A stretch of DNA of 33,598 bases from an uncultured Gemmiger sp. (GTDB lineage: Bacteria > Bacillota > Clostridia > Oscillospirales > Ruminococcaceae), in NCBI GenBank assembly GCA_947631565.1, contig CANRLV010000021.1, positions 1 to 33,598 of the forward strand. Direction: 5' to 3'. The notes under the pieces were generated by a model. That model did not search any database. It saw only the letters and a list, made by a program, of their open reading frames with translations, and was not told the origin of the DNA. The translations under genes were made by a program, and so were the position numbers. Below, piece by piece: positions 1-33,598 of the stretch (its first letter is position 1; each line of letters opens with the position of its first letter).

Positions 1-71
1 TGGCCGCTTTTTTCTTCTTTTGCCCTCGATTGCATCCGCTGCCTCTTCTTCTTTTGCGTTTTCTTTGGCAC
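1..71 (-). CDS. Possible 5' end of a small basic protein (cut by window edge)
   Basis: A GTG codon at 71 opens a frame that runs off the left edge and encodes a very Lys/Arg/Gln-rich start (VPKKTQKKKRQRMQSRAKEE). A GGAG-like sequence lies about 11 nt upstream. Composition resembles nucleic-acid-binding proteins, but no family is recognised. It lies on the side of the tRNA-Pro fragment where an integrated element would sit, so it may be an element gene. Only 23 codons are visible, so chance is a real alternative. Confidence 0.25.
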   Translation of the reverse strand, partial: MPKKTQKKKRQRMQSRAKEEKSG

Positions 72-437
72 TCAACCGGACGCTCCTACGGGCAACGGAA
101 GGGGTTTAAATTATTAGTACTCTATATTTATTATATATTTCCCCACCACGTCGTGGAGAGGCTCCCCTCCATGCAGTGCAGGGGGTGACAGCGATTTTTG
201 CCCTTCGGGGATCACAGGGAAAAAAGAAATTGCGCAGCCAGAAAACCTGCCGCGCTGTCACGGGGAAAGACCCCGCCTTTTCTTTCCCTGTCTGCCGTAC
301 TCTTGCCCCCAAACCTGACCACAGTTTTGACCACAACGGGAAATCGGCGGGCGGAAACGGGGCGGGAAAGGTGCCCAAAATGCCCCGAAAAGGGTGCCAA
401 ACGCGGCGAAAGGTCCCTAAAATCGGACCATCGAATC
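72..437. other. Non-coding end of a putative integrated element, with phased repeats
   Basis: No credible gene is seen. The right part has three imperfect direct repeats of the type AAAGGTGCCCAAAA (367-380), AAAGGGTGCCAAAC (389-402) and AAAGGTCCCTAAAA (409-422), spaced about two helical turns apart and ending next to the tRNA-derived core. TGACCACA occurs at 316-323 and 328-335, and again beyond the core at 561-568. Clustered short repeats beside a tRNA-derived core are what arm-type binding sites of tyrosine integrases and excisionases look like; that role is inferred. Confidence 0.45.
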
Positions 438-482
438 TTCGGGACCAAGAGGCCGTGGGTTCGAACCCCGCCGCTTCGACCA
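438..482 (+). other. tRNA-Pro(CGG) 3' fragment, likely attachment-site core
   Basis: Reading 5'-3': anticodon loop TTCGGGA (438-444, anticodon CGG with G37), 3' anticodon strand CCAAG, variable loop AGGCC, T-arm GTGGG-TTCGAAC-CCCGC (455-471), acceptor strand CGCTTCG (472-478), discriminator A (479) and encoded CCA (480-482). The implied C1-G72 pair and A73 are tRNA-Pro identity features. The sequence 5' of the loop cannot form the anticodon stem, and no D-arm or 5' acceptor strand exists, so this is not a functional tRNA. A fragment from anticodon loop to CCA followed by a terminator is the usual distal junction of an element integrated in a tRNA gene. Confidence 0.8.
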
Positions 483-487
483 AAAAA

Positions 488-520
488 AGCGTTGAATCGT
501 GCAGATTCAACGCTCTTTTT
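488..520 (+). terminator. Intrinsic terminator after the tRNA-Pro fragment
   Basis: AGCGTTGAATC (488-498) and GATTCAACGCT (504-514) form a perfect 11-bp stem with a 5-nt loop, followed by CTTTTT. It starts five bases after CCA, as expected for the original terminator of the tRNA gene, which suggests that this side is the chromosomal flank. Confidence 0.85.
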
Positions 521-593
521 GGCTGTTATGGCGTTTTAAGGGGCAAATTCGACCCTGATTTGACCACAATTGGCGATAATTAAGGCCAGCGTT

Positions 594-622
594 ATATGCA
601 GGCGCTTCGCTATCCTGCATAT
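594..622. terminator. Hairpin, possible end of the polysaccharide operon
   Basis: ATATGCAGG (594-602) and CCTGCATAT (614-622) form a 9-bp stem with an 11-nt loop. It lies just downstream of the minus-strand polysaccharide genes. It has no clear U-tract in either direction, so terminator function is tentative. Confidence 0.35.
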
Positions 623-804
623 TAAAACAGTACGAGATATTCACACAATATCACCATGATCAAGGGCGGGGATCCGAAACGGACCGCGCCGCTGCAGGCA
701 AGCATACATACGACCGCTGCAGAAGCTGTTGTGATGAGCACCGCCAGCCGTATACGCCGAATACTGTACCGCTGCCGATCACAGCAAAATGTTTTATAAA
801 ATTG
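622..804 (-). pseudogene. Open remnant after the glycosyltransferase, hydrophobic
   Basis: Directly after the glycosyltransferase stop, the same frame stays open for about 60 codons to TAA at 622-624. There is no ATG start near the beginning. The product has a basic stretch (around YSIRRIR) followed by two hydrophobic segments, like the tail of a membrane protein. In a polysaccharide locus this could be a leftover of a polymerase or flippase, but no family can be assigned and a chance frame is possible. Confidence 0.25.
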
Positions 805-1899
805 TTATCGCGTATATTTCCCGATGTTCTCCAGATACTGTCTCGCTATGTTTTCGGGGGCATGCCGGGCAGCCCACCGTTTGAGCTCTTGCGGGTCAAA
901 GTCCTTCATCTCGTAAAATTCTTTTACCGCTCCGCAAAGCATATCGGGGCTTGCGTCGGGCAGGAGCCGGCCGGTAACACCGTCAACCACAGCATCAGAC
1001 ACTCCGCCTGAGTCCCGAGCTATGACCCACTTCCCATATGCGTTAGCCTCTAAATAACAGATCCCAAATCCTTCAACCTCACAATGCTCCTCATCTGTAT
1101 GGCTCATCATAATGAAAAGGTCACAGTTCTGAAACTCATCCCTCTTTTGCTCTTCAGAAATTTTTCCCAGAAAATCCACACAGTCCACAAGCCCAAGTTC
1201 CTGCGTTAGCTCAATCAAACGAGAATGGTATGGTCCATCTCCTGCAAGCCTATATCTTATCCTCGGGTACATCCGCCGCAATGCTGCCATTGCTCGGATC
1301 ACATCCTGAAAGCCTTTTCGTTCAATATGTCTGCCAATGGAAAAAATAGTATATGTACGCTTTGAAACCGATGACCCAACAGGCTCAAAACCCATTGGCG
1401 GATGGATAACAACGATATTCTTGTTTTGGCACATTCCGGCGCAAAAACGTCTTGTATATTCAGAGTTAGCAAATATAATGCTCGCATGATTGAGAACGGA
1501 TCTCCTGAGGATCTGATTTAATCTGACTTTTAAAAGATTCCGCTTTCGCTGCATTATATTATGCATTATATCACTGCCGTGGACCATAACCGCATAAGGT
1601 GTATGGGTAATATATCTGTGGACCAGACATGGGACTGCAACAGTCCAATGAAGACACCAATTGATATCAGCTCTTCTTGTTAAGAGCTTAATGAATATTT
1701 TTATCCAAAACGGTATGCTATGCGTCCGAGACCCGATTTTTATAGAATCAACATCTCTCGGGCATACAGAGTCAGAATCCGTCACGAGAGAAATTTGTAT
1801 ATCAGGCATTTTTGCGAGAGATTCTGCCAATAAATACCCCGTGTTCTCTATTCCACCGTCCGTCAAAGAAGTATGAGGCGTAATGAGATTGACTTTCAT
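805..1899 (-). CDS. GT4-type glycosyltransferase
   Basis: A 364-residue cytoplasmic glycosyltransferase of the retaining GT4 family with GT-B fold. It is expected to transfer a sugar from a nucleotide-sugar donor to a lipid-linked glycan; donor and acceptor are unknown. The N-terminal domain starts with an acceptor-side loop containing GGIE (15-18). The C-terminal domain carries SIGRHIERKG (187-196), the LAGDGP donor-site loop (218-223) and the E-x7-E motif at E276/E284 (EGFGICYLE). Length is normal. AAGGA lies about nine bases before the ATG, which overlaps the TGA of the upstream epimerase remnant (TGATG), implying coupled translation. It is the last intact gene of the operon read from the switchable promoter near 3460. 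Confidence 0.88.
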   Translation of the reverse strand: MKVNLITPHTSLTDGGIENTGYLLAESLAKMPDIQISLVTDSDSVCPRDVDSIKIGSRTHSIPFWIKIFIKLLTRRADINWCLHWTVAVPCLVHRYITHTPYAVMVHGSDIMHNIMQRKRNLLKVRLNQILRRSVLNHASIIFANSEYTRRFCAGMCQNKNIVVIHPPMGFEPVGSSVSKRTYTIFSIGRHIERKGFQDVIRAMAALRRMYPRIRYRLAGDGPYHSRLIELTQELGLVDCVDFLGKISEEQKRDEFQNCDLFIMMSHTDEEHCEVEGFGICYLEANAYGKWVIARDSGGVSDAVVDGVTGRLLPDASPDMLCGAVKEFYEMKDFDPQELKRWAARHAPENIARQYLENIGKYTR

Positions 1900-2060
1900 C
1901 AGGCACCGTCCTTTATAACCGCTAATAGTATCACTATCAAAAGCAGGTCGTGCATGGTCTGTTCAAAGAGTATCTGCGGCTCCCGACCGGTGTGGGCCTT
2001 AAACTTGCGGCAGTCCGGCACCTGCAGGTCGGCATCAATGGGGTGCAGACATTCCGGCAT
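1899..2060 (-). pseudogene. C-terminal fragment of a second NAD-dependent epimerase/dehydratase
   Basis: A frame ending in the TGA that overlaps the glycosyltransferase start encodes a stretch with HPIDADLQVPDCRKF, then AHTGREP and LFEQTMHDLL. This is the typical C-terminus of GMD/epimerase-type SDR proteins; the intact epimerase at 2332-3306 ends analogously with RPTDEK, VEHTGWQQ and MEQTVHNMLEYW. About 45 residues remain. The N-terminal 85% is missing and the upstream sequence belongs to a nucleotidyltransferase in another frame, so a deletion joined two former neighbours. The left boundary is approximate. Confidence 0.65.
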
Positions 2061-2310
2061 TGCCCATGGGCTGCCCACTCGACGTGATACTGGCTATGCA
2101 CGCCGAAGCGCACCCCGTCGCCAAAGAAATCGATGATTTTGTCCGCCATATGACGGACGGTCAGGATGATATCGGTAAAGCCTTGGCGGCGCAGGCACTC
2201 GATCTCATGCTCCAGCACCGGCCTGCCGCAAATCGGGATCATCGGCTTGGGGATATCCTTTGCCAGCACTGCGATGCGCGTGCCGCGCCCGCCATGATGA
2301 CGGTCTTCAT
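2060..2310 (-). pseudogene. Truncated, frameshifted sugar-nucleotide pyrophosphorylase
   Basis: ATG at 2310, preceded by AAGGG, opens MKTVIMAG, the start of a sugar-1-phosphate nucleotidyltransferase. The frame is then lost inside the G-rich signature: MAGGRGTR would need GGCGGGCGGGCGC, but only GGCGGGCGC is present, consistent with slippage loss of four bases. The correct frame resumes as LAKDIPKPMIPICGRPVLEH, the family's PKPM motif, and continues to FGVHSQYHVE. After about 80 residues the homology stops and an epimerase tail follows. With the nucleotide-binding loop shifted and the catalytic domain mostly gone, it cannot be active. Confidence 0.75.
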
Positions 2311-2331
2311 ATTTGCATACCCTTTACCCGA

Positions 2332-3306
2332 TCAAGGTAAATATCTGCGCCAATATTCCAGCATGTTATGGACGGTCTGCTCCATCGGGATCTGCTGCTG
2401 CCAGCCGGTGTGCTCCACGATCTTGGCGATGTCTCCGACGATGATCTTTTCATCGGTGGGACGCAGCAAAGCCTGATCGACCTCTAAATCAAAACAGACA
2501 CCCATATCCTTCTCGATCATCTCGATGATTTGCGATATCTCATACACATATCGGCCGGAAATATTGTAGACCTCGCCGGGATGTCCCTTCTCTGCCAAGA
2601 GATACAACGCATGCACCAAATCATCCTGGTCCATGATGGCCCGCCGTGTGTGCAGGTTGCCGACCCGCAGTTTATAGCTGCCTGTGCGCTCACATTCAAT
2701 GGCACGCCGCGTAAAATCAGAAGTAACATCATTTACCTTGCGGGTGCCGGTGGTGTTGAAAATGCGCGCCCGGATGCAGCGGATGTGGTCGTTCATGAAA
2801 TATTGATACGAAAGCAGGTCCTGCGCCACCTTGCTCACGCCATAAGGATGCAGTGGCTTGAGCTCCGCGGTTTCCTTGACCCGGTGGGTACCTTTCAGCT
2901 CATTCAAGGTCTGACCGTATTCAGCGCTGGAGCAAGCCACGACCACAACCGGGTCATAGGCATTGTCAAAATGGCGGCGCACCTTCTTGATGGTCTCGTA
3001 GATGGCAAGTGTCCCATGGATGTTGATATCCATCGTCTCATACGGCTTTTCCCACGATACTGTGGGGTAACTCTGCGCTGCCAGATGAAATATCTGATTC
3101 GGACGGTATTCTAAAATGATGCGCTCTATGTTCTCCGGGTAACGTATGTCGCATTCCCGCAGGTCGATGGCCGGATCTATGGTATGCAGATCGACGGTAG
3201 GCTTATAATAGGTGCCAAGCACGCTGTCAGCACCAAATTTGTCATAAAGAAACTCGACCATATGCGATCCGACCATCCCGCCTGCACCGGTGACAAGATT
3301 CTTCAT
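2332..3306 (-). CDS. NAD-dependent epimerase/dehydratase (GMD-like SDR)
   Basis: A 324-residue extended short-chain dehydrogenase that modifies a nucleotide sugar, close in style to GDP-mannose 4,6-dehydratase and related reductases. It shows the TGAGGMVG Rossmann motif (6-13), HLAAQS (74-79), SSAEYG (126-131) and the catalytic YGVSK (Y155, K159). The C-terminus RPTDEK plus TGWQQQIPMEQT is typical of the family. ATG at 3306 is chosen because AAAGGAG precedes it at ideal distance; the frame is open further upstream but without a ribosome site. It is the first gene after the putative invertible promoter and probably supplies an activated deoxysugar for a surface glycan. Exact substrate unknown. 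Confidence 0.88.
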   Translation of the reverse strand: MKNLVTGAGGMVGSHMVEFLYDKFGADSVLGTYYKPTVDLHTIDPAIDLRECDIRYPENIERIILEYRPNQIFHLAAQSYPTVSWEKPYETMDINIHGTLAIYETIKKVRRHFDNAYDPVVVVACSSAEYGQTLNELKGTHRVKETAELKPLHPYGVSKVAQDLLSYQYFMNDHIRCIRARIFNTTGTRKVNDVTSDFTRRAIECERTGSYKLRVGNLHTRRAIMDQDDLVHALYLLAEKGHPGEVYNISGRYVYEISQIIEMIEKDMGVCFDLEVDQALLRPTDEKIIVGDIAKIVEHTGWQQQIPMEQTVHNMLEYWRRYLP

Positions 3307-3373
3307 TTCAACTCTCCTTTTTGGTTGTGTAGGTACAACCGCACCGGCACCGTACTCACCTCTCACACGTATA

Positions 3374-3401
3374 GGCAACAGAATGAATATTCTGTTCTGC
3401 C
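3374..3401 (-). repeat. Left inverted repeat of a putative invertible promoter
   Basis: On the minus strand the 13 bases AACAGAATATTCA (3384-3396) match exactly the plus-strand bases 3640-3652. The site is itself a near-perfect dyad: AACAGAAT and ATTCTGTT flank a 4-bp centre, as expected for two recombinase monomers. It lies in the 5' leader of the epimerase operon. Confidence 0.6.
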
Positions 3402-3639
3402 AAAGCCCTGCATATAGGCACACTTACCCTTTATAAAGCATTAGAAGTATAGCATATAGGGTCTCAAAAAGCAAGCCTTACCCCCCAAAGGGCGAATTTT
3501 AATAAAATTTGGCATGACAAACAAGGCTGTAAAAGAAAAGCACTTTTATGGCATTCTTCTATTTGCGCTTTTTTGCGAAACAGGGCCGTTTTGACACAAC
3601 AGCTAAAGCTCTGTCAACGCCTTTTCTTTCTGCAGTGGT
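3397..3639. other. Putative invertible DNA segment (promoter switch)
   Basis: A 243-bp A+T-rich, gene-free segment bounded by inverted 13-bp repeats, holding one outward promoter and lying between a tyrosine recombinase gene and a polysaccharide operon. This matches the layout of known phase-variable promoters (fim-type switch, gut-bacterial invertons). No good promoter is seen in the opposite direction. A further dyad, TTGACA (3591-3596) with TGTCAA (3612-3617) around AGCTAAAGCT, could bind an accessory factor. Inversion itself is inferred. Confidence 0.6.
3446..3474 (-). promoter_or_regulatory. Sigma-A promoter of the polysaccharide operon, inside the invertible segment
   Basis: -35 TTGCTT (3469-3474) and -10 TATACT (3446-3451) with a 17-bp spacer, pointing toward the epimerase at 3306. 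It lies between the two 13-bp inverted repeats, so inversion would point it away, toward the recombinase 3' end. In the orientation shown the operon should be ON. Confidence 0.7.
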
Positions 3640-3664
3640 AACAGAATATTCACTTTGTCACCGG
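3638..3664 (+). repeat. Right inverted repeat of the putative invertible promoter
   Basis: AACAGAATATTCA (3640-3652) is the exact inverse copy of 3384-3396. Similarity continues more weakly outward (TTTGTCACC here against TCTGTTGCC in the other copy). It lies about 25 bp past the stop of the recombinase gene. Confidence 0.6.
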
Positions 3665-3687
3665 CTGTTGAGTCGGCATTTCCTATG

Positions 3688-4542
3688 CTATGATACCAGT
3701 CCCAACCGTTCAAGGTGCCGGGCGTGTTCCTCGCCGGTCGAGACCAGGTAGATACGCGTCGTCTCGATGCTGGAATGCCCCAGCACATCGGCCAGCTGCA
3801 CGATATCCTTGCATACCTTATAATAGGTACGGGCAAACAGGTGCCGCAGGTTGTGCGGGAACACCTTGCCCGGCTCGACACCCGCCGCTTTGCACAGACG
3901 CTTCATCTGCGCCCAAATCGCGCAGCGGGAGAGTGGCTTGCCGTCCGTGCCCACAAACAGTTGCCCTCTCTGAATTTTCCGTTCTTTGGCAAACTTTTTT
4001 AACTTGCGGCAAAGCTTGCCGGGCAAAAGAATCGTGCGTATTTTACCTTTGAGCGAGATTTGGGCAAAGCCTTTTTGCACAGCCTCAACAGTGATGCACT
4101 GCACCTCCGAAACACGGATACCGGTGCCACAGATGCTCTCCATGAGCAGGGCCAATTGCAGCTTGTGCTGCCGTTCGGCCGCGGCCAGCAATCGCTCGTA
4201 CTCGGCACGCGAAAGGTCCTTTTCCTTGCTGCGGAACACCCGCCGCTGGATGCGCAGGAACCGCACCCGGCAGTCTGGCCAGCCCATGCAGCCCAAGAAG
4301 CTGTGCAGGGCCGCCAGCTTGCCGTTGACAGTCGATGGAGCCAGTCCCTGTTCCACAAGGTTTGCCTTCCAAGCGGCGGTCAAGTCCTTACTGACAGAAC
4401 GGCTCTGCAGCCAGGCGGCAAACATGCGGATATCCCGCAGATACTTTTCTATCGTGGCAGCCGAGCGTTCCTCACACAAAAGCCAGGCTTTGAACCGGCT
4501 TATCTTTTCTTCCGTGATTCGGTGGTTCGGATTTGTGAACAT
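3688..4542 (-). CDS. Tyrosine recombinase (XerC/D-like), likely DNA invertase of the adjacent promoter
   Basis: A 284-residue site-specific tyrosine recombinase with both usual domains: an N-terminal SAM-like core-binding domain (about 10-90) and a catalytic domain (about 105-280). All catalytic residues are visible: R143 (GIRVSE), a lysine in LKGK near 165-167, H230 and R233 (PHNLRH), H256 (LGHSS) and nucleophile Y265 (RIYL). Its size fits Xer and FimB/E-like enzymes without an arm-binding domain, rather than larger phage integrases. ATG at 4542 has AAGGGGG upstream. It lies next to the inverted repeats around the polysaccharide promoter, which are its probable substrate. It could instead belong to the element that left the tRNA-Pro fragment, but its size and position favour the switch. 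Confidence 0.9.
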   Translation of the reverse strand: MFTNPNHRITEEKISRFKAWLLCEERSAATIEKYLRDIRMFAAWLQSRSVSKDLTAAWKANLVEQGLAPSTVNGKLAALHSFLGCMGWPDCRVRFLRIQRRVFRSKEKDLSRAEYERLLAAAERQHKLQLALLMESICGTGIRVSEVQCITVEAVQKGFAQISLKGKIRTILLPGKLCRKLKKFAKERKIQRGQLFVGTDGKPLSRCAIWAQMKRLCKAAGVEPGKVFPHNLRHLFARTYYKVCKDIVQLADVLGHSSIETTRIYLVSTGEEHARHLERLGLVS

Positions 4543-4655
4543 ACTAAATACCCCCTTAAATGTTTTGCCTTGTCGTCAGTTACATCATTGTACTGCCTTT
4601 TTCCCCGTTTTGCGGCTGCCCGAGAAAAACATAGAGAAATCATTCTGACAAAACG

Positions 4656-4696
4656 AAGTCCCTCACACAGACCTGGTCTTGTGTGAGGGACTTTGT
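4656..4696. terminator. Strong bidirectional intrinsic terminator
   Basis: AAGTCCCTCACACA (4656-4669) pairs perfectly with TGTGTGAGGGACTT (4680-4693): a 14-bp stem with a 10-nt loop. T-rich tails lie on both strands. It separates the divergent recombinase and HTH genes and would stop read-through either way. No gene is supported between 4543 and 4879. Confidence 0.8.
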
Positions 4697-4843
4697 TTTA
4701 TTTGGGTCGGATTCTCTTTTGCTTTTTCTCAAATGGTCATCCCTAAAGGTGTGCTCTGCTCCGGCCCAAAATCGACGAAAATCGACAAAATCGGCAAATT
4801 GAGGAACCATCATTCCTTGTGAAGGCACCTTGTTACTATTACG

Positions 4844-4889
4844 CTAAAAACATCTTATACCGAAAGGGTGCATTTTAAGATGTTTTTAG
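4844..4889. repeat. 14-bp inverted repeat enclosing the RBS and start codon of the HTH gene
   Basis: CTAAAAACATCTTA (4844-4857) and TAAGATGTTTTTAG (4876-4889) are perfect inverse copies 18 bp apart. The ribosome site GAAAGGG (4862-4868) is in the loop and the ATG (4880-4882) is in the right arm. As RNA this hairpin would bury the start codon; as DNA it could be an operator for the encoded HTH protein. Confidence 0.75.
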
Positions 4890-5293
4890 ACAATCTCTCC
4901 GCCAATGTCCTGCAGCTTTGTAACTATTATCACCTCAGCTACGAGCAAGCCAGCGAAAGATGCTCCCTAAGTTCGCGCTACTTTGGCTCTATTGCCCGGG
5001 GCAAAACAGCTCCCAGCGTTCTTACGCTTGAAAAACTCTGCACCGGCTTTAATCTCACGCCCAATGACCTGCTCATTACCTCAGCCATGCAGCGGGAGCT
5101 TGCTTATCGCCAGCCTTTGACCGTTACACAGATCCGCTGCTATCGTTACCTTACCGGCTTGACCGGGTTCCCGCTTTGCCCGCGGTGTGGCTGCACGATG
5201 GAGAGGGAATACCAGCGCTACTGTGACCGCTGTGGCCAATGCCTTGATTGGAGCGATTTTGAAAAGGCGGCCTTGCTCCTGCCGAAGAAATAA
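4880..5293 (+). CDS. Small HTH (XRE-like) protein with C-terminal zinc ribbon
   Basis: A 137-residue probable DNA-binding regulator. Residues 1-65 look like a Cro/XRE helix-turn-helix (YEQASERCSLSSRYFGSIAR, then PSVLTLEKLCTGF and NLTPNDLL). The C-terminus has a zinc-ribbon-like set of cysteines: CPRCGC and, about ten residues on, CDRCGQC. ATG at 4880 is chosen over the in-frame GTG at 4868 because GAAAGGG is correctly spaced from the ATG. The start lies inside a long inverted repeat, suggesting autoregulation or RNA control. Divergent from the recombinase across a strong terminator, it may regulate the switch, but its target is unknown. Confidence 0.75.
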   Translation: MFLDNLSANVLQLCNYYHLSYEQASERCSLSSRYFGSIARGKTAPSVLTLEKLCTGFNLTPNDLLITSAMQRELAYRQPLTVTQIRCYRYLTGLTGFPLCPRCGCTMEREYQRYCDRCGQCLDWSDFEKAALLLPKK

Positions 5294-5376
5294 TTTACGG
5301 CAAAGTGCTGTCTCTCTGGTGGCCTGTATGCCTGCACAAGCCAATCTTGTGCCCGGTCCGTTTCCGTTTTGTCATC

Positions 5377-5475
5377 TCAATATTCAGCAAGATAATTGCC
5401 ATTTCCCGCGTACTGCGTCATAATATGCCCCAGAACGACCAATATAATGGTAAAAGCTTTCAGGATATCAAGCAT
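5377..5475 (-). pseudogene. N-terminal stub of an acyltransferase-3 family protein
   Basis: ATG at 5475 overlaps the MATE stop codon (ATGCTTGA). The 32-residue product contains DILKAFTIILVVLGHIM, the hallmark start of acyltransferase-3 membrane O-acylases (first transmembrane helix with the conserved His), then stops at TGA 5377-5379. The remaining roughly 300 residues are absent. It is probably the remnant left where the accessory block was joined to the older sequence on the right. Confidence 0.6.
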
Positions 5476-6856
5476 TTGGGGGCGAAAACAGGGTGGCCCG
5501 CCACGACGGCGAGAACAGATAGTACCCCACCATACACAAAAGGCCAAAGCAGAACGAGACCGGGATGCTGGCCATCACCCAGGTGCCGTCGAACCAGCGG
5601 CTGATGAGCCATGCGCCGGGGATGCGCACCGCCCACAGCATGAGCAGGTTGACCGCCGTGGTGTAGCGCACGCGGCCCACGCCGTTGACGCAGTTGGTCA
5701 TGGCGCTGAAAGCGGCAAACACCCACTGCGAGAGCAGCAGCACCTGCACATAGCGCTGGGCGTAGTAGAGCACGGCCGGGTCCCGATTGAACAGCCGCAG
5801 CAGCGGCAGCTGGAACTGCAGCATGAGCAGACCGCAGGCCAGCGTGATGGCGCCGGAGGCCAGCGGGATACGCAGCGCGCCGCGGCGCAGGCGTTCCCTG
5901 TCCCCGGCGCCGAAGTTCTGCCCCGCAAAGGTAAGCGCCGCGCCGGACAGCGCGTTGACCGCGACGTTGGTCAGGTTGGTGACGCGCCCGCCCACCGAGG
6001 TCGCGGCCATGAACACCGCGCCCTGCGCGTTGATAAAGGTCTGCATGGCCAGGTGCCCGAAAGAGAACAGCGAGGAGTTGAGCCCGATGGGCAGCCCCAA
6101 CCGCACGATGCGCCCCAGCTCCCGCCAATCACACCGCCCGGGCAGCACCGGGAAGCCGAGCTCCGGGGACCTTTTGCGCAGGTACAGGATGCTGATGCCC
6201 CACGAGAGCATCATGGCGGCGGCGGTGGCCAACGCCACGCCGCCCACGCCCCAGCCCAGCCACGCCGTAAAAACGAGGTCGAGCGTGATGTTGGTGATGC
6301 AGGACACGACCAGGAACCACAGCGAGGCCTGGCTGTCGCCCATGCCGCGCAGGATGCCGGCGTTCATGTTGTAGCCGATGTTGCCCAGCGTACCGCAGAA
6401 CACAAGGCGAGTATACAGCACCGCCTGGGCGAAGGTATCGGCCGGGGCCTGCATGAAACGCAGGATGGCCGGCGCGCACAAAATGCCCAGGATCCCCACC
6501 GGGACACCGCATAAGTAGACAAAAAAGACCGATGTATGGCAAAGCCGACCGACCCGTTCGTCGTTCCCGGCGCCGACGCACTGGCTGACCAGGATGGACA
6601 CGCCCTTGCCGATGCCCAAAAACACGCAGAGCACCACCTCGACAGGCTGTGAGCTGGTGCCCACGGCGGCCAGTGCCGCGGTCGAGCACCAGCGGCCGAT
6701 AACGAGCGTGTCGACGGTGGTATAGAGCTGCTGCAGAACATCGCCCAGAATGATGGGCAGGGCGAACAGCAGCACGCCCCGCACGATGGGGCCGGCGGTC
6801 ATATCGACCTTGCCGCTGTGCGGGTGGTGGTAAGAGGTCAACTGGTGGTGGTACAT
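5468..6856 (-). CDS. MATE family efflux transporter
   Basis: A 462-residue integral membrane protein of the multidrug and toxin extrusion family, expected to have 12 helices and to export organic cations or drugs by Na+ or H+ antiport. Typical family features include LLFALPIILGDVLQQLY in helix 1, the repeat-half similarity beginning at VRLGLPIGLNSSLFSFG, and ILRGMGDS, a common MATE loop. The frame is open farther upstream, but ATG at 6856 is preferred: it has GGGAG upstream and gives a normal-length N-terminus. It is read from a good promoter 97-125 bp upstream. The substrate cannot be predicted. Confidence 0.9.
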   Translation of the reverse strand: MYHHQLTSYHHPHSGKVDMTAGPIVRGVLLFALPIILGDVLQQLYTTVDTLVIGRWCSTAALAAVGTSSQPVEVVLCVFLGIGKGVSILVSQCVGAGNDERVGRLCHTSVFFVYLCGVPVGILGILCAPAILRFMQAPADTFAQAVLYTRLVFCGTLGNIGYNMNAGILRGMGDSQASLWFLVVSCITNITLDLVFTAWLGWGVGGVALATAAAMMLSWGISILYLRKRSPELGFPVLPGRCDWRELGRIVRLGLPIGLNSSLFSFGHLAMQTFINAQGAVFMAATSVGGRVTNLTNVAVNALSGAALTFAGQNFGAGDRERLRRGALRIPLASGAITLACGLLMLQFQLPLLRLFNRDPAVLYYAQRYVQVLLLSQWVFAAFSAMTNCVNGVGRVRYTTAVNLLMLWAVRIPGAWLISRWFDGTWVMASIPVSFCFGLLCMVGYYLFSPSWRATLFSPPNA

Positions 6857-6952
6857 GATGCGTGGGTCTCCCGGGCTGTGGTGGGGCTGCGGGGGGCGGG
6901 GCAGCTGCCGCGAAAGGCGGCCCGGCTGCCGGGCCCCGGATATGCCACCGGT

Positions 6953-6981
6953 ATTATAGGCCCACAATGCCGCAAATGCAA
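6953..6981 (-). promoter_or_regulatory. Promoter of the MATE transporter
   Basis: -35 TTGCAT (6976-6981), 17-bp spacer, consensus -10 TATAAT (6953-6958). The roughly 90-nt leader contains a G+C-rich hairpin around 6920-6940. Confidence 0.75.
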
Positions 6982-7055
6982 GACGGTTTTCCCGTTTTTT
7001 TACAGGTTCCCCGCACCGGAACAGGAATGTACGCCATAGCCGTGAAACGCACACA

Positions 7056-7096
7056 AAAACACCCTGCCGTCCGCTGTGCCGGAGGCAGGGCGTTTT
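7056..7096 (-). terminator. Terminator of the NimA-like gene
   Basis: AAAACACCCTGCC (7056-7068) pairs with GGCAGGGCGTTTT (7084-7096) with one mismatch; on the minus strand the hairpin is followed by GTTTTTGTG. It lies just after the stop at 7110. Confidence 0.75.
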
Positions 7097-7109
7097 CATC
7101 TTCTCTTTT

Positions 7110-7610
7110 TTACCGCGCCGCGGCCAGCTCTTTCGCTTCCTTGCCGGTCATATGCTCGATGCGCAGGCGCACCATGCACAGCGCGGGCAGTTCTTTTTCA
7201 ATGAAATGCGCGCGGTTCTCGGCGCTGTCGGCAGGGTGGTACTTGACGCCCAGCGCCTCGATGGCGGCGCGCACCTCGTCCGCCTGCTGTACTATTTCCG
7301 CCCGGCCAAAGGCGATGACGCTGCGGAAATACGTCGTATATTCCGCCGGCACGACCTCGTCCCTGTCGATGACGCAGAAAGACACCCTGTCACAGCTGCG
7401 GATGGCATCCAGCTTGTGCCCGGTCTTAGCGCAGTGGAAGTAGAGGCAGCCGTCCGCGTACACATAGCTCAGTGGTACCGCATACGGCCAGCCGCCGTCC
7501 CCCAGCACCGCCAGCACACCGGCGGTGCTGCGCTGTAATATTTCCCGGCAGGCTTCCTCCGGCAGCTGCTGCCGGGCCCGCCGCATGGGGCGGAAGGATA
7601 CGGTCTCCAT
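7110..7610 (-). CDS. Pyridoxamine 5'-phosphate oxidase-family flavoprotein (NimA-like)
   Basis: A 166-residue protein of the split-barrel FMN-binding family, most like the 5-nitroimidazole reductase (NimA) and general-stress branch rather than true PdxH. Conserved elements are MRRARQQLPEE at the N-terminus, LAVLGDGGWPYAVPLSYVY (the FMN-binding strand), YFHCAKTGHKLD and a C-terminal KEA tail. Such proteins bind FMN or heme and reduce small nitro or other compounds; the actual substrate is unknown. AAAGGAG lies about eight bases before the ATG. It has its own terminator and follows the lipoyl/dehydratase operon after a large hairpin. Confidence 0.85.
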   Translation of the reverse strand: METVSFRPMRRARQQLPEEACREILQRSTAGVLAVLGDGGWPYAVPLSYVYADGCLYFHCAKTGHKLDAIRSCDRVSFCVIDRDEVVPAEYTTYFRSVIAFGRAEIVQQADEVRAAIEALGVKYHPADSAENRAHFIEKELPALCMVRLRIEHMTGKEAKELAAAR

Positions 7611-7645
7611 GAAAAAGCTCCTTTCCGGGGATCCGTCACCCGGTC

Positions 7646-7680
7646 ACGGCTGCGTGGGTACCGTGGTACCGCGCAGCCGT
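7646..7680. terminator. Hairpin at the end of the lipoyl/dehydratase operon
   Basis: ACGGCTGCG (7646-7654) pairs with CGCAGCCGT (7672-7680) and two GGTACC units pair inside. It lies right after the activator gene stop. The T-rich tail is on the plus side (TTTTCTTCTTT), so in the minus direction it may act as a weak terminator or a 3' stabiliser. Confidence 0.55.
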
Positions 7681-7688
7681 TTTCTTCT

Positions 7689-8429
7689 TTACACGCAGTT
7701 CAGCGCACAGCCCAACGCAGACAGGTATTTCCCGTACGGCCCCACCGTACATTTCAGGCCCAGAACCTCCCCGGCCAGCGCATCCAGCCCTTGAATCCCG
7801 GTCAGGCCGCCGGTCAGCAGCAGATCCTCGCGGACATATACCTTCCCCAGCAGGCTTTTCGCCTGCAGCAGTATCTGGCACAGAACCGCTTTTATGATCT
7901 CCTGCGCCGGCACATTTGCCGCGACCAGCTCCACGATCTCGGTCTGGGCAAACACCGCACAGGCGGACGACAGGCGCAGATCCGAGCGCTGGCCCGCCAA
8001 ATCGATGTCCGCAAAATCCATTTCCAGCAGGTTCAGGGTGTTTTTCAAAAACATCCCGCTCCCGGCGGCGCACCGGTCATTGAGGAAAAATTCTTTCAGC
8101 TTGCCGTTTTCCTGGATGATCAGCTTTGTGTCCTGCCCGCCGATGTCCAGCACCGTATGCCGGTCCGGGCAGATAAAATGGACCCCTGCCGCCAGGGCGC
8201 TCAATTCATTCATCGATCTTGCCGCCACGGCAGCATTTGCCTTGCCGTACCCGCAGGAAACGCACGAAAAATCACCCTTTTCCTGCCGCAGTGCCGCAAG
8301 CTTGCCCGCAAAATATTCTTTCTGCCTGACCGGCGTCTTTTCGCAGAAGCATTCCTCGATCCGGCCCCGTTCGGAAAGCAGGCAGTATTTTGTATAGGTG
8401 GAGCCGACGTCGATCCCTAATCTGCGCAT
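7689..8429 (-). CDS. 2-hydroxyacyl-CoA dehydratase-type activator ATPase (HgdC-like)
   Basis: A 246-residue ASKHA-fold ATPase of the BadF/BadG/BcrA/HgdC family. Homodimers hold one [4Fe-4S] cluster at the interface and use ATP hydrolysis to send one very low-potential electron to the partner enzyme. Visible features: DVGSTYTKYC phosphate loop (7-16), LDIGGQDTK (94-102), and cluster cysteines C120 (NDRCAAGSG) and C157 (SSACAVFAQTE), which match the two cluster-binding positions of the family. LLTGGL near the C-terminus completes the ATP site. The ATG overlaps the upstream gene by 13 bases. It is the last gene of the six-gene operon and its natural partners are the two preceding subunits. Confidence 0.92.
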   Translation of the reverse strand: MRRLGIDVGSTYTKYCLLSERGRIEECFCEKTPVRQKEYFAGKLAALRQEKGDFSCVSCGYGKANAAVAARSMNELSALAAGVHFICPDRHTVLDIGGQDTKLIIQENGKLKEFFLNDRCAAGSGMFLKNTLNLLEMDFADIDLAGQRSDLRLSSACAVFAQTEIVELVAANVPAQEIIKAVLCQILLQAKSLLGKVYVREDLLLTGGLTGIQGLDALAGEVLGLKCTVGPYGKYLSALGCALNCV

Positions 8430-9565
8430 ATGACTTCTTTCATCAAATCAACCTTCTCCAGGGCGGTCTTCTCGTCCAGGAAGGTCCTGTCGATCATATC
8501 GATCTCGATCTCTGCTTTCGGGATGCCGATATTTTTGGCCGAGACAAAATCACATTTGCAGCTCTTGTTGCGGAGCACCACGGCACCTTTGGCGCCGGAT
8601 GCTTCGATAAGCGCTTTCAGGCGCCGGTTCCGGGTCTCCTGCGATAAATTGAGGAAGGTATCATTGTACGCGTTGAACAGGCAGGTGAACGGGTCGCTGC
8701 CGGTATAATCCAGGCTCCACCATGTGATGTAGTTGGCGCCCACGAGCCGGCAGCCCGTCAGCACAGACGGCAGATATCGATCCGGGTGATACCAAAGCGG
8801 ATATCCGACCCAGAACAGCGGGATGAGGTCTTTGTCCGCGGCCGGCATCGCGCGCAGGCTTTCCTCCATCACGGCATACAGCTCCGCCGTCTCGGGCTTG
8901 CAGCGTGCCGTGATCAAAAAATTGATGTCGTCAAACAGAGCTGTGGGCACGATCTGCTTGTCCTTCAAGTGTGCGATCACGGCATTCCACGCTTTTACGC
9001 TGTTGGCACTGTTGGCGATCAGCTCCGCAAGGCGGTCCATATCCAGCGTATTCCCGCTCAGCGCTTCCAGTTCCGCGATCAGGCGCTTGTGCTGTTCGGT
9101 CACATAGCGGCAGGCCGCATCCCGGTCCGCAGCGTCGCCGGGATAATCCAGCACGATGAGCTGCACATGATACCGCTCGGCCAAAATGCTCCACCAGCCG
9201 GGCAAGGTGTTGCACTGGTTGTTCGTCGCAATGAGGATGTCCGGTCTGGGCGGCGTGCCCCGCGGCCCTTCCTCCAGCTCCAGGCAGCCCTGGATACAGC
9301 AGGAATACGAGCAGCAATCCCTGCAAAGACCGGTCTCCTCGCTCTTTTCGAGCAGGGACTGCTCCATATCGCTGGCGGCGATCACGGCCGCATAGCTTTC
9401 GGGGTAATAATAGGCAATGTCCAGCGCTTCCAGGATCTCGACCGGGGTAAAGGCCGTCACCCAGGCGACCTTTTTGTCCGGGCGTTTTCCCTTGGCGTAC
9501 TTGGAGAAATACCGGTAATACTCCAGCATCAATCTGGCCTGGAGCTTGGCGATCGTCTGTGCCAT
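8417..9565 (-). CDS. 2-hydroxyacyl-CoA dehydratase-family subunit (HgdB-like), Cys-rich N-terminus
   Basis: A 382-residue member of the HgdB/FldC/BcrC and double-cubane family of [4Fe-4S] enzymes activated by HgdC-type ATPases. Expected cluster ligands include C118 (NNQCNT) and C336 (NKSCKCD, the common SCK motif). The N-terminal part has an unusually dense group, C81, C84, C85, C89, C90 and C94, within 14 residues, which could hold an extra metal site. AGGAG lies eight bases before the ATG. It is eleven bases from the preceding subunit gene and overlaps the activator gene. No CoA-transferase or acyl-CoA dehydrogenase is nearby, so classical 2-hydroxyacid fermentation is not indicated. The true substrate is unknown; the lipoyl genes upstream suggest a thiol or lipoyl partner. 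Confidence 0.85.
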   Translation of the reverse strand: MAQTIAKLQARLMLEYYRYFSKYAKGKRPDKKVAWVTAFTPVEILEALDIAYYYPESYAAVIAASDMEQSLLEKSEETGLCRDCCSYSCCIQGCLELEEGPRGTPPRPDILIATNNQCNTLPGWWSILAERYHVQLIVLDYPGDAADRDAACRYVTEQHKRLIAELEALSGNTLDMDRLAELIANSANSVKAWNAVIAHLKDKQIVPTALFDDINFLITARCKPETAELYAVMEESLRAMPAADKDLIPLFWVGYPLWYHPDRYLPSVLTGCRLVGANYITWWSLDYTGSDPFTCLFNAYNDTFLNLSQETRNRRLKALIEASGAKGAVVLRNKSCKCDFVSAKNIGIPKAEIEIDMIDRTFLDEKTALEKVDLMKEVICAD

Positions 9566-9576
9566 AACAACATCTC

Positions 9577-10518
9577 CTACAGCATATCCGCAAAAGCCTC
9601 AGCCTGCAAAGCGACCTTGCGGCTGTCCTCTGAGTGGAGCAGGCTCAGTTTTAGAACGGGGATATTTTCTTCCTCCAGCCGCCTGCGGTACACGGAATAG
9701 AGGTACTCATACGGCTCGCAGTATTTCTGCATCACCATGATGACGCCCTGCACGTTTTTGCGCCGCATTTCGTCAAGGTCGGCATCAAGGATCCCCGCAA
9801 AGCAGTTCTGCGTCGGCGAGGGCTTGCGCCGCAGGATGGCTTCGGCAATATTTCGGTAAAGGTCCCCTTCGGTCGCCGTTGGCGGCGCACTGCCCAGCCG
9901 CCCCGATTCCGGCAGGTCGTCCCCCACGATCTTCAGGCCGGCATTTTCGATCAGCTCTGCCACCGTCGGGTTGGCGAGAAAGGACCCGACCAGAAAGACC
10001 CGTTTGCCGTCCTTTCGCCCGGTCTTCAGCGCGGTCTTCAGCTCCTGCCGGTACAGCGGCCGGCGCAGATTCTCATGGATGTCGGAGAGGTAGTCAAAAT
10101 AATCGACCGCGGCCAGATCGTCATACCGTTCCCGGATCGCGGCGTTGCGCCGATTCACCGCCTCGGTCCGTTCCCGGATATCCCGGAGCGTGACATGGTA
10201 ATGGTCCTCCACCGCCTGCCGGTAGCGCCGGATCTCCCCCGCAAAGAAATCGACGGCCGCCGCATCCGTTCGTGCCGGGACATGGAGCCGAAAAAGGAAT
10301 TTCCCGCTTTCTTCGAGATAGCTGGCCATCGTGCGGCAGCTGTCACAGGACTTGGGGAACACCGCACCGTCAATGCCGCTGTCATTTGCCGCCTGCGACA
10401 GAAAATCCGACGCATATCCGCAGAATGCCGCGATATTGCGCTCCCCCGGATAGTGCGTGAAGCGCACCGTATCACAGATCTGCTCCGGTATGAACCCGGA
10501 CATCGACAGGATATTCAT
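9577..10518 (-). CDS. 2-hydroxyacyl-CoA dehydratase-family subunit (HgdA/HgdB-like)
   Basis: A 313-residue second subunit of the same FeS family. Likely cluster-binding cysteines are C58 and C61 (PKSCDSCRT), C33 (AFCGY) and the C-terminal QKYCEPYEYLY, the counterpart of the family's conserved KFCDP segment. With the 382-residue neighbour it would form the usual heterodimer, each subunit with its own cluster. ATG at 10518 is chosen over an in-frame ATG seven codons upstream because GGAGG sits six bases before it, and its ATGA overlap with the lipoate ligase stop shows translational coupling. Reaction unknown. Confidence 0.85.
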   Translation of the reverse strand: MNILSMSGFIPEQICDTVRFTHYPGERNIAAFCGYASDFLSQAANDSGIDGAVFPKSCDSCRTMASYLEESGKFLFRLHVPARTDAAAVDFFAGEIRRYRQAVEDHYHVTLRDIRERTEAVNRRNAAIRERYDDLAAVDYFDYLSDIHENLRRPLYRQELKTALKTGRKDGKRVFLVGSFLANPTVAELIENAGLKIVGDDLPESGRLGSAPPTATEGDLYRNIAEAILRRKPSPTQNCFAGILDADLDEMRRKNVQGVIMVMQKYCEPYEYLYSVYRRRLEEENIPVLKLSLLHSEDSRKVALQAEAFADML

Positions 10519-11222
10519 TCCAAACCTCCATAGATCCATGCATGGCTTTGATAAAACTGCGTCAGCTGCCGGACAGTCCCGGCCGGCAGTTCTTCTTCCA
10601 GCGCCTCCGCGCCGTAAAGGACCAGCATATCCTTTGCGAGACGCTCCACGGCAAGACCGGGAACATACTCCGCCAGATTGGCCACCCGCGACCGCACGCT
10701 CTGGATATGGTTGCGGTCCAGCTTTTCGGGCGGCGGCGTCAGGAACCTTTCCATGGCAGAAAGATCCGTGTTCACCAGGAACGTACCGTGCCGGCAGCTG
10801 ACGCCGCCGCTTATGTATTGCGCGCTCCCGCTGACCTTTTTCCCGTCCACCGTAATATCGTTGCGCCCGTTATACTGCGCCGCCAATCCGTATCGGCCAA
10901 GGACCGCACAGAGCCGATCATAATATTCGCGGTCATCCTGCGCTTCCGCCCGGCAGAGGATGGAATAATTCAGGTTGCCCCGGTCATGCCAGACTGCGCC
11001 GCCGCCGGAGCGCCTGCGCGCAGGCTTGCCCCCGGATCTGAGCAGCTCCGAAAGCCGGCATTCAGCAGCGATATCCTGATTTTTGCCGATCACAACGGTC
11101 CTGTCATTCTGCCACAGGTACAAGATCGCCGTGTCTCCGCACACATATGGGAACAGCGCCTGCTCCACCGCAAGGTTCCGGTATGGGTCGAACGATCGGC
11201 CGATATAGTATTTATACCGCAT
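10515..11222 (-). CDS. lplA: Lipoate-protein ligase A family protein
   Basis: A 235-residue member of the LplA/LipM family that attaches lipoate (via lipoyl-AMP) or octanoate to a lysine of a carrier protein. Diagnostic features are RRRSGGGAVWHD (70-80) followed by GNLNYSI (82-88) and the VDGKKVSGSAQY stretch with the catalytic lysine. It lacks the long C-terminal accessory domain of E. coli LplA, as many short ligases and transferases do. It overlaps the dihydrolipoyl dehydrogenase gene at its start. The obvious substrate is the GcvH-like protein encoded two genes upstream. Confidence 0.92.
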   Translation of the reverse strand: MRYKYYIGRSFDPYRNLAVEQALFPYVCGDTAILYLWQNDRTVVIGKNQDIAAECRLSELLRSGGKPARRRSGGGAVWHDRGNLNYSILCRAEAQDDREYYDRLCAVLGRYGLAAQYNGRNDITVDGKKVSGSAQYISGGVSCRHGTFLVNTDLSAMERFLTPPPEKLDRNHIQSVRSRVANLAEYVPGLAVERLAKDMLVLYGAEALEEELPAGTVRQLTQFYQSHAWIYGGLE

Positions 11223-12519
11223 GGTCCAGTGCCGTGGCGGCTGCCGTCAGGGCATCCGTCAACGCCTCCGCAAAGCTGGGGTGCGGCCGGGCGATCTTCA
11301 GCATATCCTCGACTGTAAGGCCGTTTGCGATCGCACCGCCCACCTCGGAAATCATATCCGTGGCCCGCCCGCACATAAGCTGTGCGCCCAGCACCCGGCG
11401 TGAGCCTTTTTCCGCGACCAGCTTTATAAAGCTCCTTTCGCCGCCCTCGATGAGCGTTCGGGCGTTCGCATACAGGGGCTGCCGCACGCAAACGGCATCC
11501 ATGCCGCGAAGCGCTGCTTCCTTTTCCGTAAGGCCCGTGCAGGCGATCTCCGGCGCCGTGTAGATGCACTGTGCCACCGGTCCGGCCGGCTGCGTTTTGT
11601 GATACCGGATATGGAATACGGCCCGTTTGGCCTGTTCCATCGCGGTATGGGCAAGCATCGGGCTGTTCGATGTACAGTCTCCGACGGCGTAAAGGCCGGG
11701 CGTTTGGGTCTGGCAGGCGTTATCGACCAGTATCCCTCCATCCTCCCCCTGTGAGAACAGCGAGAGGCTCTGCCCGGCAAGAACGGGCTTGCGACCCATA
11801 AGCGAAGCCACGACCTCGCCCTGCACAGCGTCCAGCGCGGCAGCATCGCAGCCGGGGTGGATCCTGACCCCACGTTTTTTTAAGTTTTGCGTAAGGCCGA
11901 TAGAAATATCCCGGTCCCATTTCCGCAGGATCCGTTCGCCGCGGATATACAGCGAGACCTGGCTGCCCAGCCCGTTGAAGATCTGCGCGAATTCCACAGC
12001 AGAAACGCCCCCGCCAACAATGGCGAGGGTCGCAGGGACCCTGGTAAGCGCCAAAACCTCATCGCTTACCAGCATATTTTCGCCGCGGCGCACGGCCCGC
12101 GACCCGGTCGCAAGGATCACGTTCCGCGCTTCGTAGTGTATGCCATTGCACAGGACCTGCCCCGCTCCGAGCAGGCTTGCTTCCCCGAAAACGAGTTCCA
12201 CGCCGCTTTCCGCAAGCCTCCGGTGCAGGCCGTCCCGCAGCTGCCCGATGACTTCCGTGTTCCTTTGTTGGGTCCGGGCAAAATCCAGCTTCGCATTTGA
12301 CAGGTCCAGACCGTATTCACCGGCCTGAAGGGCGTGCCGCCGCAGCTCCGACACATGGGCAAGGTATTTTGTCGGCACACAACCCACATTCAGGCAGGTC
12401 CCGCCCAGGCGGTCTTTTTCAAACTCAAAAAGGACCGCGGACAGCCCGTACCGGACGGCCTCCAGTGCGGCCGTATAGCCACCCGGACCGCCGCCGATCA
12501 CCGCCACATCGTACATCAT
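11212..12519 (-). CDS. lpdA: Dihydrolipoyl dehydrogenase (flavoprotein disulfide reductase)
   Basis: A 435-residue FAD- and NAD-dependent disulfide reductase that interconverts dihydrolipoyl and lipoyl groups. It shows GGGPGGYTA (9-17) for FAD, the redox disulfide GGTCLNVGCVPTK (C42 and C47), VGGGVSAVEFA for NAD, YAVGDC for FAD, and the C-terminal active-site segment HPSFAE of the dimer partner. It is slightly short for the family but complete. ATG at 12519 overlaps the gcvH-like stop (ATGA) and has AAGGA six bases upstream. No 2-oxoacid dehydrogenase E1/E2 or GcvP/GcvT genes lie nearby, so its lipoyl partner here should be the adjacent GcvH-like protein. Confidence 0.93.
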   Translation of the reverse strand: MMYDVAVIGGGPGGYTAALEAVRYGLSAVLFEFEKDRLGGTCLNVGCVPTKYLAHVSELRRHALQAGEYGLDLSNAKLDFARTQQRNTEVIGQLRDGLHRRLAESGVELVFGEASLLGAGQVLCNGIHYEARNVILATGSRAVRRGENMLVSDEVLALTRVPATLAIVGGGVSAVEFAQIFNGLGSQVSLYIRGERILRKWDRDISIGLTQNLKKRGVRIHPGCDAAALDAVQGEVVASLMGRKPVLAGQSLSLFSQGEDGGILVDNACQTQTPGLYAVGDCTSNSPMLAHTAMEQAKRAVFHIRYHKTQPAGPVAQCIYTAPEIACTGLTEKEAALRGMDAVCVRQPLYANARTLIEGGERSFIKLVAEKGSRRVLGAQLMCGRATDMISEVGGAIANGLTVEDMLKIARPHPSFAEALTDALTAAATALDHAV

Positions 12520-12887
12520 GCGCGGTCCTTCCCGCTTTCGTACGCGGCGCGGTCCATCAGCCCCTGTGCAAGCGTGGCATCGCCGACCCGAACCAGCCAG
12601 CACTCATAGGGTGCTTCCGCAAGCATTTCCGGGTCATCGACAGCCTCATCATTGACCGCCAGCACCTTCCCCGTCACCGGGGAGATCAGGTCCGAGACAG
12701 TTTTGATGCTCTCAACGTCACCAAATTTCTCTCCGGCCTCTAATCCCCCCCCGAGCTCCGGGAGGTTGATGAACATGACCGCCTTCAGTCTTTCCACCGC
12801 ATAAGCGCTCAAGCCCAGAAGAACATCGTTGCCGTCCGTTTTGACCCAGATATGGTCCTTGGAAAACAAATAACCGTCTGACTCCAT
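12516..12887 (-). CDS. gcvH: GcvH-like lipoyl carrier protein
   Basis: A 123-residue glycine-cleavage H-type protein. The lipoylation lysine is K62 in GDVESIKTVSDL, the usual ES-K-SD context, and the barrel-sandwich hybrid spans about 15-100. The ending ECWLVRV matches the H-protein C-terminal strand. ATG at 12887 has GAGG upstream. It is the first gene of a tightly coupled operon (lpdA, lplA, two HgdB-like subunits, activator), read from the promoter at 12927-12955. As no glycine decarboxylase or T-protein gene is in the window, it may be a dedicated carrier for the FeS enzyme rather than for glycine cleavage. Confidence 0.92.
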   Translation of the reverse strand: MESDGYLFSKDHIWVKTDGNDVLLGLSAYAVERLKAVMFINLPELGGGLEAGEKFGDVESIKTVSDLISPVTGKVLAVNDEAVDDPEMLAEAPYECWLVRVGDATLAQGLMDRAAYESGKDRA

Positions 12888-12926
12888 ATCGTACCTCGCT
12901 CTCCGTATCGGCCGTACAGCGTTTAA

Positions 12927-12955
12927 AGTATAGCATATCCGGGCGGACAATACAA
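12927..12955 (-). promoter_or_regulatory. Promoter of the lipoyl/dehydratase operon
   Basis: -35 TTGTAT (12950-12955), 17-bp spacer, -10 TATACT (12927-12932), about 40 bp before the gcvH-like ATG. No riboswitch-like structure fits in the short leader. Confidence 0.7.
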
Positions 12956-12987
12956 GGGCATTTCCTGACTTTTGTCGGCACGGCAAA

Positions 12988-13013
12988 CTCCCCGGCAAAG
13001 CTATGCCGGGGAG
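12988..13013 (-). terminator. Terminator of the cobalamin operon
   Basis: CTCCCCGGCA (12988-12997) pairs with TGCCGGGGAG (13004-13013), a perfect 10-bp stem with a 6-nt loop, followed on the minus strand by a short GTTTG. It lies just after the stop at 13033. Confidence 0.65.
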
Positions 13014-13032
13014 CCGGAGCATACAGTTTGTG

Positions 13033-13557
13033 TCAGTAGTTGCGGCTGACGAACTCGATCTCGTCCACGCCGGCCCGGGCATTGAGCCAAAGCGCCAGAT
13101 GGAAAAAGTACCCGGACAGCAGGTTGGCCATATCCAGCAGCGCCGGCGCGACCGGGCGGCCCTGCTGCGCGTGGCGGTAGAGCAGGCGCACCAGCGCCTT
13201 GGCGCGCACGCGCAGGATATGGGCAAGGCAGGCGGCCTCGCAGCCCTGGGTCAGCACGAAGCGCCGGCAGCGCTCACCGCAGGCGGCGCGCAGGCGCCCG
13301 ACCGCAGCCAGCAGGCGCTGCGTCTCGGCCGGCGCCGTTTTCAGCGCGGTGCGCAGGGCCGGGTTGAGGTGGTAGATCAGCTCGCACACCCACAGCAGCT
13401 CCGCCCGCAGGGCGGAATCTGTGACCTTGGCGCGCAGCAGCCCGGTCAGGCTGGCCATATCGTCGGTCATCAGCTCAAAGTCGCAGCGCAGGTCGGCGGC
13501 ATCGTCACACAAAAACGGGTATGCCTCGTAGGGGCTGCGATACAGTTTTTCCGTCAT
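13033..13557 (-). CDS. ATP:cob(I)alamin adenosyltransferase-like helical protein
   Basis: A 174-residue mostly helical protein. The C-terminal half (RVRAKALVRLLYRH, then LLDMANLLSGYFFHLALWLN) resembles the helix bundle of PduO/MMAB-type adenosyltransferases, where an R-x-K/E-R helix and a LNRLSDLLF-like helix build the active site. The usual N-terminal GDxGxT loop is not visible, so activity is uncertain. The ATG overlaps the stop of the Cys-rich gene (ATGA). Its place as third gene of a cobalamin-riboswitch operon supports a role in making or handling adenosylcobalamin. A non-catalytic cobalamin-binding relative is the alternative. Confidence 0.6.
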   Translation of the reverse strand: MTEKLYRSPYEAYPFLCDDAADLRCDFELMTDDMASLTGLLRAKVTDSALRAELLWVCELIYHLNPALRTALKTAPAETQRLLAAVGRLRAACGERCRRFVLTQGCEAACLAHILRVRAKALVRLLYRHAQQGRPVAPALLDMANLLSGYFFHLALWLNARAGVDEIEFVSRNY

Positions 13558-13883
13558 CGCTGCGCCTCCCCTGCCCCGTTTGCGGCGCCGGCGGGCGGCC
13601 AACCGGCTGTGCTGTCTGCCAGGGCAGTCAGAGCACAGATATCGCCCCAGCGCGCCAGCACCTTGCCATAGTTTTCCCGCCGGTGTGGGAAGGTACAGCC
13701 CGAGCAGTCCTTGGTGCCGGCGGCGGCATAGCAAAAGTTACCGCCGCAGTGTCTGCCCAGCGCGTACAGCGGGCAGAAACAAAACAGGCAGTTGAAGTCC
13801 TTCTCATCGACGCCCGTATGGCACGGGAAATATTCGCAGGCGCGGTTTTGGAAAAAGCGGGCACGCAGTGCGGGTTCGGCCAT
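13554..13883 (-). CDS. Cysteine-rich small domain protein
   Basis: A 109-residue protein with about ten cysteines in the first 75 residues: RACEYFPCH, NCLFCFCPLY, GRHCGGNFCY and KDCSGCTFPH. This is the Cys-rich small domain found beside cobalamin genes in Clostridia, thought to bind metal; its reaction is unknown. AAGGAG lies seven bases before the ATG at 13883. The last 25 residues are low-complexity Ala/Gly-rich. It sits between the B12-binding lipoprotein and the adenosyltransferase-like gene, so a role in cobalamin reduction or delivery is plausible but unproven. Confidence 0.8.
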   Translation of the reverse strand: MAEPALRARFFQNRACEYFPCHTGVDEKDFNCLFCFCPLYALGRHCGGNFCYAAAGTKDCSGCTFPHRRENYGKVLARWGDICALTALADSTAGWPPAGAANGAGEAQR

Positions 13884-13926
13884 GGTACGCTCCTTTTTTG
13901 TCTGTTTGCGGCGGGCTCCGGCCCGA

Positions 13927-14952
13927 TCAGGCCGCGAGCGCCTGTTCAAAGTACGCCGGATAGACGGCGGCGGCCATCTGCTGCGCGGCGGTGACGATGT
14001 TCTCGTTGGGCAGCGAGGAGGCCATGTTGTCGATGTAATATACCTCGCCGCCCGTCACGGCGGTCAGGCCTGCCCAGCCGTCGCGGGCCATGATCTCGCC
14101 GGTGGGGTCGTCGATGTAGTTGACGTTGGTCAAAATCACGTCCGGATCGGCGGCGACGACGCTCTCGGCCTCGACGCTGCACCAGCCTGCGGTATCGGCG
14201 AGGATGTTCTCGGCGCCGATGAGCTCGATGAGCTCGTGCAGGTAGGTACCGCTGCCGGTGCTGTACAGGTAGGGCGCTGCCGAGATCTCAAAATAGACGC
14301 TGCGGCGTTCCTCCGCCGGGATGCCTGCGGCAACGTCGGCGATGGCCGCCAAACCGGCGGACATTTCTTCCAAAATCTCGGCTCCGCGTTCGTTGGCGCC
14401 GAGCGCCGCCGCCAAAAAGGCAATGTCGTCCTCGACGTCGGCGATGCTCCCGGCCGTGGGCACGCACAGCACGCAGACGCCGGCGTCGATGAGTGGCTGG
14501 TAGGGCGCCTCCTGGTCATAGAGCGAAAGGCTGGAGACCAGCAGCACGTCGGGGTCCAGCGCCACGAGCGCCTCGACATCCGGGTTGACGGTGTCAAAGG
14601 TGGGCGCGTCGGCGGGCAGGCCGTCGAGCCCGACACTGTTGAGGTCATAGCCGACGATCTTGTCGCCCAGACCCAGGTCGACCACCGTCTGCGACAGCGA
14701 CGGCGCCAGCGTGACGATGCTGTCGATGCTTGCGGGTATGGTGACGGCGGCACCGCTGCGGTCAGTGGCGGGCAGGGCGGGTGCGGTGTCCGGCGCGGGC
14801 GTGGGCTCCGCCGCGGTGTCGGCGGGTTGGACGGCGGCGGTATCGGCCGGTGGCTCGGCCGCGGCCGGGGCGGGCCGGCTGCCGCCGCAGGCGGTCAGCG
14901 CCAGCGCGGCGGCGAGGACGAGGGCGGTCAGGGTGCATTTGCGGGATTTCAT
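13927..14952 (-). CDS. BtuF-like substrate-binding lipoprotein of an ABC transporter (probably cobalamin)
   Basis: A 341-residue lipoprotein with a signal peptide (KSRK, hydrophobic core, lipobox LTACGG with C22), an Ala/Pro/Thr-rich linker (about 26-60) and a periplasmic-binding domain of the FecB/BtuF class: IVTLAPSLSQTVVDLGLGDKIVGYD, then DVLLVSS, then a long helix before the second lobe. The gene follows a cobalamin riboswitch, so cobalamin or a corrinoid is the likely ligand. AAGGAGG precedes the ATG. The membrane and ATPase subunits are not in the window; the next genes are cytoplasmic cobalamin genes instead. Confidence 0.85.
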   Translation of the reverse strand: MKSRKCTLTALVLAAALALTACGGSRPAPAAAEPPADTAAVQPADTAAEPTPAPDTAPALPATDRSGAAVTIPASIDSIVTLAPSLSQTVVDLGLGDKIVGYDLNSVGLDGLPADAPTFDTVNPDVEALVALDPDVLLVSSLSLYDQEAPYQPLIDAGVCVLCVPTAGSIADVEDDIAFLAAALGANERGAEILEEMSAGLAAIADVAAGIPAEERRSVYFEISAAPYLYSTGSGTYLHELIELIGAENILADTAGWCSVEAESVVAADPDVILTNVNYIDDPTGEIMARDGWAGLTAVTGGEVYYIDNMASSLPNENIVTAAQQMAAAVYPAYFEQALAA

Positions 14953-14982
14953 ACAAACAGCCTCCTTGCGGGCAGAATGGGC

Positions 14983-15016
14983 AAAACAAAACACCTTTCC
15001 GCCACGCGGAGAGGTG
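14983..15016 (-). terminator. Expression-platform terminator of the cobalamin riboswitch
   Basis: On the minus strand CACCTCTCCGC and GCGGAAAGGTG form a hairpin (14992-15016) with an internal CT/AA mismatch, followed by TTTTGTTTT (14983-14991). It stands between the aptamer and the BtuF-like gene, as needed for riboswitch-controlled premature termination. Confidence 0.75.
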
Positions 15017-15105
15017 CTGCCAACGCAAAGAGAGCCGCGCCGGCCCCGGGCGGGGCGGCACAGCACATCCAAACGCACAGCGCCATCGATCGTGGCCGTT
15101 GTACA

Positions 15106-15204
15106 GAGCAGGCCCAGCGACCTGGCTTAAGCGCTTTGGGGCGCTATCACAGTGGCGGGACCGTGCGGGATTTTCACCCGGCTTCTCTGGTAAATTGCCT
15201 GCTC
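15106..15204 (-). promoter_or_regulatory. Cobalamin (B12) riboswitch aptamer
   Basis: The minus strand shows the conserved core in order: GCCGGGTGAAAATCCCGCAC, GGTCCCGCCACTGTGA, then AAGCCAGGTCGCTGGGCCTGC, the B12-box region. GAGCAGGC and GCCTGCTC (15197-15204 and 15106-15113 on the plus strand) close the outer stem P1. Adenosylcobalamin-type ligands normally turn such operons off. It precedes the BtuF-like gene, the Cys-rich gene and the adenosyltransferase-like gene. Confidence 0.92.
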
Positions 15205-15244
15205 TTGGAGAAAGTATTTTGTTCTGCGGGTCTTGTGCGGCTTT

Positions 15245-15273
15245 ATTATACCGGCCGGGGCCGTTTTTGTCAA
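15245..15273 (-). promoter_or_regulatory. Consensus sigma-A promoter of the cobalamin operon
   Basis: -35 TTGACA (15268-15273), 17-bp spacer, -10 TATAAT (15245-15250). Both hexamers are perfect consensus, fitting an operon whose control is left to the riboswitch about 30 nt downstream. Confidence 0.85.
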
Positions 15274-15282
15274 GCAGCGCTT

Positions 15283-16134
15283 TCAGACATAGATGACGAT
15301 GAGCCCCACGACCATGCCGATGAGGATGGCGAAGGCCGGCGTTTTGGAGCGCCACATCAAAAACGCCTCGGGGATGAGCTCACCGAAGACGACATACAAC
15401 ATCGCCCCGGCCGCAAAGGACATGGACAGGCAGAGCGCCCCGGCGCCCAGGCCCCCGACCGCATAGCCCAGCAGCGCGCCCAGGATGGTGGGGGCGCCGC
15501 TCAGCGCCGTGACCAGCACGGCGCGGGCACGCGGCATACCGCCGGAGATCAGCGGCACCGCGACTGCCATGCCCTCGGGGATGTTGTGCAGGCCGATGAC
15601 GATGGCCATGACCAGCCCGGCCCGGTCCATGACGTTGACGGCCCCGGCATAGGACACGCCGATGACCATGCCCTCCGGCAGGTTGTGCAGGGCGATGGCA
15701 CAGGCCATGATGACGCCGGCCACGAACATCTCCTGCCAACTGCCGCTGTCGCGGTGGTGCTGGTAATGATCGCTGTGGATGAGCTCGTTCAGATCGTCGG
15801 CGGTGGCGGGGTGGTCACTGCCGATGTGGGGGACCTCCTTGTTGGTGCTGTTGTCGATGACGCGGTTGAGCACAAAGACGGTACCGTAGCCCAAAAACAG
15901 GCCCAGGATGGCCGGCAGCAGGTAGGCGAAGCGGCCGCTGCCGTCGGGGTCCAGCGCGCCCTCGATGAGGTCAAAGCAGACGATGGCCAGCATGACGCCG
16001 CCCGCAAAGCTCAAAAACAGGCTGACCACGCGGGAGGAATCCCGCCGGGCCAGGCTGCCGACAAGGCCGCCAAGACCGGTGCCGAGCACCCCGGAAATGA
16101 ACGTAACAAGAACGATCCATGCAATAACTGGCAT
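15283..16134 (-). CDS. ZIP family divalent metal transporter
   Basis: A 283-residue membrane protein of the ZIP (ZupT/GufA) family that moves zinc or other divalent metals into the cytoplasm. It has about eight helices, with the two metal-site motifs HNLPEGM (H150) and HNIPEGM (H183) in TM4 and TM5, and a His-rich cytoplasmic loop (120-127, HSDHYQHH) before TM4. Length is normal. The promoter at 16200-16228 contains a perfect 16-bp palindrome between its hexamers, which suggests repression by a metal-sensing regulator. The metal cannot be decided from sequence. Confidence 0.93.
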   Translation of the reverse strand: MPVIAWIVLVTFISGVLGTGLGGLVGSLARRDSSRVVSLFLSFAGGVMLAIVCFDLIEGALDPDGSGRFAYLLPAILGLFLGYGTVFVLNRVIDNSTNKEVPHIGSDHPATADDLNELIHSDHYQHHRDSGSWQEMFVAGVIMACAIALHNLPEGMVIGVSYAGAVNVMDRAGLVMAIVIGLHNIPEGMAVAVPLISGGMPRARAVLVTALSGAPTILGALLGYAVGGLGAGALCLSMSFAAGAMLYVVFGELIPEAFLMWRSKTPAFAILIGMVVGLIVIYV

Positions 16135-16199
16135 ATTCTCACATCTCTATGTTTATTTTACGACGCTGGGCGTTTTCCGGCGTCCCACCGGCCCGCACC

Positions 16200-16228
16200 A
16201 TTGTAGCACGGCGCGCCGTGCATTGCAA
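16200..16228 (-). promoter_or_regulatory. ZIP promoter with a 16-bp palindromic operator candidate
   Basis: -35 TTGCAA (16223-16228) and -10 TACAAT (16200-16205) are separated by 17 bp, of which 16 (16206-16221) are the perfect palindrome GCACGGCGCGCCGTGC. A repressor dimer bound here would block polymerase. Sequence and spacing are seen; the regulator is inferred. Confidence 0.65.
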
Positions 16229-16240
16229 TATGCTCTTGCT

Positions 16241-17295
16241 TTAAGGCATGACCACCTGCACGACGAACTCCTCGGCCACGGCCGAGACCAGCGGCTGAAA
16301 AATTTCCGCAATTTGCAAACAGCCGATCTCGTCCGCCCGGGCATAGAGCTCCGGCGTGTCCAGCTTGTCGCGCATGGCATCCTGGATGGACGTCTCGACC
16401 AGCTGCTGCTGTTCCTGCGTGAGCTTGATATCGCCAAAGCCGAAGATGGCGTGCTCGGTCTCCTCAAACGTGGTGTTTTCGGCGTCGACAACGATGGCGT
16501 GCAGCACGGTGTGCGGCACCGTCACGGTCACGGTGCGCTCGTCCATGTCCACGGCGATGCTTTCGTCGGTGATGCAGCTCATGTCCACCGTGTACTGCCC
16601 CGTCCCCTGCGAATGGACGGTCTTGGTCTTGCGGAAGAGACTGATGTTGGCCAGCGCATTCGATATCTCGGTATCGACCAGCACATCCTGCTCCAGCACG
16701 ATGTGCTCCTTCTCCTCGCGCGCCTGCCCGAGGATGGCGTTGGTGAAATCGATGCGGCTGTAGCCCATCTCCTCGTCCGGCAGGAAAGCGGCCAGGCCCG
16801 ATTGGTCGGAGTCCACCAGCGGCCCATCGGGGATGGCGGCGTTCAGGCCCAGCAGGCCCAAAATGGGCTCACGGAAAAGCAGGAACACGATGACCAGCAC
16901 CACCGCCGCGGCCGCCAGCAGCAGCACGTTGCGGCGGCGCTTTTGCTTGTCCGGCTCCTTCATGGCGCCGGCCAGCAGCGCGCTTCCGGCCGCGATGGCG
17001 GTCTTTTCCAGCGTTTCCTTCTTCTCCTCGAGCTCCTTCTCGGCCTTTTTGCGCGCTTTCTCGGCCTCCTTTTCGGCTTTTTTGCGCGCTTTCTCGGCCT
17101 CCGCAGCGGTTTTCTCGGCGGCCGCCTATTTGGCGGCGCGCTCGTCCTCGAGCTTCTGCGCGGCGGCATCGGCGTTCTCTTTTGTCGCTTTTGCCGAGGC
17201 CTTCAGCTTCTTCAGCTTTTCCTCCGCCGCCTTGTTTTCCGCCACGGTCGCGGTGGAGCTTATGTTGATGTTTGGTTTTTCTCTTTGTCGGCCAT
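16241..17295 (-). pseudogene. DUF4230 membrane protein gene broken by a frameshift and an amber codon
   Basis: The intact part (from ATG 16963, 240 residues) has a TM helix (about 12-30, NVLLLAAAAVVLVIVFLL) and a DUF4230 domain of unknown function. The same frame reads upstream through an Ala/Lys/Glu-rich coiled coil but is interrupted by TAG at 17126-17128. The proper start seems to be ATG 17295 (after AGAGGAGG), giving MADKEK; the frame is then lost in a run of five A (17276-17280), where six would restore it. A 33-bp tandem repeat (from about 17051 and 17084) encodes the coiled coil AEKARKKAEKE twice. Expression from 16963 is possible, but no ribosome site is seen there. A homopolymer sequencing error could explain the shift but not the TAG. 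Confidence 0.7.
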
Positions 17296-17328
17296 ATCCG
17301 TCCTCCTCTTTTCTGCTTTCTCGTCCCC

Positions 17329-17357
17329 ATTGTACCGCATTTCGCCATACCGCGCAA
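17329..17357 (-). promoter_or_regulatory. Promoter of the DUF4230 gene
   Basis: -35 TTGCGC (17352-17357), 17-bp spacer, -10 TACAAT (17329-17334), about 30 bp before the ATG at 17295. Confidence 0.6.
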
Positions 17358-17380
17358 GGTGCCTTGCCCGCCGTCAAACA

Positions 17381-17422
17381 GCCGCGCGCCCGGCAGAGTA
17401 CCGGGCGCGCGGCAGGGTTTTG
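17381..17422. terminator. Intrinsic terminator after the ECF S-component gene
   Basis: GCCGCGCGCCCGG (17381-17393) pairs perfectly with CCGGGCGCGCGGC (17401-17413), a 13-bp stem with a 7-nt loop. The best T-tract (GTTTTGTTTT) is on the plus strand; on the minus strand only CTGTTTG follows. It separates the ECF gene from the DUF4230 promoter. Confidence 0.7.
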
Positions 17423-17440
17423 TTTTGTATCGGCAAAGGC

Positions 17441-18007
17441 TCAGCCGGCGTCGGCACAGCGGGCGTCCCGCTTTTTGCGGAAGCGCACCAGCCCGGCGCG
17501 GTCCAGCGCCACCATGACGGCAGGGATGAACAGCAGCTGCAAAATGATGCCGGGCACGGCGTCCAAAAACGCGCCGGCCATGAATGCCTGCCAGGTAAAG
17601 GTGCTGCCGCCCAGGCCCAGCAAAATGACCTCAGTCACGCCCCACACGGCGCGGCCGGCCAGCATGGCGGCGAGCAGGCAGCGGTAGAGCGAGATCACGC
17701 ACTGCCAGCGTGAGCGCGCGTACAAGAAGCCGGCCACGGCGCCGTAGGTCAGCAGCTCGACCGCCATCGCCGCGGCGTTGGGATACATCGGCGGCATACC
17801 GAACACGGCCGAGCGCAGCAGCGGCAGCACAAAGCCGACGGCGGCGCCCCACGGCCAGCCGCAAATCAGCCCGCACAGAAAGACCGGGATGTGCATGGGC
17901 AGCAGCATCTTGCCGATGACCCGGATCTGCCCGGTGAGGAACGGCAGCACCATGCCGATGGCCAGGAACATGGCTGCCAGCGTCAGGTTTTGGATGTTCT
18001 TTTTCAT
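17441..18007 (-). CDS. ECF-type transporter S component (substrate-binding membrane subunit)
   Basis: A 188-residue protein with five to six hydrophobic helices. The N-terminal LTLAAMFLAIGMVLP followed by MLLPMHIPVFLCGLICG is typical of S components of energy-coupling-factor transporters for vitamins or their precursors in Firmicutes. S components associate with a shared EcfAA'T module, which is not encoded here. GGAGGG lies seven bases before the ATG. The promoter at 18047-18075 gives it its own transcript. The vitamin cannot be assigned, and no riboswitch is visible in its short leader. Confidence 0.85.
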   Translation of the reverse strand: MKKNIQNLTLAAMFLAIGMVLPFLTGQIRVIGKMLLPMHIPVFLCGLICGWPWGAAVGFVLPLLRSAVFGMPPMYPNAAAMAVELLTYGAVAGFLYARSRWQCVISLYRCLLAAMLAGRAVWGVTEVILLGLGGSTFTWQAFMAGAFLDAVPGIILQLLFIPAVMVALDRAGLVRFRKKRDARCADAG

Positions 18008-18046
18008 GGGGTTCCCTCCGTTCGTGGGCGCAAAAGCACTGCCGAA

Positions 18047-18075
18047 AGTATACCATATCCGCGCCTAAAAAGCAA
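18047..18075 (-). promoter_or_regulatory. Promoter of the ECF S-component gene
   Basis: -35 TTGCTT (18070-18075), 17-bp spacer, -10 TATACT (18047-18052). The -35 hexamer lies in the T-tract of the terminator just upstream, so the two signals overlap. Confidence 0.7.
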
Positions 18076-18101
18076 TGCCCGCAGGCGTAAAGCCTGCGGG
18101 C
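18066..18101 (-). terminator. Terminator of the flavoprotein gene
   Basis: GCCCGCAGGC (18077-18086) pairs with GCCTGCGGGC (18092-18101), a 10-bp stem with a 5-nt loop. On the minus strand it is followed by ATTGCTTTTTA. Confidence 0.85.
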
Positions 18102-18122
18102 GCGCTGCTGCAAAAGGTCCAA

Positions 18123-20753
18123 TCAGTTGTCGGCCGTGACAGCCTTGGCCGCCGTGCGGCCGGAGACGAAGATCTCGGTGATGGCGTTGCCGCCCAGGCG
18201 GTTGCCGCCGTGGATGCCGCCGGTCACCTCGCCGGCCGCGTACAGGCCGGGGATGATCTCGCCGTCGGTGTCCAGCACGTGGCGCGCGGTATCGACCACG
18301 ATGCCGCCCATCGTGTGGTGGGTGGAGGGGGCCATCATGCGGATGGTCACGGTGGTGCCGGCCAGGTCATAGGTATCGGGCAGGTAGTTGCCGTTCTCGT
18401 CCTTCTCGACGTTGCCGATGGTGCGCTCCGGCACGGCCTTGCCGACATCCGGGAACTCGCCCTGGCCCATCACGGCCCGGTCGTATTTCTCAATGGTCTC
18501 GAGCACGGTCGCGGGGTCGGCGGTCACGCCAAGCTCGGCGAACAGGGCGGCGAGGTCCTCCTCGGTGGCCTGGCGGCGGTAGTAGCGGCCGGGGTAGTCG
18601 CCGTCGGCCAGCTGGGTGGGCGCGGGCAGCATCTGCTCGGCGTTGTAGATTTCCAAAAAGACGCCCTTGGTGCCGTTGACCTCCATGCCGTTCTTGAACT
18701 CGGCCAGGCTGAGCACGTCGCGCTCGGATCCCTCGTCCACAAAGCGGTGGCCGGTGGTGGGGTTGATGTACACGGCGTAGGTGCCGGCGCCGAAGGCGAG
18801 GTTGCCGTTGTCGACCCAGGAGATGGGCATCAATTGCGGGAAGCCCATGCCGGTGGTGTCGGCGCCGACGGCCACGGCCATGTCGATGCCGGAACCGGTC
18901 AGCGAGGAACGGTTGGTGGTCTTGGTGGCGGTGGAAAGGTACTCCTCGCTCCAGTAGACGTTCTCGTCGACCACGCGCTGGATGTTGGCCGCGTAGCCGC
19001 CGGTGGCCAGGATGACGCCCTTGGCGGCGTGGGCGGTGACGGGGGTGCCGTCGAACATCTCGCCCTGGACGCCCGTCACGCGGCCGTCCTCGACGATGAG
19101 GTCGGTGGCGGTGGTGCGCAGCAGCACCTCGTTGGCGTCGTTCGCGTCCAGCATGGCGGTGAGCGGGGCCATGAAGTAGGTGCCCCAGCGGCCGGGGTAG
19201 TTCTCGGTCACGCCGTCGCCGTCGGTGTCGACGTCGGCGCCGATGAACTCATTCTCACGGTACCACAGCGCGCCGATGAGGGTGGGCTGGGTATCCTCGT
19301 GGAAGGTGGAGCCCATGCTCTCGAGCCACGGCTTGAGGTCCTGGCCGTCCTTGATGAACTGCGAGACGAGGTCGACGTCGCCGTAGATCCACTCGCTCTT
19401 GTCGGCGCTCTGGCGCAGGCCGCCGTAGTAGGTCTGGAAGATGTGCAGGTTGATGGTGCTGAACAGCGGGATGCTGGTCTCGGCCGCGCCGGCCGCCAGC
19501 TTGGGCTCGGCCCAGTCAAGGTAGGCCTTGATCTCTTTCTTGAGGTCCTGCAGCACGGGCAGGTATTCCTGGTGCACGCCGTGCTTGGAGAGCTCGGCCG
19601 CGTCGCCGGCCACATACTCGTGGTCGACGTAGTAGTCGGCGTCAAAGGGCTCCTCGCTCCAATTCAAAATCATCCGGAGCTCGTCGATGCAGCCCTGCTG
19701 GTTGGAGACCTTGTCGTAGGTGACGCCGTTGTACTCACCGGTGGTGGCATCGGGGTCCTCGGGGTCCCACACGAGGTAGGGCATCACGCTCTGGTACTGC
19801 CCGCCGGAGACAAGCGTGTTGCCGCCGATCTGGGCGTTCTTTTCAATCACCAGCACGGTGTTGCCGTCCTGCGCGGCCTGGGCGGCCGCCGCGATGCCGG
19901 CGCCGCCGCCGCCCACGACGACGACGTCAAAGGTCTTTTCCCAGGCGTCGCCGGGCGTGACCTCGACGGTGTTGGCGGTGAAGGCGTCCTTGTCGGTCAC
20001 ACCGGCGGCCTCAGCCGCCGCGTTGACGGCCTCCTTCAGGGCGCGGCTGGAGAAGGTGGCGCCGCCCACGGTGTCGACGCCGGTGCCGTTGGCCTCGATC
20101 ATCTGCGGGATGAGGATGTCGAACGCCGGCGTGCCGACCTGGTCGGTCTCGGCGCTGGCCGTGACCTCGATGCCGGTCAGGGCGCTGTCGGTAAAGGTGG
20201 CCGAAACGGTCACGGGGCCGTTGTAGCCGGTGCCGGTGCCCTCATAGGTGCCGGCGTTGAAGGCCAGCGGCGCGGCCGCGGCGGCATCGTCGGCCGGGGC
20301 GGCGATGCCCTTGGCCTGGTCGATGGCTGAGGCCAGCGCGGCCTTGAAGCCGTCCGAGGTGAAGGTGGCGCCCGCCACGGCATCGATGTCGGCGCTCTGG
20401 GCTTCCATGGCGGCCGCTTTGAGCGGGTCGATGGCGGCGCCGCCCACGTTGGGGGTCTCGCCGTCGGCCGCGACGTCGATGGCGGTGATGGTGCTGTCGG
20501 TGGTGGTGATGGTCACCTCCACCTTGCCGTTGAAGCCGTCGGCCGTGCCGGTGTAGGTGCCGGGCGTGTACAGCCCCGCCGGGGCGGCATCGGCCGCGCC
20601 GGCGCCGCCGGCGTCACCGGACACCGGCGCGGCGGGCCGGTCCTGCAGGGCGTAGATCTGCAGCACCGTCCAGGCACCCAGCGCGGAGCTTAAGAACGCG
20701 ACCAGGGCGACCGCCACAAAGGCGCCGATGGTCTTTTTTGTCTGCTGGTTCAA
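18123..20753 (-). CDS. Membrane-anchored fumarate reductase-like flavoprotein with two FMN-binding domains
   Basis: An 876-residue extracytoplasmic reductase. Domain order: short cytoplasmic tail and one TM helix or uncleaved signal (about 8-32); two FMN-binding domains (about 58-148 and 163-245), each ending in a flavinylation-type motif, AGATFTS and GGATFSS, where the Thr or Ser would carry FMN covalently; then a fumarate reductase/urocanate reductase FAD domain (about 275-876) with VVVVGGGGAGIAAA, GGNTLVSGG, THHTMGGI and RLGGNAI. It would pass electrons from a membrane donor through FMN to FAD and on to an outside acceptor. No ATG lies near the start; TTG at 20753 is chosen because AGAGGAGG is nine bases upstream. 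Fumarate is not guaranteed: relatives use urocanate, acrylates and others. Confidence 0.92.
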   Translation of the reverse strand: MNQQTKKTIGAFVAVALVAFLSSALGAWTVLQIYALQDRPAAPVSGDAGGAGAADAAPAGLYTPGTYTGTADGFNGKVEVTITTTDSTITAIDVAADGETPNVGGAAIDPLKAAAMEAQSADIDAVAGATFTSDGFKAALASAIDQAKGIAAPADDAAAAAPLAFNAGTYEGTGTGYNGPVTVSATFTDSALTGIEVTASAETDQVGTPAFDILIPQMIEANGTGVDTVGGATFSSRALKEAVNAAAEAAGVTDKDAFTANTVEVTPGDAWEKTFDVVVVGGGGAGIAAAAQAAQDGNTVLVIEKNAQIGGNTLVSGGQYQSVMPYLVWDPEDPDATTGEYNGVTYDKVSNQQGCIDELRMILNWSEEPFDADYYVDHEYVAGDAAELSKHGVHQEYLPVLQDLKKEIKAYLDWAEPKLAAGAAETSIPLFSTINLHIFQTYYGGLRQSADKSEWIYGDVDLVSQFIKDGQDLKPWLESMGSTFHEDTQPTLIGALWYRENEFIGADVDTDGDGVTENYPGRWGTYFMAPLTAMLDANDANEVLLRTTATDLIVEDGRVTGVQGEMFDGTPVTAHAAKGVILATGGYAANIQRVVDENVYWSEEYLSTATKTTNRSSLTGSGIDMAVAVGADTTGMGFPQLMPISWVDNGNLAFGAGTYAVYINPTTGHRFVDEGSERDVLSLAEFKNGMEVNGTKGVFLEIYNAEQMLPAPTQLADGDYPGRYYRRQATEEDLAALFAELGVTADPATVLETIEKYDRAVMGQGEFPDVGKAVPERTIGNVEKDENGNYLPDTYDLAGTTVTIRMMAPSTHHTMGGIVVDTARHVLDTDGEIIPGLYAAGEVTGGIHGGNRLGGNAITEIFVSGRTAAKAVTADN

Positions 20754-20816
20754 AAAAAGTCCTCCTCTCAATGACTGTGCTTGCCGGCGGCACAGCGCGC
20801 CGGCGGATTTGTGAAT

Positions 20817-20845
20817 ATAATAACACAGTCCCGGCACGCTGGCAA
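20817..20845 (-). promoter_or_regulatory. Promoter of the flavoprotein gene
   Basis: -35 TTGCCA (20840-20845), 17-bp spacer, -10 TATTAT (20817-20822), about 65 bp before the TTG start. Confidence 0.7.
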
Positions 20846-20920
20846 GACGGTTTTGGCGTTCCCGCCCCGCTGCGCGGGTAAAAATCCGGCGGCAAAATTT
20901 GTCCAAAATGCCGTATAGAA

Positions 20921-20946
20921 AGCCGCGCCCCGGGCGGGGCGCGGCT
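20921..20946 (-). terminator. Hairpin after sigF
   Basis: AGCCGCGCCCC (20921-20931) pairs with GGGGCGCGGCT (20936-20946), an 11-bp stem with a 4-nt loop, followed on the minus strand by TTCTATA. It is just past the sigF stop. Confidence 0.65.
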
Positions 20947-20957
20947 CTGCAATGGCT

Positions 20958-21662
20958 TTATTCTCCCAACAGCTCGGTGCGCATACGCTTTAAGATCTTG
21001 CGCTCACGGCGGCTGACCTGCACCTGCGTGGTGCCCAGCACCCCGGCCGTCTCGGCCTGGGTGCGGCCGCCGAAAAAGCGCAGGCGGATGAGCAGGCGGT
21101 CGTCCGGCGGCAGCCGGTCAAGCACCTCGCGCAGGCCGATGCGGTCGGCGAGAGCTTCCTCGGGCGAGTCGACGGGAACGTCCCACTCGCGCAGGCCGTC
21201 CTCGTCCTCGCCGGGGGTCAGCGAGAGCGTGGGCAGGGCGGCGCGGATGGCCATGGCCACCTGCTCCGGCGCGGCGCAGAGGCGCTCGGCCAGCTCGCCC
21301 ACCGTCGGCTCGGCGCCGGTCGTTTTGAGCGCGCGCTCGCGCTCGGCGTTGATTTTTAGACCCAGCTCCTTGAGTGACCGGCTGACCTTGACGGTGCCGC
21401 CGTCGCGGAACAGCTTTTTGATCTCGCCCAGGATCACCGGCACCGCGTAGGTCGAAAAGCACAGCCCTCGGTCGGGGTCAAACCCCTGGCAGGCCTTGAC
21501 AAGGCCCAGGCAGCCGGCGGCATAGAGCTCCTCGTACTCGATGCCGCGGCCGTGGAATCGCCCCGCGCAGGAATGCACGAGCCCCAGATTGTTGCGGATG
21601 AACTCGGCCCGCGGCGTCTCGCGGAAGGCCTGCGGCGAATAGAGCGCGGCGCTTTGCGCCAT
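20958..21662 (-). CDS. sigF: Sporulation sigma factor SigF
   Basis: A 234-residue RNA polymerase sigma-70-type factor that directs early forespore transcription. It has region 2 (FIRNNLGLVHSCAGRF, then LYAAGCLGLVKACQGFDPDRG and FSTYAVPVILGEIKK), region 3 (VSRSLKELGLKI to GELAERL) and region 4 helix-turn-helix (RTQAETAGVLGTTQVQVSRRERKIL). The close relative SigG is similar, but the position directly after spoIIAA and spoIIAB identifies SigF. Region 1 is absent, as expected. It is held inactive by SpoIIAB until SpoIIAA is dephosphorylated. Confidence 0.95.
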   Translation of the reverse strand: MAQSAALYSPQAFRETPRAEFIRNNLGLVHSCAGRFHGRGIEYEELYAAGCLGLVKACQGFDPDRGLCFSTYAVPVILGEIKKLFRDGGTVKVSRSLKELGLKINAERERALKTTGAEPTVGELAERLCAAPEQVAMAIRAALPTLSLTPGEDEDGLREWDVPVDSPEEALADRIGLREVLDRLPPDDRLLIRLRFFGGRTQAETAGVLGTTQVQVSRRERKILKRMRTELLGE

Positions 21663-21704
21663 AACGGCAGCTCCCCTTCCCTGTTGGTATGTAGAGAGGA
21701 AAGC

Positions 21705-22139
21705 TCAGCCGCGGCGCTCCAGCTGTTTGGTCATGGTCACGCGGGTGCCGCGGCCGGGGCGCGAGGTGACGCGGACCTTGTCCATAAAGCTCTGCATGAC
21801 GGCAAAGCCGAGACCGGCACGCTCCTCGGGGTCGCCGGTGGTGTACAGCGGCTCCATCGCTTTGGCCACGTCGGGGATGCCGACGCCGCGGTCCTGCACC
21901 GTGATGCGCACGATGTCGGCCTCGTACAGGCTGACCGTCATGCTGATGGGCCCGACGGCGTCCGGGTAGGCGTGCACGATGCAGTTGGTGACCGCCTCGC
22001 TGACGGCGGTCTTGAGGTCGGCAAGCTGGGGCACGGTGGGGTCCAGCTGGACCAGGAAGGCCGCCAGCGCCGCGCGGGCAAAGCCCTCGTTGACGCTGCG
22101 GCTGGTGAAAGCGATCTTTGTCTGGTTGAGCAGTTTCAT
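21705..22139 (-). CDS. spoIIAB: Anti-sigma F factor and serine kinase SpoIIAB
   Basis: A 144-residue GHKL-type ATPase that binds SigF and phosphorylates SpoIIAA. The N-box EAVTNCIVHAYPD, G1-box DRGVGIPD and G2-like ERAGLGFAVMQSFMD are present. Start and length match the family (MKLLNQTKIAFTSRSVNEGFAR). It sits between spoIIAA and sigF on the minus strand with short gaps, the standard spoIIA order. Acts in the forespore. Confidence 0.95.
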   Translation of the reverse strand: MKLLNQTKIAFTSRSVNEGFARAALAAFLVQLDPTVPQLADLKTAVSEAVTNCIVHAYPDAVGPISMTVSLYEADIVRITVQDRGVGIPDVAKAMEPLYTTGDPEERAGLGFAVMQSFMDKVRVTSRPGRGTRVTMTKQLERRG

Positions 22140-22154
22140 GCGCGGTCCCCCGTT

Positions 22155-22451
22155 TTACACATAGTGGATGTGCGCCAGCTCCAGCATCCTGCGCACGGCG
22201 GGGGGCGGGTTCTGCACCGTGAGTTGGCCGCCCAACGCCCCCACGCGGCGGCTGCGGCCCAGGATCAGCCCCACGCCGGAGGAATCCATAAAGGTCACGG
22301 CGCCCATATCCAGCGTGACCAGCTCCGGCATACGGGCGTCGATCTGGGCGTCGATCTCGCGGCGCAGGATCTGCGCCGCGTGGTGGTCGATCTCACCCGA
22401 CAGATAGGCCGCCAGCGTCCCGTTGGCGGGCACGAAATGGACCTTTGCCAT
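22155..22451 (-). CDS. spoIIAA: Anti-sigma F factor antagonist SpoIIAA
   Basis: A 98-residue STAS-domain protein. The regulatory serine is in FMDSSGVGLILGR (S57/S58): phosphorylated it is inactive, dephosphorylated by SpoIIE it takes SpoIIAB off SigF. ATG at 22451 is chosen because it gives the standard N-terminus (MAKVHFVPANGTLAAYLSGEI) and follows GGGGGACA; upstream in-frame ATGs lie within the terminator region. The operon promoter, expected to be SigH-type, was not recognised. Confidence 0.93.
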   Translation of the reverse strand: MAKVHFVPANGTLAAYLSGEIDHHAAQILRREIDAQIDARMPELVTLDMGAVTFMDSSGVGLILGRSRRVGALGGQLTVQNPPPAVRRMLELAHIHYV

Positions 22452-22474
22452 ACGGGCCTGTCCCCCTTTTTTGT

Positions 22475-22524
22475 AAAACAAATGCACACCGTATTTTCGG
22501 TCTGTGACCATGATACGGTGTGCA
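22475..22524 (-). terminator. 12-bp hairpin between folC and spoIIAA
   Basis: TGCACACCGTAT (22483-22494) and ATACGGTGTGCA (22513-22524) are perfect inverse copies 18 bp apart; the minus strand continues TTTGTTTT. It most likely terminates the valS-vanZ-folC transcript. The spoIIAA promoter must overlap or lie within it, since only about 30 bp remain before the ATG. Confidence 0.65.
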
Positions 22525-22564
22525 AAGCGCAGTTTTTGCCGCAAACGGGCGGCGGCACGGCAAT

Positions 22565-23875
22565 TTATTTTTTGGCCTCCCGCAGCAGCAGCGGCCGGGC
22601 CTCGGCGGCCAGGTACAAACTGCCGCAGACGACGACGCCGGCCAGGCCGTGCTCGTCCGCCCAGCGCACGGCGGCGCGGATGGCGGCGGGCAGGCTCTCG
22701 GCGGTCTCGGCCCCCTCCTCGACGGTAAAGCGGGCCAGCTTTTGCAGCTCCTCGGCCGGCAGGGCCCGCGGGCTGTGCGGCGTGACGGTGTACAGGCGGG
22801 CGAACACCGGCGCCAGGCTGTTGAGCATGGCCTCGGCGTTTTTGTCGGCCAGGACGCCCATCACGCCGACCACGCGCCCGGCGTAGCCGGCATCGGTCAG
22901 CGTTTTGGCCAGGGCGGCGGCGCCGTCGGCGTTGTGGCAGCCGTCCAGCAGCAGCAGCGGGTGGCGGCGCAGCACCTCGATGCGAGCCGGCTGCGCGGCC
23001 GCCTCCAGCCCGGCAAGGATGGCCTCGTCCGGTATCTCGTACCCGTAGCGGCGCCAGAGGATGAGCGCGATCTCGACCGCCATCGCCATATGCCGGGCCT
23101 GGTGCTCGCCCGGCAGGCGCAGCGCGGCCTCGTACCCGCCGTAATCGACGCGGTTCTGCAGCCCCTTGGCCTTGAGCCGCCGGATGTCCTCCGGCTCCGG
23201 CACGGTCAGGCTGGTGTGGGCGTCGGCGGCGGCCGTGAGCAGCGGGCCCATCGCCTCGGGCGGCTGGTCCGGGTAACAGACGACGGAGCAGCCCTCGGTG
23301 ATGATGCCCGCCTTCTCGGCGGCGATTTTTACCAGCGTATCGCCCAGCAGCTCGGTGTGGTCAAGGCCGATTTTGGTGATGGCCGCCACGAGCTTGTTCT
23401 CCGGCGGCAGCACGTTGGTGGCGTCGGTGCGGCCGCCAAGCCCCGTTTCCAGCACGACAAAATCGCACTTCTCCCGCGCGAACCACAAAAGCGCGACGGC
23501 GGTCACGGCCTCGAACTGCACGGGCGGCGTGCGCCCCGCAGCCTGGATGGTCTCGCTGGCCGCCAGCACCCGGGCGGTCAGGGCGGCCAGCGTGCGCGGC
23601 GGCATCATCCCGCCGTCGATCTGGAAGCGCTCGCGGAAATGGGTGACATAGGGGCTGATGGTCAGCCCCGTTTTGTAGCCGGCGGCGGTCAGGATGGCGG
23701 CCGTCATGGCGGCCAGACTGCCCTTGCCGTTGGTGCCGGCGATGTGGATGCCTTTGAGCTGCTTCTGCGGGTCGCCCAATACGCCGAGCAGGTCGACCAT
23801 CCTGTCCAGCGTGGCCTGCCCGGGGCCGCCGCGCGGCAGCGCCTGCAGGGCGGCGATGGCTTCACGTTCGGTCAT
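22565..23875 (-). CDS. folC: Folylpolyglutamate synthase / dihydrofolate synthase
   Basis: A 436-residue Mur-ligase-type enzyme that adds glutamate to folates (and to dihydropteroate if bifunctional). P-loop GTNGKGS (47-53), TISPYVTHFRERF omega-loop region, FVVLETGLGGRTDATN, ITKIGLDHTELLG (metal and substrate), and the C-terminal-domain motif LLLLDGCHNADGA are all present. The ATG overlaps the vanZ-like stop (ATGA). As third gene of the T-box-controlled valS operon it would follow valine availability. Confidence 0.95.
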   Translation of the reverse strand: MTEREAIAALQALPRGGPGQATLDRMVDLLGVLGDPQKQLKGIHIAGTNGKGSLAAMTAAILTAAGYKTGLTISPYVTHFRERFQIDGGMMPPRTLAALTARVLAASETIQAAGRTPPVQFEAVTAVALLWFAREKCDFVVLETGLGGRTDATNVLPPENKLVAAITKIGLDHTELLGDTLVKIAAEKAGIITEGCSVVCYPDQPPEAMGPLLTAAADAHTSLTVPEPEDIRRLKAKGLQNRVDYGGYEAALRLPGEHQARHMAMAVEIALILWRRYGYEIPDEAILAGLEAAAQPARIEVLRRHPLLLLDGCHNADGAAALAKTLTDAGYAGRVVGVMGVLADKNAEAMLNSLAPVFARLYTVTPHSPRALPAEELQKLARFTVEEGAETAESLPAAIRAAVRWADEHGLAGVVVCGSLYLAAEARPLLLREAKK

Positions 23876-24504
23876 AGCGTTTCGTCCTTATCGTTGGTAA
23901 AGGTGTTGGACACACTGTCCTGCTTTGCGCGCTGCAAAGCCCGGCGGGCCAGGCGGGCGTGCTCGGCCTCGCGCTCGGCGCGCAGCATGGCCTCGTGTTC
24001 GGCACGCAGGATGCGGTTCTCTTTTTTGGCGGCGTGCAGCTCGGTGAGCAGGCGCACCACCAAAAGCAGCAGCAGCGCCGCGAACAGCCCGGCCACCACG
24101 CCGGCCGTGTCGATCCAGACGTCCTTGACCGAGGGCGCGCGCCCGGCGCTGAGGTACTGCAGCGTCTCGTCGCACAGGGCGGTCGTCATGCCGCCCAGCA
24201 GCGGCCAGCTGACATGGCGCACAAAGCGCGCCGTGTACACGCGCAGGCAGAGCATAAGCAGGAAACCGAGCAGCGCAAATTCACAGAAATGCGCCAGCTT
24301 GCGCACGACAGCCTCCGGGATCGGGGCCAGCTGTATGCCGGCCAACAGGCGGTTGATGAAGTCTGTCACCGCACGGCTCCATTGCGAGGACGCGGCGCCG
24401 TTTTGCAGTGAATTGTGGAAGATGAACAGGATACAGGCGACGAGCGCAGCGGTAAGAAGCACCCGCAGCGCTGTCAGCCGGGAGGAAGGCTTCCGTGTTT
24501 CCAT
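23872..24504 (-). CDS. VanZ family membrane protein with a basic coiled-coil tail
   Basis: A 210-residue protein with four hydrophobic helices and the VanZ signature: SLQNG near TM1, RKLAHFCEFALLGFLLM, DETLQYLSAGRAPSVKDVWIDTAG, then a last helix. Function of the family is unclear; VanZ itself gives low-level teicoplanin resistance and relatives are linked to envelope properties. After the last helix about 60 residues form a charged coiled coil (LHAAKKENRILRAEHEAMLR and on), longer than usual. ATG at 24504 is preferred because AAAGGGA lies about ten bases upstream; an in-frame ATG at 24528 has no ribosome site. It is coupled to folC. Confidence 0.85.
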   Translation of the reverse strand: METRKPSSRLTALRVLLTAALVACILFIFHNSLQNGAASSQWSRAVTDFINRLLAGIQLAPIPEAVVRKLAHFCEFALLGFLLMLCLRVYTARFVRHVSWPLLGGMTTALCDETLQYLSAGRAPSVKDVWIDTAGVVAGLFAALLLLLVVRLLTELHAAKKENRILRAEHEAMLRAEREAEHARLARRALQRAKQDSVSNTFTNDKDETL

Positions 24505-24531
24505 AGGCAGTGTGTCCCTTTGCGGCATGGT

Positions 24532-27249
24532 TTAGCCCAGCGCCGCCAGCGAGGCTTCGATGTTGCGTTTTTTCTCCTCGGCCGCGGCGTGCTTGGCGCG
24601 CGTATCGGCCACGAGCTGCGCCGGCGCCTTGCCGACGAAGTTGGGATTGCCAAGCTGGCGTTCAAACATCGCCAGCTCCTTCTCGGTCTTTTCCAGCTCC
24701 TTGTGCAGGCGGGCCAGCTCCCTGTCGCGGTCGACGAGCTCCATCAGCGGGATGAAGCCGCGCGCCGCCGGGGTGTTGACGGTGACCATGCCGTCGGTGG
24801 GGCCGGTGTATTTGTCCGTCAGCTCGATGTCGGTGGCGAAAGCGAAGCGCGCCAGGTAGGCCCCGCCTTTTGTAAAGGCCGCGGCGTTGGCGGTCTCGAT
24901 GACCATGCGCGTGCGCTTGGCCGGGTGGACGTTCATCTCGCTGCGCATGGCGCGCACGGCCTTGATGTAGTCCATCAGCGTCTCAAAATCGGCGCAGTCC
25001 TGCTCCCACACCGGCAGCGCGGCACGGTTTTCACCGGGACCGGGCCAGCGCTCCTCCATGATGCTCTCGCCGCTGCCGGGCAGGGCGGTGTAGATCTCCT
25101 CGGTGATGAAGGGCATGAACGGGTGCAGCAGCTTGAGGGCCTTGTCCAGCACCCACACCAGCACCCGGCGGGCGGTGTCGGCCGCGGCGGCATCGTCGGA
25201 GCCAAGGCGGGATTTGCAGATCTCGATATACCAGTCACAGTAGACCTCCCAGATAAAGGTCTCGACCTTCTCGGCGGCCAGGCCCAGCTCGTACTTTTCC
25301 AGGTTGGCGGTGGCCTCGGCCGCGACCTTGCTGAGCTCGGACAACACCCATCTGTCGCTCATGTCCAGCTTGCCCTCGTCCGGCAGGCCGGGGGCGAAGT
25401 CCCCGGGCAGGTTCATCTGCACGAAGCGGCTGGCGTTCCACAGCTTATTGGCGAAGTTGCGGCTGGCGGTCAGGCGCTCCTCACTGTAGCGGATGTCGTT
25501 GCCGGCGGTGGAGCCGATCAGCAGCATCATGCGCAGCGCGTCGGCGCCGTAGCGGTCGATGACCTCGAGCGGGTCGACGCCGTTGCCTAAAGATTTGGAC
25601 ATCTTGCGCCCCTGCGCGTCGCGCACAAGGCCGTGGATGAGCACGGTGTGGAAGGGGGCCTTGTCGGTGTAGGCGAGACCCGAGAAGATCATGCGCGACA
25701 CCCAGAAGCCGATGATGTCATACCCGGTGACGAGCACGTCGGTGGGGTAAAAATACGCCAAATCGTCGGTCTTTTGCGGCCAGCCGAGGGTCGAGAACGG
25801 CCACAGCGCGCTCGAGAACCATGTGTCGAGCGTGTCAGGGTCGCGCGTCAGATGGGCCGAGCCACACTTGGGGCAGACGGCCGGGGCGGACTTTTCGACC
25901 ACGGTGGCGCCGCAGTCGTCACAGTACCAGGCGGGGATCTGGTGGCCCCACCACAGCTGGCGGCTGATGCACCAGTCCCGCGTGCCCTTCATCCAGTTCA
26001 TATAGGTCTTGGTGAAGCGCTCGGGCACGAATTTGATGCGCCCCTCCTCCACCGCCCGGATGGCCGGGGCGGCCAGCGGCGCCATCTTGACGAACCACTG
26101 CTTGGAGACCATCGGCTCGATGACCGAATGGCAGCGGTAGCAGGTGCCGACGTCGTGCCGGATGTCCTCGGTCGCTTTCAGCGCGCCGCAGGCGGCCAGG
26201 TCCTCGAGGATGGCGGCGCGGGCCTCGGCGGCGGTCATGCCGGCGTATTTGCCGCAGTCCAGCACCTCCGGCTCGCCCTCGGCGGCGCGGCCGGCGGCCC
26301 TCTCGGCGTCGGCGGCGGCCTTATCGGCGGCGCCGGTCATGTGCCCGTCATAGGTCAGCACGCGCACGCGCGGCAGGTCATGGCGGTTGCCGACCTCAAA
26401 GTCATTGGGGTCGTGCGCGGGCGTGATCTTGACGACGCCGGTGCCCTTTTCCATGTCGGCGTGCTCGTCACAGACGATGGGGATCTCTTTGCCCAGCAGC
26501 GGCAGGATGACGTGGCAGCCGTGCAGGTGCTTGTAGCGCTCGTCCGCCGGGTTGATGGCCACGGCGGTATCGCCCAGCATCGTCTCGGGGCGGGTGGTGG
26601 CCAGCTCCAGCTGCTCGCCGGTCTCCTTGACCGTGTAGAGCAGGTGCCAGAAATGGCCGTCCTTTTCCTCATACTCCACCTCGGCGTCGGAGATGGAGGT
26701 ATTGCAGTGCGGGCACCAATTGACCATGCGGTTGCCGCGGTAGATGAGCCCCTGGTCGTACAGCTGCTTGAACACGGTGAGCACCGCGTCGGAGCAGCCG
26801 TCGTCCATGGTGAAGCGCTCGCGCTGCCAGTCACAGCTGGAGCCGAGCTTTTTGAGCTGCTCGACGATGCGGGAGCCGTAGGTGTTCTTCCACGCCCAGG
26901 CGCGCTCCAAAAAGCCCTCGCGGCCCAGCATCTCCTTGGTGAGCCCCTCCCTGCGCATGGCCTCGACGACCTTGGCCTCGGTGGCGATGGAGGCATGGTC
27001 GGTGCCCGGCACCCACAGCGCCGCATAGCCCTGCATCCGCTTGTAGCGGATGAGCACGTCCTGCCAGGTCTCGTCCATGGCGTGGCCCATGTGCAGCTGC
27101 CCGGTCACGTTGGGCGGCGGCATGACGATGGTGAACGGTTTTTTGCTGCGGTCGATGGCGGTATGGAACCGCCCCGCCGCGCTCCAGCTTTGGTAGAGCC
27201 GGTCCTCGGTGGTCTTGGGGTCGTACTGCTTGGCAAGCTCCCTGGGCAT
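24532..27249 (-). CDS. valS: Valyl-tRNA synthetase
   Basis: A 905-residue class I aminoacyl-tRNA synthetase charging tRNA-Val. The HIGH motif is HMGH (53-56, after PPNVTGQL), the editing domain has TTRPETMLGDTAV and the threonine-rich and GTGVVKITPAHDPND motifs, KMSKS is present in GRKMSKSLGN, and an anticodon-binding helical domain is followed by the C-terminal coiled coil (about 840-905) typical of ValRS. ATG at 27249 with TAAGGAGG just upstream is chosen; the open frame upstream lies in the T-box leader. Expression should rise when uncharged tRNA-Val accumulates. Confidence 0.97.
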   Translation of the reverse strand: MPRELAKQYDPKTTEDRLYQSWSAAGRFHTAIDRSKKPFTIVMPPPNVTGQLHMGHAMDETWQDVLIRYKRMQGYAALWVPGTDHASIATEAKVVEAMRREGLTKEMLGREGFLERAWAWKNTYGSRIVEQLKKLGSSCDWQRERFTMDDGCSDAVLTVFKQLYDQGLIYRGNRMVNWCPHCNTSISDAEVEYEEKDGHFWHLLYTVKETGEQLELATTRPETMLGDTAVAINPADERYKHLHGCHVILPLLGKEIPIVCDEHADMEKGTGVVKITPAHDPNDFEVGNRHDLPRVRVLTYDGHMTGAADKAAADAERAAGRAAEGEPEVLDCGKYAGMTAAEARAAILEDLAACGALKATEDIRHDVGTCYRCHSVIEPMVSKQWFVKMAPLAAPAIRAVEEGRIKFVPERFTKTYMNWMKGTRDWCISRQLWWGHQIPAWYCDDCGATVVEKSAPAVCPKCGSAHLTRDPDTLDTWFSSALWPFSTLGWPQKTDDLAYFYPTDVLVTGYDIIGFWVSRMIFSGLAYTDKAPFHTVLIHGLVRDAQGRKMSKSLGNGVDPLEVIDRYGADALRMMLLIGSTAGNDIRYSEERLTASRNFANKLWNASRFVQMNLPGDFAPGLPDEGKLDMSDRWVLSELSKVAAEATANLEKYELGLAAEKVETFIWEVYCDWYIEICKSRLGSDDAAAADTARRVLVWVLDKALKLLHPFMPFITEEIYTALPGSGESIMEERWPGPGENRAALPVWEQDCADFETLMDYIKAVRAMRSEMNVHPAKRTRMVIETANAAAFTKGGAYLARFAFATDIELTDKYTGPTDGMVTVNTPAARGFIPLMELVDRDRELARLHKELEKTEKELAMFERQLGNPNFVGKAPAQLVADTRAKHAAAEEKKRNIEASLAALG

Positions 27250-27284
27250 GGTGTTCCTCCTTAAGCTTTCGTGCGGGAAGGGTA

Positions 27285-27586
27285 CAAAAAAAGCCTTCCC
27301 ATGTGTGTAAAACATGGGACGGCCTGTCAAAGGTCGCGGTACCACCCACATTGCTTCTGCCAACCGGCAAAAGCCGCTTTGCGGCGGGCCATAAAACGCC
27401 CGCCAGCCCTGATAACGGCGGCGACCCCGTGCCGGACTACCCTGGGGCCCCGCCGCAAAAGGCGGCGTGCCCCGTTCCCCCGGCCTGCTCCAAAGCGACA
27501 GTGCGGCGCGGCCTTTGCCGGGCTTGCATCATCCCCGGCTCGCTGCAAAAGGCTTTGTGCGGCGCACACTCTTTTTCACGGCATTT
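27285..27586 (-). promoter_or_regulatory. T-box leader of valS
   Basis: On the minus strand the T-box GTGGGTGGTACCGCGACC (27332-27349) precedes a terminator: CCCATGT (27298-27304) and ACATGGG (27312-27318) form the stem and seven T follow (27285-27291). Farther upstream, GCGAGCCGGGGATGATGCAAG (27522-27542) has the look of the distal stem I loop. A GTC triplet at 27497-27499 on its descending side could be the valine specifier, with moderate certainty. Stem III may be GGCGGGC/GCCCGCC near 27385-27402. Confidence 0.9.
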
Positions 27587-27592
27587 GGGCTT

Positions 27593-27621
27593 ATTCTACA
27601 CGGGCGGGGGCGTTTTGTCAA
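27593..27621 (-). promoter_or_regulatory. Promoter of the valS operon
   Basis: -35 TTGACA (27616-27621), 17-bp spacer, -10 TAGAAT (27593-27598), directly before the T-box leader. Confidence 0.8.
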
Positions 27622-27759
27622 GTGCCGGGGACTGCCCTGCCCTATATGGTGGTCTTATGTGCCCTTTACCGCAACATTTGCGGGTTTTTCCTCTTGCACT
27701 TTGCCGCCGATGGTTGTATGATAGGGGGAAAGCGCATACTAAAACGGTGCGCGGGGACG

Positions 27760-27765
27760 TATAAT
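27760..27765 (+). promoter_or_regulatory. -10 element upstream of the LtaS-like gene
   Basis: Consensus TATAAT 35 bp before the ATG, without a good -35 at 17 bp (ACTAAA). A weaker alternative is TTGTAT (27714-27719) with TACTAA 17 bp downstream. Confidence 0.4.
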
Positions 27766-27799
27766 ACCAACGGACTACAAACGGGTAAGGAGCACAGGG

Positions 27800-29983
27800 A
27801 TGCAGCTGGGGTTTGGCGACAACGCATGGCCGGGCAAGGCCGGGCAGGCGGCACTGGACAAGGTACAGGCCCGCCTCGCCCCGGCGGCCCAGAAGCTGCG
27901 CGGGCACTGGCAGACCGTGACCGCGGGCGAGCCGTTCCCGCTGCCGGCCCGGGCGATGTGGCTGCTCTACCCGCTGGCGCTGTTTTACTACGAGGTCATG
28001 TTCAAGCTGTCCTGCGCGGGGCGGTTCACGGCCGGCAATATGGCGACGATCTTGCTGTTCAGCGCCAGCTACGGCGCGCTGTGCACGCTGTTGGCCGTCC
28101 TGCCGCACAGCGAGCGCGCGCAGCGGGTGCTGGCGCCGGTGCTGCTGGCCGTGCTGGCCCTGCCCTACCTGATCGAGCATTTTGTCTTTCAGGAATTCCG
28201 TGTGTTTTATGACCTCAACACCGTGCTGGGCGGCGCCGGCGACGCCGTGGGCGGCTTTGCCGCCGACATCTTCCATCTGCTGTTCAGCCCGCCGGGGCTT
28301 TTGCGCATCTTTTTGTTTTTGCTGCCCGCGGCGGCGGTGGCCCTGTTCTGGCGGCGGCTGCCCGCGCTGCGCCTGGACGCCGACGGCAAGCTGCACTTCA
28401 TCACGGCGGCGGTGTGCGCCTATGCGGCGGCGCTGGTGCTGATCGCCGCCAGCCCGCTGCCGCGGCGCCTCTACCGCCGGGAATACAACTTCCAGACCGC
28501 CATCCAGCAGTTCGGGCTGCTGAGCGCGCTGCGCCTGGACGCCGCCGATATGCTGTTCGGCGGCGAGCTGGTGTTTGAGCCCGAGATCCTGCAGGGCACG
28601 GCCGCCCCGGCGCCGGACACGGCAGACACGGCGGCAACAGCAGAGACGGCCGAGACGGCCCCCGCGCAGCCCGCCGCCACCCCGGCGCCGACCTACCGCC
28701 CCAACGCGCTGGACATCGACTTTGCGGCCCTCTCCGCCGGCGCCGACGGCACCCTGGCCGACCTCGACGCCTATGTGGCGGCCCAGACGCCGACGATGCA
28801 AAACGAGTACACCGGCCTGTTTGCCGGCAAGAACCTGATCTTCATCTCGGCCGAGGCGCTGTGCCGCGAGGTCATCGACCCCGAACGCACCCCCACGCTC
28901 TACCGCATGGCCACAAAAGGCATCCGCTTCACCGACTATTACCAGCCCGCCAGCGCCGGCACCACCGGCGGTGAGTGCGCCAACCTGCTGGGCGTGCTGC
29001 CCATGCTGGGCGGCAAATCGGTCAAGCAGGCGGCCAACTACGCGCTGCCCCTCACGATGGGCCACCAGCTGGACCGGCAGGGCTACTACGGCATGGCCTT
29101 CCACAACAATGACTATACCTACTACAGCCGCGACGTCACCCACAATGCCCTCGGCTACTCGCAGGGGTTCATGGGCTACGGCAACGGCATGGAGGAGTAC
29201 GTCACAAAGCAGTGGCCGCAGAGCGACCTGGAGATGATCGAGGGCACGCTGCCGCTTTATCTCGACCACCAGCCCTTCAATATTTATTATATGAGCGTGA
29301 GCGGCCACAGCCCCTATGACCTGAAGGGCAACGCGATGGCCCGCAAGCACTGGGACGCCGTCCAGGACCTGCCCTGCTCGGACAAGGTCCGCTGCTATCT
29401 GGCCGCCAACATCGAGCTGGACGAGGCGCTGGAATACCTGATAAACGCGCTGGAACAGGCCGGCATCGCCGACGACACCGTGATCTGCGTGGCGCCGGAC
29501 CATTTCCCCTACGGACTGGACGTCGACAGCGCCCTCGGCCAACTGGAGAATCTTGAGGAGCTGTACGGTATGCCGGTCGACGATTATCTGGTCCGCGACC
29601 ATTCCTGCCTGCTGCTGTGGAGTGGCTGCCTGGAGGATGCCGGGCCCATCACCGTCGACGCCCCCACCTTCAGCCCCGACATCCTGCCCACGCTGTCCAA
29701 CCTGTTCGGCGTGCCGTACGACTCGCGCCTGCTGCCGGGGCGGGACGTGTTTTCCGGCGCCGAGGCGCTGGTCTTCAACGTCAGCCATGACTGGAAGACC
29801 GAGCTCGGCACCTACATCGCCGCGACCGGCGTTTTCACCCCCGCCGACCCCGACGCCGACATTCCGGACGGGTATGTGGACCGCATCCGCACCGTGGTGC
29901 GCAACAAGCTCAACTACTGCCGCGGCGTATTGAACAACGACTATTTCGCCCACGTCCTGCAGGGCACCGAGCTTGCGCCGTAG
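27800..29983 (+). CDS. LtaS-like sulfatase-fold membrane enzyme (phosphoglycerol transferase family)
   Basis: A 727-residue protein. The N-terminal third (about 50-240) holds about five TM helices, followed by an Ala/Thr/Pro-rich linker (about 265-300) and an extracytoplasmic alkaline-phosphatase-fold domain (about 320-720). Recognisable positions are the nucleophile Thr in GTTGGECANLLG, HNNDYTYYSRD (the HGN-type motif), MSVSGHSPY and the metal-binding PDHFPYG. Such enzymes transfer phosphoglycerol from phosphatidylglycerol to lipoteichoic acid or other envelope polymers. AAGGAG lies eight bases before the ATG. It diverges from the valS T-box. Exact polymer unknown. Confidence 0.88.
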   Translation: MQLGFGDNAWPGKAGQAALDKVQARLAPAAQKLRGHWQTVTAGEPFPLPARAMWLLYPLALFYYEVMFKLSCAGRFTAGNMATILLFSASYGALCTLLAVLPHSERAQRVLAPVLLAVLALPYLIEHFVFQEFRVFYDLNTVLGGAGDAVGGFAADIFHLLFSPPGLLRIFLFLLPAAAVALFWRRLPALRLDADGKLHFITAAVCAYAAALVLIAASPLPRRLYRREYNFQTAIQQFGLLSALRLDAADMLFGGELVFEPEILQGTAAPAPDTADTAATAETAETAPAQPAATPAPTYRPNALDIDFAALSAGADGTLADLDAYVAAQTPTMQNEYTGLFAGKNLIFISAEALCREVIDPERTPTLYRMATKGIRFTDYYQPASAGTTGGECANLLGVLPMLGGKSVKQAANYALPLTMGHQLDRQGYYGMAFHNNDYTYYSRDVTHNALGYSQGFMGYGNGMEEYVTKQWPQSDLEMIEGTLPLYLDHQPFNIYYMSVSGHSPYDLKGNAMARKHWDAVQDLPCSDKVRCYLAANIELDEALEYLINALEQAGIADDTVICVAPDHFPYGLDVDSALGQLENLEELYGMPVDDYLVRDHSCLLLWSGCLEDAGPITVDAPTFSPDILPTLSNLFGVPYDSRLLPGRDVFSGAEALVFNVSHDWKTELGTYIAATGVFTPADPDADIPDGYVDRIRTVVRNKLNYCRGVLNNDYFAHVLQGTELAP

Positions 29984-30112
29984 GGCCCTGCCGACGGCGC
30001 CGCCCCGCGTGCGCCCCGTTCAAAAAAACTTTTGCGTGTGTTCACAATTTGCGCATAAATCTGTGGAATAATGGGTGCGTTGGAACTTTTTGGCGCAAAG
30101 AGGCGATGCGGT

Positions 30113-30505
30113 ATGCGGGAAAGGCTGCGGCGGTTCATGGCCGGGCGGTACGGCTCGGACGCTTTCGGGCATTTTCTGGCCTGGGCGGCGCTGGTGCTGT
30201 TCGTGCTGGGTATGCTGTCCCGGCGCGGGTTTTACTGGCTGGGGCTGGCGGTGCTGGCCTACAGCTACTACCGTATGCTCAGCCGTGATATCGCCCGCCG
30301 CCGGGCCGAGAACGACTGGTACTGGCAAAAGCGCAATGCCGTTCTGCGCCGCGCGCAGCAGCTGCGCCGGCGCTTTGCCCTGCGCCGCAGCTACCGCTAT
30401 TTCCGCTGCCCGCAGTGCCGGCAGGCGCTGCGCATCCCCCGCGGGCGCGGCAAGGTCAGCATCGACTGCCCCAAGTGCGGCAATCATTTTGTGCGAAAAA
30501 GCTGA
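30113..30505 (+). CDS. Small membrane protein with C-terminal zinc ribbon
   Basis: A 130-residue protein: basic N-terminus, two hydrophobic helices (about 20-55, FLAWAALVLFVLGML and FYWLGLAVLAYSYY), a highly Arg-rich middle (about 60-100) and a zinc ribbon (FRCPQCRQALRIPRG, then DCPKCGNHFVRK). The CPxC-type pairs and the ending resemble zinc-ribbon tails seen in Firmicutes membrane proteins. ATG at 30113 is chosen for the AAAGAGG about nine bases upstream. It is 12 bases from the DUF5685 gene, so the two are probably co-transcribed. Role unknown. Confidence 0.75.
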   Translation: MRERLRRFMAGRYGSDAFGHFLAWAALVLFVLGMLSRRGFYWLGLAVLAYSYYRMLSRDIARRRAENDWYWQKRNAVLRRAQQLRRRFALRRSYRYFRCPQCRQALRIPRGRGKVSIDCPKCGNHFVRKS

Positions 30506-30517
30506 GGGCACGGCGCA

Positions 30518-31402
30518 ATGTTTGGCTATGTAGGCATCTATCCCAAGGACCTGTCCCCCGCTGCGCGGGACTGTTACCAGGGCTACTACTGCGGGCTGTG
30601 CCGCACGCTGCGCGCCCGTTGCGGCCTGACCGGGCAGCTTGCCTTAAGCTTTGACATGACCTTTGCGGCAGTGCTGCTCTCGGCGCTGTATGAGCCCGCG
30701 ACCGTACACAGCCGCGGGCGCTGCGCCGCCCACCCGCTGCGCACGCGGCCGCGCGCCGTCAACGAATTTGTGGAGTACGCGGCCGACATGACGGCGGTGC
30801 TCGCGTATTATAATCTGCAGGACGACTGGCAGGACGAGCATGACCGCGCCAGCCGTTTGCTGGCCGGGCGGCTCGAACGATTTCTGCCCGCGATACGCCG
30901 GCGATGGCCGGCGCCCTGCGCGGCCATCGAGAAGGAGCTGGCCGCCCTGAACGCGCTGGAGGCGGCCGGCAGCACCGATCTGGACGGGCTGTGCGGCTGC
31001 TTTGGGCGGCTGCTGGGCGCGGTCTTTTGTCCCCGGGGCGACGATCTGTGGGCGCCGGTGCTCATGCGCCTGGGCCGGGGGCTGGGCGGCTTCATCTACC
31101 TGATGGACGCCTATGACGATCTCGAAAAGGACCGCCGGCACGGCAGCTTCAACGCGCTGGCGCCGCTGGCGGCGACGCTCTCCCCCGCCGACTTTGAGCA
31201 GCGCTGTCACGCCCTGCTGACCGAGGAGATGGCCCTTTGTGCCGAGGCCTTCGGCCTGCTGCCCATCGTCAAGGACACACCGGAGGGCGAATTGCTGTAT
31301 AACGTGCTGTATGCCGGCGTATGGGGCCGGTACACGCTGCGCCGCGCGGCGCGCGAACGCAAAAGCCGCCGCGAAACTGCCGAAAGGAGCGTGCCTGAAT
31401 GA
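30518..31402 (+). CDS. DUF5685 family protein
   Basis: A 294-residue protein starting MFGYVGIYPKDLSPAARDCY and YYCGLCRTLR, the N-terminal signature of DUF5685, a family of unknown function in Clostridia. It is mostly helical, with conserved Asp-rich helices (YNLQDDWQDEHD; YLMDAYDDLEKD) reminiscent of metal- or diphosphate-binding helices of prenyl-synthase folds, and cysteines clustered in the first 80 residues. That resemblance is only suggestive. The stop overlaps the start of the J-domain gene (ATGA), pointing to a shared function or assembly. Confidence 0.85.
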   Translation: MFGYVGIYPKDLSPAARDCYQGYYCGLCRTLRARCGLTGQLALSFDMTFAAVLLSALYEPATVHSRGRCAAHPLRTRPRAVNEFVEYAADMTAVLAYYNLQDDWQDEHDRASRLLAGRLERFLPAIRRRWPAPCAAIEKELAALNALEAAGSTDLDGLCGCFGRLLGAVFCPRGDDLWAPVLMRLGRGLGGFIYLMDAYDDLEKDRRHGSFNALAPLAATLSPADFEQRCHALLTEEMALCAEAFGLLPIVKDTPEGELLYNVLYAGVWGRYTLRRAARERKSRRETAERSVPE

Positions 31403-32121
31403 GCGACCCCTATGCCGTGCTGGGCATCGCCCCCGGTGCCGACGAGGAGACCATCAAAAAGGCCTACCGACAGAAATGCAAGCAGTACCACCCCGACCTG
31501 CACCCCGACGACCCTGCCTGTGAGGAGAAGTTCAAGGAGGTGCAGGCCGCCTACAGCGCCGTCATGCACCCCGGCTCCGCCCATGCCGGCAGCGGGGGCG
31601 GCAGCTACGCCGGCGGCGGATATGCGGGCGGCGGCGCTTATCAAAACCCCTTCGGCGGGTACTGGGGCGGCTTTGGCCCGTTCGGCTTCGGCTTTGGGCC
31701 GGGCTTTGGCGGCGCGCAGCGCAGTGCCGGCGATACCTCGCCGGAGCTGCAGGCGGCCGGCAACTATATCCGCTCCGGCTACTACCGCGAGGCACTCAAC
31801 GTGCTGGACAATATGCCGCAGTCGGCGCGCACGGCCCGCTGGCACTACTATGCGGCGCTGGCCTGCAACGGCCTTGGCAACAACCTGCGCGCGCTGGACG
31901 AGGCCCGCGCCGCCGCCGAGATGGAGCCCGGCAACTACCAGTACCAGAATCTGCTGGACCGCCTGCGCAATCCCGGCCAGGCCTACACCGCCTACCGCCA
32001 GGGCCGGCCCCAGCCCGGCGCGCCGGGCAGCAGCTGTATGTCGGTGTGGCTGTATATGATGCTGTGCAACCTCCTCAGCCTGTGCTGCTGCGGCGGCCGC
32101 GGCGGATTCTTCTGCTGCTGA
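31399..32121 (+). CDS. J-domain protein with a Gly/Tyr-rich middle and TPR-like region
   Basis: A 240-residue DnaJ-like co-chaperone. The J domain (1-55) has the catalytic HPD (31-33) in YHPDLHPDDP and stimulates Hsp70 (DnaK). A Gly/Tyr/Phe-rich low-complexity stretch (about 60-105) follows, then two helix pairs resembling a TPR (AGNYIRSGYYREALNVLDNM; WHYYAALACNGLGN), and a C-terminal hydrophobic, Cys-rich tail (YMMLCNLLSLCCCGG). It lacks the zinc-finger and substrate domains of full DnaJ, so it is a specialised partner, probably membrane-associated through the tail. It is translationally coupled to DUF5685. Confidence 0.88.
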   Translation: MSDPYAVLGIAPGADEETIKKAYRQKCKQYHPDLHPDDPACEEKFKEVQAAYSAVMHPGSAHAGSGGGSYAGGGYAGGGAYQNPFGGYWGGFGPFGFGFGPGFGGAQRSAGDTSPELQAAGNYIRSGYYREALNVLDNMPQSARTARWHYYAALACNGLGNNLRALDEARAAAEMEPGNYQYQNLLDRLRNPGQAYTAYRQGRPQPGAPGSSCMSVWLYMMLCNLLSLCCCGGRGGFFCC

Positions 32122-32138
32122 AACGCATATAACAAACG

Positions 32139-32164
32139 ACCGGAGCCCCCGCGGGGGCTCCGGT
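32139..32164. terminator. Bidirectional terminator between convergent genes
   Basis: A near-continuous palindrome ACCGGAGCCCCC/GCGGGGGCTCCGGT with a very small loop, between the J-domain gene and the opposing lipoprotein gene. T-tracts are short on both sides. Confidence 0.7.
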
Positions 32165-32181
32165 TTACGTTTAACAGTTCC

Positions 32182-33330
32182 TCAGACCGTGCGCTTGATG
32201 TTGGCGGCCTTGTAGGTGTTGACGGCGCTCTGGTCCAGCGCGTGCGGCAGGGCCGCGCCGTCCGCGTACAGGCGCGCGTCCAGCGCATCGCCGCACATCG
32301 CCTGCAGCACGTTGTACTGTTCGCTCAGCGCAGCAGCGTCGGTGATGGCCAGCGGGTCGGTGCAGCGCGCCGCCAGCAGCATACTGGTCATGTCCACCGT
32401 GGTCCAGACGTCGGTGCCGGCGGCGGTAAAGGCATCGCGCAGGGCGTTGCTTTCGTCGCTCAGGGTGTAGGAGTCGATCTCGTCGGGCAGGAGCAGGCTG
32501 CTGACCGTGTAGAGGGCGGCCGTGCTCGCGTCCTCGCTGCTGCCCAGGATCTCCATCGCCTGCGGCACATACTCGGCGGCGGCCGTCTGCATGGCGGCAT
32601 CGACCAGCTCGGGGACGGTGCCGGCGGGGGCCGACTCGGACAGCGCGGCGGCACACTCCTCGACGACGGCGCTGATCTCATCGGTCTGCTCGTCGTCGGC
32701 GAAAGCGTAGGTGCTGTAGTCGATGAGTGGGAACTGGACGCCCTGCACATACAGGCACTCGTCGCGGATAAAGCTTTCCAGCTCGGCGGTGTCGACGGGC
32801 TCGGTGCCGTCGGGGCCGTAGTAGAGGTCCAGCAGCGCCTGCGCCTTGTAGTTGTTGGTCACATAGGCCTTGAGCGTCTCCTTGCCGATGCCGTTGGCCG
32901 CGTACAGCTCGCCGTTCGACTCCCACAGAGAATCGGTGTTCTCCTGCACGGCGGCAAGCTCGGTCTCGCTCAGGGTCCCGCCCAGCGCGGCAAAAGCGGT
33001 CTCGACGGCGGCATAGTAGTCAAGGTCCCGCGCCACCAGCCTGGCCAGGTATTCCTCGCCGGTGCCGCTGAATTCCTCATCGCCGATGGTGCCGGAGGCC
33101 GGCGCCTTGAGCACGGCCTTGACGTCGTTGGCGGTCTCGCCGGTGGCCAGCGTGGCAGCGCCGGCCGCCGTGCTGTAGTTGTTGTACTGGGCCAGCAGAT
33201 ACAGCCCGGCGCCGATCTCGACGTCGCCGATGGTGCCGACGCTCTGCGGCGTGGACACATTGCAGCCGGTCAGGCACAGCGCCGCCGCCAGGGCCAGCGC
33301 CAGCCACAGGCTGAGCAGTTTCGTTTTCAT
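32182..33330 (-). CDS. Lipoprotein, PrsA/SurA-like foldase without a visible PPIase domain
   Basis: A 382-residue lipoprotein: signal peptide with KTK, hydrophobic core and lipobox LCLTGC (C23). The mature part begins GTIGDVEIGAGLYLLAQYN, typical of SurA/PrsA N-domains, and is helical, acidic and Ala-rich throughout. A parvulin-type PPIase motif was not recognised, so it may be a pure chaperone or foldase-like remnant. ATG at 33330 is chosen: GGGGAGA precedes it and it gives a proper signal peptide. It has its own promoter at 33384-33412. Confidence 0.75.
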   Translation of the reverse strand: MKTKLLSLWLALALAAALCLTGCNVSTPQSVGTIGDVEIGAGLYLLAQYNNYSTAAGAATLATGETANDVKAVLKAPASGTIGDEEFSGTGEEYLARLVARDLDYYAAVETAFAALGGTLSETELAAVQENTDSLWESNGELYAANGIGKETLKAYVTNNYKAQALLDLYYGPDGTEPVDTAELESFIRDECLYVQGVQFPLIDYSTYAFADDEQTDEISAVVEECAAALSESAPAGTVPELVDAAMQTAAAEYVPQAMEILGSSEDASTAALYTVSSLLLPDEIDSYTLSDESNALRDAFTAAGTDVWTTVDMTSMLLAARCTDPLAITDAAALSEQYNVLQAMCGDALDARLYADGAALPHALDQSAVNTYKAANIKRTV

Positions 33331-33383
33331 GCGGATTCTCCCCTTGTCATCTTCCTGCGGCCGCAAGGGCCGTACAGTTTGCT

Positions 33384-33412
33384 ATTATAGCGTGTTTGCG
33401 CCCCGTTTGCAA
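33384..33412 (-). promoter_or_regulatory. Promoter of the lipoprotein gene
   Basis: -35 TTGCAA (33407-33412), 17-bp spacer, consensus -10 TATAAT (33384-33389), about 50 bp before the ATG. Confidence 0.8.
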
Positions 33413-33460
33413 GCGCAGGGGGCGCGTTTCACGCTTTTTTCATCTCTTCTGCCGCGTCCC

Positions 33461-33598
33461 TTACAGGCTGCGGAAGCCCTTGCCGATGATCTCGGACGAG
33501 TTGACGATGGTGATGAAGGCGTCCTGCGTGTGCAGGTGCAGGTAGTTGCGCAGCTGCGCCGCCTGGTGGCGGGTGAGCACCGTCATCAGCAGCCAGCG
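33461..33598 (-). CDS. C-terminal end of a YitT-like membrane protein (cut by window edge)
   Basis: A frame entering from the right edge encodes 45 residues ending DAFITIVNSSEIIGKGFRSL before TAA (33461-33463). This is the typical C-terminus of the DUF2179 domain that closes YitT-family membrane proteins (TRHQAAQLRNYLH followed by the aspartate-alanine-phenylalanine turn). The membrane part lies outside the window. Function of the family is unknown. Confidence 0.75.
   Translation of the reverse strand, partial: RWLLMTVLTRHQAAQLRNYLHLHTQDAFITIVNSSEIIGKGFRSL

Follow-up and report, generated by a model that had tools for sequence, protein, structure and literature searches.

A putative invertible promoter beside a tyrosine recombinase gene and a sugar gene cluster in an uncultured Gemmiger

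In Escherichia coli, the fim switch is a ~300-bp promoter inversion carried out by the neighbouring tyrosine recombinases FimB and FimE. The capsular polysaccharide promoters of Bacteroides (Mpi type) are served by one serine recombinase that acts on many promoters. The locus described here lies in a 33,598-nucleotide stretch of DNA from an uncultured Gemmiger sp. (the window, meaning the whole stretch analyzed) and has features of both. As in fim, a putative promoter inversion is paired with a neighbouring tyrosine recombinase; as in the Mpi type, a promoter that would flip between inverted repeats would drive polysaccharide genes. Unlike the Mpi type, it belongs to a Firmicute and pairs one segment with an adjacent tyrosine recombinase. 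Its recombinase is unlike the fim type in having an N-terminal SAM-like domain and in matching the NCBIfam tyrosine-type DNA invertase model weakly (25.5 bits, far below the cut-off of 221).

Recombinase-linked invertons have already been published for Clostridia (Jin et al. 2025, PMC11892184). According to the main text of that paper, inverton group 139 comprises 33 invertons, 32 of them from the class Clostridia, and is linked to tyrosine-type invertase group 35; orientation shifts among its members occur in cultures of Clostridium sp. D5 and Intestinimonas butyriciproducens. The window switch is like these groups as described in the main text (PMC11892184), a tyrosine-type recombinase linked to an inverton in Clostridia, and by that likeness may belong to inverton group 139 and invertase group 35. 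The main text mentions neither Subdoligranulum nor Faecalibacterium, and no paper on phase variation or DNA inversion in Gemmiger, Subdoligranulum, or Faecalibacterium was found, as judged by titles and the first part of abstracts. The kind of switch is known; its re-aiming from one gene to another seems to be the twist of this window.

The candidate invertible segment, including its repeats, spans positions 3384 to 3652 and is bounded by an exact 13-bp inverted repeat, TGAATATTCTGTT (3384-3396) and AACAGAATATTCA (3640-3652), with 243 bp between. The inverted repeats flank an intergenic segment, as in an inverton, and the observation of the preliminary description that the same 13 bases occur here in inverse orientation is exact. 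Dinucleotide shuffling of the 650 nt that follow the recombinase stop codon gave a comparable 13-bp pair 2 times in 3000. In the organism's own genome (2,469,088 bases in 140 contigs), the 13-mer occurs exactly at these two places, and no further exact copy was found in the 2.47 Mb; with one mismatch allowed, there are two further places, and none for the reversed control pattern. The repeat extends to a 19-nt pair (3378-3396 and 3640-3658) that is 89% complementary. Each copy lies in a dyad-like site, as had been noted, the right one with two departures. The distal site, ACAGAATGAATATTCTGT (3378-3395, plus strand), adjoins the sugar genes and has perfect 7-bp arms flanking GAAT. The proximal site, ACAAAGTGAATATTCTGT (3641-3658, minus-strand reading), adjoins the 3' end of the recombinase gene, is also a dyad and has the same GAAT centre. 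The two 18-bp sites differ at 2 of 18 positions, both in one arm, which counts against a working switch; the core and the other arm are identical, and the core of each site is also present in the closest relative described below.

The tyrosine recombinase (3688-4542, minus strand, 284 aa) has Phage_integrase and N-terminal SAM-like domains (PF00589, E 2.3e-26, and PF02899). It is a complete gene, as first described: the reading frame is whole and all six catalytic residues (R143, K167, H230, R233, H256, and Y265) are present. An intact recombinase is adjacent to the segment. Its orientation had been misread, since the gene does not start 25 bp beyond the right repeat; it is the stop codon that faces the repeat, at a distance of 35 bp from the 13-mer and 29 bp from the 18-bp site. 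Upstream of the gene is a strong terminator-like hairpin (4650-4699) with 20-nt arms that are 95% complementary, and a similar one is seen by eye in the closest relative. No tRNA was found in the window.

The putative promoter within the segment reads on the minus strand, toward a dehydratase gene. It consists of a -10 hexamer TATACT (3446-3451) with a TG extension (TGcTATACT) and a -35-like hexamer TTGCTT (3469-3474) at a 17-bp spacing; the same -35-like hexamer is present in the closest relative. An upstream element, TGCCAAATTTTAT (3502-3514, minus strand), is found in the organism's own genome at only two places, both ahead of sugar genes, and is possibly a regulator or UP site. By consensus the promoter is weak, matching at only 8 of 12 positions, which counts against the switch, and a generic promoter scan did not list it. 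That scan gave nothing above shuffled sequence: one promoter-like site (shuffle mean 1.1) and three terminator-like sites (mean 2.0). A weak terminator-like site from the scan (3526-3552, plus strand) lies inside the segment, and no convincing terminator was found there by folding. The segments of some relatives seem, by eye, to carry a hairpin followed by T's.

The promoter call is made because TATGCTATACT, which covers the -10 region, is conserved in three loci, and not from the consensus score. When the window segment is aligned with that of the closest relative and with a locus on contig C6 of the organism's own genome, both TATGCTATACT and TGCCAAATTTTAT are invariant. By conservation, the segment would carry a promoter that is aimed at a gene in one orientation. 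The C6 copy (C6:58940-59083, equivalent to L002:1501-1644) is 73% identical to the window segment over 145 bp, shares the TGCCAAATTTTAT 13-mer, and is without the 13-mer repeat; the recombinase's closest relative on C6 lies at a distance of ~21 kb, with 26% identity. The C6 promoter faces several consecutive same-strand genes; by inspection, these include a sugar-kinase-like gene, a 422-aa guanylyltransferase-like gene, two glycosyltransferase-like genes, and others. An ORF upstream of it (L002:1538-2098, minus strand) resembles, by inspection, a serine-recombinase N-terminal domain. The occurrence of a similar promoter ahead of a second sugar gene cluster speaks for promoter function and also for reading the window as the ON state, in which the promoter faces the dehydratase gene. 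The 17-bp-spaced promoter of the preliminary description, pointing to an "epimerase" gene, holds as to spacing, direction, and conservation in three loci, and is less secure in its poor consensus and its absence from the generic scan; the ON state that had been proposed from it agrees with the present data.

The first gene under the promoter (2332-3306, minus strand) encodes a sugar-nucleotide enzyme similar to GDP-mannose 4,6-dehydratase (PF16363, E 1.4e-50). It is followed on the same strand by a frameshifted relic (1937-2331), guanylyltransferase-like by inspection, whose longest ORF resembles the start of the intact 422-aa gene at C6:56276-57544, and by a 364-aa glycosyltransferase gene (805-1899; PF00534, E 1.6e-33). 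The proposal of a surface-polysaccharide operon stands insofar as sugar genes lie on the promoter strand, and is weakened in that one of the three genes is a broken relic. From these gene assignments, the switched product may be located on the surface as a glycan.

The preliminary description had suggested that related genomes be compared for the opposite orientation, and this was found in the closest relative. A recombinase search of the genus (35 genomes including the organism's own, E 1e-30 or better) gave matches in 23 of the 35 genomes, 31 in all including that of the window. The closest, locus L041 (G029:C88, a Gemmiger metagenome-assembled genome), has a recombinase 84% identical to that of the window. 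Its repeats, 3' of the recombinase gene, are TGAATATTCTGT (5892-5903) and ACAGAATATTCA (6151-6162), spanning 271 bp with both arms included; the repeat is exact over 12 bp, just under the score threshold of 13 used below, and the sites are imperfect. When the inner segments of the two loci were aligned locally, the score was 59 with one segment reversed and 10.5 in the forward orientation, the maximum of 253 shuffled pairs being 15. The flanks on the recombinase side are alike and in register. Beyond the distal repeat the two loci are also in register and can be aligned as far as CACAACCAAAA. Between the window and L041, only the segment between the repeats has turned. The L041 promoter is directed at the recombinase gene from its 3' side.

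The arrangement recurs in the wider recombinase family. Drawing 396 genomes from the taxonomic family gave recombinase matches at E 1e-50 in 84 genomes, belonging to 48 of 126 genera. The set of 59 loci surveyed comprised the window, L041, 28 of the 29 further genus matches (the remaining one yielded no locus), and 29 loci from the family draw. Loci with at least 450 nt of downstream sequence were scored for an inverted repeat of score at least 13 with its first arm at most 150 nt from the recombinase stop codon. Such a repeat was present in 44 of the 52 loci with enough flank, in none of 57 upstream controls (one of them wrongly sliced) and in 1 of 59 mononucleotide shuffles. The eight loci below threshold, which count against the switch, were L041 itself, L015, L029, L032, L083, L088, L091, and L097. 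By eye, ACA(A/G/T)AAT ... ATT(A/T/C)TGT is common to many sites and the centre differs.

Orientation could be compared among segments that align. In a first set of 23 segments, orientation was decided for 46 of 253 pairs, 20 alike and 26 opposite. A stricter score limit retained 23 pairs, which formed two groups, one of 12 loci (5 in one orientation and 7 in the other) and one made up of the window and L041, with no contradictions. When the set was enlarged to 45 segments, the same limit was passed by 34 pairs, which connect 21 loci in four groups; these pairs accept a two-label assignment, again with no contradictions, and three of the four groups hold both orientations. Both orientations thus occur among orthologs. 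The other 24 segments gave no pair above the score limits, which counts against the switch. In genome G009, AAAGTACGGTTTTGTTGCAAAAAGCT forms the end of the recombinase contig, and its exact reverse complement opens a second contig that leads into the downstream gene. This break would fit the presence of both orientations in the sequenced population; G009 is another species in ~1110 contigs, and the break may have another cause. A contig pair in G023, where a recombinase contig ends at its repeat, was considered as a second case of mixed orientation and dropped, as the end sequences of the two broken contigs differ. In G046, two equal-scoring recombinase copies (C19:7985-8803, plus strand, and 9147-9965, minus strand) face each other ~340 bp apart, either a palindrome or an assembly artefact.

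Because of the repeats, the catalytic residues, the reversed ortholog with its flanks in register, the recurrence in the family and the conserved promoter, the locus is very probably a phase-variation switch, in which the neighbouring recombinase inverts the promoter segment and turns the sugar genes ON or OFF. The interpretation of an invertible promoter segment, as originally proposed, is well supported by the reversed relative, the recurrent repeats and the occurrence of both orientations. In the proposed mechanism, the recombinase would bind both inverted 18-bp sites, on which it presumably acts, and strand exchange in the common GAAT-centred core would invert ~250 bp. In the ON state, that of the window, the segment promoter would drive leftward transcription that crosses the distal site, enters the dehydratase gene and reaches the glycosyltransferase gene. 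In the OFF state, as in L041, the promoter would face the recombinase gene, entering at its 3' end, and leave the sugar genes without a promoter. Speculatively, this OFF promoter, being antisense to the recombinase gene, could damp flipping.

A chance inverted repeat at an ordinary promoter might be suspected from the shortness of the 13-bp pair by itself; given its rarity among shuffles, its recurrence in the family and the reversed ortholog, coincidence is scarcely credible. It is very unlikely that the recombinase is the integrase of a mobile element whose attachment sites are inverted by chance, with the orientation difference a mere rearrangement. The recombinase does fall within the broad Xer/integrase superfamily, and the genes beyond the switch differ between the window and L041, but the reversal is limited to the ~250 bp between the repeats and the same geometry is found in 44 of the 52 family loci.

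A former switch that inverted in the past and is now fixed ON, its recombinase silent or its right site too diverged, has more in its favor and is still improbable. The two departures of the right site from a perfect dyad, the similar C6 promoter that has neither the 13-mer nor a close recombinase relative nearby, and the decay of one cluster gene speak for it. Against these stand the whole frame and six catalytic residues of the recombinase, the core and one arm that are identical in both sites, and the sites of L041, which are also imperfect and yet flank a segment in the opposite orientation. Under the preferred reading, that of a working switch, flipping would be current in the strain of the window.

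The target of the switch appears to have changed. In L041, the in-register flank runs into a helicase gene beginning MPVRLYPHNQKAYTL, with ResIII, DEAD, Helicase_C, and helicase-associated domains. The corresponding stretch of the window, immediately before the dehydratase gene, is PVRLYLHNQKGELK followed by a stop codon and preceded by GTG. This relic of a helicase gene start (3318-3350, minus strand) reads (V)PVRLYLHNQK, the leading GTG being read by eye, then GELK and the stop; L041 has MPVRLYPHNQK. The relic codons are assigned to the helicase because a second helicase of the L041 type, in G028 and 65% identical, begins MAIQLFAHNEKAYR (start read by eye). A search at E 1e-40 places the helicase in G028 and G029, 2 of the 35 genus genomes, and gave no match in the window's own genome. 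Since the window keeps the first 11 helicase codons, the switch was probably re-aimed between targets. In the simplest history, the sugar genes probably took the place of the helicase gene behind a pre-existing switch.

In sister loci, the switch is followed by something else. A P0003-type paralog of the tyrosine recombinase lies directly after the switch region in 13 of the 29 further genus loci when longer flanks are taken, four of the 29 being without downstream sequence. It is the first gene after the switch region at L061:1898-2725 and in L052-L056, L059, L062-L064, L067, L069, and L072, with first-ORF lengths of 264-355 aa. In most of these loci a very large protein comes next, often with a signal-peptide-like start by inspection; the one that was scanned has VWA and DUF7604 domains. 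P0003 matches the recombinase models weakly (46.1 bits, cut-off 220), and a Pfam scan gave no match. Sixteen paralogs were aligned: the 13 of the switch regions, a second copy in L062, and the more distant L051 and L057. The positions of R143, K167, H230, and Y265 are non-catalytic in all 16; of the remaining two residues, R233 survives in 12 paralogs and H256 in a single one. Among the 31 distinct active recombinases aligned with them, 27 have all six residues, and the other four are partial reads (broken frame or contig end). Pairwise dN/dS among the paralogs is ~0.1-0.4 (five pairs, simple NG86), so that the paralog, although devoid of catalytic residues, is apparently under purifying selection. 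At E 1e-40 it occurs in 13 of the 35 genus genomes and is not found in the window's own genome. Open-access literature searches on inactive recombinases listed a paper on phase variation in C. difficile and one on a Vibrio element; as listed, neither describes such a paralog.

It is tentatively proposed that recombinase and inverton form a cassette whose output has been swapped in evolution (the helicase in L041, sugar genes in the window, and very large surface-protein-like genes in other Gemmiger), and that the paralog-first sister loci might give the ON state a feedback on the switch, for example if the paralog occupied the sites or bound the active recombinase. The window provides one more clear example of promoter switching by a recombinase, here in a gut Firmicute (Gemmiger, as judged by kinship) and ahead of a sugar gene cluster. 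One ancestral switch has probably been re-aimed between targets, with a short molecular scar remaining. If it is true that the inactive paralog modulates flipping, phase variation in the sister loci would have a built-in, testable feedback.
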